A stretch of DNA of 64,000 bases. It comes from a bacterium. GTDB lineage: Bacteria > T1Sed10-126. Location: positions 32,066-96,065 of the forward strand of contig PWHN01000050.1 of NCBI GenBank assembly GCA_003554945.1, read 5' to 3'. The translations under genes and the position numbers were made by a program. Shown piece after piece: positions 1 through 64,000 of this stretch. The first letter of the stretch is position 1. Every line of letters starts with the position of its first letter. The notes below the pieces were generated by a model, which was not told the origin of the DNA, made no database searches, and saw only the letters and a list, made by a program, of their open reading frames with translations.

Positions 1-1831
1 CGACAACTTCACAGGCCATAACAGGTTCCAGAAGAGCTGGATTAGCCTGATTAAATCCTTTTTTAAATGCTTTGGATCCGGCTATTTTAAAAGCGTTTTC
101 ACTGCTGTCAACATCGTGGTGGCTGCCGTCGTAGAGATGAACTTTTAAGTCGTCTACCGGATATCCAGCCAATGGGCCCGACTCCATGGCTTCGACTATT
201 CCATCCTCAACAGCGGGAATAAATTCTTTAGGAATATTACCCCCTTTGATACTGTCTTCAAACTCAAACCCTTCACCACGCTCGAGGGGACTCATTTCAA
301 TTAAGACGTGCCCATACTGACCACGACCTCCCGACTGTTTAATGTATTCAGTCTCAACGTCTGCTTCAGAAGTAATGGTCTCTTTGTAAGCCACCTGGGG
401 CGCACCAACATTTGCGTCCACTTTGAATTCACGCAGTAAACGGTCTACAATCACCTCCAGGTGAAGTTCTCCCATACCGCTGATAATAGTCTGCCCGGTT
501 TCCTGATCAATTTCCATGACAAAAGTTGGATCTTCTTCAGCCAGTTTACGCAGTGAATCAGAGAGTTTTTCCTGCTCGGCCTGCGAATGTGGTTCAATAG
601 CAACACTAATAACCGGCTCGGGGAACTCCATCTCTTCCAGTATGATAGGTGACTCCGTGTCAGTAAGCGTATCTCCCGTTTTAGTATCATCAAGTCCAAC
701 GGCAGCCGCTATATCACCGGCATAAATGATATCCCTTTCCTCACGGTCGTCGGCATGCATTTGAACTATTCTACTAATTCTTTCCCGTTCACCGGTCCGT
801 GGGTTAAGAACATATGAGCCGGCCTCAAGAGTACCGCTGTAACAACGGAAGAAAGTTAACTTACCAATATAAGGGTCAGTAACAATTTTAAAAGCAATTG
901 CCGTAAACGGCTCCGAGTCAGAAGCCTGTCGGGTTTCAGTCTCGTCCGTGTCGGGATTCATTCCCTCAACGGATGGAACATCTACCGGCGACGGCAAGAA
1001 ATCAACAACTGCATCAATTAGCGTCTGAATTCCGGTGTTTTTAAGCGCGGAACCGGCATAAACAGGTAGCAACTCGTTTTTAAGCGTGCCAATTCTGATC
1101 ACACTTTTTAGCTCTTCGATCGTAATCTCTTCGTCTTCCAGATATTTTTCAAGCAGTTTGTCATCATACTCAACTACCCGTTCGACAAGCTCTTCACGCG
1201 CTCGCCGGGCACGATCCACCATATCTTCGGGTATGTCAATTTCTTCATAATCAGCGCCAAGTGTATCTTCTTTCCAGATCAGATATTTCATTTTGAGAAC
1301 ATCTATACAACCCTGGAAATTATCTTCGCTACCAACCGGGATTTGCAAAGGAAGTGGGTTGGCTCCCAGTCGTTCTTCCATTTGTTTTACAACACGATCA
1401 AAATTAGCGCCTATACGGTCCATCTTATTTACGAAAGCCATTCGCGGAACATTGTATTTATCGGCCTGACGCCAGACAGTTTCAGACTGTGGCTCCACAC
1501 CACCCACAGCGCAAAATACACCAATCATTCCGTCAAGCACACGCAGTGAGCGCTCCACTTCAATAGTGAAATCAACGTGACCCGGGGTATCAATAATGTT
1601 AATACGGTGATCATTCCAGTAACAGGTGGTAGCGGCGGAAGTAATGGTGATCCCGCGCTCCTTCTCCTGATCCATAAAATCCATTTCGGCTGCGCCCTCG
1701 TGGGTCTCTCCCATTTTGTGGATTTTACCCGAATAGTAGAGGATACGCTCAGTTACTGTTGTCTTACCGGCGTCAATATGTGCCGCCAGCCCTATGTTAC
1801 GAGTTTTTTCAAGTGATACGTCACGTCCCAA
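1..1831 (-). CDS. fusA: Elongation factor G, N-terminal ~610 residues (C-terminus outside window)
   Basis: Translocation GTPase of the ribosome. The reverse-strand reading begins [20 protein letters not shown] and contains the P-loop AHIDAGKT, the switch I/II segments RGITI and DTPGHVDF, and NKMD for guanine recognition, then domains II to IV. About 610 codons lie in the window; the family is near 690, so roughly 80 C-terminal residues are missing. Two TTG starts are possible. The one at 1831 sits 8 nt after GGAG, while the upstream TTG at 1837 is only 2 nt away, so 1831 is preferred. It follows rpsG by 38 bp, the classical str-operon order. Family assignment is certain. Confidence 0.97.
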
Positions 1832-1869
1832 TTTCAACACTCCATTTTCTATGATGTATGATCAAAAAA

Positions 1870-2346
<477 letters not shown>

Positions 2347-2350
2347 TCAC

Positions 2351-2719
2351 TTACTCCTTTTTGGTTCCATATTTAGATCGCGCCTGTTTGCGGCCTTCAA
2401 CACCGGCGGTGTCCAGGGCGCCGCGAACCACCGTGTAGCGAATCCCGGGCAGATCTTTTACCCGGCCACCGCGAACCAGGACAATGTTGTGTTCCTGCAA
2501 ATTATGCCCTTCGCCGGGAATATAGGCAGTAACTTCATACCCGGATGTTAGCCGAACCCGCGCGACCTTACGAAGCGCGGAGTTAGGCTTCTTGGGGGTT
2601 GCGGTGTAAACTCTCGTACAGACACCACGCAACTGCGGTGAACCTTCAAGAGCCGGCGTTGCCTTCTTCTTTTTCTCCTGGTGCCGGCCTTTACGAACTA
2701 ACTGATTAATAGTTGGCAC
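2351..2719 (-). CDS. rpsL: 30S ribosomal protein S12
   Basis: Decoding-centre protein of the small subunit. At 122 residues it has the short bacterial form. The loop [11 protein letters not shown] carries Lys43 and [12 protein letters not shown] carries Lys88, the positions whose change gives streptomycin resistance, so the sequence is of the sensitive type. Asp89, the residue methylthiolated in many bacteria, is present. The start is GTG, about 10 nt after AGGGAG. It is the first gene after the promoter at 2754-2782, so rpsL-rpsG-fusA can be expressed separately from rpoBC. Confidence 0.98.
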
Positions 2720-2753
2720 TGTTTTGACACTCCCTTACCAAAATTGGCTGTAA

Positions 2754-2782
2754 ACTTTATCTATCGAAACTCTGTATGTCAA
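2754..2782 (-). promoter_or_regulatory. Housekeeping-type promoter for rpsL-rpsG-fusA
   Basis: On the minus strand TTGACA (2782-2777) is followed after exactly 17 nt by TAAAGT (2759-2754). It lies in the 79-bp gap between the rpoC stop and the rpsL start, which makes it a credible start point for the str operon. Confidence 0.8.
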
Positions 2783-2798
2783 CAAATTTTCCATTTTT

Positions 2799-5700
2799 TT
2801 AGGCCGAGGACGCCTCATCCTCAGCGGCCTCTTCAGCTTCGCTGGCCGCCTGGCGTGTATAAGACCGGGCCTTGTCCACGACTTCGCGCAGGTCTTTCTT
2901 GAACATGTCGCGATAAGTGTAATAGCCGGTTCCGGCCGGAATTAAGTGACCGGTAATAACATTTTCTTTCAACCCTTTAAGCTCGTCAACCTGACCGCGG
3001 GCAGCAGCGTCGGACAACACTCGCTTAGTATCCTGGAAGCTGGCCGACGAAATGAAGCTGTCGGTTCCGAGAGAAGCTTTTGTTATTCCCTGTAGAACAG
3101 GTGTAAAAGAGGCCGGCTCGCCACCATCTTCGGCTATTGTCTGGTTTATGCGCGAAAGACGATAACGATCGACCAGCTCGCCGGGCAGATACTGCGTGTC
3201 ACCGGAAGAGGTAATCATTACGCGACGCACCATCTGACGAACTATAAGTTCAATGTGCTTGTCATTTATAGCTACGCCCTGCTGACAATAAACCGTCTGA
3301 ATTTCCCGGACAAGATAATTTTGAAGCGCACGGACCCCTTTGATCCTGAGCAGGTCGTGAGGATTTATATAGCCCTCAGTCAGAGGCGTGCCCTCCTCAA
3401 TAGTCTCTCCGTCCCGGACCCGAACGTGAACGCCGGGTTTGATTCTATAAGATTTTGAATCCTCAGTTTCAGGATTGGTTATCTGAACAGTCCGAATACC
3501 TTTTTCCTCACGTTTTTCGGGTTTAATAAATTCGACCACGCCCGAAATTTCAGCTATATCAGCGCTCTGCTTAGTTCGCTTACGGGCCTCAAACAGGTCT
3601 TCCACCCGGGGCAAACCACCGGTGATGTCTTTCGTTTCAGCGGCTTCTTTAGGCATTTTGGCCAGAACCTGACCGGACTGAACTTCCTCGCCGTCTTCGA
3701 CGACAAGAATGGCATCATAGGGAAGATCGTAACGGCGGGTTGCCTTCTTTCCTTTACGTTTCAGGACAATGCTGGGGAACATTTTCCCCTGTTTGTCCTC
3801 GACGATTACATTGTTAATAAGTCCGGTAGTTTCATCAACTTCCTCCGACAACGTCCGGCCAACTTCAACGTCACGTAGATTTACTTCCCCGTCAAACTCA
3901 GCAATAATCAATTCGTTATAGGGGTCAATCTCAACATATCGTTCGCCAGACCGCACAACATCGCCAGGGTCAACCAGCACTTGCGAACCAATGTCAAGAC
4001 TGATCGCATAATCCGAACCAAGCACCCTTAAGGCATCTTCCTGGAGCATAACCACACCTTCGGAGCTGGCACAGACTTCTTGTTCGCCGTCTTCACCGTG
4101 ATAAACAGCAATCTGGTCGCCTTCATAGACCCAGAGTCCTTCAAAAACAACCGGTTCAATCTCGCCTTCTTCAGGTTCAAGAGAAATTTCCTGCTGGATC
4201 TTGCGAACTCTCATCTCCGATTCCGCCAGCGCCACCAGCTCCTCTTCACCGTCAGCACGTGTATACTCGACGGCATTCTCCGGAACAGATTCAACAAATA
4301 TGTCATTCTCAGCTTCCACAGCATGTTCCCCACCACCGGCGGCCGTCCCTCCGGTGTGGAAGGTTCTCATGGTTAGCTGGGTTCCCGGTTCGCCAATTGA
4401 TTCGGCGGCAATTATTCCAACCGGCTCGCCAATATCAACCATTTTCCGTGTCGACAGGTCACGCCCGTAACAACGAGCACAGACACCATCTTCGGATTCA
4501 CAGGTGAGTAAACTTCTGATCTTGATTGAATCGAACCCGCAATCTTCTATTCTGCGGGCCTGTGGCTCCTCGATCATCTCATCCTCAGCGACAATCAGCT
4601 CACCCGTTTGGGGATGTTTTATGTCTTCGCGAGCAATTCGCCCGAGAATTCTATCATACAGATTCTCAAGGATTTCATCACTGGAGCGGATCGGGCCGAT
4701 TTCAACTCCTTGCAGAGTTTCACAATCTTCCTCAACAATCCGACAACTCTGTGCGACGTCAGCAAGCCGGCGAGTCAGGTAGCCGGCATCAGCCGTCTTC
4801 AGAGCAGTGTCAGCCAAACCTTTTCTGGCACCGTGAGTTGAGATGAAGTATTCCATCACAGAAAGCCCCTCACGAAAGCTTGACTTAATCGGAAGCTCAA
4901 TAATCTTACCACTGGGTTTTGCCATGAGCCCGCGCATGCCGGCAAGCTGCCTGAGCTGTTCCTCGGAGCCCCGAGCTCCAGAATTTGCCATCATGTAAAC
5001 GGGATTGAGACCGTCCTGGTCGTCGCTCATCTCTTCTAATAACGCATCACTAACATCTTGAGTGATTTGGTGCCAAACGTTAATAACCCGGTTGTATTTT
5101 TCTTCTGCAACCAGCTCCCCGGCTTCATACTGATCATTAATCTCCTCAACCTGCTTGTCGCCCTGTTCGATCAACCTTTTCTTTTCAGGTATCTCAAACA
5201 TGTCCTGGTAACCAATCGAACAGCCCATTAAAGTCGACTCGTGGTAACCCACCTCTTTAAAGTCGTCCAGCATATGAACTGCTCTGTAGGTTCCTTCCTC
5301 CTCGACAACTTCAGCAACAAGATCGGCAAGTCTCCCCTCATTAAATTCATAGTTACGATACCCGAAACTGTCGGGTAGAATTTCGTTAAAAAAGACACGA
5401 CCCGGAGTCGTAACATATTTTTCTCCGTAAATTCGGTAAATAATCGGGGTGTGTAGACCAACCCGCCCCTCTTCATAGGCCCATTTTACCTGGCTGGATT
5501 GAGAAAACTTGTGTTCTAGTTCTTGAAGTTCATCCAGATCTACATCGTAAGGTTCACGGGTCAGGTAGTTCAGCCCGATAACCATGTCCTGAGTTGGAAC
5601 ACTAACAGCTCCACCGTGGGCCGGCGAGAGCAAATTATTGGTGCTGAGCATCAGAACGCGAGCCTCAATTTGAGCCGTTTTGGAAAGTGGCACGTGAACA

Positions 5701-7193
5701 GCCATCTGGTCGCCATCAAAGTCAGCATTAAAAGGCGGACAGGCGAGCGGATGCAGACGAATAGAATGACCTTCAGTAAGAACTGGTTCATAGGCCTGTA
5801 TTCCCAGCCTGTGAAGAGTGGGCGCACGGTTTATCATAACCGGGTGGCCCTTGATTACCTCTTCAAGAGCGTCCCAGACTTCAGGTTCTTCCCGCTCAAT
5901 CATTTTTTTGGCCGACTTAATGCTGGAAGCGACGTTATCATTGACCAGCCGCTGCATAATAAATGGTTTGAAGAGCTCAACGGCCATTTTCTTAGGCAAA
6001 CCACACTGGTTAAATTTCAGTTCCGGACCGTTAACAATTACTGCACGACCCGAGTAATCTACCCGTTTCCCAAGTAGATTCTGGCGGAATCGACCTTGCT
6101 TACCTTTAAGCAAATCTGTTAGAGATTTGAGAGGACGATTGTTTGGTCCGCGAACGGGACGTTCAACCCGCGAATTATCAATGAGAGAATCAACAGCTTC
6201 CTGAAGCATTCGCTTTTCATTACGAATAATAATGTCAGGAGTCCGCAATTCCATCAATTTTTTTAACCGGTTGTTTCGATTAATCACACGCCGATAGAGG
6301 TCATTGACATCCGAAGTTGCAAAACGACCGCGCTCGAGCTGGATCATCGGCCTTAAGTCGGGTGGCAGGACCGGTAGAACTTCAAGCGTCATATTGTTAG
6401 GATCTAATCCAGAGTCGTAAAACCCTTTCAAAGCCCGGAGTCGGCGAATAAGTTTCCTGTTTTTCTGCTTGATTTTAGTCCGACCGCGCGAACTTTTTTT
6501 CTGAAGCTCAAGCTCCTCTTCAATAGCTTTTATTTCCGCTTCAAGATCAAGATCATCAAGCAGATACTGTATAGCTTCCGCGCCCATGTCAGCTTTAAAA
6601 CGGTTGCTATACTCCTCCCGGGCACGTTGATACTCCTGTTCACTCAATAGCTCCTTCTGTTTTAACTCAGTATCGCCGGGATCGAGAACAGCATAACTTT
6701 CAAAGTAAACAATCTTTTCCAGGTCCTTAATACGCATGTCTAAAACTAAACTTAACTTAGAGGGGATCCCCTTGAGAAACCAGATGTGAGTCACCGGAGA
6801 CATCAGGTTGATGTGGCCCATACGAACGCGGCGAACTTTAGAACGCGAAATTTCTACACCACATTTATCACAGACCACACCGGCATATTTTTTACTCTTA
6901 TATTTACCACAGAAACACTCCCAATCCCTTGTCGGCCCAAAAATCTTTTCGCAGAACAGGCCGCCCCGTTCAGGACGCAGGGAGCGATAATTTATGGTTT
7001 CAGGCTCCTCAACTTCGCCGCTTGAAATATCAAGCACACGGTCGGGAGCCATCAAACCAATACTAATATGATCGAACTCGGAGAAAAAATCGTCAGCATA
7101 AGCTCCAGAGTCGTCGCTGTCTCCAAGCAGTCCGCTGTCCGTTAACTGGCTACTTCCGATTGTCTCCGCATCGGATTGTGATTCTTTAGCCAA
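2799..7193 (-). CDS. rpoC: RNA polymerase beta' subunit
   Basis: Catalytic large subunit of RNA polymerase. The N-terminal zinc site uses Cys93, 95, 108 and 111; the catalytic magnesium loop NADFDGDQM is at about 489-497; the second zinc cluster falls in [11 protein letters not shown]. At 1464 residues it is long compared with about 1200 in Bacillus. The extra length is mostly a stretch of about 235 residues between TMRTFHTGG and [15 protein letters not shown] (about 950-1189), the trigger-loop position where proteobacterial enzymes carry an SI3-type insertion. An acidic, serine-rich N-terminal tail of about 35 residues is also present. The start is TTG, 7 nt after AGAGGTG, 25 bp behind rpoB. 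Confidence 0.98.
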
Positions 7194-7218
7194 GGTAAAA
7201 CACCTCTAAATTAGATTA

Positions 7219-10200
7219 TTATTCAGTGACCATTTCATCGATATTAAGCTCGCGATCTTTTTCGTCAAAGACACGAATGTCCAGCCCCAGACCCTGCATT
7301 TCCTTCAACAGAACGTTAAAGGACTCGGGCACCCCGGGGACGAAACTCTCTTCGCCTTTGACAATAGACGCGTATGTTCGTGAACGCCCACTCACATCGT
7401 CACTTTTTACCGTAAGAAATTCGCGTAACGTATGAGCAGCTCCATATGCTTCAAGCGCCCAAACTTCCATTTCCCCTAATCGCTGACCGCCAAACTGAGC
7501 TTTACCACCAAGCGGTTGCTGCGTAACCAGGGAGTATGGTCCAATAGAGCGGGCGTGCACTTTGTCTTCGGCAAGATGTTCAAGTTTCATAATATGCATG
7601 TTGCCGATTGTAACTTTTTGATCAAAATAATCGCCTGTGCGACCGTCGCGAAGGGGAACTTTGCCATCGCGTGGGTAGCCTGCTTCTTCAAGAATATCAG
7701 CGATATCTTCGTCAGTTGGGCCTTCAAATACGGGCGCGATTACCCTGTACCCAAGTTCCTCCAGGGCCAGTGTCAGGTGAGTTTCAAGGACCTGGCCAAG
7801 GTTCATCCGACTGGGAACACCGAGTGGATTAAGCACTACATCCACCGGCTCACCCGCTTCAGTAAACGGCATGTCTTCTTTGGGGAGAATTTTAGATATT
7901 ACCCCTTTGTTACCGTGCCGACCGGCTAATTTGTCACCAACACCAATTTTACGCTTGTCAGCGACATAAACCTTAACTTTCTTCTCAACTCCCGCTTCTA
8001 AATCGTCGTTGTTCTCACGACTGAACTCTTTAACATCCACAACTACACCTTTTGTTCCGTGTGGCACCGTTAAAGAGGTGTCCTTAACATCTTTGGCTTT
8101 TTCGCCAAAAATAGAATGGAGAAGCTTATACTCAGGCGAGAGATCTACATGACTCTTTGGCGTTACCTTACCAACCAGCAAATCACCGGGTTCAACATAA
8201 CTTCCAATTTTTATTATCCCTTCGTCGTCAAGATCACGCAGGGCCTGCTTGCTCTGGCTGGGAATATCGCGGGTAATTTCTTCTTTACCCACTTTAGTCT
8301 CACGCGCAGCTATTTCAAGTTCTTCGATATGAATCGAAGTGAATACATCCTCAGTAACCAGCCGTTCAGAGACAAGAATAGCGTCCTCAAAGTTATAACC
8401 TTCCCAGGGCATGAAAGCAACTTTAACGTCGCGACCAAGGGCAAGTTCGCCCTGGCTTGTTGCCGGGCCGTCTGCCAGAACCGAACCGGCCTCAACCTTA
8501 TCTCCAATGTCAACTATGGGAGTCTGATTAAAGCACATCCCCTGATTCGAACGTTTATATTTCATCAAGGGATAAATATCTATCCGGTTTTCACCGGCCT
8601 CAGCAATTATCTCTCCTGTTTGTTTATCAATCTGGTCTTCCTCTAACTCTTCATCAACTTCAACCCAGATCCGGCGTGAGTCACACTTTACAACCTCACC
8701 GTCGCGCTGCGCCACAACAACAGATCCACTGTCACGAGCAGCTTTTCCTTCTACTCCAGTAGCAACCATAGATCGCTTCGTATTGACCAACGGAACCGCT
8801 TGACGCTGCATGTTTGAACCCATCAGCGCCCGATTGGCGTCATCATTTTCGAGAAATGGAATGCAGGAGGTAGAGATACTGACAATCTGCCGCGGCGATA
8901 CGTCAATATAATCAATTTCGCCACGGTGAACAAGTTCAAACTCATCGGCGCTCCTGGCTCTAATTAGCTCTTTAGTAAACTCACCTTTATCATTAGTTTC
9001 AGTTCCAGCAGCGGCTATATTCGCCTGGTCCTCCTCATCAGCGTCCAGAAAGACTATCTCATCTGTAACCTTACCATCTTTCACAACCCGGTACGGGGTT
9101 TCAAGAAAACCCAGATCATTGACGCGGGCAAAAGTGGCCAGACTAACAATCAATCCAATATTCGGTCCCTCAGGAGTTTCAATAGGACATATGCGGCCAT
9201 AATGTGTGTGGTGGACGTCACGGACATCAAACCCGGCTCTTTCCCGGGAAAGACCGCCCGGACCAAGCGCCGACAGACGACGCTTATGAGTGAGCTCGTC
9301 AAGCGGGTTTGTCTGATCCATAAACTGGCTCAGTGAGCCAGTTCCAAAAAACTCCTGCAAATCCGCAGTGAGCGGCTTGATGTTAATCAAGCGGGCCGGG
9401 GTTGGCCGCTCATCGTCTTGAACGTGCATATTGAGTTTGTCTTCAATACTGCGTTCAACGCGGCTTAAACCAGTTTTAGTCTGTTGATAAAGAAGCTCAC
9501 CTATGGTCCTCACGCGTCGGTTTGAAAGGTGATCAATGTCGTCAATCTCACCGTCACCGTCAGCTATCTTTATGAAATACTCAAAAATAGCAAGTATATC
9601 CTCGGGGGAAAGGGTTCGTTCCTGGAGGTCTTCCTCCTCTAATCCTTTATGCCCCAGCTTTTTGTTTATTTTGAAGCGTCCCACCCGTTCAAGATCAATT
9701 CGATCTTCATCAAAAAAAGCTCCATAAATATATTCACGGGCGTTTTCAACGCTGTATGGGTCATTAGGCCGAAGTAACTTAAACAATCGTTTGAAGGCCT
9801 CGTCCGGCTCGGTTGTCGGGTCTTTGGCCAGAGTATTTAAGATGACCGGATTGATCTGATCTTCGCGATCTACAATCTTAATCTCATCGTAACCCAGATC
9901 CTGCATATCTCGAACAACTTTTTTGTCAATTCGCTGTCCTGCAGGATGGACAATATTATACTGAGGACCGGTTTCCTCTTCCTCTTCTTCAGCCTCCCCC
10001 TCTTCTTCGGCTTCATCTTCCTCGACTGTTTCCGTCTCCACAACTTCTTCCAGTATAGGTTCGGCAAGATACTCAAAAATTAACGAGTCACCGCCATCAA
10101 CCGAAACAACTTTTGTGTCGTAAAAATGTTCAACTATGTCTTCGTTCGTCGGCATTATGTAATCCGACTCGGGATCCTCGGGATCTTCAGGGAGAATACG

Positions 10201-10800
10201 CAGGAAGGTAGTCGATTCAATACGCCGCTCACGGTCTATACTAATTTTCATGCGGTGGCGCGCATCAATATCAATAGTTACCCAGGTTCCTATGTAAGGA
10301 ACAATTTTACAGGTAAATCGTTCCTTAGAATCGTCGTAATCGTAAATTACACCTGGCGAACGAATAAGTTGACTGGTAATTATACGCTCGGTGCCATTAA
10401 CAACGAACGATCCCGTAGGAGTCATATAAGGGTAATCACCAAGAAAGACGTCCTCTTCGATTATCTCGCCGGTATCCTTAAAAATCAGTCGCATACGTGC
10501 CGTGATGGGTACGGAGTAAGTAATTCCTCGTTCCTTACACTCCTGTGGAGTATGCTCGACTTCACCTACTTCATATTGCTCGTATTCAAGGGAGATTTCG
10601 TCATTTTCGATTGGGAAGGTGGACTGCAGAGCATCTTCAAAACCCTGTCTTTTGCGCTCCTCAGGAGCAACGTCCGGCTGTAGAAACCAGTCGTAATGTC
10701 GCCGCTGAATACGCAACAGATCGCCTTCCTCATGTACTTCCTCCAGAGAACTAAAATCGAGAACGTCCTCACCTTCGCGCTTCCACTGGTCAATTACCAT
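7219..10800 (-). CDS. rpoB: RNA polymerase beta subunit
   Basis: Second large subunit of RNA polymerase, 1193 residues. The rifampicin region [15 protein letters not shown] followed by [14 protein letters not shown] has the sensitive residues Asp, His and Ser at the classic positions. Near residues 248-278 there is a low-complexity, almost purely Glu/Asp insertion (DNA about 9967-10059) that is not part of the conserved core. The ATG start has a strong AGGAGG 9 nt upstream. Transcribed with rpoC (25-bp gap) and separated from rplL by 99 bp containing a hairpin. Confidence 0.98.
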
Positions 10801-10824
10801 ACTACGTAACCTCCTACGGGTACA

Positions 10825-10856
10825 CAGGAATAATATCCAACCATGGATATATCCTG
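10825..10856 (-). promoter_or_regulatory. Nested hairpin in the rplL-rpoB gap, possible attenuator
   Basis: On the minus strand an outer CAGGA/TCCTG pair encloses ATATCC/GGATAT around a short loop. It lies between rplL and the rpoB ribosome site, where many bacteria partly attenuate transcription to lower rpoBC output. There is no run of T after it, so it is not a clear intrinsic terminator. Regulatory role is inferred. Confidence 0.4.
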
Positions 10857-10899
10857 ATTATTAATCTGAGTCCGTTTACAGCCAGGCCAACAACCTGTG

Positions 10900-11286
10900 T
10901 TACTTAAGTTCAACCGTGGCGCCGGCGGCCTCAAGCTGTTCTTTAATTTCTTCGGCGTCCTCGCGAGCGAGACTTTCTTTAACTGCGTTGGGGGCTTCCT
11001 CAACGAGCTGTTTAGCCTCTTTTAGGCCGAGGTCCGTAATAGCACGCACCTCTTTAATAACCTGGATCTTGCTGTCGCCAAAATCAGCGAGAACGACGTC
11101 AACCATGCTGTCACCTTCGTCTTCTTCTTCGTCGGCTCCAGCCGCTGGTACCGCTGCAACAGCACCTGCCATCGCTCCGGCTTCAACATCAAATCGTTCT
11201 TCAATTTCTTCCACGAGTTCAGACAGTTCTAAAACTGTCATCTCCTCAATAGAATCAATAATTTCATCTTTACTCAACGTAGCCAT
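10900..11286 (-). CDS. rplL: 50S ribosomal protein L7/L12
   Basis: Multimeric stalk protein that recruits translation GTPases. The product (128 residues from the chosen start) has the N-terminal dimerisation segment [10 protein letters not shown], an Ala-rich hinge, and the C-terminal domain with [17 protein letters not shown] and the terminal GATVELK. The ATG at 11286 is chosen because AGGAGG lies 10 nt upstream; an in-frame GTG at 11295 is too close to that site. It follows rplJ by 5 bp. The C-terminal domain is more acidic than usual. Confidence 0.96.
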
Positions 11287-11291
11287 CAAAC

Positions 11292-12089
11292 TCACTCCTC
11301 CTGATCTTCTTTTTGATTTTTAACTTGGTTCAACAGATTAGTCAATTTAACTATCGGATTCTTCAAATATTGTGCAAGCTTCTGTAGCGGTGAATTAAGC
11401 CCCATTGCCACACTGGTTAGCAGTTCGTGGCGCGAAGGCAACTCCGCTATGCGTTCCATCTCTTCAGCATCAAAAAACTCCCGATCAATAATACCCGCCT
11501 TCAACTGAGGATTTTCATACTCTTCCTGAAACTCAACAATGACTTCAGCCATGCGACTCAAATTGCTATCCCCAAAAACAATCGCTGTATTTCCTTTCAG
11601 AAGAGCATCCACCTTATCCAGTAGACCGTTGCCTTTTTCCGAAAGCTCCAAACTTTCAGCAGCACTGCCACCGGCAAGTTCTTCAGCCGAGTCCAGTATT
11701 TTCTCAGCCATGGCGGGCCCAATCCCGGAGATATCCTGAAGTCCTTCCTGGCCGGTTTCTATTACCTCAGCAACGCTTTCCAGACCGGCTTCTGCAAGTG
11801 TTTCGGCCTTGGACGGGCCAACCCCCTCGAGGTCAGTTAACTCCGGCGTATCTTCCGATTCGTCAGCAGCGGCCTCCACCGGATCCGAATCGCCCACCTG
11901 TGCGAAAGCCCGGCGGGCCAGCCGGTTTTTTACAACGTGAAAACTGGCATCGTTTTCATAAAGTTCCCGCCTCAGCTTCTCCGTCTCTTCGACCGTCATC
12001 CCTCTAAAATTGGTAAAAACCATGTAACTATTATCTTCAATCAGGGTCTGTAGTTCTTCAACCCATTCAACTTTTCGCGCTTTTACCAT
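11292..12089 (-). CDS. rplJ: 50S ribosomal protein L10 with inserted helix-hairpin-helix domain
   Basis: Base of the ribosomal stalk. Residues 1-66 match L10 ([12 protein letters not shown]) and residues 155-265 resume it ([19 protein letters not shown]). Between them, about 67-150, lies an extra module with two helix-hairpin-helix signatures, [16 protein letters not shown] and [12 protein letters not shown], preceded by an acidic linker. L10 is normally about 165-175 residues; this one is 265. The reading frame is continuous through the insertion. The gap to rplA is only 24 bp, so the autoregulatory L10 leader found upstream of rplJ in many Firmicutes has no room here. The role of the insert is unknown. 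Confidence 0.95.
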
Positions 12090-12113
12090 CGTCTTTTTAC
12101 CTCCCTAACTCGG

Positions 12114-12815
12114 TTACGCCAGTTCCCAGGCCGCGGCGGGATCAATCTCTATCCCCGGCGACATGGAGGAGGCCAGCGTAATGGAATCTATGTATTGCCC
12201 GCGTGAAATTCCGGGCGGTTTTTCTTCAATAACAAATTTAAGGACAGCTTTCAGGTTGTCAGCCAGAGCAGAATCATCCATCTCATCAGTTCCCACAGGA
12301 GCATGAATTATCCCCTGACTGTCGTTACGAAGCTCGACCTGCCCTTGCTTTATTTTTTCAACAGCATCAGCCACATCGAAAGTAACGGTACCGGCCTTGT
12401 TGTTCGGCATTAGCCCTCGAGGACCCAACACAGGTCCCAATTGACCAACCTCACCCATCATATCTGGTGTTGCAACAGCCGCGTCAAAATCAAGCCAGCC
12501 GTCTGCAACCTTTTCAATCAGTTCTTCGTCACCGACAACGTCGGCGCCAGCATCCTCGGCCTCTTTCTGTTTCTCACCGGAAGCAAATATAATCACTTTT
12601 GTTTCCTGACCGGTTCCGGCGGGCAAAACAATAGACCTACGTATTTGCTGATCTGCCTGAGTCGGGTCAATGTTCAACTTGACGTGACACTCGATGGTTT
12701 CAACAAAGTTGGCCGTCGCTGCCTCTTTGACCGCTTCAATTCCAGCCTCAACACCCAGCCGGTCCGCGGACATTTGCTCTTTCAAATCAACGTATCTTTT
12801 GCTTCTAACAGTCAT
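12114..12815 (-). CDS. rplA: 50S ribosomal protein L1
   Basis: L1 stalk protein, 233 residues, full length. Recognisable segments are [19 protein letters not shown], the RNA-binding signature, and the C-terminal [20 protein letters not shown]. The ATG start overlaps the rplK stop by 4 bp, implying translational coupling. L1 commonly represses translation of the L11-L1 message; no target was checked here. Confidence 0.97.
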
Positions 12816-13270
12816 GCTGCATCACCTGATTGTCGACCTTCGATTTCTATCCCCATGCTGCGAGCAGTTCCGGCTATAATCTTCATGCCCTGCTCGACAG
12901 TGTAAGCGTTCAAGTCGGGAAGTTTTGTTTCAGCAATATCTTTGAGCTCTTCAGTACTAACGCTACCGACCTTGTTCTTGTTCGGTTCGCCGGAAGCTTT
13001 AACCAGTCCTGCCTTCCGTTTGAGCAGAACTGAAGCCGGTGGAGTTTTAGTTATAAAATCAAAGCTGCGATCCTGATATACAGTTATCTCAACAGGAATG
13101 ATAATCCCCGGATCAGCGTCCGCAGTTTTTTCATTAAAAGCGTTGCAGAACTCCATGATATTAATACCATGCTGACCGAGAGCTGGACCAACCGGCGGCG
13201 CCGGATCAGCCTGTCCCGCAGGTATTTGAAGTTTAATCTGAGCTTCTACTGGTTTTTCTGATTCTGGCAT
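12812..13270 (-). CDS. rplK: 50S ribosomal protein L11
   Basis: GTPase-centre protein binding the 23S thiostrepton loop. It has the hallmark [19 protein letters not shown] near the N-terminus and [14 protein letters not shown] in the linker. At 152 residues it is about 10 longer than usual, with an acidic start ([11 protein letters not shown]) and a short C-terminal tail. It lies 15 bp after nusG and overlaps rplA by 4 bp, so nusG-rplK-rplA-rplJ-rplL form one unit. Confidence 0.97.
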
Positions 13271-13285
13271 AACAAATCCCTCAAT

Positions 13286-13906
13286 CTATAATTTTTCGGC
13301 CTGATCAAAATTTAACTCAACCGGTGTCGAACGACCAAACATGTCTACCGACACCTTAATTTTTGCCCGTTCAATGTCAACGTCTTTTACTGTTCCAGTC
13401 ATCTCTTCCATTGCTCCAGCAATAATACGCACGGTGGCGCCCGGCTCGAATTTAACCTGCGGCTCAACTCCGCCCATTTCAATCTGCTGCAGCACGTCGC
13501 CCATTTCAGTCTGGCGAACTGGAATAGGTTCAAGCTGTGTTCCCACGAAACCGGTTATACCGCGCGTCTGACGCACAAAATGCCAGTTGTCTTCTGTCAT
13601 TTTCATTTTAATGAACATGTAGCCGGGGTAAAGCTGCTTCTCTACTTCCTGCTTCTCACCCTGGCGAATTTCCATAACTTCCTGCGTCGGAACAATCACC
13701 CGGTCAATAACATCTGATTTGCCTTCCTCTTCTACACGGTCAAGAAGTCTCTCCCGGGTTTTTTCTTCCTGCCCGGCAAACGTATGCAGGACAAACCAAT
13801 CCATTTCTTCCTCTTCTTCTGTTGCTTCAGCAACTTCGGTTTCATCCGCACCGGCATCTTCTTCAACCACGTCTTCGGACGTCACCGGTTCAGTTTCTGC
13901 ACTCAT
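13286..13906 (-). CDS. nusG: Transcription elongation/antitermination factor NusG with acidic N-terminal extension
   Basis: Binds RNA polymerase and couples it to Rho or ribosomes. The NGN domain starts at MDWFVLHTFAGQEEK (residue 35) and includes LYPGYMFIKM and TRGITGFVG; the KOW domain follows from about residue 150 (PGATVRIIAGAMEEMTGTV). The first 34 residues are a Glu/Asp/Ala-rich tail that is not part of the conserved fold. The upstream ATG at 13906 has GAGGAG 9 nt before it, supporting translation of the tail. It sits 21 bp after secE. Confidence 0.96.
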   Translation of the reverse strand: MSAETEPVTSEDVVEEDAGADETEVAEATEEEEEMDWFVLHTFAGQEEKTRERLLDRVEEEGKSDVIDRVIVPTQEVMEIRQGEKQEVEKQLYPGYMFIKMKMTEDNWHFVRQTRGITGFVGTQLEPIPVRQTEMGDVLQQIEMGGVEPQVKFEPGATVRIIAGAMEEMTGTVKDVDIERAKIKVSVDMFGRSTPVELNFDQAEKL

Positions 13907-13927
13907 AAATCATCGCTCCTCATTTTT

Positions 13928-14137
13928 TCACCTGAACATCTGCGTCAGATAGACAAACATCTGACCAAAGATAAAATCCAGCAATCCCACGAAGACCATA
14001 AAAAATAATGCACAGGCCAGAACAAGCAGGGTTGATTCAAAAAGTTTTTTTGAATCAGGCCAATTTATCCGACCGCCCGGCTTAGCTTCCAACCAGACCT
14101 CGTGGAAAAATTTTTTCATTTTTTTAAACCAACTCAA
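13928..14137 (-). CDS. secE: Preprotein translocase subunit SecE
   Basis: Single-span Sec translocon subunit, 69 residues. It shows the amphipathic start FFHEVWLEAKPGGRINWP, then SKKLFESTLLVLACALFFMV and a membrane helix to residue 60. The start is TTG with GGGTGG 6 nt upstream; the initiating segment MSWFKKMKKF is basic. The tRNA-Trp gene lies 86 bp upstream, the common Firmicute arrangement, but no rpmG was found between them. Confidence 0.93.
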   Translation of the reverse strand: MSWFKKMKKFFHEVWLEAKPGGRINWPDSKKLFESTLLVLACALFFMVFVGLLDFIFGQMFVYLTQMFR

Positions 14138-14223
14138 TTTAAACCACCCAACTCATACTTTGACAAAAAAATATCCCCTTCGCCCCGCACCTAATCTAGA
14201 TCGCCCTTCACTTGTACTTATAA

Positions 14224-14300
14224 TGGCAGGCCCGCCGGGAGTCGAACCCGGAACCTCCGGATTTGGAATCCGGCGCTCTCCCAGTTCGAGCTACGGACCT
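14224..14300 (-). tRNA. trnW: tRNA-Trp (CCA anticodon)
   Basis: On the minus strand a full cloverleaf folds: acceptor AGGTCCG with CGGGCCT, D arm GCTC/GAGC, anticodon stem GCCGGAT with ATCCGG around anticodon CCA, and T arm CCGGG-TTCGACT-CCCGG. Discriminator G and an encoded terminal CCA are present. Located just upstream of secE. Confidence 0.95.
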
Positions 14301-14455
14301 TCTATCTATTATCTTATGTTTGATGTGACGTTACCGGCAGGAGTTTTTCAGACCAATTCTGGTAAGGCCTTGCTTAATCTGCAACCCCTCTGTTAGGTAA
14401 CCTGCTCGGACAGCTTATTAAACCAGCTTATGAGGCACATTTTTCCTGCCCAAAT

Positions 14456-14483
14456 ATAATAGCTGAATAGTTTAACAAATCAA
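14456..14483 (-). promoter_or_regulatory. Possible promoter for tRNA-Trp/secE/nusG
   Basis: Minus strand TTGATT (14483-14478), 16-nt spacer, TATTAT (14461-14456). It lies between the two tRNA genes, about 160 nt before tRNA-Trp. The match is moderate and the leader is long, so it is a candidate only. Confidence 0.45.
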
Positions 14484-14510
14484 GAATAAAATAGCAAAGA
14501 AAAAATTTAA

Positions 14511-14584
14511 AGCCGAGGATGGGATTCGAACCCACGACCTCATCCTTACCATGGACGCGCTCTACCGGACTGAGCTACCTCGGC
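14511..14584 (-). tRNA. trnT: tRNA-Thr (GGT anticodon)
   Basis: Minus-strand cloverleaf: acceptor GCCGAGG with CCTCGGC, D arm GCTC/GAGC, anticodon stem CGTCC/GGATG with loop ATGGTAA giving anticodon GGT, T arm GTGGG-TTCGAAT-CCCAT, discriminator T as in Bacillus tRNA-Thr. Unlike the tRNA-Trp gene next to it, no CCA end is encoded, so a CCA-adding enzyme would be needed. Confidence 0.94.
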
Positions 14585-14592
14585 ACAGCGAT

Positions 14593-14620
14593 GTTATATT
14601 CTATCTTACCAGGACGTCAA
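14593..14620 (-). promoter_or_regulatory. Promoter for tRNA-Thr
   Basis: Minus strand TTGACG (14620-14615), 16-nt spacer, TATAAC (14598-14593), placed about 9 nt before the mature tRNA-Thr 5' end. Good agreement with a housekeeping sigma promoter; it may also drive the downstream tRNA-Trp-secE-nusG run. Confidence 0.75.
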
Positions 14621-14661
14621 ATTCAAATAGAACTTTCCTACCAGGAAAATAATAATTAGTG

Positions 14662-14741
14662 CCTCTCCGAAAAGTCCCCTCTCCCCTGGAGGGAGAGGGC
14701 TAGGGTGAGGGGGAGGAGATGTTTAACCCTTTTCGGAGAGG
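14662..14741. repeat. 80-bp hairpin repeat with 13-bp terminal inverted repeats
   Basis: Perfect ends CCTCTCCGAAAAG (14662-14674) and CTTTTCGGAGAGG (14729-14741) enclose a core containing CCCTCTCC...GGAGAGGG and then TAGGGTGAGGGGGA. The core recurs at 58391-58428. It occupies nearly all of the space between rodA and the tRNA-Thr promoter, with no coding potential. A small non-autonomous element or palindromic repeat. Confidence 0.7.
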
Positions 14742-14747
14742 GTTTGA

Positions 14748-16034
14748 TTAGAGGAAGGAGCGACGACGATTTAACTTCACAAACAGACCTACCATTACCC
14801 AGTTGACTATGAGAAAGCTTCCGCCGTAACTAACAAAAGGCAGCGGCAAACCACTAATCGGGGTTAAGCCAATTGCCATACCGATCCCAATTATCAGATG
14901 AGCTATCCAGACGATACCGATTCCAGAGAAAAAATAAAATATCCACCACTCATCAGCAAGCGCGGCGGCTGAAAATACTCCGTAAATTACCAGTAAGTAA
15001 CACAGGACTATAAATATCGCAAACAGTGCCCCAAATTCCTCCACGCCAACAGAAAAAATAAAATCTGTCCACAGCTCCGGGATAAAACCAAGCTGACTCT
15101 GGGTCCCGCTCATATATCCCTGCCCAAACCAGCCGCCCGACCCTATTGCTATCTGTGACTGAATTAAACTGTATCCTCCTTCTCGTGAGACAGCAAAAGG
15201 ATTGAAAAATGATTCCAACCTTTCACGTTGATAGGGAGCCAGCGACGGGATGAGCATCGTTCCTATGATTATCCCCGTGAGCAGCAAACAGATGTAGCCT
15301 GCAAAGTTAACGTTGCGTCGCTTAAAATAGGGAATCACAACCGTAACCAGTAATAAGACGCCCAGGGTGAACCAGAATACAAGTCCAATTTGTGCAGGCA
15401 GCTCTACAACAGCCTGCACAATACGCTCTGTATTTCCCTCAAACGGCGCCAAAACCAGAGATCCTCCAATCGCTCCACCAGTTCCTAAGACTACCAGCGC
15501 TATCCCTTCCTGCCACCAGCCACTAATAAAAAACCAGCCACAGACTATAGCCAGAAAAACAAGCACCGTCCCCAGGTTTGGCTGCAGGAAAATCAAAACC
15601 ACAGGCACTGCCGCCACCGCCAGAATATAGAATATCCCCCGGAAACGGCTAAGCTGTTGTGCTTCTATCTTTTCAGATATACCGGCCAGAGTTAAGAGCA
15701 AAAATAGTTTCATCACCTCGGAAGTCTGCAGGTTGAAACGCCACAGACTAAGCCAGCGCTGTCCCCCCCGGGCATCGACTCCGAAAAACAGCGTAAGTAC
15801 AAGCAGAGCAACTCCAAAAAAATACAATAACCACCTGTAGCGATAAAATCCCGATGCGACCGTCCAATTAATAACAAGAGCAAGGCTAAGACCGGTCAAA
15901 AACCAGGACGCCTGCTTAAACGCCAACTCAAATCCAAAAACTCTATGGCTGGCACTATAAATTAACGCTATTCCCACCAGGGAGAGAACTATCGCAATAG
16001 AAAAGACAATAACATTAGAAGCACGCCGTCTCAC
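14748..16034 (-). CDS. rodA: Rod-shape SEDS glycosyltransferase RodA
   Basis: Peptidoglycan polymerase of the SEDS family, acting with PBP2 in side-wall synthesis. 428 residues with about ten membrane segments. Visible family signatures are DARGGQRWLSLWRFNLQTSE (extracytoplasmic and TM junction), the large loop around YSLIQSQIAIGSGGWFGQG and the C-terminal GLTPISGLPLPFVSYGGS. The GTG start has GGAGGAG 9 nt upstream and lies 3 bp after the PBP2 stop. Linkage to mreBCD and PBP2 distinguishes it from FtsW and SpoVE. Confidence 0.95.
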   Translation of the reverse strand: MRRRASNVIVFSIAIVLSLVGIALIYSASHRVFGFELAFKQASWFLTGLSLALVINWTVASGFYRYRWLLYFFGVALLVLTLFFGVDARGGQRWLSLWRFNLQTSEVMKLFLLLTLAGISEKIEAQQLSRFRGIFYILAVAAVPVVLIFLQPNLGTVLVFLAIVCGWFFISGWWQEGIALVVLGTGGAIGGSLVLAPFEGNTERIVQAVVELPAQIGLVFWFTLGVLLLVTVVIPYFKRRNVNFAGYICLLLTGIIIGTMLIPSLAPYQRERLESFFNPFAVSREGGYSLIQSQIAIGSGGWFGQGYMSGTQSQLGFIPELWTDFIFSVGVEEFGALFAIFIVLCYLLVIYGVFSAAALADEWWIFYFFSGIGIVWIAHLIIGIGMAIGLTPISGLPLPFVSYGGSFLIVNWVMVGLFVKLNRRRSFL

Positions 16035-16037
16035 TTT

Positions 16038-17807
16038 TTAATTCTCCTCCGTAAAGTAACCCAATTTTTCCATCTTCAAGTATACGTCCCGCGCCTGTGG
16101 CGCGGCTGTCTGCCCGGCACTCCCCGCCTCGGATAAAAAAACAATAACAACGTATTCAGGACTACTGGCCGGCGCGACCGAAACAAACCAGGCGTCGGCG
16201 CTCGGAGTATCAACATCATCGTCAAGCCTGACCTTTTGCACTGTTCCCGTCTTCCCGGCCACCTCGGTATCAATCGGTTGATAGTCTTCGGTATGCCGGG
16301 CCCAGTAGCCGGTTCCCGATGAAGTCACTTCACCCATTGTGGTCAATAACCGCTCCCTGTTTTCTGCAGACGGAAAATCTGTCTCCTCGTTTTCTACCTC
16401 GCCAACCAGCCGCGGCACAATATGACGTCCCGTTACCAGGCGTCCTAAAATTTGGGCCTGCTTGATCGGGGAAATTAATGTATAACCCTGGCCAATCACG
16501 GTATTTAACAGCTCACCATCCGTCCATGGTAATCCATACCGTTCGGACAGCAGAGTCGGAGTTGAAAGTTGCGCTGGTCTCTCCCCGGGAATATCAATAC
16601 CGGCACGACCACTGTAATTTAAATCATCTCCAATTTCAGCTATTTTATCGATCTGTAGCTCCTTGGCCAGGTTGTAAAAGTAAACGTTGCAGGAGTGAAC
16701 CAGGGCCCGGTGCAGATTAAGTCGCCCGTGACCCTCTTCCCGCCAGCAGCCAAATTCTTCGCGTCCAAGCTCATAATAGCCCGGACAGCCAAAAATAGTG
16801 GCGGGATCAAAATTATTTTCAAGAGCCGCCATGTAAGGAATAATTTTGAACGAAGAAGCTGGTGGATAACGACTGTGAACCGCCCGATTAACGAGCGGGT
16901 CGTCTTCCTCCAGGAATAACTGCCTGATTTCCTCGCGATTACCGCGAACAAATTTGTTTGGATCATAAGCGGGCTGAACAAATAAAGAGCGTACCCGACC
17001 CGAAGGGATTTCCATTACTACCACGGCCCCCTCGGAATCCGAATCAAAAGTCGCCTTTACTTCTTTTTGCAGCTCCAGATCCAGATTTAACTGCAGATCG
17101 TTCCCTGCCTGTGGAGCAATTGGCGAGGGTGAGTCAAGAGTTCGTATGTATTCCCCGGTAGCGGTTGTCTCTATCCAGCGAAGACCGTCTTCACCGCGCA
17201 AATATCTGTCATAAGAGCTTTCGACTCCGCGCTTCCCGACAATATCACCCTGAGCCAGCCCCTCACCACGCCGGCGGACCAGTTCCTGGCGTCCAATTTC
17301 TCCGGTATAGCCCACCACCGGACCGACAACCTCACCGTAATCATAAACGCGGCGGGGAAATACATTAATTTTCAAACCCGGGAATTGGGCCGATTTTTCT
17401 TCAAATCTTATCTTCTGCTGATCCGATAGATCACGAAGAATAAAACGGCGCTCAGGATCCGCAAGACGACCGGACAGCTTATTTGCATCCACCTCCAGGA
17501 GATCGGCCAGCCGCTGCACACCCACCATGTCCGGTCCTTCTTTTCCCGGTTCTCTAACCAGTTGAAAAACCGGCTGGTCGGCGGCAAGCACACGGCCTGC
17601 TCTGTCCACAATTTTCCCCCGGGAGGCGGGAATGCTCTCATGTCGTATCCTGTTAACTGCACTCAGTCGCTCAAACTCTTGCCCGAGTTCAAGCTGTAAA
17701 TAGAACATCCGCCCCAGCACCAGCAAAAGAAAAAGCAGAAGCAGAAGAAAGAGGGGGGATAAACGGCGGGTAAGTTTAAAGCGGTCTTTTTCAGGTATTA
17801 ATTCCAT
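16038..17807 (-). CDS. mrdA: Penicillin-binding protein 2 (transpeptidase)
   Basis: Class B transpeptidase of the elongasome, 589 residues. One N-terminal membrane anchor (about 17-36) is followed by the pedestal domain and the penicillin-binding domain with SSFK (Ser318, Lys321), SCN (372-374) and KTG (519-521). The catalytic triad of motifs is intact. ATG start with GGGGGAG 6 nt upstream. Flanked by rodA and mreD in one operon, matching its functional partnership with RodA. Confidence 0.96.
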   Translation of the reverse strand: MELIPEKDRFKLTRRLSPLFLLLLLFLLLVLGRMFYLQLELGQEFERLSAVNRIRHESIPASRGKIVDRAGRVLAADQPVFQLVREPGKEGPDMVGVQRLADLLEVDANKLSGRLADPERRFILRDLSDQQKIRFEEKSAQFPGLKINVFPRRVYDYGEVVGPVVGYTGEIGRQELVRRRGEGLAQGDIVGKRGVESSYDRYLRGEDGLRWIETTATGEYIRTLDSPSPIAPQAGNDLQLNLDLELQKEVKATFDSDSEGAVVVMEIPSGRVRSLFVQPAYDPNKFVRGNREEIRQLFLEEDDPLVNRAVHSRYPPASSFKIIPYMAALENNFDPATIFGCPGYYELGREEFGCWREEGHGRLNLHRALVHSCNVYFYNLAKELQIDKIAEIGDDLNYSGRAGIDIPGERPAQLSTPTLLSERYGLPWTDGELLNTVIGQGYTLISPIKQAQILGRLVTGRHIVPRLVGEVENEETDFPSAENRERLLTTMGEVTSSGTGYWARHTEDYQPIDTEVAGKTGTVQKVRLDDDVDTPSADAWFVSVAPASSPEYVVIVFLSEAGSAGQTAAPQARDVYLKMEKLGYFTEEN

Positions 17808-17833
17808 CGAATACTCCCCCCAAAAAATTCAGA

Positions 17834-18298
17834 CTAAAACATTTTTCTACGAACATTGTATGCTCTCATAACTCCCGGCTGCATCCAGGCAAAAAAGAAC
17901 CCCAGAAACACTGTTATCAGCCAGGGTAATACGGCCGGTAGTGGCGGTCCCTCGAAAAACAAATAACTCAACAAACCACGGCTAATCAAAATAGCAGCAA
18001 CCACCAGTAAAAACCCCATAGCTCGGGCCAGCGGCTGACGCCAGTCGACTGATTTTTCTATGACGGTCAGACCAAAAACTCCGAGACCAAGTCCAAATAA
18101 AATTGTCCCCGGCAATAAACCGTGCATCTGTTCCAGTAAAGCTCCGGCTAAAAATGCCCCGGCGAGTACTACAGGTAAGCTTCGGCCACTCACGTAATAC
18201 CGCAGGGGCAATAATATTAACAGATAACTGCCAACTCCAACCACAACCAGCGTTAAATCCAGAATATAAATACCAACGATAAACGCTATTTCAATCAT
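17834..18298 (-). CDS. mreD: Rod shape-determining membrane protein MreD
   Basis: Small polytopic membrane protein of the elongasome, about 154 residues with five or so hydrophobic segments (IAFIVGIYILDLTLVV and following). An in-frame reading starts further upstream inside mreC, but its first 32 residues are hydrophilic and unlike the family. The ATG at 18298, 8 bp before the mreC stop and after GGTGGG, is therefore chosen. Primary sequence of MreD is poorly conserved, so identification leans on topology and position between mreC and PBP2. Confidence 0.88.
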   Translation of the reverse strand: MIEIAFIVGIYILDLTLVVVGVGSYLLILLPLRYYVSGRSLPVVLAGAFLAGALLEQMHGLLPGTILFGLGLGVFGLTVIEKSVDWRQPLARAMGFLLVVAAILISRGLLSYLFFEGPPLPAVLPWLITVFLGFFFAWMQPGVMRAYNVRRKMF

Positions 18299-19109
18299 GA
18301 CCCACCAGCACCCAGCCAAATGAGGGTAAGTTTTCCAGGGGCGGTGCCTCAACAAATAAATTTTTACCGGCCCGATCTGCCGCGTCAACTTCAACCACTT
18401 CCCTTACTCGCCCTACCAATACGTCCGGCGGCGCAATTAAACTCGCTTGCGCTGAATATACACGGGCCCCCGGTTCAACCTCCAGCACTTCTGGAAATTC
18501 TTCCACTACCATATCTCCCGAACCGCTGCCCTTGAGTACAAACTGCCTGTCCGGTATCCCCTCTATCTTCACACCGACGGTAAATCTTGGATCTCCGGAT
18601 ATTACGGCCAGACTATGGTCGGCGTAGACTCGTTTAAGCTTACCCCGCAATAGCCAATTATTATCGCTACCAACCTCCAGCAGGGGTTGTCCCTCACGCA
18701 AACCCTGGCGGTAGCCCTTGTTCAGGTAAGTAGTCCGCTCCAGCAGAGATAGGTTTTGACTGACCGACTCAACGGCCACGGGAAAACCGGACGGAACCGG
18801 AGGTAGCTCCAACTGGCGTCTTAATTGACGGCTGTCTTCACGATATACTGTTAATTCTTCCACACTCCGGGCCAATTGTTCACGCTCGCCCCGTAAATCC
18901 TGCAGTTCGCTCATCAGCCGACCACGTGAACGTAGCGCATCCACTGCTGTGCCCACAGTTTGACCCAGCACCCGGTAGCCTCCTGCTACTATACGAAAAC
19001 CCGGTTGATAAAATAAGTAGGGGTTAAAATCATAGACCAATGCTCCGGTTAGCAACAAACAGGTGAGCAAAAAATAAATGCCAAAGGCAAACCAACCCTT
19101 ATAAATCAC
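18291..19109 (-). CDS. mreC: Rod shape-determining protein MreC
   Basis: Periplasmic scaffold linking MreB, MreD and the PBP2-RodA synthase. 272 residues: an N-terminal membrane helix (about 8-27), a coiled coil (LQDLRGEREQLARSVEEL), then the double beta-barrel domain with NKGYRQGLREGQPLLE and ADHSLAVISGDPRFTVGVK. The GTG start has GGAG 9 nt upstream. It overlaps mreD by 8 bp and follows mreB by 27 bp. Confidence 0.94.
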   Translation of the reverse strand: MIYKGWFAFGIYFLLTCLLLTGALVYDFNPYLFYQPGFRIVAGGYRVLGQTVGTAVDALRSRGRLMSELQDLRGEREQLARSVEELTVYREDSRQLRRQLELPPVPSGFPVAVESVSQNLSLLERTTYLNKGYRQGLREGQPLLEVGSDNNWLLRGKLKRVYADHSLAVISGDPRFTVGVKIEGIPDRQFVLKGSGSGDMVVEEFPEVLEVEPGARVYSAQASLIAPPDVLVGRVREVVEVDAADRAGKNLFVEAPPLENLPSFGWVLVGHD

Positions 19110-19136
19110 TTTATAACGCTCCCGCGGCGGCGTGCT

Positions 19137-20180
19137 TTAAATATCTCCGGCTGAATGTTCGTTTTCTTTTAACTGCTGTAAATATTTTCCAGATCCACGA
19201 ACAACACTGGTCAGTGGTTCTTCTGAAATAGTTACCGGTAGAGAGGTGTGTTCGGACAGCAACTGGTCCATACCTTTCAGCATCGCGCCTCCACCCGTCA
19301 ATACTATCCCCCTGTCCGTTATGTCGGCGGAGAGTTCCGGAGGAGTCTCCTCCAGCGTTGTTTTGACACTTTCAACTATGGTTTCAATTGGTTCGGCCAG
19401 AGCCTCACGTATCTCCTCCCCGGTAACCGAGAGAGTCTTGGGCAGCCCGGTAGTTAAATCTCGCCCTTTAATTTCATAGGTTGCTTTATCATACTCCTCG
19501 CCCGGGTAGGCCGAGCCAATTTCCATTTTAACCTCTTCCGCCGTCCGTTCACCCACCATCAGACTGTATGTTCGACGCAGGTAGCTCGCGATTGACTTGT
19601 CCATTTCGTCTCCACCGACTCGCACGGAGCGGGCCACAACTAAACCACCCATAGAAATTACAGATACTTCCGTTGTTCCGCCGCCAATATCAATAACCAT
19701 GTTGCCGGCGGGCTCATATACAGGCATCCCCGCCCCTATAGCTGCCGCCAGCGGCTCCTCAATTATATGAATTTCTCGACAGCCGGCATGTTCGGCCGAT
19801 TCAGTTACCGCTCGCTTTTCCACCTCGGTCACTCCGTATGGAACACCAATCACCATACGCGGACTGACAAATTTTCTTCGATTGTGAACCTTGTCAATAA
19901 AGTAGCGTATCATCTTTTCGGTGACGTCAAAATCAGCTATAACACCGTCTCTCATCGGTCGGACGGCTCTTATTTTGGCCGGCGTACGACCAACCATATT
20001 CTTGGCTTTTTCGCCCACCGCCAGTACACGGTCGGCCTCATCGTCCAGAGCCACTATGGAAGGCTCGCTTAATACCACCCCGCGTCCCTTTACGTATACA
20101 AGTGTGTTTGCCGTCCCCAGGTCAATACCCATGTCGTTTGAAAAAAGACTGTAAATGTAATCAATTGGTTGAAACAACAA
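19137..20180 (-). CDS. mreB: Rod shape-determining actin homologue MreB
   Basis: Bacterial actin that orients side-wall synthesis. Actin-fold signatures are present: [18 protein letters not shown] (phosphate 1), [32 protein letters not shown] (phosphate 2) and [17 protein letters not shown] (adenosine). About 347 residues. There is no ATG; among several in-frame TTG codons the one at 20180 is 6 nt after GAGGAG and is preferred over 20186, which abuts it. A short amphipathic leader [11 protein letters not shown] probably binds membrane. Confidence 0.95.
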
Positions 20181-20192
20181 AATCAACTCCTC

Positions 20193-21131
20193 TTATAAAT
20201 TCTCAAGTAATTCTCTCGCCCGCTCGGGCGCTCCATCGCTGGCTGTAACAGCCTGCAGCATTTGCCGCGCTTCGTTCACACGCTCCTCCTCAAGTAGTAC
20301 TTCGGCACAAAGTGTCTGAATTTTGAGGTTCTCCTGGAGCTCACTACTTGCCTGCAAAACCGCCCGCGCCTCCGCCGGTTGAGCTAAATCCAAACTCACC
20401 CGGGCCAGGGCCAAGCGATACTGCGTGGTTAACTCCAATTCGTTGGGCTCCTGTTCTTGCAAAAGATTTAATCCTCTTTCCAATTCTTCTTGCGCCGCAC
20501 GCAAATGGTTTTCCTTGCCAGTTGCCTTTAAACTCCAGGCCCGGTTAAATATAAGAACCGGATCACTAATTCGCTGGCCCAACGCTTCATAAAATTGCAG
20601 CGCCTCTTCAAATCTTCCCAACCCATAGTTTACGTTGGCCAGTAATGTTATTAATTCCTCGGATCGTTCACCCTCTTGATGGGCTCGTAACCCATATTCT
20701 CGCCCCCGGTGCAAATAACGGTCACCGAGATGATAATAAAGATAAGCGATGTTAAAGTAATCGCGGGGCTGCAATTGCCACTCGTCTCTGGCACTTAAAC
20801 GACGATAAAGCGATAGTCCTTTTTTCACCGTTTCCTCTACATCATCCTGTTCTGCACCGGATTGAAGTTCTTTGCGTACAATTTTATAATGATGGCGTGC
20901 CGCCTGTAGAATTAAACTACCGTCGTAAGGAGACTCGCGCAGACGCTGGTGGTATTCTTCAAGTACTTCAGCATTCACATAGCTGTAAGCACCACGCCAG
21001 TAAACATGGTAGCTATAACCAAAAAACAAAATTGCCAGCGTTAACAAACATAGCGTCGGTAACGGTTTCTTTACTAAGGATACCGTTCTTCTAATAAACG
21101 GAGTTAACCGGCGACGCATCCTTTCGATCAT
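20193..21131 (-). CDS. Membrane-anchored TPR-repeat protein of the mre operon, unknown function
   Basis: 312 residues. A basic N-terminus is followed by one membrane helix (about 29-45, LCLLTLAILFFGYSYHVY) and an extracytoplasmic region with degenerate tetratricopeptide repeats, for example the segments YFNIAYLYYHLGDRYLHRG, ANVNYGLGRFEEALQFYEAL and the Leu/Glu/Ala-rich C-terminus. It is the first gene of the mre operon, 12 bp before the mreB start, suggesting a scaffold role in the elongasome. No enzyme motif seen; specific function not recognised. Confidence 0.75.
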   Translation of the reverse strand: MIERMRRRLTPFIRRTVSLVKKPLPTLCLLTLAILFFGYSYHVYWRGAYSYVNAEVLEEYHQRLRESPYDGSLILQAARHHYKIVRKELQSGAEQDDVEETVKKGLSLYRRLSARDEWQLQPRDYFNIAYLYYHLGDRYLHRGREYGLRAHQEGERSEELITLLANVNYGLGRFEEALQFYEALGQRISDPVLIFNRAWSLKATGKENHLRAAQEELERGLNLLQEQEPNELELTTQYRLALARVSLDLAQPAEARAVLQASSELQENLKIQTLCAEVLLEEERVNEARQMLQAVTASDGAPERARELLENL

Positions 21132-21472
21132 TTGGTCAATCCATCCTTAATCTGAGTTAATCCTACTGTTTCACGCTTAAAAACTACTTCAAACTTAACC
21201 CCACATTCTAACGCCGCATCGAACATTCATATTTCGGGCTCCCCCAACCTTACACGGGAAAAGAACCAAACCAGGGAAAGAGTCTTTCCTTTTCCACTCG
21301 AGAGGAGATGAAATTTAGGAACTCCTTCGGCGGGTTCTGTAAAATATGCTATGACTGTAGCATTTTCGGGTTAATTTAGATAAAATTAGATTGTGAGATT
21401 TGACAATTATATCTGCTACAATTGTCGCTATTTTAAAATTCCAATTAAATTATACCTGAGGTGGAGAAAAAA
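21132..21472. other. Divergent intergenic region between the TPR gene and the SurA-like gene
   Basis: 340 bp without coding potential. It must hold promoters for the mre operon leftward and the foldase gene rightward, but no convincing -35/-10 pair was found in either direction. The clearest structure is the inverted repeat at 21402-21426. Confidence 0.6.
21402..21426. promoter_or_regulatory. Inverted repeat upstream of the SurA-like gene, possible operator
   Basis: GACAATT and AATTGTC, 7-bp perfect arms separated by 11 bp, centred about 60 bp before the ATG of the foldase. The left arm overlaps a TTGACA. Geometry fits a dimeric repressor site or a small hairpin; no regulator is identified. 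Confidence 0.4.
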
Positions 21473-23065
21473 ATGAACTGGTTACGTGACCACATGAAAA
21501 AAATTATTTGGATAATAGTAATTGCGTTTATACTTACGATCTTTGCCGGCTGGGGAATGGGCGGGTTGGATCGCCGGCAACCGGAACGCGATCTGGCCGT
21601 TGTAGACGGAGAAACGATCTCCATGACCCGCTACCGGGAAATTGTTGCTCAAGTGCGCGAGGAATTCAGGGAGCGGTTAGACGCGCCGCTGGACGAGGAA
21701 ACGAATCAAAAAATTGAGGAAGAAGCTTTCCGGCGGGCGGTAAACGAAGTTCTTCTCCAGCGGCTTGCCGAAGAGGAGGGGGCGCGAGCCACAGACGAAG
21801 AAATCCGACAGTTTGTCGCAGCTCAGTTCCGTGACGAGGCCGGTCAGATAGATTATCACGAATTTCAGCAATTTCTTCAGCACATTTCACCGGCCAGACG
21901 ACGGGAAATTGAGGACGATGAACGCACACGAATTGAAACCATGCGCATTTATAACTGGCTTGAAAACCAGCTCTTCATACCAGAACAGGAGATCGAGCTG
22001 GGGCTTGCAAGCGGCCTGCGAGAATTAAATCTCTACGGCCTGTTCATTGACCCTGGCAGCTTTTTAGAGGACGAAGCCATCCAGACTTATTACGAGGAAA
22101 ATGAAGAAGACTTTCTCGCCCCTCCAAGCGCTCATCTCCGTCAGCTCAAATTAAGAGGAGACAAAGAACCAGAAGATCCTGAAACGGATAGGCTGGATGA
22201 AATTGGCGAGTTACGCGAACAGATTGAAAGACAATTCAGAGCCGGTATTGATTTTTCGGAACTGGCCCGGCGATATTCAGAGGATACTGAAACAGTAGAC
22301 GCCGGCGGGGACGTCGGCTGGATTGAGCCGGACGCTTTGCCCGATCAACTATCGCGGGCTGCTTTCGATCTTGAAGCCGGGGAAATGAGCGATATGATTG
22401 TTTCCGATGACAACTATTACTTCCTTTATCTTGAGGAACCGGTTGAACAGGAAGTGAAGCCGCTATCGGAGGTGGAAGCTGAGATAATACAGGAGCTGCT
22501 TACTACCGAGCACTGGCAGAAAGCCCGCGAAGAAGCTCAGGAATTGTTTGAACAGATTACTGCAGAAGATGATGCGCTGGCTGAATTGCAGCGCCTGGCC
22601 GAGCGATCTCATGGTTTTACTTCTACCACGGGGGGGCATTACGACTGGGTTCCAGTTCGTTTTCTCCCGGGCTATCTTGACGAACAGCTCCGGCAAAACT
22701 GGAGTGGTGAGTTAACATCCAGCCCCGATGATAATCGTATCCTCAACACGGTTACCAATACCATGTTAGATCTAATTGTAGAAGAGAAAAGCGTTGCAGA
22801 ACCAGTTGAAACTGACTATGGCCTGCTCATTCTCGGTGCACAGGAACACCGTCCCGGGCAGCCGGAAGAACTCACCGCTGAAGAAGAAGAGACATTCAAA
22901 AACTACATCCGGGGAGAAAAAATTAACCACTACGTAGAGGGCTGGCTGCGGTGGAAGCGGCTCAGCGCCGAAGTCGAACTTGAAGTGGATGAGGATAGAA
23001 TTGGAGGACGTTCTGCAGAAGAGGTGCTGGGAGATATACTCGAATTTGAGTTAGAAACTATCTAA
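21473..23065 (+). CDS. Membrane-anchored SurA/PpiD-like peptidyl-prolyl isomerase
   Basis: Extracytoplasmic foldase, about 530 residues. Short basic N-terminus, one membrane helix (about 11-29, IIWIIVIAFILTIFAGWGMG), a SurA-type N-terminal chaperone region starting at AVVDGETISMTRYREIV, and a parvulin rotamase domain at about 219-325 with FSELARRYSEDTETVDAGGD and LEAGEMSDMI. A second chaperone half follows. Topology resembles PpiD. The ATG at 21473 is preferred over an upstream GTG because GGTGGAG lies 7 nt before it. In a diderm it would help outer-membrane protein folding, including LptD encoded nearby (inference). Its 3' end overlaps the converging 3D gene by 4 bp. Confidence 0.88.
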   Translation: MNWLRDHMKKIIWIIVIAFILTIFAGWGMGGLDRRQPERDLAVVDGETISMTRYREIVAQVREEFRERLDAPLDEETNQKIEEEAFRRAVNEVLLQRLAEEEGARATDEEIRQFVAAQFRDEAGQIDYHEFQQFLQHISPARRREIEDDERTRIETMRIYNWLENQLFIPEQEIELGLASGLRELNLYGLFIDPGSFLEDEAIQTYYEENEEDFLAPPSAHLRQLKLRGDKEPEDPETDRLDEIGELREQIERQFRAGIDFSELARRYSEDTETVDAGGDVGWIEPDALPDQLSRAAFDLEAGEMSDMIVSDDNYYFLYLEEPVEQEVKPLSEVEAEIIQELLTTEHWQKAREEAQELFEQITAEDDALAELQRLAERSHGFTSTTGGHYDWVPVRFLPGYLDEQLRQNWSGELTSSPDDNRILNTVTNTMLDLIVEEKSVAEPVETDYGLLILGAQEHRPGQPEELTAEEEETFKNYIRGEKINHYVEGWLRWKRLSAEVELEVDEDRIGGRSAEEVLGDILEFELETI

Positions 23066-23796
23066 CCTAATATGTGAACCTCTCTTACCTGGCGGCCAAA
23101 TAACAGCGCGTCTTCGCGAGAGTTATAGAGCAAATCAACTCTGTTGCCCTTGATTGCTCCCCCTACATCTGCCGCGATTCCATAACCGTATCCCTCGACA
23201 TAAAGCAGAGTCCCAAGCGGAATAACACGCGGGTCAACAGCAATTAATCCGTATTCCGCGGGAAGACCAACGGCGGAATAACCGTCCGTGTAAGGAGCGG
23301 TGTCCAAAAAGTGGGGCGAATAAGCCGTAGCCACCATTGTCATCGACCCCTTCTCCAGCACTTCTTCCAACCGCTTGTTTCGAAACTGCGCATTTCCTCT
23401 AAGAATCACGCGTGGACTACCGTCTTCACCTGATCTCCCCCCCTGGATAACAAGTTCTCGCCCCGCGGGCAGCGCTGTGGAGTTTATTTTTCTTTTTTCT
23501 ACTTCTTGCTCCCAGCGGCTCGCGGCAGACTCGCCTTCACCGTTGCGTAGAAATATGTTCATTCCTTTTATAAAGTCTGAATTTGGTGATGGAAAGAGCG
23601 AATCGTATGAATCAGGATCTATTTCGTTGTCACGCAGGGCTTCTTCAACCGTTTCAGCACGCGAGTATATTTCAACCTGTTCACCGTTGGTATGCAGGGT
23701 AGCTGTTACCCCCTCGGGTTTTTCAGCCTCCAGCAACATTGGTAAAGTGACCATAAACATCAATATTAGCAAACCGGTTAATCTAACAGTTTTCAT
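23062..23796 (-). CDS. Secreted DUF348 plus 3D-domain protein, probable cell-wall hydrolase
   Basis: 244 residues. Signal peptide or anchor (about 5-23), a DUF348-like ubiquitin-fold region (VTATLHTNGEQVEIYSRAET to about 80), and a C-terminal 3D (Asp-Asp-Asp) domain from about 155: TMVATAYSPH, GLIAVDPRVIPLGTLLYVEG, GYGIAADVGGAIKGNRVDLL. The three aspartates that define this double-psi beta-barrel, related to lytic transglycosylase MltA, are visible. It resembles YabE/YocH proteins of Firmicutes but no G5 domain is obvious. It has its own promoter and a leader of about 165 nt. Confidence 0.88.
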   Translation of the reverse strand: MKTVRLTGLLILMFMVTLPMLLEAEKPEGVTATLHTNGEQVEIYSRAETVEEALRDNEIDPDSYDSLFPSPNSDFIKGMNIFLRNGEGESAASRWEQEVEKRKINSTALPAGRELVIQGGRSGEDGSPRVILRGNAQFRNKRLEEVLEKGSMTMVATAYSPHFLDTAPYTDGYSAVGLPAEYGLIAVDPRVIPLGTLLYVEGYGYGIAADVGGAIKGNRVDLLYNSREDALLFGRQVREVHILG

Positions 23797-23960
23797 ACTT
23801 CTCGCCCCTTTTTCAAAAAATTAGCCCGTTCTATTCAGGAACTTCAAATGAATAGACCGCCTGAAGATCCGCCCATTCTCGGCAAAATACCCTGTGGGAA
23901 AAGATGATATTCCCTGGCCTATTTGGTGGGTGCGTCTGCTGGGTCATCTCTTTCTGACGC
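23797..23960 (-). promoter_or_regulatory. Long structured 5' leader of the 3D-domain gene, class unknown
   Basis: Between the promoter at 23967-23995 and the ATG at 23796 lie about 165 nt with three possible stems: GCGTC/GACGC, GGGAA/TTCCC and CTATTCA/TGAATAG. In Firmicutes genes of this type are often under cyclic-di-AMP (ydaO/yuaA) riboswitches, but I could not find the conserved motifs of that class here. Treated as a candidate regulatory leader. Confidence 0.4.
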
Positions 23961-23966
23961 CGTAAA

Positions 23967-23995
23967 AATATACCACATCTTCAGCCTCAGGTCAA
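23967..23995 (-). promoter_or_regulatory. Promoter of the 3D-domain gene
   Basis: Minus strand TTGACC (23995-23990), 17-nt spacer, TATATT (23972-23967). Good consensus match and the only one in the 398-bp divergent gap. The rest of the gap (24000-24194) shows AT-rich sequence and a small TTCCTG/CAGGAA inverted repeat before the DUF47 gene, but no clear promoter. Confidence 0.75.
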
Positions 23996-24194
23996 TTTTT
24001 TTTTAACAGCTCTCAGAGCCTAACCTGAATAATTCACAAAAAAATGAAGAAAACCCTTAATTTTTTTCAAAATTATGTTCATAATAGTAATGAGTTCACT
24101 CTAACCCCCTTCTTTGTCCTTCCTGTAAAAGCAGGAATCCGTGGGGTAGAGCAGTAATTACCAAACTAAATCACACAAAGGTAGGGATTAACTA

Positions 24195-24836
24195 ATGTTT
24201 TTTGGTCAAAAAGAATCAGAAGTTAAAGAGTTGCTTCACAAGCATTTACAGTCGGTTGGTGACTGTCTGGATGTATTTGAGGATATGATGGAGAGCTACC
24301 TAAAAGGCAAGAAGGACTTCCGTGACCTCTCTTTCAAAGTCCACGAAGCCGAGCACGAAGCCGATAACATCAGACGAAAAATTGAGACCCAGATCTACGA
24401 GGGCGCTTTCATGCCTGCTTACCGGGGCGACTACATAACGCTGGTTGAACACATAGATAAGATCGCTAACCGCGCCGAGACCATCAGCGACTTTGTTGCT
24501 CAGCAGAACCCCCTCATCCCCGACGACCTTACCAGCCGAGTTGAGGCACTTACAAAATCCTCTATAGATTGCATAAACCCTCTGCTTGAAATTATCAAAG
24601 TAATGGACCAGAACTGGGAAGAAGCACGCAAAAGAGCCCAGCAGGTGGAAAATGCCGAGCAAGAGGTGGATCAGATGGAGTGGAAATTAATTCGAGACAT
24701 TTTTGAACGGGATGATTTAGAACTTGCCGAAAAAATGCAGGCTCGTGATTTGATTCACTTGATTGCTTCTATCTCCGACAGGATGGAGACTATCTCCGAC
24801 AGAATTGACATTATGCTGGCCAAACGAAGCCTCTAA
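24195..24836 (+). CDS. DUF47 / PhoU-divergent family protein
   Basis: 213-residue all-helical protein of the DUF47 (PhoU_div, TIGR00153) family. Diagnostic features are the acidic metal-binding helices with EAEHEADNIRRKIE near residue 50 and VENAEQEVDQMEWKLIRDIF plus ISDRMETISDRIDI in the C-terminal half, the two-fold repeated pattern seen in PhoU-type bundles. These proteins are usually encoded beside a Pit-type phosphate permease and thought to regulate it; no permease gene is adjacent. It converges on lptF with only 2 bp between stop codons. Confidence 0.9.
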   Translation: MFFGQKESEVKELLHKHLQSVGDCLDVFEDMMESYLKGKKDFRDLSFKVHEAEHEADNIRRKIETQIYEGAFMPAYRGDYITLVEHIDKIANRAETISDFVAQQNPLIPDDLTSRVEALTKSSIDCINPLLEIIKVMDQNWEEARKRAQQVENAEQEVDQMEWKLIRDIFERDDLELAEKMQARDLIHLIASISDRMETISDRIDIMLAKRSL

Positions 24837-24838
24837 CC

Positions 24839-25966
24839 TCACTTACCTCGCCAGAGGCGATAAAGCAGTATCGTCCCCAGACCACCAAAAGCTATGTTGG
24901 GAAGCCACAGGGCAAGATTGTAATGTATCCAGCCCTGTACCGCCAGTGGTTCAAGCAAAACCATCAAAACGTAGTAGCTGAATATAATAAGTAGACTCAT
25001 TACAAAGCCCATTGCTTTACCGCTTTTTTGAGCAAGCATACCAAGGGGAGCCGAAACCAGCACTAAGAAGAATGGTGCCATTGGCAGGGCAAGCTCCCGA
25101 TGAAATTCCAGCATTTCTGAACGATAATCCTCCTGTAGACGGCGCAAATCTTCCTCATCCGCCGACTCTGTCTTCGCCTCCCTGTAATTTTGTCGTTTTT
25201 CTGCAGCCCGGCTATAAAGATCCCGTAGACTTGCCGCATCTTCTTCTCCCGGGGCGGCCGCCATGCCCCGCATGTCCACTTCTACTTCCTGTTTCTGGAA
25301 ACTAATTCGCCTGAACCCCCCGTCCGCCAGCTTCTGATGCATAGTGCCATTTTGCAACAGAAGCACATATTTGTCCGCAACTTCCTCGGTCCAGCGACCA
25401 CTACGGGCAAAAATATCCACCGGCTGGTCCTCACTGCGATCCTCAAGATAGACGTCATACATCTCGGCTCCGTCCACTTCCCCGGCATAAATGGTATAAG
25501 GCCCCAGGTCCAGGTAGCTCTCCGCCGTTAGTAATCTCTCCGGCGAGGGGAGCGCCATCTCTCTTAAGAGCTCATTACGAAATTCGGCCAGGGCCGGCTG
25601 TCCGTAGTGGCGCAACCCCACCAGACCTCCCGAAAGTAGCAGAGAAGCAATCAACGCGGGCAGGACCAGCGATGTCAGGGAAAACCCGGCCACACGAAAC
25701 GCTGTCAACTCATTGTCCGCCGCCAGACGACCATAACCCATTAAAACGGCCAGGATCGCCGCCATCGGCGTGGTAAGAAATAACGTCTCCGGCAGTCCGG
25801 CCGCAACTAACATGAGCATACGAGGGAAGGAAAAACCGTGGGTGATTACAGACTCGGTCAACTCGTAAAGGCCGTGCAGAAGAAATATGCCGGTAAACAA
25901 CGCCAGTCCCAGAAAAAAGGGAACCAGCAACTCTTTTAATAAATATCGAGTCGTCAGCTTCAGAAT
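24839..25966 (-). CDS. lptF: LPS export permease, YjgP/YjgQ family (LptF-like)
   Basis: Inner-membrane permease of the Lpt system that extracts LPS. Three N-terminal membrane helices, a large periplasmic beta-jellyroll domain (about 125-250) and three C-terminal helices. Homology begins before any ATG/GTG/TTG: the residues ILKLTTRYLLKELLVPF, typical for the family start, are read in frame from 25966 and are bounded upstream by a TGA at 25972. The best start is therefore an ATT at 25966 (10 nt after GAGGG) or CTG at 25963; a TTG at 25930 would cut into the first helix. Downstream of lptD, likely one operon. LptF versus LptG is not certain. Confidence 0.88.
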   Translation of the reverse strand: MLKLTTRYLLKELLVPFFLGLALFTGIFLLHGLYELTESVITHGFSFPRMLMLVAAGLPETLFLTTPMAAILAVLMGYGRLAADNELTAFRVAGFSLTSLVLPALIASLLLSGGLVGLRHYGQPALAEFRNELLREMALPSPERLLTAESYLDLGPYTIYAGEVDGAEMYDVYLEDRSEDQPVDIFARSGRWTEEVADKYVLLLQNGTMHQKLADGGFRRISFQKQEVEVDMRGMAAAPGEEDAASLRDLYSRAAEKRQNYREAKTESADEEDLRRLQEDYRSEMLEFHRELALPMAPFFLVLVSAPLGMLAQKSGKAMGFVMSLLIIFSYYVLMVLLEPLAVQGWIHYNLALWLPNIAFGGLGTILLYRLWRGK

Positions 25967-26048
25967 AAATCACTCGCCCTCGTTAGAATCGCTACTATAA
26001 ATCTCGATTTAGCCCTGTTTAGCGCATACTTACAAATGCAGCTTATTC

Positions 26049-26087
26049 CGTCATTCCGGGCGGAGCGAAGCGGAGACCCGGAATCCA
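26049..26087. repeat. Dispersed hairpin repeat (TCATTCCGG...CCGGAATCC family)
   Basis: CGTCATTCCGGG and CCCGGAATCCA form a stem around a G/A-rich loop in the gap between lptD and lptF. Related copies lie at 28331-28420, 50439-50468, 54231-54258 and 54328-54350. No coding potential. Confidence 0.7.
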
Positions 26088-26100
26088 TAGCTTTTTACCC

Positions 26101-28212
26101 TCACTGCCGATCAATCGACCCGGTTAAATCTATCTCGTCCCTGTCAAGATGTCGCTCCAGCCCAACGCCACGGTCAGGATAATCTGCCAGGGTAAACATA
26201 ACCCAGATCTGTCGATCGTCGGAGCGTAACTGCCGATACATCAACTGCATGTCCCAGCAGTGCAGGTTGCGATCAAGTAAAAACGTCATCTCGTCAAATT
26301 CAGAGCCTTTTAAATTATAGGTTACGTCCCCCCGAACGCGCCAATGGTCCTCAACTATTGACCAGTCAAAATCATGCCTGAAATGAGATAGGTTTTCAGC
26401 ATCCTCACGCCGGTTAAAATTCCAGCCAAAACCAAAATTTAAACTCCCGCTCGGCTTAAAATCCCAGCTCGTGTTGAGCTGGCGGAATTTACGCTCGGGT
26501 GGATCGTAACGTAAAAATTGATTCCACTCCCAGTAATCTGTTAACTCTGAATTAGCATGTAAACGGACCGGCAGCATCCGGCTATCCGAGGCAACTCTTG
26601 ATTTTTCCGGCTGGCGTAAATCCAGACCACCGTCCAGGTTAAAATACGAGCGCTGCCCCCGATAGGACAGATTGGCTCCCAGCGCATGTTCGTCGCGCCC
26701 ATGTTTCTCTCGTTCTTCCTCTTTTAACCCCAGTTCATCCGCTTCCAGAACCGCCTCACTTTTTTTGCTGGTCCGCTGACGGAGTAGATAGTCAACTTCA
26801 AGGGCCAGACGGTTGGTGGGTTGAACAACGTTGCGCAGCCGAAAACCGGCACGGCCAAACAAATTGTCTCCAAGTTCCCCCGCTCGCCGTCTTTCACGGT
26901 AACTCAGGTCATAGGAAAATCGGTAGGATTGACGGAACAATGGATGCCAGTATTGTGACCTGCTCAGACCGCCCTCAAGGTAACCGTCCCATAAAAACTC
27001 TTCCCCGAAATGTGGAAACTCACGCTTCACTTCAAAATCCAGATCATAACTACCGCGCAATAAATCTGCTGGTAGACGACGTGGAAAAACCCGATAACTC
27101 ACTCTTGGCCCCAGGGCGTGATGCCGCTCGAAATTATCTATTTCCCCCTCCTTTTCCTCGTAATCACGCTGCTCCTCTCGAACTTCGGTTCTAAGTAAAG
27201 TTCCGTCTCCGTGATAGCTAAGCGACGCCCTGGCACTTCTGTCCATGTCCGCCCGGGGAGCTAATTGGGTCGCAAAATCGCGCTCGAATCGTCGGTAGTT
27301 CTGCCAGCTAACATCTGATTTGAATCGCCAGCTTTCACCGTTAAAACGATGATTAAATCGGGAACCTATCTGCCAGACTCGCTCACGTTTTTGGGCCCGC
27401 ACTTCGTTGTCATCCGCGTCCAGAACCAGTGGCCGCCGCCTCGACTGAAAATATGAGAGATAAGCCTCGGTAGCGTTACGCTCGTAATTAAAATCTACCC
27501 CGTAACCGGGTCGGACGTATTCACGCCAGTCCGTATATATTGTCCCCGTAAACGGATAGCCGTCTTCCTCCAATAAATAATGATAATTGGCTTCCAGAGA
27601 TATCCCGTCTCGCGAACGATAACCGGGCCGTAACTCCCAGCGCCTTAGTCGATCCTTGAGATCAATTGCTATCCAGGGCCAGTAAAAAACAGGGGTGTGA
27701 GCGAACCAGACGACATTGTTATACCCGGTTATCCAGTCGCCGGGGTAATAATAATAAGTACTCCCGGTAAGATAAAAATGGGGGACTTCAAGCTCACAGG
27801 TGCTCAAACGCCCACCTTTTAAGACCATCATCTCGTCCGCAATTCCCTCTATACTTCTGGCGCTAACATACCAGGGCAATAGCCTACCGCTTACCTCGTC
27901 CACCGAGACCTCCCTGGTTGCTCGATTTAAAATTATATACTCACCTTCCATTTCCTGATCCCCATAGACAAGCTTAGCTCCCTGGCTCGCTATTATTAGC
28001 TCAGTTTCCTCCTCATAAACAACCCGGCCGGCATACAAATTCCGCCCCGCCCAGCTCACATGCACATTCCCGTCAGCTATAAATTTTTCGCCCGCGTCCA
28101 CCAGGATTTGATCGGCCCGCTCTATTGCAATAGGCTCCTCGGATGCAATTGCCTGCGGGACAGTTAGAAAACTGACGACTGCTATAGATATTAGGAAAAA
28201 CAATTTTCTCAT
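26101..28212 (-). CDS. lptD: LPS-assembly outer-membrane protein LptD
   Basis: Beta-barrel that inserts LPS in the outer leaflet. About 703 residues: signal peptide (FFLISIAVVSFLTVPQAIA, cleavage after ASA-like motif), an OstA/LptA-like beta-jellyroll domain (IERADQILVDAGEKFIADGNVHVSW) to about 140, then the barrel with alternating polar/aromatic strands, e.g. HTPVFYWPWIAIDLKDR and ELRPGYRSRDGISLEANYHY. The periplasmic cysteine pairs that lock E. coli LptD are absent; only a single Cys is evident in this region. ATG at 28212 follows GGTGAG. The strongest evidence that the host is diderm. Confidence 0.93.
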   Translation of the reverse strand: MRKLFFLISIAVVSFLTVPQAIASEEPIAIERADQILVDAGEKFIADGNVHVSWAGRNLYAGRVVYEEETELIIASQGAKLVYGDQEMEGEYIILNRATREVSVDEVSGRLLPWYVSARSIEGIADEMMVLKGGRLSTCELEVPHFYLTGSTYYYYPGDWITGYNNVVWFAHTPVFYWPWIAIDLKDRLRRWELRPGYRSRDGISLEANYHYLLEEDGYPFTGTIYTDWREYVRPGYGVDFNYERNATEAYLSYFQSRRRPLVLDADDNEVRAQKRERVWQIGSRFNHRFNGESWRFKSDVSWQNYRRFERDFATQLAPRADMDRSARASLSYHGDGTLLRTEVREEQRDYEEKEGEIDNFERHHALGPRVSYRVFPRRLPADLLRGSYDLDFEVKREFPHFGEEFLWDGYLEGGLSRSQYWHPLFRQSYRFSYDLSYRERRRAGELGDNLFGRAGFRLRNVVQPTNRLALEVDYLLRQRTSKKSEAVLEADELGLKEEEREKHGRDEHALGANLSYRGQRSYFNLDGGLDLRQPEKSRVASDSRMLPVRLHANSELTDYWEWNQFLRYDPPERKFRQLNTSWDFKPSGSLNFGFGWNFNRREDAENLSHFRHDFDWSIVEDHWRVRGDVTYNLKGSEFDEMTFLLDRNLHCWDMQLMYRQLRSDDRQIWVMFTLADYPDRGVGLERHLDRDEIDLTGSIDRQ

Positions 28213-28302
28213 CAACAATCACTCACCACTTCACAATCAGAACAAACTATCTTGAACTATTCACAAATATTTTAACCCCTGAACAAATTAATTACCACTT
28301 CC

Positions 28303-28448
28303 TTTGACACACAGCGCCTCCTAACGATTTCGGCATTGCCGGGCTTGACCCGGCAATCCATCTTGAAGTTACCATAGATTCCAGATCTTTGGGCACTACG
28401 TGCCCTTGTCCGGAATGACGTCGGTGGTTCTGTTTGACACACAGCGCC
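28303..28448. repeat. Repeat block bounded by a 16-bp direct repeat upstream of rplU
   Basis: TTTGACACACAGCGCC occurs at 28303-28318 and again at 28433-28448. Between them are two GGAATCC/GGCAATCC-type hairpin repeats (28331-28360 and about 28371-28420, the latter containing GGGCAC/GTGCCC). This looks like insertion of a repeat with duplication of the flanking sequence, and both direct copies contain a -35-like TTGACA. The remaining part of the 300-bp lptD-rplU gap has no gene. Confidence 0.65.
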
Positions 28449-28462
28449 CCTTATAGTAAACT
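28434..28462 (+). promoter_or_regulatory. Probable promoter of the rplU operon
   Basis: TTGACA (28434-28439), 17-nt spacer, TAAACT (28457-28462), about 55 nt before the rplU start. The -35 lies in the right copy of the 16-bp direct repeat. The -10 matches consensus at four of six positions. Confidence 0.55.
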
Positions 28463-28515
28463 TTTTGGCCCTATATTATTAATCGACTGAATTTATCACA
28501 GGAGGTATTATTAAA

Positions 28516-28830
28516 ATGTATGCTATCTTTGCCCTTGGAGAACACCAATATCGGGCTGAACCTGATTCGGAAGTGACGGTTTTCCGCCGTGACGTCGAAG
28601 AAGGCGAAGAGATCGAACTGGAGGACGTGCTTCTCGTAAAAGACGGCGATGACGTAAAAATTGGCACCCCAAAAGTAGAGGGGGCCACTATTACAGCTCG
28701 AGTTGAGGACCACTTCCGCGGCGACAAAATAACTGTTTTTAACTACAAACGTCGCGAGGGTCGGCGGCGCAAACTGGGCCATCGTGACGACTTAACCCGT
28801 CTGCGAATTGAGTCCATTAACCTGAACTGA
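28516..28830 (+). CDS. rplU: 50S ribosomal protein L21
   Basis: 23S rRNA-binding protein of 104 residues, normal length. Typical segments are MYAIFALGEHQYRAEPD at the start, VLLVKDGDDVKIGTP, and the basic FNYKRREGRRRKLGHRDD near the C-terminus that contacts rRNA. ATG preceded by AGGAGG. Its stop is followed immediately by the prp ATG. First gene of the rplU-prp-rpmA-obg string typical of Firmicutes. Confidence 0.97.
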   Translation: MYAIFALGEHQYRAEPDSEVTVFRRDVEEGEEIELEDVLLVKDGDDVKIGTPKVEGATITARVEDHFRGDKITVFNYKRREGRRRKLGHRDDLTRLRIESINLN

Positions 28831-29181
28831 ATGATTGAAGTCAGGCTTTACCGCCACCCGCAACATGGATTGACCGGGATGGAAGCTGTCGGGCACGCAG
28901 GCGAAGAACCACGTGGATCTAATCTGCTCTGCGCTGCCTTTTCCACACTGTTCGAGGTTCTTGTCGCCGGGGCAAATAATTTGCCTGCGGAAAGCGTTGA
29001 CTACGTTCGAGACGAGCAAAAAAACCACTGGAAACTAGTCGCTGAGCCGGATTTGATCCCCTCAACTGACTGGGGAGCGTTCAGACACACTTTGAAATCG
29101 ACTGCATCCGTCGCCGGACAGATCGTTGATTCTAACCCCGACCGGTGCCAGTTAACCCAGCTTACTCATAAAACAAATTAA
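28831..29181 (+). CDS. prp: Ribosomal-processing cysteine protease Prp
   Basis: Prp (YsxB) removes the N-terminal extension of L27 in Firmicutes. The 116-residue protein has the catalytic pair His22 (AVGHAGEE) and Cys34 (NLLCAAFSTL) at the same numbers as the S. aureus enzyme. The segment before Cys reads RGSNLL where most members have a D-I-V type sequence. Start directly abuts the rplU stop. Oddly, the L27 encoded downstream lacks the extension Prp cuts, so either Prp has another substrate here or is a relic. Confidence 0.9.
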   Translation: MIEVRLYRHPQHGLTGMEAVGHAGEEPRGSNLLCAAFSTLFEVLVAGANNLPAESVDYVRDEQKNHWKLVAEPDLIPSTDWGAFRHTLKSTASVAGQIVDSNPDRCQLTQLTHKTN

Positions 29182-29184
29182 AAA

Positions 29185-29282
29185 CAGAATCTTCCCCCGG
29201 TTTTGTCATTGTATCCCCCCCCTTTGTCTTTCCCCCCTTGAAGGGGGGAAAAAGAAAGGGGGGATGACGCTGCAAGATTCTG
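29185..29282. repeat. 98-bp nested palindrome (MITE-like) between prp and rpmA
   Basis: Terminal CAGAATCTT (29185-29193) and AAGATTCTG (29274-29282) form an outer inverted repeat; inside, GTCAT/ATGAC and long C/G runs (CCCCCC...TTGAA...GGGGGG) form further stems through 29205-29268. No reading frame. It separates two genes that are normally tightly linked. Confidence 0.7.
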
Positions 29283-29294
29283 ATTAAAAATCGC

Positions 29295-29323
29295 TGGTAA
29301 TTCTTGTACAAACAACTTATAAT
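29295..29323 (+). promoter_or_regulatory. Possible internal promoter for rpmA-obg
   Basis: A perfect TATAAT at 29318-29323 with a poor -35 (TGGTAA at 29295-29300, 17-nt spacer), about 110 nt before the rpmA start and just downstream of the palindromic element. It could restore expression after the insertion. Weak -35, so tentative. Confidence 0.4.
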
Positions 29324-29432
29324 ATTGTTGAGTCATCTGAAAAAATTCCTTCTGCATTGAAGGAGAGAGTAATTTTTTTGGAGTGGACTCATTATTGTTT
29401 CTGAAGATTACTGAATTTCAGGAGGTAAACCA

Positions 29433-29738
29433 ATGGCAACAAAAGCAAGTCAAGGCTCGACTCAAAACGGTCGCGATAGCATATCTAAACGTCTTGGCCC
29501 GAAAAAATTTGACCAGGAACTGGTTCGTGCGGGAAATATTCTTATTCGCCAGCGCGGTACCAAATACCATCCGGGTATTAATGTCGGTCGTGGCAGCGAT
29601 GACACGCTGTTTGCTAAACAGGACGGCTATGTCTTCTACAAGCGACAGGGGAACGGACGCAAAGTAGTGAGCGTGCTTTCCAAAAAAGAAATAGAACACC
29701 TGGAAAAGGTGAACAAAACGGCCAAAGCTGCCGTTTGA
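29433..29738 (+). CDS. rpmA: 50S ribosomal protein L27, without cleavable N-terminal extension
   Basis: Peptidyl-transferase-centre protein, 101 residues. Core signatures: [47 protein letters not shown]. The protein starts [10 protein letters not shown], like the E. coli form, and lacks the hydrophobic QFFA-type extension of Firmicute L27. The start is well fixed: AGGAGG lies 6 nt upstream and an in-frame TGA occurs 7 codons before the ATG. C-terminus is slightly longer than average. Confidence 0.96.
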
Positions 29739-29809
29739 TCAGCCTCTCCCCCCGACTGCTACTGGGTTAAATCCTATTCCCCCAAAATACTGGAGTTGAA
29801 TTCTCTCCT

Positions 29810-31078
29810 ATGGCCAGACCGTTTGTTGATGAGGTTTTGCTAACGGTTCGGGGTGGTGATGGCGGTGACGGCTGCACCTCTTTTGAGCGCGAACCCCACA
29901 ACTCAAAAGCCGGACCCGACGGCGGTGACGGCGGCACCGGTGGCGACGTTATTCTCCAGGCCGTCGAACAGGTAAATACCCTTTCCCACCTTAATCAGAA
30001 AAGTCTGCTCACTGCTGAAGACGGAAGTCGCGGCGGTTCAAACCGTAAGCGAGGTGCTTCCGGTGACGATCTCACAATTAAAGTTCCCACCGGTACTTCT
30101 GTCTACAACCAAAAAAATAATAAATTGCTCGGCGAGCTGTTAGAAGATGGCCAAACTCTGAAAGTTGCCAGTGGCGGTAGCGGGGGGCGCGGCAACCGCT
30201 GCTTTCGCTCCAGCCGCAATCAAGCCCCCAGATTTCATGAATTCGGCGAAACCGGCGAAGAGAAAGATATACGTATAGAGTTGAAGCTTATCGCTGATGT
30301 TGGTATTGTGGGACTGCCCAACGCCGGCAAGTCTACGCTACTTGCCCATCTTACTAATGCTCACCCACGGGTTGCCGGACATCCCTTTACTACGATTAAT
30401 CCAAACCTTGGTGTGCTGGAAGAGGACTTTCGCCGCCTCACACTCTGTGACCTGCCCGGCCTGGTTAACGACGCTCATAAAGGAGCCGGTTTAGGCATCC
30501 AGTTCCTTCGTCACATTGACCGAACCGGTGTCCTGCTGCACCTCGTTGACATATCATCACGCACCCCGGTTGACGACTACAGGGTTGTCCGAGAAGAACT
30601 TCAAGCTTATAATCCTCAGTTGGCAGAAAAAACTGCGCTCGTGGTCTGCAATAAAATCGACCTCGTCGACTCCGGTGAAGTTGAAATTTTCGCCGAGGAT
30701 ATTGCTCCGGCTCCTGGACCGGTCATCGGCATTTCGGCACAGGAGAGAACGAACCTTGATCTTCTCCGGCAGCAGCTCTGGAAGCTGGCGGAGTCAGCTA
30801 AAACAGATGAAACCGACGACTCCAAAACAGAAGAAAAAGTAGTTCGACTTGAACAGCAGGAACCAATTAAGGTTATTCCTCACGGCGATAGATACCTGCT
30901 TAGCGGCGACCGGGTTAGCGAACTTGTTCAACGCTTCGATTTGAACAACCACGAGGCGCTCAGCTATGTGCGCAGACGATTGCTGGAGATTGGGCTTCAT
31001 AAAAAATTGGAAAAAGCCGGCTGCCGGCCGGGCGACACCGTTCAAATTGGTAACAGGGAGTTTGAATACACAGGATGA
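29810..31078 (+). CDS. obg: Ribosome-assembly GTPase Obg/CgtA
   Basis: Essential GTPase that binds the 50S subunit. 422 residues in three parts: the glycine-rich Obg fold (1-158, RGGDGGDGCTSFEREPH), the G domain with P-loop GLPNAGKS (168-175), switch region HPFTTI, DLPG (about 214) and NKID (about 281), and a C-terminal OCT domain (about 345-420) characteristic of Gram-positive Obg. ATG at 29810, with a rather distant GGAG. Its last 4 bp overlap the start of proB (ATGA). Confidence 0.96.
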   Translation: MARPFVDEVLLTVRGGDGGDGCTSFEREPHNSKAGPDGGDGGTGGDVILQAVEQVNTLSHLNQKSLLTAEDGSRGGSNRKRGASGDDLTIKVPTGTSVYNQKNNKLLGELLEDGQTLKVASGGSGGRGNRCFRSSRNQAPRFHEFGETGEEKDIRIELKLIADVGIVGLPNAGKSTLLAHLTNAHPRVAGHPFTTINPNLGVLEEDFRRLTLCDLPGLVNDAHKGAGLGIQFLRHIDRTGVLLHLVDISSRTPVDDYRVVREELQAYNPQLAEKTALVVCNKIDLVDSGEVEIFAEDIAPAPGPVIGISAQERTNLDLLRQQLWKLAESAKTDETDDSKTEEKVVRLEQQEPIKVIPHGDRYLLSGDRVSELVQRFDLNNHEALSYVRRRLLEIGLHKKLEKAGCRPGDTVQIGNREFEYTG

Positions 31079-32196
31079 AAAGAAAAGACCTAACAAAAGC
31101 AAAACGAATAGTCGTAAAAGTCGGGTCCAGCCTGCTGGACACAAATAATCCGACTATACTACGTAATCTGATATCTCAGATTAATGATTTAAGACGGCTC
31201 GAGCGCGAGGTTGTTCTCGTAAGCTCCGGTGCTATTTTTTTCGGACTCAGCACCGGCCTTTTAAACGGCGATCCGGTCACCCTGCCTCAAAAACAGGCCA
31301 CGGCTGCCGTTGGCCAGCCACTCCTGATGAATTTCTACAGTGAGCTTTTTGCCAAACACGACTTACTTACCGCCCAGGTGCTTCTCACGCAGTCCGGCAT
31401 CCATGACCGTCACTCCTATCTTAACGCATCTAACACCTTGAATACGCTCCTCGACATGGGGGTTGTCCCGGTTGTCAATGAGAACGATACCGTTGCTACT
31501 GAAGAGATTCAATTTGGTGACAACGACACCCTCTCAGTTCTGGCCAGCACCCTCTGTGATGCTGATCTGCTTATTATTTTAAGCGACGTTGAGGGGCTTT
31601 ATCCCGGCCCGCCTTCAGAACATGATTCCCCCCTGCGCCGGGTTGGCGAAATAAATGATAAAATCAAATCATTAGCCGGTCCTTCGGACCCTGACAGTTC
31701 TACTGTTGGTGGTATGATTACCAAAATAGAAGCGGCCGAAACCGCCACTTCATCCGGTATTCCCATGGTCATCGCTTCCGGATATACGGACGAAGTCCTG
31801 ACCAGGATCTACAATGGCGAGGCGGTAGGTACTTTCTTTCCCCCCTGCGACGAAGCGGAGATCATTCGCGGTCGCAAACGCTGGATTGGCTACCATCTGC
31901 TGCCCAAGGGCTACTTAAAAATAGACAGCGGTGCTGTTAAAGCACTTAAGAGCAGAGGTAAAAGTCTTCTGCCCTCCGGTGTGACGCGAGCAGTAGGCCA
32001 GTTTGAACGCGGCGATGTTGTTAAAATACTTGATGAAAGCGATAATGAATTTGCCCGGGGAATGGTTAATTACAATCAATCTGAGGTGGAGCAGTTAAAG
32101 GGATGTCAATCCTCTGAAATTTCTGATATTCTTGGGACCCATTATTACGATGAAATAATACATCGAGACAATATGGTGGTGTTTACTAATGAGTAA
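31075..32196 (+). CDS. proB: Glutamate 5-kinase with PUA domain
   Basis: First step of proline synthesis: ATP-dependent phosphorylation of glutamate. 373 residues: amino-acid kinase fold with VVKVGSSLLD at the N-terminus, VLLTQSGIHDRHSYLNASNT, VPVVNENDTVATEEIQFGDN (substrate binding) and GGMITKIEAAE, then a C-terminal PUA domain (about 280-360, GYLKIDSGAVKAL). Proline would be useful as an osmolyte in a saline habitat (inference). Overlaps obg by 4 bp and proA by 8 bp. Confidence 0.96.
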   Translation: MKRKDLTKAKRIVVKVGSSLLDTNNPTILRNLISQINDLRRLEREVVLVSSGAIFFGLSTGLLNGDPVTLPQKQATAAVGQPLLMNFYSELFAKHDLLTAQVLLTQSGIHDRHSYLNASNTLNTLLDMGVVPVVNENDTVATEEIQFGDNDTLSVLASTLCDADLLIILSDVEGLYPGPPSEHDSPLRRVGEINDKIKSLAGPSDPDSSTVGGMITKIEAAETATSSGIPMVIASGYTDEVLTRIYNGEAVGTFFPPCDEAEIIRGRKRWIGYHLLPKGYLKIDSGAVKALKSRGKSLLPSGVTRAVGQFERGDVVKILDESDNEFARGMVNYNQSEVEQLKGCQSSEISDILGTHYYDEIIHRDNMVVFTNE

Positions 32197-33454
32197 TTCC
32201 GTTAACATTCAAAAGCTGGCACAACGATCTAAACAGGCTTCCCGCGAACTGGCGGCGGCCTCGACACTTGATAAAAACGAAGTGTTGAACCGTCTTGCTC
32301 GACTGCTTGACGAAAATCGGGAGCAGATAAAAGAGGCCAATGAAAAAGACCTCGCGGCCGGCCGAGAGAACGATCTTTCCGCCGCGATGCTTGACCGGTT
32401 AATGCTCGACGATGATCGGATTGACTCCATGATCGCGGGACTAATGAAAATCATCGATCTTGAAGATCCCGTTGGAGAAATGATTGAACAGGTAAGACGA
32501 CCAAATGATTTAAAAATTGGTCGGCAGCGCGTTCCGCTGGGCGTAATCGGAATTATATACGAATCACGACCAAACGTTACCGTTGATGCCGCTGCGCTCT
32601 GTCTAAAATCTGGAAACTGCACACTGCTGCGCGGTGGTTCCGAAGCCCGCCACTCCAATTACTTGCTGGTCGATCTAATCCAGAAGGCACTGCACGATCT
32701 CTTGCCGGAAGCCGCTGTTCAAATTTTGCGCGATCAGGATCACTCCCTGGTTGATGAGATGCTCCGCCAGGATAACTTCATCGACGTCATTATCCCGCGC
32801 GGCGGTGAAGGCCTGATAAAAATGGTCGCCGAAAAATCAACCATTCCGGTGATAAAACACTATAAAGGGGTCTGTCACACTTACGTCTCGGACAGCGCCA
32901 ACCTTCAAATGGCTGAAAAGATCTGTCTCAACGCAAAAACTCAGCGCCCCGGTGTCTGCAACGCCATGGAGACCCTGATTTTACACAAGGAACTCCCCGA
33001 TAAGTTCATTCAAGGGTTGTTCCAAAAAATGGCCGAACACAACGTTGAACTACGCGCCGACAACGAACTCAGAAATCGTATTTCTGGCGGCGACTTCAAA
33101 CTTCAGCCGGTTAATGAAGACGACTGGGACGCGGAATATCTGGATTATATCCTCAGCGTCAAACAGGTTGAATCTACTGCTGAAGCAATTGACCACGTTA
33201 ACCGCCACGGTTCCAATCACTCCGATGCCATAATTACAGAAAATTACTCGGAAGCCGAAACGTTTCTGGATCAGGTCGACTCGGCTGCCGTTTATGTGAA
33301 CGCTTCGACTCGCTTTACTGACGGCGGCGAATTCGGTCTTGGAGCAGAAATTGGCATCAGCACCGAACGGCTACACGCCCGCGGGCCGATGGGTCTTCGC
33401 GAGCTAACTATTCCCAAGTATGTAATCCATGGACAGGGACAAATCCGCAGTTAA
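32189..33454 (+). CDS. proA: Gamma-glutamyl phosphate reductase
   Basis: NADPH-dependent reductase, second step of proline synthesis, aldehyde-dehydrogenase superfamily. 421 residues with the family segment PLGVIGIIYESRPNVTVDAA (about 117-136), PRGGEGLI, the catalytic Cys257 in QRPGVCNAMETL, and the C-terminal FTDGGEFGLGAEIGIST. All key motifs intact. It overlaps proB by 8 bp and nadD by 26 bp. Confidence 0.97.
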   Translation: MSNSVNIQKLAQRSKQASRELAAASTLDKNEVLNRLARLLDENREQIKEANEKDLAAGRENDLSAAMLDRLMLDDDRIDSMIAGLMKIIDLEDPVGEMIEQVRRPNDLKIGRQRVPLGVIGIIYESRPNVTVDAAALCLKSGNCTLLRGGSEARHSNYLLVDLIQKALHDLLPEAAVQILRDQDHSLVDEMLRQDNFIDVIIPRGGEGLIKMVAEKSTIPVIKHYKGVCHTYVSDSANLQMAEKICLNAKTQRPGVCNAMETLILHKELPDKFIQGLFQKMAEHNVELRADNELRNRISGGDFKLQPVNEDDWDAEYLDYILSVKQVESTAEAIDHVNRHGSNHSDAIITENYSEAETFLDQVDSAAVYVNASTRFTDGGEFGLGAEIGISTERLHARGPMGLRELTIPKYVIHGQGQIRS

Positions 33455-34052
33455 AGACCAACCCGAACTCTCCGGAGACGTCGGCGTCTTTGGCGGCATG
33501 TTCAACCCGCCCCATGTCGGCCACCTGGCTGGAGCTCAGGAGGTTGGTTTCAAGCTTAATCTTCAAAAAATTCTCTTTGTCCCCACACATCAACCGCCGC
33601 ATCGCCCTTCGCCGGCCATTTCTGCTGAACACCGCCTCGCAATGACCCGGCTTGCAGTCGCTGACAACCCTCTCTTTTCAGTATGCGAGCTGGAGTTTGA
33701 ACGGTCAGATGTCTCCTATACTTTTGATACTCTTGAGACCCTGAAAAACCGTTATCCAACGGTCCAGCTACACCTGATTATTGGCACTGATGAATTAAAT
33801 TCTTTTGACACCTGGCACCAATACGAAAAAATACTCGAACTGGCTCGGATTGTCGTTATGACCCGGCCCGGGTTCCGCCCTGATCCGCCTGAGCTTTTCT
33901 CAAAATACAGCCCCCTGCTGGTTGAAATTCCTTCCCTTGAAATAGCCTCGCGGAAAATAAGAGCAAGGGCGCGGGATAATCAACCTCTGCGTTATCTCCT
34001 CACTCCTCCTGTCGAAAAATACATTAAGGAAAAAGAACTCTACCATGAATAA
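33429..34052 (+). CDS. nadD: Nicotinate-nucleotide adenylyltransferase
   Basis: Adenylates nicotinate mononucleotide in NAD synthesis. 207 residues; Rossmann nucleotidyltransferase signature GVFGGMFNPPHVGHL (about 19-33), the family HRLAMTRLA segment, IGTDELNSFDTWHQYEKI and the C-terminal substrate loop EIASRKIRAR, where most members have ISST-IR. The ATG lies 26 bp inside proA; the first 15 residues are not conserved, but no better in-frame start was seen. The obg-proBA-nadD-yqeK-rsfS order is typical of Firmicutes. Confidence 0.93.
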   Translation: MDRDKSAVKDQPELSGDVGVFGGMFNPPHVGHLAGAQEVGFKLNLQKILFVPTHQPPHRPSPAISAEHRLAMTRLAVADNPLFSVCELEFERSDVSYTFDTLETLKNRYPTVQLHLIIGTDELNSFDTWHQYEKILELARIVVMTRPGFRPDPPELFSKYSPLLVEIPSLEIASRKIRARARDNQPLRYLLTPPVEKYIKEKELYHE

Positions 34053-34653
34053 AATAGCGCTGAAACAAAACGTCCTCAGGTCACTCGACTCTGATTATCT
34101 GCGCTGGGCCCGCGAGCTAATGAGCGAAAATCGCTGGTCCCACACACTTGGTGTACTCAACAACATAGACCGGCTGCTTGACTCTTATGCTCAACTGGAT
34201 CCTTTTAGAGAACAACTGCTACTGGCCGGGCTCTTGCACGACGTCGGCAAAGATTTGCCCTTGAATCAACAGAAGCAACTGGCAGGTCAACTTCAAAACG
34301 GGCTCGATGAAATTGAACAGCAGCTTCCTGCTATCTGGCACGGACCGGCCGCCGCACGACTTGTTCTTTCAGAGTTTAATCTCAAGACGGCGGACCCGCT
34401 CATCGAGGCCATAGCTTTACACTCAACCGGGGCAAGCACTAAACATACCATCTGTGACGCCCTTGTTGTTGCCGATTTTTCCGCGCCGGACCGGGATTTT
34501 TCTGAAGCCGGTCAAATACGTGATAAAATTTCTAAACTTCCTTTCAACCGGCTGGTTCACGAAACAATACGTTACAAACTCCTGGAATGTCTCGATAATT
34601 TTAAACTGATTCATCCCCGTTCACTGGAGGCTTACAACCGGCTATGCGAATAA
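34045..34653 (+). CDS. yqeK: YqeK-family HD-domain phosphohydrolase
   Basis: Predicted dinucleoside tetraphosphate (Ap4A) hydrolase, Firmicute YqeK type. 202 residues with the HD set: His33 (RWSHTLGV), His65-Asp66 (GLLHDVGKD), WHG near residue 98, ALHSTG and VVADFSAPDR. The metal-binding His and Asp pattern is complete. It overlaps nadD by 8 bp and the next gene by 10 bp, the same neighbourhood as in Bacillus (nadD-yqeK-rsfS). Confidence 0.9.
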   Translation: MNKIALKQNVLRSLDSDYLRWARELMSENRWSHTLGVLNNIDRLLDSYAQLDPFREQLLLAGLLHDVGKDLPLNQQKQLAGQLQNGLDEIEQQLPAIWHGPAAARLVLSEFNLKTADPLIEAIALHSTGASTKHTICDALVVADFSAPDRDFSEAGQIRDKISKLPFNRLVHETIRYKLLECLDNFKLIHPRSLEAYNRLCE

Positions 34654-35783
34654 CTAACCTTCTTGCCCTGGTGATTGGTGGATTTCTGATCCTCGGAGCA
34701 TTCGCTCTCTATTTTTTCCCGGAACAGCCGCTTGAACTCGAAGAAAAACCAGAATTTGTTCTCAGGCAGCTTGAAGAAGAACAGCGTGTGACCGGCTCTA
34801 TAATTCACAGCGCTAACGGCCGTTTGGGCCACCTCTATCTACTCGGTTATGAGCCGATGACCGAGAAGCTCAGTCTGATATTTCTGCATCACGAAAACAA
34901 AATTTTCTCTTCCGTTTACGCCGACGATATCAGTCTCGGCGAGTTATACAATAACCTGGACCGGGAAACTTTTCTCGAAGAGATAGCTTACTTTTTTGAA
35001 ATTGAGCTGCACTTCTGGCTTTACAGCTCACCGGAATCCCTACGCCGATTTACCGACACCCTGGGCGGGGTCTCCCTCTCCGACCCGCTACAAGGCGAGA
35101 TTACCGGTGAGGATCGCTGGTTGGACGGTGAGATGCTGCTTGAATTTCTCAACTCCGATGAGCTACTTCAACTTGGGACCGATGCACTGCGTGCCCGGCA
35201 TAAGGCATTTTTAATCGCTCTCAGTCAGGAACTGCAGGAAAAAAGCTATCTCCTGGAAGACGACCAGCTTTATTCACAACTTGAGCAACTGGTCACCTCC
35301 AACCTCAGTGCCCAAGAATTTCGCAAAGCCGGCAAGCTACTGGCCAACATCCGCCGGAACAACCTGCGGGTCTTGCACCCGTTTCCGGGACAGCCGATTG
35401 CAGATGAAAAAGTTGACGTGGAAATTGTCCGGCGCATGCTACCACGGCCTTTGAGACACGAAATTGAGCTGGCACAGCCGCGTGAATTAATTGAGGTCCA
35501 GGTCCTTAACGGCGTTGGTGAACCGGGACTGGCCGGCCGCGTTCGCGACTATCTGCGAAATTACGACTTTGTGGATGTGGTTGAAACAGATAACGCCGAC
35601 CACACTGACTATGAAACGTCTCTATTCATTGACCGAGGCGATCATCCCCAGTCTGCTTATCGGCTTAATGAAATATTTGGTTTTGGTGAACTACAGCTTG
35701 ATCCCTCCACACGAGCGCTTGTTGATGTTACACTTGTAGTTGGTGAAGATATGCTGGAATATCTGGATGAGGTTGAGGAATAG
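34644..35783 (+). CDS. Membrane-anchored protein with LytR C-terminal domain and degenerate LCP-like region
   Basis: 379 residues. One N-terminal membrane helix (about 5-26) then an extracytoplasmic part. The C-terminal ~95 residues match the LytR_C domain (IEVQVLNGVGEPGLAGRVRD and VDVTLVVGEDM). The middle region (about 50-260) has the position and rough pattern of a LytR-CpsA-Psr domain, for example VYADDISLGELYNNL and FTDTLGGVSL, but the pyrophosphate-binding arginines and aspartates are not obvious. Between yqeK and rsfS Firmicutes often encode such a protein. Enzymatic activity is doubtful. Confidence 0.75.
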   Translation: MRITNLLALVIGGFLILGAFALYFFPEQPLELEEKPEFVLRQLEEEQRVTGSIIHSANGRLGHLYLLGYEPMTEKLSLIFLHHENKIFSSVYADDISLGELYNNLDRETFLEEIAYFFEIELHFWLYSSPESLRRFTDTLGGVSLSDPLQGEITGEDRWLDGEMLLEFLNSDELLQLGTDALRARHKAFLIALSQELQEKSYLLEDDQLYSQLEQLVTSNLSAQEFRKAGKLLANIRRNNLRVLHPFPGQPIADEKVDVEIVRRMLPRPLRHEIELAQPRELIEVQVLNGVGEPGLAGRVRDYLRNYDFVDVVETDNADHTDYETSLFIDRGDHPQSAYRLNEIFGFGELQLDPSTRALVDVTLVVGEDMLEYLDEVEE

Positions 35784-35812
35784 CCTGATTTATTAACCCG
35801 GTGTTTATACTT

Positions 35813-36166
35813 ATGAGTGCAGATCTTGTTGAACATATTGTTAAAATTTTAGACGACAATAAGGCCGAAGAAATTACTGTCCTTGAGGTTACAGATCAGA
35901 TTGGTCTTACCGACTACTTTGTCATTGCCAGCGGCCAGTCACTTCCCCATTTGAATTTTTTAAACCGGGAAGTTAAAAAACAAATTAAAGATGAACAGGA
36001 CAAACAACCGCTGGCAAGGGAAGGTAGTGCCGACGGCGGCTGGTTAATCACTGATTACGGTACCGTTATAGTCCATCTTTTTCTACCGAAAACGCGAAGG
36101 TATTATAATCTTGAAGGGCTCTGGGCGGACGCGCCAGAATTAGAGCCTAAATTTCTTAAATCGTGA
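35813..36166 (+). CDS. rsfS: Ribosomal silencing factor RsfS
   Basis: Binds L14 and blocks subunit joining. About 117 residues from the ATG at 35813, with the family landmarks VTDQIGLTDYFVIASGQS, GSADGGWLITDYGTVIVHLF and RRYYNLEGLWADAPE. An in-frame GTG at 35801 would add four residues, but only the ATG has a GGTG at suitable distance. Eleven bases separate it from hpt. Confidence 0.95.
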   Translation: MSADLVEHIVKILDDNKAEEITVLEVTDQIGLTDYFVIASGQSLPHLNFLNREVKKQIKDEQDKQPLAREGSADGGWLITDYGTVIVHLFLPKTRRYYNLEGLWADAPELEPKFLKS

Positions 36167-36176
36167 GGGTTGCTCA

Positions 36177-36725
36177 ATGGAATTTCAGGATGAGTTTGAA
36201 CAAATTCTTCTCACTGAAGAAGAAATAAATCAAAAGGTTAAGTCTCTCGGTGTTCAACTAACTGAAGATTACCGGGATAAAAACCCCCTTCTCGTCGGCG
36301 TTTTACGAGGCTGTGTAACTTTTATGGCCGACTTAATGCGGGAAATTGAGGTCCCGGTTGAGCTGGATTTTCTTTCCGTCGCCAGCTACGGCCAGTCCGC
36401 TTTCACAAGCGGTGTTGTCCGCGTCCTGAAAGATCTGAGCGAAGATGTCGACGGTCGACACGTAATCCTGATTGAGGATATAGTTGACTCCGGCCTCACG
36501 CTTAACTATCTAATTAACTACTTAAACGGACGCAACCCCGCATCAATCGCCACCTGTGTTCTACTTGATAAACCTTACCGCCGCGAAGTTGACGTAAAAG
36601 CTGACTATGTCGGTTTTGAGGTTCCCGATAAATTTCTCGTCGGTTACGGACTCGACTACGCTCAAAAATATCGTAACTTACCCTATGTTGCTACTCTGAA
36701 AGATAATGCTATCGAGGAGGAATAA
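36177..36725 (+). CDS. hpt: Hypoxanthine phosphoribosyltransferase
   Basis: Purine salvage enzyme converting hypoxanthine or guanine and PRPP to IMP or GMP. 182 residues. The PRPP-binding motif VILIEDIVDSGLTL occupies residues 96-109; LVGVLRGCVTFMADLMR and the flexible-loop SVASYG segment are also present, with VGYGLDYAQKYRNLPYV at the C-terminus, all typical of bacterial Hpt. It is 2 bp upstream of the Lrp-type regulator. Confidence 0.95.
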   Translation: MEFQDEFEQILLTEEEINQKVKSLGVQLTEDYRDKNPLLVGVLRGCVTFMADLMREIEVPVELDFLSVASYGQSAFTSGVVRVLKDLSEDVDGRHVILIEDIVDSGLTLNYLINYLNGRNPASIATCVLLDKPYRREVDVKADYVGFEVPDKFLVGYGLDYAQKYRNLPYVATLKDNAIEEE

Positions 36726-36727
36726 CC

Positions 36728-37213
36728 GTGGACAAACTGCTTGAACTTCTTGAAGAAAACGGCCGCCTTCCGGTCAAAGAACTGGCCGCCGCCCTTGAAA
36801 TGTCGGAGGAGGAAATACGTGAAAAAATTCAGGATTATGAGAAAAATGGTGTTATCAAAGGATACCGTGCAGTTATTAACAGACGCAACCTCCCGGAACC
36901 ACCGGACTCGGTTACCGGACTGATTGAAGTTGACATAGCACCACAACCTGACACCGGATTTGACGAGATAGCCCGTGAAATATACGACCATCCCGAAGTC
37001 AAAGCCTGCTACCTCTGCTCCGGTGACTACGATCTACTTGTGCGCATAGAAGCCGAAAACCTCAATGAAATCGCCGAGTTTGTCTCCCGCGAGCTGGCCC
37101 CGTTAAAAAACGTCCATAAAACTGAATCCCACTTTATGCTGAAAACTTATAAAGAAGCCGGGGTTAACTTCGAAGCACCTTCCCAGGACCGCCGCCTCTC
37201 GATCTCGCCATGA
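36728..37213 (+). CDS. Lrp/AsnC-family transcriptional regulator (AlaR-like)
   Basis: 161 residues. N-terminal winged helix (about 1-52, KELAAALEMSEEEIREKI, YEKNGVIKGYRAVIN) and a C-terminal RAM/AsnC ligand domain (about 64-145, HPEVKACYLCSGDYDLLVRIE). GTG start with GAGGAGG 7 nt upstream. Its stop overlaps the start of a class I aminotransferase gene by 4 bp; the same regulator-transaminase pair is seen as alaR-alaT in Bacillus, so an amino-acid-responsive control of that gene is likely. Confidence 0.9.
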   Translation: MDKLLELLEENGRLPVKELAAALEMSEEEIREKIQDYEKNGVIKGYRAVINRRNLPEPPDSVTGLIEVDIAPQPDTGFDEIAREIYDHPEVKACYLCSGDYDLLVRIEAENLNEIAEFVSRELAPLKNVHKTESHFMLKTYKEAGVNFEAPSQDRRLSISP

Positions 37214-38388
37214 TTGAAATATCCGATACGGTAGCTTCACTGAAACCCTCCGGCATACGGGAATTTTTTGACCTGGTAATGGGTATGGATGACGTTATTT
37301 CACTCGGCGTCGGCGAACCGGATTTCGCCACTCCCTGGCACATACGCGAGGCCGCCATTCAATCGATCGAGGACGGTTTTACCAACTACACTTCAAACAA
37401 GGGAATGACCGAACTCCGTAACGCTCTCTCCGAACACCTGGACAGCGAACACAACCTCAACTACGACCCTGAAGACGAAATACTTATCACTACCGGCGTT
37501 AGCGAGGGTATGGATATCGCCATGCGTGCTCTGCTCAATCCCGGTGACGAAGTTATTATCCCCACCCCTTGTTACGTCTCCTACCTTCCCACTGCTAAAA
37601 TGGCCGGCGGTAAAGTTAAGATTCTGAATACTGCTAAAAATGATTTTAAAATCGACCACAACCAACTGGAAGAACTGATCAGTCCCAGGACAAAACTGCT
37701 TGTCCTCAACTACCCCTCCAATCCGACCGGGGTTACCTACGGTAAACAGGAACTTGATAAAATTGCTGAACTTGTTCGTAAACATGAACTGATTGTTATT
37801 TCAGACGAAATTTACGGTCACCTTACCTATAATCACGAACACTACCCTTTCCCCACTCTTGAATCCATGCGGGAGCAGACCATCTTCCTCAACGGATACT
37901 CCAAGAGCTGTGCAATGACCGGTATGCGTATCGCCTACGCCGCCGCCCCCCCAAAAATAATCGCCGCCATGAACAAAATTCATCAGTATACTATGCTATG
38001 TGCACCAACCACTTCTCAATTCGCTGCCGTCGAGGCCACACGGCACGGTGCTGACGCTATAAAAGAGATGAAAGGAGAATACGAGCGGCGGCGGAACCTG
38101 GTTCACAACCGTCTTAACGAAATGGGATTAGACTGTCCCCTACCGGAAGGTGCTTTCTATGCCTTCCCCTCAGTTAAAAAAACCGGGTTTGAGCCGGAAG
38201 ACTTTTGTCGTAAACTGCTGGCCGAGCATAGCGTTGCCGCTGTCCCCGGCGACGCTTTCGGCCCCGGCGGCGAGACTCACATCCGCATCTCTTACGCAAC
38301 CGGATTTCAGAAGCTGCGCGAGGCTCTCTCGCGCATGGAAGAATTTGTCAATGAACACAGCGCTCATACTGCTGGCTCGACAGGCTGA
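37210..38388 (+). CDS. Pyridoxal-phosphate aminotransferase, class I/II (alanine/aromatic type)
   Basis: 392 residues. PLP enzyme with SLGVGEPDFATPWHIREA near the N-terminus, NYPSNPTGVTY (NPTG at 171-174), VISDEIYGHL carrying the pyridine-nitrogen Asp, and GYSKSCAMTGMRIAY with the Schiff-base Lys232; the C-terminal HIRISYA arginine binds the substrate carboxylate. Closest subgroup by motif and by the Lrp-type neighbour is AlaT/AspC-like; substrate cannot be fixed from sequence. Overlaps the next gene by 38 bp. Confidence 0.92.
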   Translation: MIEISDTVASLKPSGIREFFDLVMGMDDVISLGVGEPDFATPWHIREAAIQSIEDGFTNYTSNKGMTELRNALSEHLDSEHNLNYDPEDEILITTGVSEGMDIAMRALLNPGDEVIIPTPCYVSYLPTAKMAGGKVKILNTAKNDFKIDHNQLEELISPRTKLLVLNYPSNPTGVTYGKQELDKIAELVRKHELIVISDEIYGHLTYNHEHYPFPTLESMREQTIFLNGYSKSCAMTGMRIAYAAAPPKIIAAMNKIHQYTMLCAPTTSQFAAVEATRHGADAIKEMKGEYERRRNLVHNRLNEMGLDCPLPEGAFYAFPSVKKTGFEPEDFCRKLLAEHSVAAVPGDAFGPGGETHIRISYATGFQKLREALSRMEEFVNEHSAHTAGSTG

Positions 38389-39013
38389 ATTTCTTCCTTT
38401 CCTCTCCCGCAGGCAGGGGTTTAAAAATAACTCCCGCAAGGAAATAAATTTCTTCCAGCTTCCCCTCGGTGATTTCCATCTACGTATCTTGGCCGTGGGG
38501 AGCAGGCCGGAGAGCATCCACAGGCGAGTCGACTCACTGCCGGCCGACTGGCTCCGGAAACCAGTTCTATTCTTAGGCACTGCCGGCGCTTTAACAGATG
38601 AGCTAAAAACCTATTCTCTTTTCCTGGCCGATGAAATTGTTTCTGCGAAGGATGGCTCACGGCTCGCAATAAATAACCGTTCTGTAATCAATCGAAGCTT
38701 GCTGCAACAGCTTGCCCCTGATTTTTCCACTAACTCTTCATTACTTACCAGCTCAAAACCTCTGCTTGACCGCTCGAGTCGTCTGCAGGCCGGTCAACAG
38801 TATCAAAGCCAGGCAGTTGACCTTGAGGCGGTCCACATCTATAAGGCGCTTCGCAACCACCAGGATGATCTCAGCTTTACTTGCTTAAAAATTATCTCTG
38901 ATGGGCTTGATGACTCACAGTATGCAACCGTTCTCGAGCAACAAAAACCGGCCCTTGAAAAATTGTGGGATATTATCCTCAGTAATCCCGACCTATTCCA
39001 GCTCAATAAATAA
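38351..39013 (+). CDS. Nucleoside phosphorylase-superfamily (MTA/SAH nucleosidase-like) protein
   Basis: 220 residues from the ATG at 38351, the last gene of the operon. It has the superfamily landmarks VLFLGTAGALTDEL (for GxAGxL), LADEIVSAKDG, QAVDLEAVHIYKA (in place of VDMEx) and CLKIISDGLDD (in place of the catalytic IxD). The overall order is that of PNP_UDP_1 enzymes such as 5'-methylthioadenosine/SAH nucleosidase, but similarity is low, so substrate is uncertain. An in-frame upstream extension inside the aminotransferase gene is not protein-like and was excluded. Confidence 0.72.
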   Translation: MNTALILLARQAEFLPFLSRRQGFKNNSRKEINFFQLPLGDFHLRILAVGSRPESIHRRVDSLPADWLRKPVLFLGTAGALTDELKTYSLFLADEIVSAKDGSRLAINNRSVINRSLLQQLAPDFSTNSSLLTSSKPLLDRSSRLQAGQQYQSQAVDLEAVHIYKALRNHQDDLSFTCLKIISDGLDDSQYATVLEQQKPALEKLWDIILSNPDLFQLNK

Positions 39014-39024
39014 GCTCTACGATG

Positions 39025-40149
39025 TTAAAACAGCCCGACACTCCTGTGAAATAAATATATTCCTCCACCCAGAAATAACATTGGTGCCAGATAAACGGGC
39101 AACGCGGCGGGTAACAGCGGCGTGATGAAAAAGAAATAATCAGCTTTCGCGTAAGCCAGAACCATGTGAAATAACGCCCAGTAAATAAGCGCAACCAGGA
39201 GCAGAGTCCCCAATCCGGCCGGGCGACTCAGCTTAGTCCCCGCACCGACGTAAATCCCCAGCACTCCAAGAGCCAGTATCGTCAACGGATAACTGTACTT
39301 CCAGTGATAAAAAACTTCTTCCGCCGTTGTATTCATTCCCCGCCGCTGACGAAAATTTATCGCCGCCCGTAAATCGGCAGCGGTAAACTCTTCCGGGCGT
39401 CGGTCGGCACGTCTCGGGTTGGCCTCCATGATCTGTTTTAATACACCCGGCGGATCCAGACTTATCATATACTCCTCAAGCTGGCTCATCTGAATTCTAC
39501 CCGGAGCTTCAAAATCACGCACCTCCAGCTCCTTGAGCATCCAGCCTTCGCCAGCTATATAATCACCCTGCTCTGCATCCAATCTCCGGCGCAATTGGTC
39601 ATTTTCCATCGATTGTACAACAATTCCTTCCGCCCTGTTTTCATGCGGCACCAGCCGATCCATCTTAATAAGATTACCGTCAAGCGCCCGGAAATGCAGG
39701 TCTCGATACTCGGGCAGCTCCTCCTCCCGACCGGGGATAACATAATTTTCAATACGACGGTAGCCTTGCGAAACCTCAGCCATCCAGTAGACGCCAAAAA
39801 AGATCCCCAGAATGGTAAGCACAAGCAAACAGAAAACCGGCCCCCGCAGCAGCTTCAGCGGGGAGACACCGCTGTTTAAAACCGCCGTCCACTGATTGCT
39901 CTCCCGCCAGCCGTTTAACCCCCAGAACCCGCCGAGCATTGCGACCAGCGGTAACATGTAAAAGGTTGCGTATAGAAAACGATAAAAGACATAGTTCATA
40001 ACTACGCCAACTGCGGGACGATATTCCAGTATGTCGTCCAGCGTTCCAAAAAAATCAGCCAGTAAAAATAGAAAAACACAAATCAATAGACTTACTGCAG
40101 CCGGTATAACAAATAGTCGCAAAAACTCCCGGTCCAGGGTTCTAATCAT
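39025..40149 (-). CDS. lptG: LPS export permease, YjgP/YjgQ family (LptG-like)
   Basis: Second Lpt permease, 374 residues: start MIRTLDREFLRLFVIPAAVS, three N-terminal helices, a periplasmic jellyroll (about 125-260) and a C-terminal helix group ending near AMLFLGGGIYLF. It would pair with the permease at 24839-25966; the two genes are 13 kb apart rather than adjacent as in E. coli. It is translated from an ATG that overlaps the HD-GYP gene stop by 8 bp. Confidence 0.9.
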   Translation of the reverse strand: MIRTLDREFLRLFVIPAAVSLLICVFLFLLADFFGTLDDILEYRPAVGVVMNYVFYRFLYATFYMLPLVAMLGGFWGLNGWRESNQWTAVLNSGVSPLKLLRGPVFCLLVLTILGIFFGVYWMAEVSQGYRRIENYVIPGREEELPEYRDLHFRALDGNLIKMDRLVPHENRAEGIVVQSMENDQLRRRLDAEQGDYIAGEGWMLKELEVRDFEAPGRIQMSQLEEYMISLDPPGVLKQIMEANPRRADRRPEEFTAADLRAAINFRQRRGMNTTAEEVFYHWKYSYPLTILALGVLGIYVGAGTKLSRPAGLGTLLLVALIYWALFHMVLAYAKADYFFFITPLLPAALPVYLAPMLFLGGGIYLFHRSVGLF

Positions 40150-41593
40150 TTTCCGTCAGTCCCTCGCTGTCTCCAACAACATGATCGAAAAATACTTCAA
40201 CAACATCCCTATCTATCGCCCCGGCGGCTGCTTCTTCTTGTAGTATCTTCTGAGCCCGGTCGTCTGACAGTGGTTTTTTATAAGGCCGGTCAGTTGCCGT
40301 CAGGGCCTCGTAAATATCAACAGCTGCCAGTATACGCGCTCTCAGCGGAATCTCTTCACCCTTTAATCCACGCGGATAGCCCTCCCCGTTTAGTTTCTCG
40401 TGATGCAGCGACGCCAGCCAGGGAACTTCCTCCAGCCCCTCCGTCCAGTTAACCTGCTGCAGTATTTCATAGGTTGCCATCGGGTGTTCCCGCATCTGTT
40501 CCCACTCTTCGGCGGTCAGAGTCCCCTTCTCCGCCAGTAAACTATCGTATTCCTCAGCTGTCAGCAGTTGTTGTGTTTCGCCGCTCGGCAGCTCCACCGT
40601 TATTTCCGCCAGTTGTTTTATTTTATCCTGTAACTCTTCCGAAAGGTGATGCGCTCGATTCGCTTCTCTTACCTGTTCATAGAGCTGCTGCATGTCTTCT
40701 ATCTCGTTTATTGATTCCAGATAAGCCAGCCGGTATTCAAGCGCTGACATACACTCATCTGAAAGCCGGTTATCCTTCAGCAAAATCTCTTCGGGCACCG
40801 CCAGCTTCCCTATGTCATGAGTCAGGGCGGCGTAGTGAAGCGCTGTTATTTCCTCGTCTTCAAATTCTACTTCCTCCCACCGCCCCTCATCTAACTGATG
40901 AATAACTTCCGCTGTCTTTACAGCATATTCTGCCAGTCTTTGACTGTGACCCGAGGTTACCTTATCTCGGCGCTCAATTCCTGAAACTAAAGTCGCTATT
41001 AAGCCTTCAAGCATCTCCTGCACCTGCCTCTCAAGAGTTGCACGCTCCAGCGCCAGCGCCGCCTGGCTCGCAGCCGCAAGCACTAATCGCGCCTCGGACT
41101 CCGGGTAGGGAAGAATCTCTGTCTCATCCGCTAAACAATCTGGCTCCGCCTTTTTGTTTATTAACTGCAGCACTCCACGAACCCTTCCCACCCGGTTTTT
41201 TAAAGGCACCACCAGGATTGACTTCGTCCGATAATTAAACTTTTTATCAAACTCCCGGTTAACCTCACAGGGTAACGACGTCGACTCCTTGTATGCATCT
41301 TCTATATTAAGAACTTCACCTGTCTCAGCTACATATCCCGCCAGACTACCGCTCCCTACGTCAACTCTAACCCCCTGCTTAGGTGAAAAATCAACACTGT
41401 CGTTCTGCGCCGCCTCAAAAATCAGATAGTCCTCCCCCTCCTCTTCCGTCATCCTGTATATTGTTCCCGCGTCACTCCCCGTCAAGCGACGCAGCCCGTT
41501 TAATATAGAGCTCAATAGCTCCGCCAGGGTCCGCTTCTCTGTCATCTCCTGACCCAGCTCGACAAGCTCTTCCGCCCAGCGTCGGTAATTCAT
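40142..41593 (-). CDS. GAF plus HD-GYP signalling protein
   Basis: About 483 residues, cytoplasmic. GAF domain (about 15-180) with GSGSLAGYVAETGEVLNI and VPLKNRVGRVRGVLQLINK, then an HD-GYP phosphodiesterase domain: HSQRLAEYA, THDIGKLAVP (His259-Asp260), HHEKLNGEGYPRGLKGEEIP (GYP about 405-407), DIYEALTATDRPYKK. Such domains hydrolyse cyclic di-GMP. Unusually, about 80 extra residues (about 275-355) are inserted between the HD motif and the LTAEEWEQMREHP helix. The ATG at 41593 has AGGAGG 5-8 nt upstream; an earlier in-frame ATG lacks this. Confidence 0.9.
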   Translation of the reverse strand: MNYRRWAEELVELGQEMTEKRTLAELLSSILNGLRRLTGSDAGTIYRMTEEEGEDYLIFEAAQNDSVDFSPKQGVRVDVGSGSLAGYVAETGEVLNIEDAYKESTSLPCEVNREFDKKFNYRTKSILVVPLKNRVGRVRGVLQLINKKAEPDCLADETEILPYPESEARLVLAAASQAALALERATLERQVQEMLEGLIATLVSGIERRDKVTSGHSQRLAEYAVKTAEVIHQLDEGRWEEVEFEDEEITALHYAALTHDIGKLAVPEEILLKDNRLSDECMSALEYRLAYLESINEIEDMQQLYEQVREANRAHHLSEELQDKIKQLAEITVELPSGETQQLLTAEEYDSLLAEKGTLTAEEWEQMREHPMATYEILQQVNWTEGLEEVPWLASLHHEKLNGEGYPRGLKGEEIPLRARILAAVDIYEALTATDRPYKKPLSDDRAQKILQEEAAAGAIDRDVVEVFFDHVVGDSEGLTEND

Positions 41594-41699
41594 CTCTGCC
41601 TCCTCCTGTCTCCCCCTTTTCAACACCTGTTCTGTTTTCTCTTCCCAAATGTTACAATTTAATAGCTCTGTTAATCAACCCGGCCCACCGGTGACCATT

Positions 41700-42611
41700 A
41701 TGTTATTTAAACGACCCCTGCTTATTATATTTATTTCCGGCCTCTTTGCTTTCATAATCAGCCTTGGCGGCGGCTACTACTGGGCGACTTCGCCCGCAGA
41801 GGAAGCTGAGGAAGAACAGGTTGCTGAAACCGAAGACTCCGCTGATGAAATTAGTAAAACCGAAGAAGACGAACAGCCTCAATTTGACGAACCGACTATA
41901 GACGACTGGGCCAGTTTTATCGACTACGAGGGCGAAAGAGTCGATATGCTCGGCATAAGACGTGAATACGACCAGGTTAATTTCAGACGTGGCCCGGCCA
42001 CAGAACATGAAATTGTCGGCACTCCATCCGGCGGCTCACTGCTGGCTCCGCTTGATCTTTTTGAGGGCTGGTTTCGGGCCCGTGATATTGATGGTAACGT
42101 CGGCTGGATTCACCGTTCTTTGGTTCGGCAAATACGGGCCCCGAAAACTATCGCCGACAAATTTCGAGAGGAGCTGCCTCCACTCGAAGAATCAGTCCAA
42201 TCAAAAATGCCCGATCAATTTCTCGACCAGACCCACGTCGTGGTTAAGGCCAACCGGGTCAACCTGCGCCAGGGCGCCGGCCCTCAATTCAGAATCATAG
42301 GTCGCGCTTACTCCCACCAAATATTCCGGCTGCTGGCCCGAAAACAGGACTGGGCTTATGTCCAAACTCATCTTGGTGACGTCGGCTGGATTAACACCGA
42401 ATACGTTGAAATTAACCGCCCCTCACGTCCCGAATTATCTTCTATTGAAGTGGCTGAAGCTAACATCTGGCCCAACCGCGGCCAGCAGTTTCGCCCTCTT
42501 ATAAGAGTCGATTCTCCTCAGGAACTTACCGTCCTCGAACAGGACTCCAACTGGCTACTGGTCGAAACTGATGACGGTAATATTGGCTGGTTCCTCCAGC
42601 AAGACCAGTAA
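41700..42611 (+). CDS. Membrane-anchored protein with three bacterial SH3 domains
   Basis: About 303 residues. One N-terminal membrane helix (LLIIFISGLFAFIISLGGGYY), an acidic linker, then three SH3b-type repeats: VNFRRGPATEHEIVGTP...GWFRARDIDGNVGWIHRSLV, VNLRQGAGPQFRIIGRA...GDVGWINTEYV, and a third more divergent one ending DDGNIGWFLQ. Such domains usually bind peptidoglycan. No catalytic domain is fused. The ATG at 41700 (GGTG 6 nt upstream) is preferred; one at 41649 would add 17 residues. It ends exactly where the convergent dehydrogenase gene ends. Confidence 0.8.
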   Translation: MLFKRPLLIIFISGLFAFIISLGGGYYWATSPAEEAEEEQVAETEDSADEISKTEEDEQPQFDEPTIDDWASFIDYEGERVDMLGIRREYDQVNFRRGPATEHEIVGTPSGGSLLAPLDLFEGWFRARDIDGNVGWIHRSLVRQIRAPKTIADKFREELPPLEESVQSKMPDQFLDQTHVVVKANRVNLRQGAGPQFRIIGRAYSHQIFRLLARKQDWAYVQTHLGDVGWINTEYVEINRPSRPELSSIEVAEANIWPNRGQQFRPLIRVDSPQELTVLEQDSNWLLVETDDGNIGWFLQQDQ

Positions 42612-43679
42612 TTAAATAGCTTCTAACAACTCTTCCCCCAGCGCATTGCACTCTTGAACCGCCTCGATAATTTCCCCCACTTCTAAGTCTACTTCGCTCT
42701 CACTAAATCGGTCCACTATCTCTTTCGCCGCTTCTTTAACGATTGTTTCCCGCTGATGCTCCGGCAGGCCAAGTCCATCAAGGGATATTGGTAGTTGCAG
42801 ATCACGGAAAAATTTAACTGTTTTCTCAATTTCTTCCGTTCCAAACAACCTCTCCTGTACTAGCGTAAAAAATGATGCGCCCTCTCCGTAAAGCAACGGC
42901 TCCTCGGCGTAGGGCAACAGCTTTTGGGCCATGTAATGGGAAATTTGGCCCGGCGTCGGTTCACCGGCCAGGGTAATTATCAGTCCGGACTGGAGTATTA
43001 CTGCCTCCACCGTTGAGCTTAATTTCTCAGTTACTTCTCCTTTTTTCACGTCACCAACCGCTCCCCGCGCCTCATCATACAGAAAATTACGCAGTGATTT
43101 GCTTAATTCTCGGGCTAATTGCCTGCCATAGGGCTCATCTTCACTTCGGACAAATTTGGTCACTGAATAAGCCCCCGCTATCCCGGCGGCCAGATGGCGA
43201 CTTGATGCAAGCCCAACAGCTTTGTGATCGAGCAGCAGTAAGTTTGGACAGACGTCCAACGACAACTGTTCCACAAAATCCCCATCTTCTGTATAAAGGT
43301 GAACCTGGTTTGTAAAAGCAGCCGGTGAACTTGTGACTGTCGGCACAGTTACAACTGCGCAACCGGTACGCTCACCAACAAATTTGGCCACGTCCATCGG
43401 CGTCCCTCCACCCAGGCCCATTACTATATCCGCTCTTTCCGCTTTTAACTTTTCAATCTGCCTGTCTACTTCTGTCTGACAGCACTCTCCCAGGCAGACT
43501 TCAATACTTACGCCCAGCATTGATTCTTTTAGCGCCTCCCTGATTACTTCTTCATGTCTCTCCAGGGCGGTTTTCCCGGCTATGATTAATACTCTCTCTC
43601 CCAATCCCTCGAGATGCTCTCCCATAGCTTCCAGTAGCTTTGGCTCAGCCAGATAACGCTGCGGTGCAATCCTTAACAT
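42612..43679 (-). CDS. Iron-type alcohol dehydrogenase family, glycerol (1-phosphate) dehydrogenase-like
   Basis: About 355 residues. NAD-binding GLGGGTPMDVAKFVGE, the adjacent PTVTSSPAAFTNQVHLYTEDG, and downstream ligand segments HLAAGIAGAYSVTKF and ISHYMAQKLLP place it in the GldA / glycerol-1-phosphate dehydrogenase (AraM) branch. Metal ligands would be the Asp/His in these segments, but exact assignment and substrate are uncertain. ATG at 43679 with GGAGG 6 nt upstream is clearly the start. A 28-bp palindrome sits about 30 bp upstream. Confidence 0.8.
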   Translation of the reverse strand: MLRIAPQRYLAEPKLLEAMGEHLEGLGERVLIIAGKTALERHEEVIREALKESMLGVSIEVCLGECCQTEVDRQIEKLKAERADIVMGLGGGTPMDVAKFVGERTGCAVVTVPTVTSSPAAFTNQVHLYTEDGDFVEQLSLDVCPNLLLLDHKAVGLASSRHLAAGIAGAYSVTKFVRSEDEPYGRQLARELSKSLRNFLYDEARGAVGDVKKGEVTEKLSSTVEAVILQSGLIITLAGEPTPGQISHYMAQKLLPYAEEPLLYGEGASFFTLVQERLFGTEEIEKTVKFFRDLQLPISLDGLGLPEHQRETIVKEAAKEIVDRFSESEVDLEVGEIIEAVQECNALGEELLEAI

Positions 43680-43710
43680 ACTATACCTCCTCAGTATTTT
43701 CGACTCCCCC

Positions 43711-43738
43711 AACTACGTCAAAATACTTTGACGTAGTT
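43711..43738. promoter_or_regulatory. 28-bp perfect palindrome before the dehydrogenase gene
   Basis: AACTACGTCAAA and TTTGACGTAGTT, 12-bp perfect arms with a 4-bp centre, 32-59 bp upstream of the ATG at 43679. Fits an operator or a stable hairpin in the leader. Confidence 0.55.
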
Positions 43739-43843
43739 CCGAAGCACTTAATTCAGCAGTTGCAAGCAAGATAGCTCATATCTTTCTCTATGCGTTTATT
43801 TTTGCTCAAATAGTTATTGACCCCTGCTTTGTTAAAAACGGTA

Positions 43844-43981
43844 GTTCTGAGGGCCGATGTGTTTCTGACGGATTTATAACGACCTCTTACCCCAGGATGG
43901 GGTTGGTTTGAGGTCGTTATACCTCGGAAGTGGCCTGGAGGGCCACGAGAATGATGTCAGAAATATATCGGTCCTCAGAAC
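43844..43981 (+). ncRNA. Structured RNA-like element, copy 1 (HEARO/omega-RNA-like)
   Basis: Nested stems on the plus strand: outer GTTCTGAGGGCCGAT with ATCGGTCCTCAGAAC (15 bp, one G-U); TTTCTGAC with GTCAGAAA (43862-43869/43956-43963); ATAACGACCTC with GAGGTCGTTAT (43876-43886/43910-43920) capped by CCCC/GGGG; GTGGCC with GGCCAC (43930-43946). Unpaired blocks GGATTTATA (43870), TATACCTCGGA (43918) and GAGAATGA (43947) are shared almost exactly with the element at 62265-62392, while stem sequences differ and still pair. No reading frame and no IscB gene nearby. The structure is strongly supported; the family name is from memory. Confidence 0.7.
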
Positions 43982-44059
43982 GGGGAAACCGCAAAATTAT
44001 GGTAAATATCTATAACCTTTGATTAGCCCGGTTTCAGCATGGGTTTCAACAGAACAAAG

Positions 44060-44698
44060 TCACCAGACAATTGCTAATAGAGTTCCTTGAATCACTGTCG
44101 TTATATCAATGAAAAAACGAAAAATCAGATGTAAAACTCCGCTCATTAATAGTAACAAAAAACCAAAAAATACCACATAACTGTTACGTTCCAACCAACG
44201 CTCGGTTTCGGCTGAGGCAAAGTAACGAAAGACACTCGCACCGTCAAGCGGCGGCACCGGAATCATATTGAAGACTGCTAAAATTACATTTATTCGAGTA
44301 TTAAACTGCAGTAGCAAATATAGCCCGTCAACCAGTCCAAGAAAGGGATAAAAAATTACGGTAAGCAGAATACTCGTCGTTGCCAGGGCCAGGTTGGCAC
44401 CGGGGCCGGCCAGTGAGACTATCACTCTATCACGGCTTGGATAATTAAGGTTTGTCGTGTTCACCGGCCCCGGTTTTGCCCAGCCGAACACGTAGCCGCC
44501 GGTCATAATCAACAGCGCCGGCAGCAGCACCGTCCCAAATAGATCCACGTGAACTAACGGATTAAGCGAAATCCGGCCCATCCTCTCGGCGGTTGGATCT
44601 CCACATCTTTTTGCCGCATAACCGTGTGCCGATTCGTGCGCACTTATCGCCAGGGCGAACACAGCGACCATCAAGAATATACTGCCCGGATCAGCCAT
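44060..44698 (-). CDS. Site-2-type M50 membrane metalloprotease
   Basis: 212 residues with about six hydrophobic segments. The zinc motif HESAH is at residues 21-25 and the third ligand lies in NMIPVPPLDG (144-153), the short, PDZ-less YwhC/SREBP-S2P-like M50 group. Function in Firmicutes is mostly unassigned; not RseP. Its ATG overlaps the recN stop by 8 bp. The 380 bp on its far side to 43680 contain the palindrome and structured element listed separately. Confidence 0.88.
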   Translation of the reverse strand: MADPGSIFLMVAVFALAISAHESAHGYAAKRCGDPTAERMGRISLNPLVHVDLFGTVLLPALLIMTGGYVFGWAKPGPVNTTNLNYPSRDRVIVSLAGPGANLALATTSILLTVIFYPFLGLVDGLYLLLQFNTRINVILAVFNMIPVPPLDGASVFRYFASAETERWLERNSYVVFFGFLLLLMSGVLHLIFRFFIDITTVIQGTLLAIVW

Positions 44699-46340
44699 CT
44701 TCTTTCACTTCCTCCAGCAATTCCTGGGCCTGTTGACGGGAAACCTGAGACTCCGCGTCCCCCGACAGCAGCCGGCAAATCTCGTCCAATCTCTCCTCGC
44801 CCTCCAACGTCCTCGCTTTTATTTCCACGTCTTCCTCCCTGTCCTCCCTTTCGATCGCCAGATGCCGGTCGGCAAAAACACTAACCAGGGGCAGATGAGT
44901 TATACAAATGACCTGGTGATAACGGGCGAGTTCAGACAATACCTTGCCGACACTGCGCGCTTCTTCCCCTGAAATTCCAACGTCTATTTCATCAAAGACC
45001 AGCACCGGCGTTGTATCCGCAGCGGCAAGCGCCGCCTTCACCGCCAGCAGAACCCGGGATATCTCGCCGCCGGAGATGCGACTGGCCAGCTCAGCCGGCG
45101 GTTCCGAACTGTGCGAGGAAAACAACCATTTGACCTCGTCGGCCCCCTCCGGCCCCGGCTCCACCTGCGTAACTTCAACCCGAAATTCAGCTTTTTCCAG
45201 ATCCAGCACCTGCAAACGCTTGACTATCTTCTTTTCCAGCCTTTTAGCTGCTTCACCACGACACCGGGAGAGTTCTCCCGCCCGTGACCTTACTTTATCC
45301 TCCAGCTCCTCTCGGCGCTCGCCCAGCACCTTCAGCCGCTCTTCTATCTTCGCCAACTGATCAAGCTCTTCACGCAGCTCCCTGTAGTGGATAAACAGGG
45401 CTTCCGGGGCTACCTTGTATTTACGGCTTAACTCAAGCCATTTTCCCCTGCGCTTTAGTAGCTGTTCGTATTGATGCCCGGAAAAGCTTATCCCCTCACG
45501 AAATTCTCGCAAACGCTGGCGATACTCTTCTAATTTTTTATCCATCTCCGATAGCTCATCCGGCCAATCTTCCAGCTCGTTCGTCTGTTCCGTGATCGTC
45601 CTCAGGTTGTCCTGCAGCAGTTTCAAGCCGTCCGTCAGCCCCCCCTCCGCCTCCAGGCGACCAAGCGATTCGCGCACACAGCGGTCAATGTCTTCAAAAT
45701 TTTCCATCTGCCTCCGCTCGTCTTCTATCTCTTGCCATTCCCCCTCAGCCGGCGAAAACTCCTCCAGCTCTTCAATTTGATACTCAAGCAGCTGTTTCTC
45801 CTTGTCCGCTTTCTCTCGTCTATTCTTTAATTTCTCTATTTTTTCTCTTACTTCCCTGTATTGCTCAAAAATCTCTTTGTATTCTTTCAGCACCTCTTCG
45901 TGGCCGCCAAATTTATCGAGCACTATTCTCGGGTAGGCCGCTGAAAATACATTCTGGTTCTCGTGCTGACCGTGAAAGTCAATCAAATCTCGACGTAACT
46001 TCTGCAGACTTTTCAACCGCACCCGCTCGCCATTCAAATAAGCGGGACTCTTACGTGAGTTTTTCAGCACCCGGCGGCAATGTATCTCCTCCGCTTTTCC
46101 TAAACCGCACGGTAAATTTAGTTCTGCTTCTGGATTAAAAAATACTGACACCACGGCTGGTTGGTCGCCGGACGGTAAAAGATCATAGTCAGCCCGAGCG
46201 CCGAGAGAGAGCCTTAAGGCTCTCAGCAAAAGTGTCTTACCCGATCCTGTCGGGCCGGTAATGACGTTTAAACCCTCCCCCAGGTCAACCTCAATTTCAT
46301 CAATCAGCGCCAGGTTTTTTACCGTCACCGACTCTAACAT
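44691..46340 (-). CDS. recN: DNA repair protein RecN
   Basis: SMC-like ATPase for double-strand break repair. 549 residues: Walker A GPTGSGKT (29-36), two coiled-coil halves (Glu/Lys/Arg rich, about 150-400), ABC signature SRISGGEISRVLLAVK and Walker B VLVFDEIDVGISG. Slightly atypical Walker A (GPTGS for the more usual GETGA). In most Firmicutes argR, and often nadK, stand between tlyA and recN; here recN follows tlyA after only 34 bp. ATG after GGTG. Confidence 0.95.
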   Translation of the reverse strand: MLESVTVKNLALIDEIEVDLGEGLNVITGPTGSGKTLLLRALRLSLGARADYDLLPSGDQPAVVSVFFNPEAELNLPCGLGKAEEIHCRRVLKNSRKSPAYLNGERVRLKSLQKLRRDLIDFHGQHENQNVFSAAYPRIVLDKFGGHEEVLKEYKEIFEQYREVREKIEKLKNRREKADKEKQLLEYQIEELEEFSPAEGEWQEIEDERRQMENFEDIDRCVRESLGRLEAEGGLTDGLKLLQDNLRTITEQTNELEDWPDELSEMDKKLEEYRQRLREFREGISFSGHQYEQLLKRRGKWLELSRKYKVAPEALFIHYRELREELDQLAKIEERLKVLGERREELEDKVRSRAGELSRCRGEAAKRLEKKIVKRLQVLDLEKAEFRVEVTQVEPGPEGADEVKWLFSSHSSEPPAELASRISGGEISRVLLAVKAALAAADTTPVLVFDEIDVGISGEEARSVGKVLSELARYHQVICITHLPLVSVFADRHLAIEREDREEDVEIKARTLEGEERLDEICRLLSGDAESQVSRQQAQELLEEVKEDG

Positions 46341-46374
46341 TTGCGATTCACCAAAAATTAAATTTTTGACCCCG

Positions 46375-47103
46375 TCACTTTTCTACCAGCATTAAATACT
46401 CCTGGTTACCTTCTTCGCCCCTTAAAGGAGCTGGGGCCGTCTCAACTACACGCCAGCCTTTTTCTTCCCAGCCGGCACGCACTCGCTCAAGAATTTTTTG
46501 CCGCAGCGTCTCGCTCTCAATTACCCCGTCTCCAACTTCCTCCTTGTTTGCCTCAAACTGTGGTTTTACGAGAACTATCCCCGCCGGCGTCTCTGTCATA
46601 ACTATTTCCAGGGGGTCGATCAACTTCAAGCTGGAGATAAAAGAGACGTCCATTACGAAAATTTGCGGTGGCGGTTGAAAATCATCGCTCTGGGCGTGGC
46701 GAAAGTTGTAACGATCCAGCCTGATAACTCGCTCATCACGCTGTAGTTTATAAGCAAGCTGACCATAACCGACGTCAACTGCATATACACGTTCAGCGCC
46801 CGCTCGCAGGAGCGCTTCCGTAAATCCGCCCGTCGATGCTCCCACATCAAGAGCCCGCTTCCCCTCTACCTTAAGCCAGCCTTCTTCCAGCACCGGCCAT
46901 ATCTTTTCGCCCCCCCTGCCCACCCAGGCCGGGTCGTCACTTTTTATTTTTAATTCAGCCCCCGGTTTCACTAATGATCTTTCTGATTTCACCGGTAAAC
47001 CATCGGCTAATACCCTCCCCTCTTTAATCAGTCTCTCCGCTTCACTTAAATCTTTAACCAGCTCTTGTGCAACCAGTAGCTCGGTAACTTTTTCATTCTT
47101 CAC
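46375..47103 (-). CDS. tlyA: TlyA-family rRNA 2'-O-methyltransferase (S4 plus FtsJ-like)
   Basis: 242 residues. N-terminal S4 RNA-binding domain (VTELLVAQELVKDLSEAERLI) and an FtsJ-type SAM domain with ALDVGASTGGFTEALLRAGA and VMDVSFISSLKL; KPQFEANKEEVG is typical for TlyA. Probable methylation of 16S/23S rRNA by analogy. Start GTG, overlapping the dxs stop by 11 bp. Length normal. Confidence 0.93.
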   Translation of the reverse strand: MKNEKVTELLVAQELVKDLSEAERLIKEGRVLADGLPVKSERSLVKPGAELKIKSDDPAWVGRGGEKIWPVLEEGWLKVEGKRALDVGASTGGFTEALLRAGAERVYAVDVGYGQLAYKLQRDERVIRLDRYNFRHAQSDDFQPPPQIFVMDVSFISSLKLIDPLEIVMTETPAGIVLVKPQFEANKEEVGDGVIESETLRQKILERVRAGWEEKGWRVVETAPAPLRGEEGNQEYLMLVEK

Positions 47104-48982
47104 TGCTGCCGAGTATCTCCCGTGTTGCCTCGGCTATCCCCTCGGGCGTCAGGCCAAAACGTTCTAAATATTGCTGCCGCGTCCCGTGAGATACTTTTCC
47201 CTCCGGTACGCCCAGTCTTTTGACCGGATAACGTTTTCCTCGCTCGTTTAAAAGTTCCAGCACCGCCGAACCAAAACCGCCCTCAAGTATCCCTTCCTCC
47301 ACTGTCACCGCCGCTCCCGTTTTATCAAGCGATTTTAACAATAAATTCTCATCGAGCGGTTTAGCCCAGCGAGCGTTTATTACCTCCGCCTCCACTCCTT
47401 CAGCCGCCAGCGACTCCGCCGCTGACTGTGCCGCATCTACAAAAGGTCCGAGAACTATCAGACTCACCGCTTCTCCTTCCCGCACCAGCTCTCCTTTCCC
47501 TACCTCAATCTCTTCCAGCCCTGAAATTTCCGCCGCCTCATCAGTTTCCACAGTGGCACGCGGGTAACGAACAGCTATTGGCCCTTCATTGTAATTGACA
47601 GCCGTTTTAATAAAAGACTGAAGACTATGGTCACTGCTTGGCGCGCCGATTGCTATTCCCGGCAACGAACGCAAGAAAGCAATGTCAAATATTCCCTGGT
47701 GGGTCTCTCCATCGCCGCCAACTATACCCGCCCGGTCAAGAAAGAATTTAACCGGTAGCTCCATTAAGCAGACGTCGTGAAAGACCTGGTCGTAAGCTCT
47801 CTGCAGAAAGGATGAGTAAATACAGGCCACCGGATTCTCTCCCTCAACGGCCAGACCGGCAGCAAAAGTAACCGCGTGCTCTTCAGCAATCCCTACGTCG
47901 TAAAATCGGTCGGGATATTCGTCTGCAAAAAATACCGTCCCCGTTCCTTTCCGCATTGCGGCTGTTATGACTACCAGTTCTTCGTCTTCTTCGCCCAGGT
48001 CACGCAGGGTTTCTCCCGCCCTCTGCGACCACTTCGGCGACGACTCTTCCCTCGGTTTACCGGTTTTAATGTCGAATGGGCTAACGGCGTGATTCGCGTA
48101 TTGATCCTCCGCTGCCGGCTCATATCCATGCCCTTTTTCCGTCAGCACATGCACAAACCGGGGCCCCTCAAATCTTTTGACTTTATTAAACTCCCGCACC
48201 AGCCGGTTAACGTCATGCCCGTCAACCGGACCAAAATAACGGAAACCAAACTCCTCAAACATCAGCCGCGGTATTACAAGATTTTTTAAACTCATTTCAA
48301 ATCGGCGGGCCAGGGCCGTGGCCTTGCGCCCCAAACGCTCCGGTCCACGGTCAAGTATTTTTTTGACTTCATCTTTCATCTGGTCGTAGGCCGGTAGATT
48401 AATCAGCCGGTCGAAATACTCGGTAATTGCTCCCACGTTCTCCGCAATTGCCATCCCGTTATCGTTTAACACCACTATCATATCCGTTTTTTGACCACCA
48501 GCGTTGTTTAAACCTTCATACGCCATACCACCGGTGAGCGAACCGTCTCCAATTATCGCCACCACCTCACCTTCATCTCCCCGCCGGGTAAGTGCCTCCG
48601 CTATCCCCGTCGCCGCCGAAATAGAGGTAGAAGCGTGACCGGCGTTAAATATGTCGTGTTTGGATTCGGAACGTTTTAAAAATCCGCTGAGCCCCCCCGG
48701 CTTGCGAATCGTATTCAACTTCGACGCTCGCCCCGTTAACATCTTGTGTATGTAAGCCTGGTGACCAACGTCCCAGACTAACCTGTCCTTCGGCGACTCA
48801 AATACATAGTGCAGGGCCACCGTCAGCTCCACCGCTCCCAGGTTCGGACCAAAATGCCCCCCCGTTTGGGAAATGGTCTCAATCAACTTTTGACGACAGG
48901 CGGACGCCAGTTCTGCCAGTTCCTCCTCCGGCAGTTCCTGAATATCTGCCGGTGATTCAATCTCGTCAACTGAAAAATCCAT
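47093..48982 (-). CDS. dxs: 1-deoxy-D-xylulose-5-phosphate synthase
   Basis: Thiamine-diphosphate enzyme, entry step of the MEP isoprenoid pathway. About 629 residues. Signatures: LVWDVGHQAYIHKMLTGR, the ThDP/metal motif GDGSLTGGMAYEGLNNAG, HVLTEKGHGYEPAE, the catalytic Glu in DVGIAEEHAVTFAAGLA, and RAGIVGGDGETHQGIFD. The ATG at 48982 is 7 nt after GGAGGG and preferred over the GTG two codons earlier. Followed by tlyA, preceded by ispA: the standard Firmicute isoprenoid cluster. Confidence 0.97.
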   Translation of the reverse strand: MDFSVDEIESPADIQELPEEELAELASACRQKLIETISQTGGHFGPNLGAVELTVALHYVFESPKDRLVWDVGHQAYIHKMLTGRASKLNTIRKPGGLSGFLKRSESKHDIFNAGHASTSISAATGIAEALTRRGDEGEVVAIIGDGSLTGGMAYEGLNNAGGQKTDMIVVLNDNGMAIAENVGAITEYFDRLINLPAYDQMKDEVKKILDRGPERLGRKATALARRFEMSLKNLVIPRLMFEEFGFRYFGPVDGHDVNRLVREFNKVKRFEGPRFVHVLTEKGHGYEPAAEDQYANHAVSPFDIKTGKPREESSPKWSQRAGETLRDLGEEDEELVVITAAMRKGTGTVFFADEYPDRFYDVGIAEEHAVTFAAGLAVEGENPVACIYSSFLQRAYDQVFHDVCLMELPVKFFLDRAGIVGGDGETHQGIFDIAFLRSLPGIAIGAPSSDHSLQSFIKTAVNYNEGPIAVRYPRATVETDEAAEISGLEEIEVGKGELVREGEAVSLIVLGPFVDAAQSAAESLAAEGVEAEVINARWAKPLDENLLLKSLDKTGAAVTVEEGILEGGFGSAVLELLNERGKRYPVKRLGVPEGKVSHGTRQQYLERFGLTPEGIAEATREILGSSEE

Positions 48983-49064
48983 CGCCACACCCTCCGTTAT
49001 AAATCAGGTTCTACCCTTTAACTTTAAATTTAACCCCAACTCGCTCCCCCACTTCCCATAACCT

Positions 49065-49955
49065 TCATTTCTCTCTGCTTATAACAAACCTCGCCAGCTC
49101 ATTTAACCTCCCACCGGCTGTTGTAACTTCGTCCAGCATCCTACACGCCTCTTCGATCAACTGCCGCGCTCGCTGCTGCGATTTTTCAACCCCGAGCAGG
49201 GCAGGATAAGTCAATTTACCGGCTCGCTCGTCCGCCCCTGGCTCCTTTCCCAGCTTCTCAAAATCAGCTGTCACGTCAAGTAAGTCGTCTTTAATTTGAA
49301 AAGCATGGCCAATTAATTCACCAAATCGCCGCAACCCTTTCAGCAACTCCTCGTTTGCACCGCCGGCGATCCCCCCCAACAACAAACTGACTGTTATAAG
49401 AGCACCGGTCTTCCAACGGTGTATTGCCTTCAACTGCTCAAGATCTGCCTCGCGGTCCGCTGCCGTTATATCCAGTATTTGACCGCCAATTAACCCCTGA
49501 ACTCCAATATGCTCGGTCAGCACTTCAAGCAATCGCGCCACCGGCAGCTCTTCACCGGGCGCACTTAGATGACCGAGGACGTAAAAAGCTCGGGTTAACA
49601 ACGCGTCTCCGGCCAAAATTGCTATGTCCTCACCAAATTTCTTGTGATTGGCCGGCTTGCCGCGTCTATAGTCGTCATCGTCCATCGCCGGCAAATCGTC
49701 GTGAACCAGCGAGTAGGCGTGAATCATCTCAATAAGCGCTGCCAGCCCGGCGGTAACCTCGTCATCTCGACCGGCGAGGCGCCCCGCCTCCATGACCAGC
49801 ACTCCGCGCAGCCGCTTGCCTCCGTTTAAAACACTGTAACGGACCGCTTCCGTCAATATTTGCGGCTCGGCTTCGAAAGCCGGTAGCCACTCTTCAAGTG
49901 CCTCTTCAACACGCTGCCTCTGCTCGTCGTAAAAACCTGGAAGCCGAGCGGTCAT
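49065..49955 (-). CDS. ispA: Polyprenyl (farnesyl/geranyl) diphosphate synthase
   Basis: About 296 residues; trans-prenyltransferase giving C10-C20 products for quinones and undecaprenyl lipids. First Asp-rich motif [18 protein letters not shown], second motif [18 protein letters not shown], plus [13 protein letters not shown] and [11 protein letters not shown] at 49955 after GGAG inside the end of xseB; a longer upstream reading overlaps xseB and is not conserved. Gap to xseB is 1 bp. Confidence 0.94.
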
Positions 49956-49956
49956 T

Positions 49957-50199
49957 TTACTCCGGCTCCTCTTTCGGCAACAGCTCCACCTGCTCGCCCC
50001 CCTGGTCGTCAACTTCCTCGACCAGCAGTTCCGCTTCCTCAAGTTTCTCTTCACAATATTTGATTAACTCCGCACCTCGACTGTAGCTCTGCATTGCTTC
50101 TTCTAACGAAAGCTCGCCGCTCTCCAGCGCCGACGCCAGCTCTTCCAACTGATCCATCGCCTCTCTAAAATTTTCCGGTTCCTTCTGTTCACCACTCAT
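49957..50199 (-). CDS. xseB: Exodeoxyribonuclease VII small subunit
   Basis: About 80 residues, acidic, helical coiled coil: FREAMDQLEELASALESGEL, LEEAMQSYSRGAELIKYCEE is the family signature. It binds XseA and activates it. ATG at 50199 with GGTG 6 nt upstream; a TTG 4 codons earlier is possible. In most genomes it touches xseA; here a repeat-filled gap of about 430 bp separates them. Confidence 0.93.
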   Translation of the reverse strand: MSGEQKEPENFREAMDQLEELASALESGELSLEEAMQSYSRGAELIKYCEEKLEEAELLVEEVDDQGGEQVELLPKEEPE

Positions 50200-50211
50200 A
50201 AAAATCACCAA

Positions 50212-50632
50212 TTCACTATTTTTAAGTTTCTCGCCCGCCCAAAACTTCAGATTAAAGCTTAAAGCCCAAAGCTCAAAGCTAAAACCGTTTTTCTTTGTTT
50301 TCGAATTAACGATTTTCTGCGCTCACCAATCACTGCTCTCCCGCCTGCTCGAATGTTCGCTAGTTCGAATGCTCGCTTTTCCTTAGCGTCTTCGCGTTCT
50401 CCGCTCTTGGTCAACGATTTTGCTCTTGACCTAAAGCTCGTCATTCCGGCCTCCGAGCCGGAATCCAGTGACTTTGACCTTGAACTTGATTTTGCTTTAC
50501 GTCTTCGCGCCTTCGCGTTCTCCGTTTTTGACTTTACGCCTGCTCGCATGCTCGCCTGTTCGCAGGCTCGATGTTTAACGCCCCGCCCCCTGCGCCGCGC
50601 TCCTTTCACCCACTCCCCCACTCCCCCCATCG
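50212..50632. repeat. Repeat-filled intergenic island between xseA and xseB
   Basis: No gene. Contains degenerate tandem AAAGCTC/AAAGCCC units (about 50255-50280), CGAATG-CTCGC units, the GGAATCC hairpin at 50439-50468, then the blocks CTTGAACTTGATTTTGCT and CTTCGCG-TTCTCCG. Several blocks recur in similar order in 54130-54400. The remaining stretch is C-rich low complexity. Small open readings exist but look like translated repeats. Confidence 0.75.
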
Positions 50633-51826
50633 CTAATCCTCCCCCACAACAACCCCAACCTCACCATCCCACCAGCGTATACTCAGCTCTTCTCCCGTCT
50701 CTACAGCCTTTGCCGCGGTAACCAGCTCCTCCCCCCGTTCTACCACTGTATACCCACGTTTCAAAACCCGCTCTGGATTCAACGATTCCAGTTTCCCCCG
50801 CTGCTGGTCCCACTTGTGCCGTTTATCTCGCAAATTTCTTCGATAATTATTTTGAAACCTTTCCCGCCAGAGCTCTAGCTTTTCTCGAAACGGCTTTACC
50901 CAGCCCCGCGGATCGGCAAATACCCGCTTTTCACCCATAAATTGCAGCCGCTCCCAACCCCGATCTACACGGGTACGGTAACCTGTTTTCATCCGTTTTT
51001 TAAACTCGCCCAACTCCCGCTTCAACTCTTCCAGCGAAGGGGCCACTTCTTCGCCTGCCGCCGTCGGCGTCGGTGAGCGGTGATCGGCAACAAGATCGGA
51101 GATAGTGACGTCCACCTCGTGACCAACCGCACTGATCACCGGCACCGGACAGTCAATAATCGCCCGGGCTACCTCTTCCTCGTTAAAAGCCCATAGATCT
51201 TCCGGGCTACCACCTCCGCGCCCAACAATCATACAATCAATGTCCACTACTCCGGGTAACCGTTTTATCGCCGCCGCAACCTCCGGCGCCGCTTCGCGGC
51301 CGTTTACCCGGCATGGATAGAGCACTACATGTACGGCCGGGCAGCGTCTTTTCAACGTATTAACTATATCCCAGAAAGCCGCACCGTCGCCCGAGGTGAC
51401 CACACCTATCCTCACCGGAAATTCAGGCAGAGCACGCTTTCTTGCCGGCGACAGCGCCCCTTCTTTTTCCAACTGTTCCTTCAACTTTTGAAACTCGCGC
51501 TCCAGCCCCCCTTCCCCGGCTTTTGACATTTCTTCGACCACAACTTGATAGTTCCCCCGGGGTTCATAGACATCCATCCGGCCCTCTACCACAACCTCCA
51601 TACCCTCCCGCGGCTCAAATTCAAGCCGCCGGTTGGCGTAGGCAAACATTACTCCCCCCAGCCTCGCCTCACCGTCCGTTAACGAAAAATACATGTGACC
51701 CGAGGCCTCGTATTTTGTAAAATCAGCCAGTTCACCAACAACCTTTACACGACGAAAGTTTCCCCTGATTAATTTTTTGAGCTGAACTGTTATTTCTGAA
51801 ACGGTAAGAACTTCGCCGGCCGTCAT
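50633..51826 (-). CDS. xseA: Exodeoxyribonuclease VII large subunit
   Basis: 397 residues. OB-fold DNA-binding domain (LTVSEITVQLKKLIRGNF, ASGHMYFSLTDGEARL), then the catalytic region with RIGVVTSGDGAAFWDI, VGRGGGSPEDLWAFNEE and SAVGHEVDVTISDLVADHRS, and a C-terminal coiled-coil arm that binds XseB. Degrades single-stranded DNA in repair. ATGA overlap with folD. Family certain. Confidence 0.96.
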   Translation of the reverse strand: MTAGEVLTVSEITVQLKKLIRGNFRRVKVVGELADFTKYEASGHMYFSLTDGEARLGGVMFAYANRRLEFEPREGMEVVVEGRMDVYEPRGNYQVVVEEMSKAGEGGLEREFQKLKEQLEKEGALSPARKRALPEFPVRIGVVTSGDGAAFWDIVNTLKRRCPAVHVVLYPCRVNGREAAPEVAAAIKRLPGVVDIDCMIVGRGGGSPEDLWAFNEEEVARAIIDCPVPVISAVGHEVDVTISDLVADHRSPTPTAAGEEVAPSLEELKRELGEFKKRMKTGYRTRVDRGWERLQFMGEKRVFADPRGWVKPFREKLELWRERFQNNYRRNLRDKRHKWDQQRGKLESLNPERVLKRGYTVVERGEELVTAAKAVETGEELSIRWWDGEVGVVVGED

Positions 51827-52668
51827 AATTTACGCTGACAGGCCTCCACGGTGTTACTGAGAAGACAGGCCACCGTCATCGGCCCCACACCCCCGGGCAC
51901 TGGCGTGATCCAGCTTGCTTTCTTCTCGGCCTCTTCATAGTTTACGTCTCCAACCAGCTTACAATCGAGCCGGTTTATACCGGCGTCAATCACTACCGCT
52001 CCTTCCTTGATTTCCTTGCTCCCGATCAACCCGGCCACCCCCGCTCCCGTCACCAGGATATCCGCCTGCCGCGTCATTTCGGCCAGTTCTACCGTCTCCT
52101 CGTGCAGACATAGAACTGTAGCCTCCTCGGCCAGCAACATCTGACTGAGCGGTTTTCCCACCAACCGCCCCATTCCCACAATTGCCGCCACTGCTCCTTG
52201 AAACTCTACCTCTGTCTCCTCCAATAAGTCCATTATCCCCTTCGGGGTCGGCGGATAAAATAATGGTTCACTACCACTTAAAAGATGCCCAAAATTAACC
52301 GGATGCAGACCATCCACGTCTTTCTCCGGTTTTACTGCGTTAATTAACTTCTGAGTCTCAAATTTTTCTGGCACCGGTAGCTGGACAATTATCCCGTCAA
52401 CTTCTTCATCCGCGTTGCAGGCCGCAATTTGGCTATAAACCTCTTCCGGTGTGGCCTCGGCGGGAAAAGAGTGCAGCGCCGTCTGGATACCTATTTTATC
52501 CGCTTTTTTACGCTTGTGATCGATATAACACTTAGATGAACTGTTAGAACCAATATAGATTATATCCAGTCGGGGGGTTAAATTATGGTGGGTTATTACT
52601 TGTTGAAGTTCTTTTAAACAACGATCAGACTGCTGACTTCCGTCTATTGGCCTGGCCTTAGACATCAT
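51823..52668 (-). CDS. folD: Methylenetetrahydrofolate dehydrogenase/cyclohydrolase FolD
   Basis: Bifunctional one-carbon enzyme producing 10-formyl-THF. 281 residues: catalytic Tyr/Lys region SSKCYIDHKRKKADKIGI, GIIVQLPVPE, DVDGLHPVNFG, PPTPKGIMDLL, and the NADP loop GMGRLVGKPLSQMLL; PVPGGVGPMTVACLL near the C-terminus. The usual GRSxxVGxP is GMGRLVGKP and PCTP is PPTP, small deviations. Start ATG-ATG after AAGGGG. Confidence 0.95.
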   Translation of the reverse strand: MMSKARPIDGSQQSDRCLKELQQVITHHNLTPRLDIIYIGSNSSSKCYIDHKRKKADKIGIQTALHSFPAEATPEEVYSQIAACNADEEVDGIIVQLPVPEKFETQKLINAVKPEKDVDGLHPVNFGHLLSGSEPLFYPPTPKGIMDLLEETEVEFQGAVAAIVGMGRLVGKPLSQMLLAEEATVLCLHEETVELAEMTRQADILVTGAGVAGLIGSKEIKEGAVVIDAGINRLDCKLVGDVNYEEAEKKASWITPVPGGVGPMTVACLLSNTVEACQRKL

Positions 52669-52682
52669 ATCGCCCCTTATAA

Positions 52683-52949
52683 CTACTCGCGGGGCTTAAC
52701 CGTGAAACGTATAGCCGTCCGCTCTTCGCCGTCAATCTCCACGTCCACAAAGGCTGGCACGCAGATTAAGTCCAGGCCGTTAGAAGCTACATAGCCACGC
52801 GCTATTGCGATTGCCTTGGTCGCCTGGTTCACCGCACCTGCACCTATACTCTGCAGCTCTACTTCGCCTTCCTCCTGCACAAATCCGGCTATTGCTCCGG
52901 CCACTGATGTGGGACTTGAATTCGATGAGACGCGTAATAACGAGGACAA
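52683..52949 (-). CDS. spoVS: Stage V sporulation protein S
   Basis: 88-residue Alba-related protein. Nearly unchanged family sequence: VSSNSSPTSVAGAIAGFV, IGAGAVNQATKAIAIARGYV, CVPAFVDVEIDGEERTAIRF. It acts in cell division and sporulation control in Bacillus, but also occurs in non-sporulating bacteria. The start is TTG, 9 nt after AAAGGGG; no ATG fits. Placement beside ymdB and rny is common in Firmicutes. Confidence 0.96.
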   Translation of the reverse strand: MSSLLRVSSNSSPTSVAGAIAGFVQEEGEVELQSIGAGAVNQATKAIAIARGYVASNGLDLICVPAFVDVEIDGEERTAIRFTVKPRE

Positions 52950-53003
52950 GGAATTTAGCCCCTTTCTATTGGTATATTTAAACTATCAAATTCTCCAGAT
53001 TCG

Positions 53004-53792
53004 TCAATAACTGCGTTCCGGTAACTTCTCGTTCAACCGTTCAACTTTTACTGCTGTACCGCTATCCTCGTCCACAGTGATAATCAATCCGTTCACAATA
53101 CGTGGCCCCTTCTTCTCTACTTTAAACCTTACTGGCCGTCCCGTCAACATTCTTTCCTGTGCCAGTTCAGTTCTCACACCAATAACTGACCTTTCAGGGC
53201 CCGTCATCCCCAGGTCCGTGATGTAAGCCGTCTGGCCTTTCAATATCTTTTCGTCCGCCGTCTGCACGTGGGTATGTGTCCCCACAACCGCCGTCACCCG
53301 CCCGGCCAGATAATTTGCCATTACCAGCTTCTCGCTGGTTGCTTCAGCGTGAAAATCAACCACGGCCAGATCGTATTCAACCTCTGCCAGCAGACGATCA
53401 ACCGTCTGAAATGGACAGTCTATGTTTTCCATAAACGTCCGCCCCTCAAGGTTCAGTACCAGCAGCTTCTGGCCATTCAAATGCACTACCCGGTGTCCCA
53501 TACCGGGCGCATTACCTGGATAATTGGCCGGCCTTACAAGCGGCAGACTGTCCGGATTTTCCTGCAAATATTTAACAAATTTTTTCTTGGACCATATATG
53601 GTTTCCTGACGTCAAAACGTCAATCCCGTAGTCAATCAACTGACGGGCAACTTTAACGGTTAAACCAACGCCTCCCGCCGCGTTCTCCGCGTTGGCTAGA
53701 ACAAAGTCCCAATCGCCACCGACGTCAAGAAAATCACGCACGGCTGAACGACCCGGACTACTTATTATATCACCCAGACATAACCATTTCAT
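53004..53792 (-). CDS. ymdB: YmdB/TIGR00282-family metallophosphoesterase
   Basis: About 262 residues. Calcineurin-like dimetal site motifs in order: CLGDIISSPGRSAV, ANAENAAGG, TSGNHIW, VDFHAEATSEK, GTHTHVQTADE. YmdB hydrolyses 2',3'-cyclic nucleotides in Bacillus and binds RNase Y. All ligand residues are visible; the residue after SGNHIW is Ser where most have Asp. ATG at 53792 has GAGGA 8 nt upstream and an earlier TTG was rejected. Downstream of rny but separated from it by 650 bp of repeats. Confidence 0.92.
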   Translation of the reverse strand: MKWLCLGDIISSPGRSAVRDFLDVGGDWDFVLANAENAAGGVGLTVKVARQLIDYGIDVLTSGNHIWSKKKFVKYLQENPDSLPLVRPANYPGNAPGMGHRVVHLNGQKLLVLNLEGRTFMENIDCPFQTVDRLLAEVEYDLAVVDFHAEATSEKLVMANYLAGRVTAVVGTHTHVQTADEKILKGQTAYITDLGMTGPERSVIGVRTELAQERMLTGRPVRFKVEKKGPRIVNGLIITVDEDSGTAVKVERLNEKLPERSY

Positions 53793-54445
53793 AAAAAACT
53801 TCCTCAACCAAATTCACTATTTTTTTCGCCGTTTTTGATCTTCCGATGTTATCAATTACCGCTCACGATTTATCGCCTCTCCGCAAGCCCAAGTTTTTTG
53901 CTCGCGGCGCCAGCAGCAACTTGGTAGTTGGTCAGTTGACTGGTTGGCTGGTTAGCCAGAAAAATCATACTGGTCAACTGAGTCGCACATCATTTTTTGA
54001 TGGCTGCGCTAGCAGCTACTTTTCGAGACAACTCGAAAAGTGGAGGCGCAGTAGATTGACAATCAAAAAAACAAACGCTCTTGAACTTAATCAGATCAAA
54101 TCCGTGCAATCCGTGGTCCAAAAATTCAGCTAAAAGCTCAAAGCCAAAAGCTGAAAGCTAATTCAAATTCATTAAGTGTTCATAACCTTGTCCATGTTCT
54201 TGAACTTGATTTTGCTCTTGACTTCCCGAACGTCATTGCGGACTTGACCCGCAATCCATCTTGAAGTTGAACTTGATTTTTGGTCTTGCGCCTTTTCGCC
54301 CCATCGCCCGCTCGCCTCTTCGCCCCCCCGGCCTCCGAGCCGGAATCCAGTGACTTTGATCTTGATTTACGCTCTTTCGCCGGTTCGCATGCTCCCAAGT
54401 TCGCCTGCTCGATGACTTACGCCCGCTCCCCTCTTCGGGAACTAC
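53793..54445. repeat. 650-bp repeat island between rny and ymdB
   Basis: No gene. Parts: GTTGGCTG-type array (53921-53960), ATCATACTGGTCAACTG (about 53963-53980), a perfect hairpin ACTTTTCGAG/CTCGAAAAGT (54018-54041), tandem AAAGCTC-like units (54128-54160), GGCAATCC/GCAATCC hairpin (54231-54258), CTTGAACTTGATTTTG blocks, and a GGAATCC hairpin (54328-54350). Order resembles 50212-50632 and 57345-57500. Confidence 0.75.
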
Positions 54446-56005
54446 CTACTGCGCGTAATCCACAACGCGGTTCTCACGGAGCAGCGATATCTTAATTTGA
54501 TCGGGATAATCGACCTTCTCTGCTATCCGTTCAGCAATGTCACGGGCCAGTATCTCCGCCTCCGTATCATCTACCACTTGCGCATCAACTATAACCCGCA
54601 TCTCACGCCCGGCCTGGATAGCAAACGATTCTTCCACACCATCAAATTCTTTCGCTGTATCCTCCAGCTTCTGCAGCCGGTTTATGAAGTTACCAAACTT
54701 CTCTTTACGCGCCCCGGGACGCTCAATCGACAGCTTGTTCGCCACATACAGTATAATTCCCTCTACAGTCTTGAAGGGCCGTTCCTCATTATGGGCAGCA
54801 ATCGCGTAGACCACCGGTTTTGACTCGCCGTGTTTCTTGGCCAGATCAGCGCCGGCTATCGCGTAGGATTTGTTAGAATTCTCCCGATCAGTCTTGCCAA
54901 TTGCATGCAAAATACCTACCCGACGGGCCATCTGTCTGTCCGCTCCTATTTCAGCAGCAAGCAGACCGGCCAGATGAGCCACCTGTATCGAGTGGTCAAG
55001 CTGATTCTGCCCACCCTCAACAATATAATCCAGCTCACCTATTCTCTGCACCAGCTCGTCGGCGACACCCGGCACACCAACTTCACCCAGTGCCTGTTCC
55101 CCTTTCTCCCAAATCTTCTCATCAAGCTCTTTTTTTGTCTTCTCATACAACTTCTCCACCCGGGCAGGCTGTATTCGTCCGTCCAGGATCAACTTCTCCA
55201 GCGTTTGACTGGCCAGCTCCCGGCGTATCGGATCAAAACAGGATATCGTTACCGCTTCCGGCGTATCGTCCACAATCAGATCAACACCGGTAACCTTCTC
55301 AAAGGCACGTATATTTCGACCGTCTCGACCGATAATACGGCCCTTCATATCGTCCGAAGGCAGCTCCACAACCTTCACCGTCGCCTCGGTTGTCTCCTCC
55401 ACTGCACACCTCTGCAGAGCTCTTGCAATCACACGACGGGCCTGTTGCTCCGCTTTGCTCTCGGCTTCCGATTTTATTTTCTTGATCTGCTGGGCCGCCT
55501 CACGCTTTGCTTCGTCAAGCAGCGAGTTCCGCAACCGTTTCTCGGCCTCCTCGGCGGTAAGTCCAGAAATACGTTCCAGCTCTTTATCTGCTTCCTTTAG
55601 TTGCTGCTGAACCGCTTCTTTCCTCTCCTCCAGCTCGTTCCGTTTGGCCTTTAATTCATTGGTCTCCTCGTAAACCTGCTCCAACTTTTCTTCCAGCTCG
55701 GACTCACGTTTTTCAAGCCTGCTCTGCCTCTTCTCTAACTTCCGCTTCTCCTCCCCCAGCTCCTCTTCTATCTCCTGCTTCCTCTCTTCAACTTCTTCCT
55801 GCCCTTCCCATATAGCTTCCTGTTTTAAATTCTCTGCCTCGCGGCGCGCTTCCTCCACAATTCGTTCCGCTTCTTCTTCGGCTTTGGCGTGAATTTTTTG
55901 TTCAAGGTATATTCGGGCTAAAAATCCCATTATGAAGGCTATTACAACTAAAGCTACAGCAGGCAGGAGAATATTCAATCCGGCGGGCGTCATCAGTAAT
56001 TCCAC
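54446..56005 (-). CDS. rny: Ribonuclease Y homologue with degenerate HD active site
   Basis: Membrane endoribonuclease family initiating mRNA decay in Firmicutes. About 519 residues: N-terminal membrane helix, long coiled coil (about 35-200), KH domain (DDMKGRIIGRDGRNIRAFE) and HD domain from about 325. The HD motif, normally LLHDIGKA, reads ILHAIGKT: His367 is kept but the Asp at 368 is Ala. GSHVEIG is KSYAIAG (His lost), SHHGD is AHNEE, and AADALS is VANKLS (Asp lost). The first His in VAHLAG and the C-terminal AIQAGREMRV remain. GTG at 56005 (GGGAGG 10 nt upstream) is preferred over TTG at 56032. Confidence 0.93.
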   Translation of the reverse strand: MELLMTPAGLNILLPAVALVVIAFIMGFLARIYLEQKIHAKAEEEAERIVEEARREAENLKQEAIWEGQEEVEERKQEIEEELGEEKRKLEKRQSRLEKRESELEEKLEQVYEETNELKAKRNELEERKEAVQQQLKEADKELERISGLTAEEAEKRLRNSLLDEAKREAAQQIKKIKSEAESKAEQQARRVIARALQRCAVEETTEATVKVVELPSDDMKGRIIGRDGRNIRAFEKVTGVDLIVDDTPEAVTISCFDPIRRELASQTLEKLILDGRIQPARVEKLYEKTKKELDEKIWEKGEQALGEVGVPGVADELVQRIGELDYIVEGGQNQLDHSIQVAHLAGLLAAEIGADRQMARRVGILHAIGKTDRENSNKSYAIAGADLAKKHGESKPVVYAIAAHNEERPFKTVEGIILYVANKLSIERPGARKEKFGNFINRLQKLEDTAKEFDGVEESFAIQAGREMRVIVDAQVVDDTEAEILARDIAERIAEKVDYPDQIKISLLRENRVVDYAQ

Positions 56006-56209
56006 TAAACCGGCACCTCCCGGGCCGATCAAGCGAAACGAGGTCTCCGGTCAGGTAATCCTAAGTAGAAATAGAGGGACACTTCTCCCCTGAACTTTAT
56101 CTAATCCTCTAACCCGTTCACTACGGGGGGCTTGATTGTTATTTTCCACTTTTTGGGTTAATTTCATTTTTACCAGTAACCTGTTTCGCAATTGATCATT
56201 GAGTTTGAG

Positions 56210-56237
56210 TTGATTTCTTCAAAAAATAGCTTACTAT
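56210..56237 (+). promoter_or_regulatory. Probable promoter of the ACT-protein/def pair
   Basis: TTGATT (56210-56215), 16-nt spacer, TACTAT (56232-56237), about 67 nt before the ATG at 56304. The rest of the rny/ACT divergent gap (56006-56303) shows nothing else recognisable. Confidence 0.5.
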
Positions 56238-56303
56238 CTTATTGTGGGACTGTCAACGGTATCACAATCAACCACTAATTTAATTTCCGCGAGGAGGAAA
56301 ATT

Positions 56304-56834
56304 ATGAAAAAATACCTGATCAACGCCTTCGGACGCGACCGGCCAGGACTGGTCGCAGCTATTACCCGCTGCCTCTATGAAAATCAAGCCAATCTCGGCG
56401 ACCTGCAAATGACTCGCCTGGGTGGCGTATTTGCGCTACTGCTCGAGTTCTACCTCCCCCCGGAAAACGAAGCCGGGGTTAGCTCTGCACTGGAGGCGGT
56501 CGGCGAGCACCAATCGCTGGAAATAAACCTTGTCCCTGCCGCACCATACCAGAGCGATCGCGGCAAGGAAAAACCAAATCACATTATCACCCTTTATGGC
56601 GCCGACAAACCGGGCATCGTTTATGAACTAACCAGGACTCTTGGGCAGCTTGACGTTAATATCGTTAACCTTGAGACCCGGCTGGCCGAAGAGGAAGAAC
56701 TTTACCTGATGGTCCTCGAAGTCCATCGGCCGGATGAACTTTCCCCGGAAAAAATGACCGAGCAACTGAAAAAAACTGCTGGGCAAATCGACACCCACTT
56801 GGAAATCCGTCCCTTCGACCCACCGGAGCTTTAA
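56304..56834 (+). CDS. Tandem ACT-domain protein, GcvR-like
   Basis: 176 residues made of two ACT domains: first MKKYLINAFGRDRPGLVAAI (1-20) to about 75, second IITLYGADKPGIVYELTRTL to the C-terminus. Each starts with the ligand-binding D-[RK]-P-G turn. Resembles the glycine cleavage repressor protein GcvR. It binds an amino acid and likely modulates a partner; target unknown. ATG at 56304 with GGAGG 7 nt upstream; an in-frame earlier ATG lies upstream of any ribosome site. Followed by def after 7 bp. Confidence 0.85.
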   Translation: MKKYLINAFGRDRPGLVAAITRCLYENQANLGDLQMTRLGGVFALLLEFYLPPENEAGVSSALEAVGEHQSLEINLVPAAPYQSDRGKEKPNHIITLYGADKPGIVYELTRTLGQLDVNIVNLETRLAEEEELYLMVLEVHRPDELSPEKMTEQLKKTAGQIDTHLEIRPFDPPEL

Positions 56835-56841
56835 CTCAACC

Positions 56842-57336
56842 ATGGCTGTTCGCGAGATTATTACGTTACCCGACCCGATTCTCAAACAACCCGCCGAACC
56901 GGTCGAGGAGATCACACCAAAGATAAAACAGCTTTTTACCAACCTCAGCGATACTACCGATGCTTCACCCGGTTTTGCCCTCGCCGCCCCACAAATCGGC
57001 GTCCTCAAGCGTGTTATCTGCGTTGACGTCGACCAGGCCAAGCGTGACTCGCCGACCAATCATGGCAAAGTTATCCTATACAACCCTCAGGTAGAAGAAG
57101 GTAAAGACCCCGTAATCAACCGGGAAGGCTGTCTCAGCATTCCATCTTATACCGGCGATGTGCGCCGTTTTCAGGAAATTGAGGTCAGCGGCTATAACCT
57201 GGAAGGTGAGAAACTAACCCTTAACTCGCAAGGCTGGGAAGCGGTCGCCTTCCAACACGAAATTGACCACCTGGACGGTATCCTCTTCCTCGATCGCATC
57301 ACCTCCATCGAGGACGACCTCTTCCACCGCAAATAA
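56842..57336 (+). CDS. def: Peptide deformylase
   Basis: Removes the formyl group of nascent proteins. 164 residues: motif 1 GFALAAPQ (44-51), motif 2 EGCLS (96-100) with the metal Cys98, and motif 3 QHEIDHLDG with His139, Glu140 and His143. The first motif is normally GxGxAAxQ; here the second Gly is Ala46, an uncommon change near the active site. Metal ligands are intact, so activity is likely. Second gene after the ACT-domain gene. Confidence 0.93.
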   Translation: MAVREIITLPDPILKQPAEPVEEITPKIKQLFTNLSDTTDASPGFALAAPQIGVLKRVICVDVDQAKRDSPTNHGKVILYNPQVEEGKDPVINREGCLSIPSYTGDVRRFQEIEVSGYNLEGEKLTLNSQGWEAVAFQHEIDHLDGILFLDRITSIEDDLFHRK

Positions 57337-57344
57337 CTCTAATA

Positions 57345-57500
57345 TAGTTGGCCGGTTTGTTAGTTGGCTGGTTGGCTGGTTCGCTAGTTAGCTAGGAATA
57401 TCATACTGGTCCACTGGATTTTTATCATTTTTTTTGTGCTGTCTTAACAGCACCCTGGCGAAGCATTTCACCAGGCACCGGTGGGGCGCTTTTAAATTCA
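57345..57500. repeat. Composite repeat, copy B, between def and the NlpC/P60 gene
   Basis: GTTGGCTG array (57345-57400), ATCATACTGGTCCACTG, a T-run, the hairpin GTGCTGT/ACAGCAC (57436-57442/57447-57453), a CCTGG/CCAGG hairpin, and GGTGGGGCGC. Matches the arrangement at 53921-54060. The remainder to 57615 is C/T-rich low-complexity units of CGCACTT and CTTCTCG type; no gene. Confidence 0.7.
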
Positions 57501-57615
57501 CTCCCTGCACCCGGCGCCCAGCGCTCCTCGCCTCTCGCACTTAAGTCATGCGGTTTTTCGCTTCTCGCCCTGTCGCTCATTCGCTCCTCGCACTTTCGCT
57601 TCTCGCACTGGCGCC

Positions 57616-58320
57616 CTACCTCCCCGGTATCCGACCAAAACCAACCGTCCTTTCCTCGTAATACTCCCGGTCCCGGGAAACAACAATCACCCCATAACTT
57701 CGACTGGCATGCACAAATTCACTCTCCCCCAGGTAGACACCAATATGGTCCGCTTCCTCCACCCGGTTAAACTGAAAAAATATCAGATCACCCGGCTCTA
57801 ACTCCTCCGCCTCGATCTCTTCAGACCACTCGTCCAGTTCAACCACCGTGCGCGGCATCTCCGGCTCATCAAACACCCAGTTCACCAGACCGCTGCAGTC
57901 AAATCCTTCTTCCGGCCCCTCGCCGCCCCAGCGATAGGGCACACCGCGCACACCGTTAATCCGCGATCGCAACTCCTCCTCCGTCAACGGCTTCCCGGCT
58001 CGACGCTCAGGCTCCTCTACCTCCCGCACCTCAATCTCTTCCACCACTTCAAAATAACCTATCTCCTCTTCACGCAACAGCTCCTTAACTTCCCGCAGTT
58101 CTTCCGATTCAAGCACCGCTGTCCGCACTCCCGTCGTTCCACCGGGCCGCTCCTCAAGCTCCACCTCAACCCCCAGCTCTTCCATCTCTATTCGTCGCGC
58201 TTGGACGTTATCTTCCTTCCGGTAAGCCCCCACCTGCAGCCGCATACCACCATACAACTCCCCACTACTTAAAAATATAACAATAAAAATAATACCAGCC
58301 GTCACCATTGAGCGCTTCAT
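57616..58320 (-). CDS. Secreted NlpC/P60 endopeptidase with SPOR-like region
   Basis: About 234 residues. N-terminal membrane segment or signal (about 4-19), a SPOR-like fold (MRLQVGAYRKEDNVQARRI to about 95), an acidic linker, and an NlpC/P60 domain (about 115-234) with catalytic Cys142 (GFDCSGLVNW), His192 (DHIGVYLG) and a third polar residue His204 (FVHASRSYG). It cleaves peptidoglycan stem peptides. The ATG at 58320 has GGAGGG 9 nt upstream; a start 15 codons earlier was rejected. Monocistronic. Confidence 0.88.
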   Translation of the reverse strand: MKRSMVTAGIIFIVIFLSSGELYGGMRLQVGAYRKEDNVQARRIEMEELGVEVELEERPGGTTGVRTAVLESEELREVKELLREEEIGYFEVVEEIEVREVEEPERRAGKPLTEEELRSRINGVRGVPYRWGGEGPEEGFDCSGLVNWVFDEPEMPRTVVELDEWSEEIEAEELEPGDLIFFQFNRVEEADHIGVYLGESEFVHASRSYGVIVVSRDREYYEERTVGFGRIPGR

Positions 58321-58390
58321 CAGATATATCCCTCCACTCTCTAAAATCGACATCTCCCCCACCAACCTAAACCAACTTCCAACACCAGTT

Positions 58391-58428
58391 CCCTCTCCCC
58401 TGGAGGGAGAGGGTTAGGGTGAGGGGGA
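58391..58428. repeat. Second copy of the CCCTCTCCCC hairpin repeat core
   Basis: CCCTCTCCCC-TGGAGGGAGAGGG then TTAGGGTGAGGGGGA, almost identical to 14677-14715 but lacking the outer CCTCTCCGAAAAG ends. It lies in the 220-bp gap before the ThiE-like gene, which otherwise shows nothing notable. Confidence 0.7.
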
Positions 58429-58542
58429 AAGATGCGGTAAAAGATTCTAAAATTCGTTTGTGGGGGTTGAAACACCAAGATATGAACTGTAAACTATCCT
58501 GAGATGTTATCCGAAGAAAATATTTCCGACCTGGTGATCTAT

Positions 58543-59160
58543 ATGAAACTGCCGCGCTACATTGCCTTTGCCGACCAAGTATGCTGTCCGGAGACGCTAC
58601 CAGCACGGATCAATCGTCTTTATCAACTCGGAGTCCCTGCTGTTCGCCTGCGCGTTCCTGAGGCTAGCGACAGGCAGAAGCTGGACTGGCTTCAAAAAAT
58701 AAAAAAGCCGGCCGGCTCCCTGCTGCTTGTCAGCGACCGGCCCGACCTCGCCCGGCTCTCCTCTGCTGACGGCGTCCACCTAACTGCCGGCGGGCTCGAT
58801 GCTTTCAGCGTCCGACGACTGCTGAACGACAGTTTTCTCGTCGGCGCCTCAACCCACAGCCTGACCGAAGTTCGCAACGCCGCTTCGCTGGGCCTCGATT
58901 ACGTTATCTTCAGTCCTATCTTCCCGACTCCCAGCAAGCCTGATCTAAAGGAAAAGGACTGTCACGGGCTGGAAGGTCTACAGCAAGCGGCCGAAGCGAC
59001 TTCTTTGCCCGTTTATGCACTGGGCGAAATAACCGCTGAAAGAATCCCCGCCTGCCTGCAGGCCGGCGCTTATGGCGCCGCCGGCATCAGCGCTCTCTTC
59101 GCCCCCACCGACCCCACCAAAAACTGGAAAAAAATAAAATCAGCTCTTAATGAATTATAA
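58543..59160 (+). CDS. Thiamine-phosphate synthase family (ThiE/TenI-like) protein
   Basis: About 205 residues, TIM-barrel. Landmarks: LLLVSDRPDLARLSSADGVHL (pyrophosphate/pyrimidine side, DGVHL), VGASTHSLTEV, GLDYVIFSPIFPTPSK and VYALGEITAERIPACLQAG. ThiE normally has GGI in the penultimate motif; here it is GEI, and the lysines and arginines expected for pyrophosphate binding are fewer, so it may be TenI-type or a paralogue. A start at 58504 would add 13 residues; only the ATG at 58543 has GGTG nearby. Confidence 0.75.
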   Translation: MKLPRYIAFADQVCCPETLPARINRLYQLGVPAVRLRVPEASDRQKLDWLQKIKKPAGSLLLVSDRPDLARLSSADGVHLTAGGLDAFSVRRLLNDSFLVGASTHSLTEVRNAASLGLDYVIFSPIFPTPSKPDLKEKDCHGLEGLQQAAEATSLPVYALGEITAERIPACLQAGAYGAAGISALFAPTDPTKNWKKIKSALNEL

Positions 59161-59214
59161 GAACTTACGCCCACTCGCCCGCTCCCCCCATCGCCCCATC
59201 GCCATTTCACGCCA

Positions 59215-61035
59215 CTACAAACTCTGATACTCATGCAGTCGCTGATAGGTCTCCGACGTCTCTAAAAGCTCACCGTGGGGACCAATCGCTTCAATTGTCC
59301 GATCGGCAAGCACCACTATCCTGTCGACGTGCTGCACCGTCGCCAGAGCGTGAGAAATGGTAACCAGCGTCAAATCCTTCGGCAGCTTCCCAATCGCCCG
59401 CAGAATCGCCTCCTCGGACTCGCTGTCCACGTCCGAGGTTGCCTCATCCAAAACTAGGAGGTCAGGCTCATCGACCAGCGCCCGGGCCAGCGTCACCCGC
59501 TGCGCCTGGCCGCCCGAAAGCCGCACTCCCCGCTCACCGACTCGAGTTGCAAACCCCTCCGGTAGCTCTTCTATAAATTTCAACGCCTCCGCCTGCTTCG
59601 CCGCCCGGCGGATTTCTGTTTCAGATATCGACTTCCTGCCGTAGATTATATTATCAGCTATCGTCGCGTCGAAAAGTATCGGCGCCTGAGTTACCAGGCC
59701 AAACATACGCCGGTAGGCCCGAACATCAAACTCCCGCAGGTCCTCACCGTCCAGCGTTAACCGCCCCTCGGTCGGGTCGTAAAAACGCATCAGCAGGTCT
59801 ATCGTCGTTGATTTACCCGCGCCGCTGGCACCAACAAAAGCAATCCGTTCCCCACGCTCAATCTCTAAATCAAGATCGTGCAAGGCATATTCGCTGATGT
59901 TCGGATATTGAAAACTTACATCCTCAAATTTTATTGCCCGTTCAAAGACAGGCTGACGGCCGTTTGAATCCATCAGGGAGTACTGTTTCCTGGTTTCAGC
60001 AAAAATAACCTGGACCCGCTCGGCAGCTCCACGCGCCGACTGCAGGTCAGTATAGACACCGGAAACCTTACGCAACGGCTTGTAAACCCAGAAGAGCGAG
60101 ACGACAAAGACAATCAGTCCGTGCGGACTGAGCACTTCCCACTTAAATATCATCAATCCGCCCAGGTAGAGCACACCGATACCGACCGCATAAATCAAAA
60201 GATGAAGTACCGACTTAAGTCCTTTGTCGGCGACAATCTTGCGCCGCCTTTTGCGATAAAACTGCTCGTTTCGCTTCTGAAAATAATCCTTTTCGTCCTC
60301 TTCAGTGCCCAGCGACTTAACCAGTTTAATGCCGGCAAAACGTTCCTGCATCAAACTCACCATATCGCCCAGCACATCCTGCGACTGGCGGCTGTATTTT
60401 TTTATCTTCTGTCCTACTTTCGCGACAATTGCCGCACAAATAGGAATGATTATAAAAGCCGGGGCCAGTATCGGAGCGGCATAAAGAGCCACAGCAACGA
60501 CAAAAATTATCTCCATCGGCGACTGCGCAAGTTGGCGGATTGCCCCGTTAATCGCGGACTTTAGCCGGTTCACGTCGGAGGCTACCCGGCTCATCAAATC
60601 GCCCACGTTGCGCGTCTCAAAAAAACTCAACGGCCGGTCCATTATATCGTCATACAACTCCTGGCGGATATCCTTGGTCACCGCCAGGGCCAGCACCTTC
60701 ATTGTCACCTTGTTCCCCAGTTCAGCCAAAATCTCCACGCCCAGGATGAAAAACGCAACCACCAGGACAGCCTGGAGAATCTGAAACGGGGTCCCCTCCA
60801 TTACGGTAAACACGTGTCCTTCGGGCAGGTAGTAGGGAATTCGGGGCACTTCAATCGTCAGCCGGTGCTGAATGTCTCCCTCAAAAATTTCCCGGGTAAC
60901 TTCATGCAGCAGGTAAAGAACCCCTCCATGGGAAAGCCCGTAAGCAAACATTGAGAAGAGGGCAAAGACCACCCAGTACCAGTAGTGCTTGAGCCGTTTC
61001 CACATCCATTTCATAAATTCCCAGGTCGATCCCAT
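59215..61035 (-). CDS. msbA: ABC exporter, MsbA-like lipid flippase
   Basis: About 606 residues, a half-transporter with membrane domain fused to an ATPase. Six membrane helices; the first periplasmic loop (about 45-85) is longer than usual. ATPase: Walker A GASGAGKS (about 402-409), signature LSGGQAQR, Walker B LLVLDEATSDVDSE and a switch His (TISHALATV). Closest to MsbA or other multidrug/lipid half-transporters. The neighbouring GT9 genes make lipid A-core export the likely role, but substrate is inferred. ATG at 61035 with GGTG 7 nt upstream. Confidence 0.87.
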   Translation of the reverse strand: MGSTWEFMKWMWKRLKHYWYWVVFALFSMFAYGLSHGGVLYLLHEVTREIFEGDIQHRLTIEVPRIPYYLPEGHVFTVMEGTPFQILQAVLVVAFFILGVEILAELGNKVTMKVLALAVTKDIRQELYDDIMDRPLSFFETRNVGDLMSRVASDVNRLKSAINGAIRQLAQSPMEIIFVVAVALYAAPILAPAFIIIPICAAIVAKVGQKIKKYSRQSQDVLGDMVSLMQERFAGIKLVKSLGTEEDEKDYFQKRNEQFYRKRRRKIVADKGLKSVLHLLIYAVGIGVLYLGGLMIFKWEVLSPHGLIVFVVSLFWVYKPLRKVSGVYTDLQSARGAAERVQVIFAETRKQYSLMDSNGRQPVFERAIKFEDVSFQYPNISEYALHDLDLEIERGERIAFVGASGAGKSTTIDLLMRFYDPTEGRLTLDGEDLREFDVRAYRRMFGLVTQAPILFDATIADNIIYGRKSISETEIRRAAKQAEALKFIEELPEGFATRVGERGVRLSGGQAQRVTLARALVDEPDLLVLDEATSDVDSESEEAILRAIGKLPKDLTLVTISHALATVQHVDRIVVLADRTIEAIGPHGELLETSETYQRLHEYQSL

Positions 61036-61106
61036 CAAATATCACCAATTATTTTCTTAAAATTTTTACTCCATTTTTTCATTTTTCACCCAAAAAAGGG
61101 ACCATC

Positions 61107-61115
61107 ATTATAGCA
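61107..61115 (-). promoter_or_regulatory. Extended -10 promoter for the MsbA-like gene
   Basis: Minus strand TGCTATAAT (61115-61107), a perfect -10 with extended TGn, 72 nt before the msbA ATG. No good -35 was seen, consistent with an extended -10 type. Confidence 0.6.
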
Positions 61116-61170
61116 AAAAAATTGCCTTTATGTACTTCTCAATCCCTTCTGCCAATTTTCCTTTTTATCT

Positions 61171-62169
61171 TTACTGCCACACTTTTTCAGACGCCGTTAA
61201 AACATCAGCCACTTCAATTTCTTCCAGACAGCGATACCTTTTCTCCTCCAGTGGACATTCCCTCTCAAAGCAGGGACTGCATTCAACCCCCGCATAAACC
61301 ACGGCCGTATGCTTACCCAGCGGCGAGGTGAGCTGCGGGCTGCTGGAACCAAAAATCCCCACCGTCGGCGTCCCCAGTCCGGCCGCCAGATGCATTAATC
61401 CCGAGTCGTTAGCGACGACCAGAGCCGCTCCGGCCAGCACATCCATACACTCGTCCAGCGATGTCTCGCCGGCCAGATTTACAGACTTTACGCTTTTGCC
61501 GGCAAGTTCAAATATTTCATCCGCCAGCCGGCGCTCCGCCTCCACCCCCAGGGCTACCACCGGCAGCTCGTGTCTCTTTACCAGCTCGTTCAAAAAACGA
61601 CCGAACTTCGCCGGCGGCCAGCGTTTCGCCGGTCCATAGGCGGCTCCGGGATGAATTGCCATGTAATTTCCAGCGCCGACAATTTCTTCACCCTTCTCTT
61701 GCTCTGCCGTCATCTGTGGCGCCGGAAGCTCTTCCGGTTCTTCGATAAGTCCACCGGCCGCCCGGTAGAATAGCCTCCCGTGATGAATCTGTCGATCAGC
61801 GCCACGCATTGGCGTCGGATCGGTGAAAAGAAAACTGCGCCAGCGTGTCCCTAACCCGTAGCGGCGCGGAATTCCCGACAACCAGGCCTGAATGGCCGTT
61901 CGCCACGATTTCGGCAATACAACCAGTGCTGTATATCCTCTTTCACGAACTTCTTTCGGATAAATATAAGTTTTGCCGGGCAACTCCCAGACTCGCCTCA
62001 CCGACGGCGAGCGCCGGTAGACGGAAGCCACCGAACCACGGCAGACGACGTCGACTTTACCACGTCCGTCACGCTCAGCCAGTTCCTGCAGAGCAGGCAG
62101 CGACATCACGGCGTCTCCAACCCAGTTCGGCCCCCGAACCAGTATCTTTTCTTCATTGTCTTCTCTCAT
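61171..62169 (-). CDS. waaF: LPS heptosyltransferase II-like glycosyltransferase (GT9)
   Basis: About 332 residues. Opens with KILVRGPNWVGDAVMSLPAL, the WaaF-type signature, and has YMAIHPGAAYGPAKRWP and NDSGLMHLAAGLGTPTVGIFG for the ADP-sugar donor. The C-terminal CSPCFERECP cysteine-rich segment matches WaaF. Adds a heptose (or related sugar) to the LPS core. An ATG at 62199 would add ten residues, but GGAG lies 5 nt before the ATG at 62169. Divergent from a second GT9 gene. Confidence 0.9.
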   Translation of the reverse strand: MREDNEEKILVRGPNWVGDAVMSLPALQELAERDGRGKVDVVCRGSVASVYRRSPSVRRVWELPGKTYIYPKEVRERGYTALVVLPKSWRTAIQAWLSGIPRRYGLGTRWRSFLFTDPTPMRGADRQIHHGRLFYRAAGGLIEEPEELPAPQMTAEQEKGEEIVGAGNYMAIHPGAAYGPAKRWPPAKFGRFLNELVKRHELPVVALGVEAERRLADEIFELAGKSVKSVNLAGETSLDECMDVLAGAALVVANDSGLMHLAAGLGTPTVGIFGSSSPQLTSPLGKHTAVVYAGVECSPCFERECPLEEKRYRCLEEIEVADVLTASEKVWQ

Positions 62170-62264
62170 CTTTACTCCATCCTCTGCCACAATTTTCATT
62201 ACACATTATCTCTTTTTCAAACGGCTCTGTTGAAATCCTTTTTACTATCTAAGAGAGCAAATTA

Positions 62265-62392
62265 GGCTACTCGAAGGTGTTTGATGGATTTATAGCTGGC
62301 AATAGATCCTGGAGGATCTGATTATTGCCAGATATACCTCGGAGATTGACCGGAGGCCAATCAAGAATGAGTCCCAACACCTTTGAGTAGCC
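62265..62392 (+). ncRNA. Structured RNA-like element, copy 2 (HEARO/omega-RNA-like)
   Basis: Outer stem GGCTACTCGAAGGTGTT (62265-62281) with AACACCTTTGAGTAGCC (62376-62392), 17 bp with one G-U. Inside: GGATTTATA (62286-62294), stem CTGGCAAT/ATTGCCAG (62296-62303/62324-62331) capped by AGATCC/GGATCT, then TATACCTCGGA (62333-62343), stem GATTGACC/GGCCAATC (62344-62362) and AAGAATGA (62363-62370). Same unpaired blocks as copy 1 but different stems. Lies in the divergent gap between two glycosyltransferase genes. Confidence 0.7.
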
Positions 62393-62507
62393 GTCTTCAG
62401 CTCAAACTACGCCAAACATTTTTGATACTTCATTTTTCCATATTTTGCCTATATTTGCAAAGGTAACTGATTTCACCGGTCTCCACTGGAAACAAAATTA
62501 ATGACCA

Positions 62508-62516
62508 TGTTATAAT
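62508..62516 (+). promoter_or_regulatory. Extended -10 promoter for the second GT9 gene
   Basis: TGTTATAAT, a perfect -10 with extended TGn, 144 nt before the ATG at 62660. The -35 is weak. Nothing else recognisable in 62393-62659 apart from a CTTATTT/AAATAAG inverted repeat near 62580-62600. Confidence 0.5.
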
Positions 62517-62659
62517 CCGTTTCCCATGCATAAACTAAAGTTGCTCAGTGCTTTCGCTCGATGAAAGGGAGACCAGGTCTTATTTCGGAATGAGAAAATA
62601 AGCTATAGGTTATCCTGCTTACAAACCGCAAAATTTTAGTCCAAAAGGTGTTCCATTTT

Positions 62660-63745
62660 ATGCCCTCAATTCCTCAACCACCTGAAAACTTCAAAAATTT
62701 CCGGGTGATGGAAAATATCGGCGAACATCTTCCACTGCCCGACTGCAATCTAAAAACACAGATTCAACCCCGGGACTCAGTACTGCTTCTCCGGCTCAGC
62801 GCCCTCGGCGACTCGATCCGGCTGCTCCCGGCGGTAGAATACTTGCGCCGAAACAATCACCGCGGAGAGATCGGCGTTGCCGTCGAACCACCACTGGAGC
62901 AACTTTTTGAAAATTACCCGCGAATCAACCACGTCCATTCCCTGCCCCTGAAGTCAGCCCATAAATCCCCCCGGCAGTTATTAAAAAAAATAACCTCGCT
63001 GCGGCGGCAAAAATATGACTGGCTTTTTGACTGCCACGGGCTGTTCAAAAGCGGCCTGGTCAGCTTCTTTTCAAGGGCACGGCAGAGAATTGGTCCCCAC
63101 CGCTCAAACAGCAAGGAGGGCAACTTTTTCTTCCAGGAGCGACAAATATCGGCCCAACCCGCAGCCCTGCCGCGAATTTTATTCTACCTCCAGATGCTGC
63201 GTCCTTTTACTAAAAATTTTACCCTGTCACGCTCGCTGATTACCCCACGCGGTTTTTGTTTCACCGATATTGACCAAAAAGTAAAGTTCGCCGCGAAGAA
63301 AAACCCTATTTTAATCCATCCACGCTCCAGCCACGGCCGCTACGGTCAGGCTAAAGAATGGGGCACTAACAATTTCGCGGAGCTAATAGCGCAGATCACC
63401 CAAATTTACGAAGATAAAATTTACATAACCTGGGGGCCGGGGGAACAACAGACTGCCCTGGACATATCGGAAGATTTTTCCAATCAGGTTCAGCCCGCCC
63501 CCGAAACCTCTTCTCTGCTTGATCTTGCCTTCTTGGTCAACCACGCCCGGGCTGTTATCTGTGTCGATACCCTGATCAGCCACCTCGCCGACCTCCAGCA
63601 GACCCCGCTTGTCGTTCTCTATACCGCCTCCAGCTTTCACATCAACGCCCCTCTCTTTGCTCCCTTCCGCTCCCTCACAACCACCGTTAGCAATAAAACT
63701 CCCGACACCACAACCGTCTTCAACGCTCTCAAAGATTTACTCTGA
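62660..63745 (+). CDS. LPS heptosyltransferase I-like glycosyltransferase (GT9)
   Basis: About 361 residues. N-terminal half has LLLRLSALGDSIRLLPAVEY, the WaaC-type signature, YDWLFDCHGLFKSGLVSFFS and RIGPHRSN; C-terminal half has PILIHPRSSHG and ITWGPGEQQTAL, and AVICVDTLISHLADLQQTPLVVLY in place of the usual D-[ST]-[GA]-[LP]-x-H-[LI]-A motif. The first 35 residues precede the fold and are variable. Probably adds the first core heptose, but ordinary GT9 variants cannot be excluded. The ATG at 62660 follows AAGGTG by 9 nt. Confidence 0.82.
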   Translation: MPSIPQPPENFKNFRVMENIGEHLPLPDCNLKTQIQPRDSVLLLRLSALGDSIRLLPAVEYLRRNNHRGEIGVAVEPPLEQLFENYPRINHVHSLPLKSAHKSPRQLLKKITSLRRQKYDWLFDCHGLFKSGLVSFFSRARQRIGPHRSNSKEGNFFFQERQISAQPAALPRILFYLQMLRPFTKNFTLSRSLITPRGFCFTDIDQKVKFAAKKNPILIHPRSSHGRYGQAKEWGTNNFAELIAQITQIYEDKIYITWGPGEQQTALDISEDFSNQVQPAPETSSLLDLAFLVNHARAVICVDTLISHLADLQQTPLVVLYTASSFHINAPLFAPFRSLTTTVSNKTPDTTTVFNALKDLL

Positions 63746-63749
63746 AAAA

Positions 63750-63819
63750 TTAGTTGGCTGGTTGGCTAGTTTCTTAGTTAGCTAGTTGGCTGAGAGCAAA
63801 CCCACCATTGGTCAGCTGG
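63750..63819. repeat. Composite repeat, copy C (GTTGGCTG array)
   Basis: TTAGTTGGCTGGTTGGCTAG and related units, followed by CATTGGTCAGCTGG. It lacks the hairpin part of copies A and B. It lies between the second GT9 gene and the AbrB-type gene. Confidence 0.6.
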
Positions 63820-63878
63820 AAAAACAAATTCTTTACTTTTTTGCGAAAATGTTTTACATTTTAATTGAGGTGATTGAG

Positions 63879-64000
63879 GTGAAAGTTTCCAGCAAGGGGC
63901 AAATAACTATCCCCAAGGAAATACGGGAGAAACTTAACCTGTCGCCGGGAGAAGAAATAGTCTTTGAACAGACCAGGGAAGGCTTTGTGCTCAAACGCAA
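63879..64000 (+). CDS. AbrB/SpoVT/MazE-family DNA-binding protein, N-terminal part
   Basis: The visible 40 residues are a swapped-hairpin AbrB domain: VSSKGQITIPKEIREKLNL followed by SPGEEIVFEQTREGFVLKR. These occur as transition-state regulators or as antitoxins. GTG at 63879 is 6 nt after GAGGTG; in-frame ATG at 63849 and GTG at 63870 are alternatives. The gene runs off the right edge, so the partner, such as a PIN or MazF toxin, cannot be seen. Confidence 0.85.
   Translation, partial: MKVSSKGQITIPKEIREKLNLSPGEEIVFEQTREGFVLKR

Follow-up and report, generated by a model that had tools for sequence, protein, structure and literature searches.

A covarying three-way-junction element carried by MITEs in a bacterial genome

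Two segments of a 64,000-nucleotide stretch of bacterial DNA (the window; contig PWHN01000050.1, positions 32,066 to 96,065) share unpaired sequence blocks in the same order, and the stems around these blocks have different sequences that still pair, which raises the question of what kind of folded element they represent. The blocks, stems and coordinates of copy A (43844-43981) and copy B (62265-62392) are as set out in a preliminary description of the locus, and both elements fold as three-way junctions (Table 1). The folding energy of copy A is -84.3 kcal/mol (z -10.8) and that of copy B -59.8 kcal/mol (z -7.0), with none of 200 shuffled sequences folding as well in either case. Folded without constraints, copy B reaches its energy minimum with hairpin P3 opened in favour of an alternative pairing, so that its three-way junction rests on comparison and not on energy alone. 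The inner hairpin of copy B, GATTGACC/GGCCAATC, earlier described as an 8-bp stem, does pair but has one A-C mismatch in the window copy; in other copies of the same sequence family (family B), which carry GATTGGCC there, the 8 bp are perfect.

Table 1. Parts of the two three-way-junction elements and of the MITEs around them, in window coordinates
Feature	Position	Strand	Basis or remark
Copy A three-way-junction core, P1 to P1'	43844..43981	+	R2 match 43860-43964, 86.5 bits, E 8e-25
Copy A outer stem P1, 5' strand	43844..43869	+	pairs with 43956-43981
Copy A junction strand GGATTT	43870..43875	+	last T is first pair of P2; nearly invariant
Copy A hairpin P2, 3'-side bulge, GGA loop	43875..43921	+	covariation
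Copy A junction strand ACCTCGGA	43921..43928	+	first A paired in P2; nearly invariant
Copy A hairpin P3, GGA loop	43930..43946	+	covariation
Copy A junction strand GAGAATGA	43947..43954	+	nearly invariant
Copy A outer stem P1, 3' strand	43956..43981	+	folding
Family-A MITE left arm, terminal repeat worn in copy A	43759..43843	+	alignment with other family-A copies
Family-A MITE right arm, worn end	43982..44001	+	alignment with other family-A copies
Copy B three-way-junction core	62265..62392	+	R2 match 62276-62380, 97.3 bits, E 3e-28
Copy B junction strand GGATTT	62286..62291	+	nearly invariant
Copy B hairpin P2	62291..62336	+	covariation
Copy B junction strand ACCTCGGA	62336..62343	+	nearly invariant
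Copy B hairpin P3, one A-C mismatch	62344..62362	+	comparison with other family-B copies
Copy B junction strand AAGAATGA	62363..62370	+	nearly invariant
Family-B MITE left terminal inverted repeat GGCTCTGTTGAAATCC	62223..62238	+	family-B terminal repeat comparison
Family-B MITE left arm	62239..62264	+	family alignment
Family-B MITE right arm	62393..62413	+	worn; right terminal repeat not recognisable here

The consensus runs P1, C GGATTT, P2, ACCTCGGA, P3, GAGAATGA and P1', about 140 nt in all, with a 3'-side bulge of 3-4 nt in P2 and GGA usual in both hairpin loops. Among 41 aligned matches from six genomes the unpaired junction strands are nearly invariant, and all three stems differ completely in sequence between families and keep their pairing. 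Paired cells made up 93% of the first alignment and 84.6% of a wider one; in the 41-match alignment they reached 85.9% against 31-43% in slid controls, a figure that leans towards the structure because the alignment had been fitted to it. The covariation score of the same alignment was 0.623, compared with 0.084-0.153 for slid structures, and none of 500 shuffles reached it. The outer stem supplies an independent test, since covariance model R1 was built from P2, P3 and the junction strands and left P1 out (R2 is a wider model): the P1 flanks of a copy pair with each other at a mean of -30.5 kcal/mol, whereas flanks mixed between copies reach -9.5 (sd 4.0). Covariation and the independent pairing of P1 thus support the earlier proposal of compensatory change in a functional-looking RNA fold, and the wider set of copies excludes a lack of covariance support.

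The window copies are two of many. With a cut-off of E<=0.1, R1 detected 63 of them in the own genome, 57 with E below 1e-6, so that the absence of further copies is likewise excluded; an exact two-block pattern gave 30 matches there and its reversed control 0. Differences among the stems define at least nine sequence families. Many copies sit at contig ends, as expected because repeats break an assembly. Nesting and recombination are frequent among the copies: some cores lie inside a hairpin of another core, and whole hairpins have been exchanged between families, as in L013/L064, a family-A element with the P3 of family B. In four family-B copies (L010, L019, L022 and L102) the same long hairpin, CCGAGCACTCAAT...ATTGAGTGCTCGG, whose loop measures about 50 nt, stands in place of P3, and the junction strands are kept. 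Five copies of family G (L103-L107) have a P3 loop enlarged by additional sequence (GGACCATTTAGCAATGGAGGCTTTTTCC...), and several of them end at contig ends, so that a longer repeat may be inserted in this loop.

The conserved blocks had been likened to HEARO RNAs, the omega-RNAs of IscB nucleases, and the present element resembles them as an RNA-like fold with conserved junction blocks in a multi-copy, mobile setting. In published work (PMC9755519), HEARO RNAs serve as guides whose 5' spacer is programmable. However, the corresponding Rfam model RF02033 (211 positions, gathering threshold 83 bits), run over the entire own genome at E<=1, gave no match, and it found nothing in the window, at eight own-genome copies (E<=10) or at the foreign copies (E<=5). 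The element is shorter, at about 140 nt, is closed by its own outer stem and differs in architecture, and the sequence 5' of that stem, where a guide had been placed, is in families A and B a conserved MITE arm ending in an inverted repeat, which leaves no guide position. The earlier remark that no HNH nuclease gene lies near either copy agrees with the six genes tested beside the two copies, none of which matched an HNH family. The HEARO assignment therefore falls, and it is highly improbable that the element is a stand-alone HEARO or omega-RNA serving an IscB or IsrB nuclease with its guide 5' of P1. Rfam 15 as a whole holds no family matching the window, the eight own-genome copies or the foreign copies, and the element therefore appears to be a structured RNA, or folded DNA, that mobile elements carry and that has not been described before. 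Three-way-junction ribozymes and riboswitches, such as the hammerhead, also set variable stems around a conserved junction, although their junction sequences differ from those seen here and no Rfam model matches.

The carriers of this fold are small, multi-copy MITE-like elements of about 200-240 bp with terminal inverted repeats and no coding sequence. Terminal inverted repeats, a length below 500 bp and the lack of an ORF were found for families A, B, C and E and for the family of the foreign genome G285, and a long ORF across the core is absent in nearly all copies. Family-B elements measure about 235 bp, end in the repeats GGCTCTGTTGAAATCC and are flanked by 8-bp target duplications identical at 5.2 of 8 positions against 2.4 by chance; family C, with ends TCACGTTCCGCACCCT, gives 6.0 of 8 against 2.0 (two copies), and family E, whose ends are related to those of family B, has a perfect 8-bp duplication in one copy. 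Families A, G and H have a common end type, CTAAAGTTTTGCG, and the G285 family has long terminal repeats of its own; a target duplication was not seen in the statistics for family A and was not resolved for the G285 family. As the families differ in their ends, one core rides in at least three unrelated terminal-repeat types. The own genome holds 39 family-B terminal repeats in a draft assembly that breaks at repeats, and the 30 loci read disclosed no autonomous partner and no transposase-sized insert between such repeats. Three family-B deletion derivatives of 66-77 bp (L149, L161 and L168) keep both terminal repeats without an intact core. Two fragments in the window also belong here. A solo right end just downstream of copy A (44021-44055), like the right arm of family B (AGCCCGGTTTCAGCATGGGTTTCAACAGAAC), is the worn remnant of a second MITE, and on the minus strand at about 62533-62640 a family-A-type left end (CTAAAATTTTGCGGTTTGTAAGC) is followed by a core remnant that partly keeps its outer stem (CTTATTTTCTCATTC / GAAATAAG) and has lost P2 and P3.

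In size, terminal inverted repeats, target duplications, intergenic position, nesting, copy number and lack of coding sequence, these elements resemble the prokaryotic MITEs known to give structured transcripts, Correia, ERIC, RUP, BOX and QMITE, and their setting, nesting included, is ordinary by the criteria of a review (PMC10969869). Unlike those MITEs, they have one core with a near-invariant junction in common across unrelated terminal repeats and unrelated genomes, and this core has changed less than the terminal-repeat arms have; the open-access literature searched yielded no account of such a junction conserved among MITEs. The element is real, covarying, mobile and undescribed, and its class, a MITE-borne three-way junction, is reasonably clear.

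Beyond the own genome, R1 was run over 192 genomes and R2 over 386, and convincing copies were recovered from five, all of the same domain and outside the host's family: G176 (one copy), G285 (six), G124 (four), G297 (one) and G068 (four, weaker). A total of 379 of the 386 sampled genomes gave no match, no copy turned up in G001, which belongs to the same family and is closest to the own genome, and the phylum samples of G176 (3 genomes) and G285 (19 genomes) yielded no further positive; this patchy distribution fits mobility. Across the five foreign genomes the junction strands are the same and the stems are unrelated in sequence, and the four copies in G124 have four different P1 sequences, so that P1 matters as a stem and not as a sequence. 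Titration of CsrA, which GGA in both hairpin loops might suggest, was considered: the loops of the copies in G124 and G297 are without GGA, which is thus not a defining feature. A 29-bit match in G290 was taken as chance, as it lacks the junction blocks and looks coding, and so was the sole exact-pattern match in the contig collection (L036, labelled a Bacteroides MAG), an unrelated sequence without the fold. Viral contigs gave no match to two strict patterns and 18 to a looser one, none of which matched the covariance model; distant blastn searches of plasmids with copy A and of phages with copy B found none, and viral contigs searched with the neighbouring dehydrogenase likewise gave nothing.

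These foreign copies bear on whether the pairing reflects selection at all. Quasi-palindrome template switching or gene conversion could keep stems paired, in which case the covariation would be a mutational by-product without structural selection, and the swapped hairpins of L013/L064 and the frequency of nested, recombined copies speak for such processes. Neither process, however, can maintain unpaired junction strands, yet these are near-identical in five foreign genomes with unrelated stems, and the arms adjoining P1 have not been homogenised, making this explanation improbable.

Within families, the core is far better conserved than its surroundings. Divergence from consensus in core and arms, respectively, is 3.5 vs 14.8% in family A, 6.0 vs 17.1% in family B and 12.5 vs 30.1% in family G (Fisher p below 1e-19 in each, although sites within copies are not fully independent), and singletons, used to approximate change after the latest transposition, are depleted 3- to 6-fold in the core. 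The rise in divergence begins at the P1 edge, which marks the conserved unit as P1 to P1'. Selection on the copies, gene conversion confined to the core, or a core younger than the MITE could each produce this pattern, and they are not separable here. The last of these would apply if the core with P1 were a recent mobile unit homing into older dispersed MITEs; besides explaining why the core is far less diverged than the arms, homing would sit well with the sharpness of the rise at the P1 boundary, with nesting inside the hairpins of other cores and with the four P1 sequences of G124. Against this, P1 is conserved within a family and occupies one fixed site in its MITE, and the terminal-repeat loci include no clean empty site, just deletion derivatives of 66-114 bp. 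Homing, which is partly compatible with the explanation preferred below, is rather doubtful.

Whether the fold works as RNA or as DNA was approached through strand asymmetries. Within families 35 G-T pairs stand against 17 A-C mismatches, and across families 25 against 12, an excess of about 2:1 among related copies that are not independent, and this favours the plus strand as the folded one, with wobble tolerated. Crude ORF calls place nearly all of the copies examined between genes and mark three as overlapping an ORF; one of these three calls (L119) is an ORF-caller error in GC-rich sequence. On the same crude calls, the plus strand is antisense to flanking co-directional genes 22 times and sense 7 times (8 with L119 corrected; p about 0.01-0.02), and the bias weakens to about 16 antisense vs 7 sense when copies of the own genome are counted by themselves. 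As the stems are equally strong on both strands, a real orientation bias would mean strand-specific reading of the junction. No promoter-like site was detected near copy A, and near copy B none reads into the core from upstream.

The main rival to an RNA-level module is a fold that works as single-stranded DNA, recognised in replication or transposition and never needing transcription. REP/IS200-type hairpins are recognised in this way by Y1 (HUH) transposases, and REP/REPIN sequences with their RAYT (Y1) partners resemble the present elements in being dispersed intergenic hairpins. The own genome encodes five Y1_Tnp proteins of 290-321 aa (L031-L035), the copies examined are mobile and sit wholly or almost wholly between genes, a promoter is not evident near copies A and B, and folded DNA would impose strand-specific constraint just as well. 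Unlike REP/REPIN, however, the element forms a three-way junction and not hairpin doublets, its terminal repeats and target duplications of about 8 bp are the signature of DDE and not of Y1 transposition, no core blocks occur within 1.5 kb of the five Y1 genes, and the excess of G-T over A-C favours tolerated wobble. From these sequence patterns we infer that the plus strand probably acts at the RNA level, with single-stranded DNA a genuine but lesser possibility.

Taken as a whole, the observations are best explained, with a probability of roughly 0.55, by a dispersed non-autonomous MITE whose selected part is the three-way-junction core of about 140 nt acting as RNA. DDE-type transposases from insertion sequences would move copies of this MITE in trans, and the plus strand, transcribed from the element or its neighbourhood, would act as a folded RNA whose junction (CGGAUUU / ACCUCGGA / GAGAAUGA) may be recognised by a factor common to different hosts or may itself be active. 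Because the core is independent of transposase type, it is proposed to serve the persistence of the element after insertion, possibly through the behaviour of transcripts that enter it, and not the cut-and-paste reaction. It is enticing to speculate further that the junction is active, either self-cleaving or binding a widely conserved factor, and defines a new class of selfish RNA spreading among distant bacteria in unrelated MITE backbones, but this we regard as unlikely.

The covariance model obtained is absent from Rfam, and the conserved junction raises the question of what recognises CGGAUUU / ACCUCGGA / GAGAAUGA. Bacterial MITEs are usually seen as defective remnants of insertion sequences, with the ends as their sole needed parts. 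That the ends diverge here and the internal fold persists across several unrelated end types and distant hosts suggests that some MITEs carry a functional nucleic-acid module.
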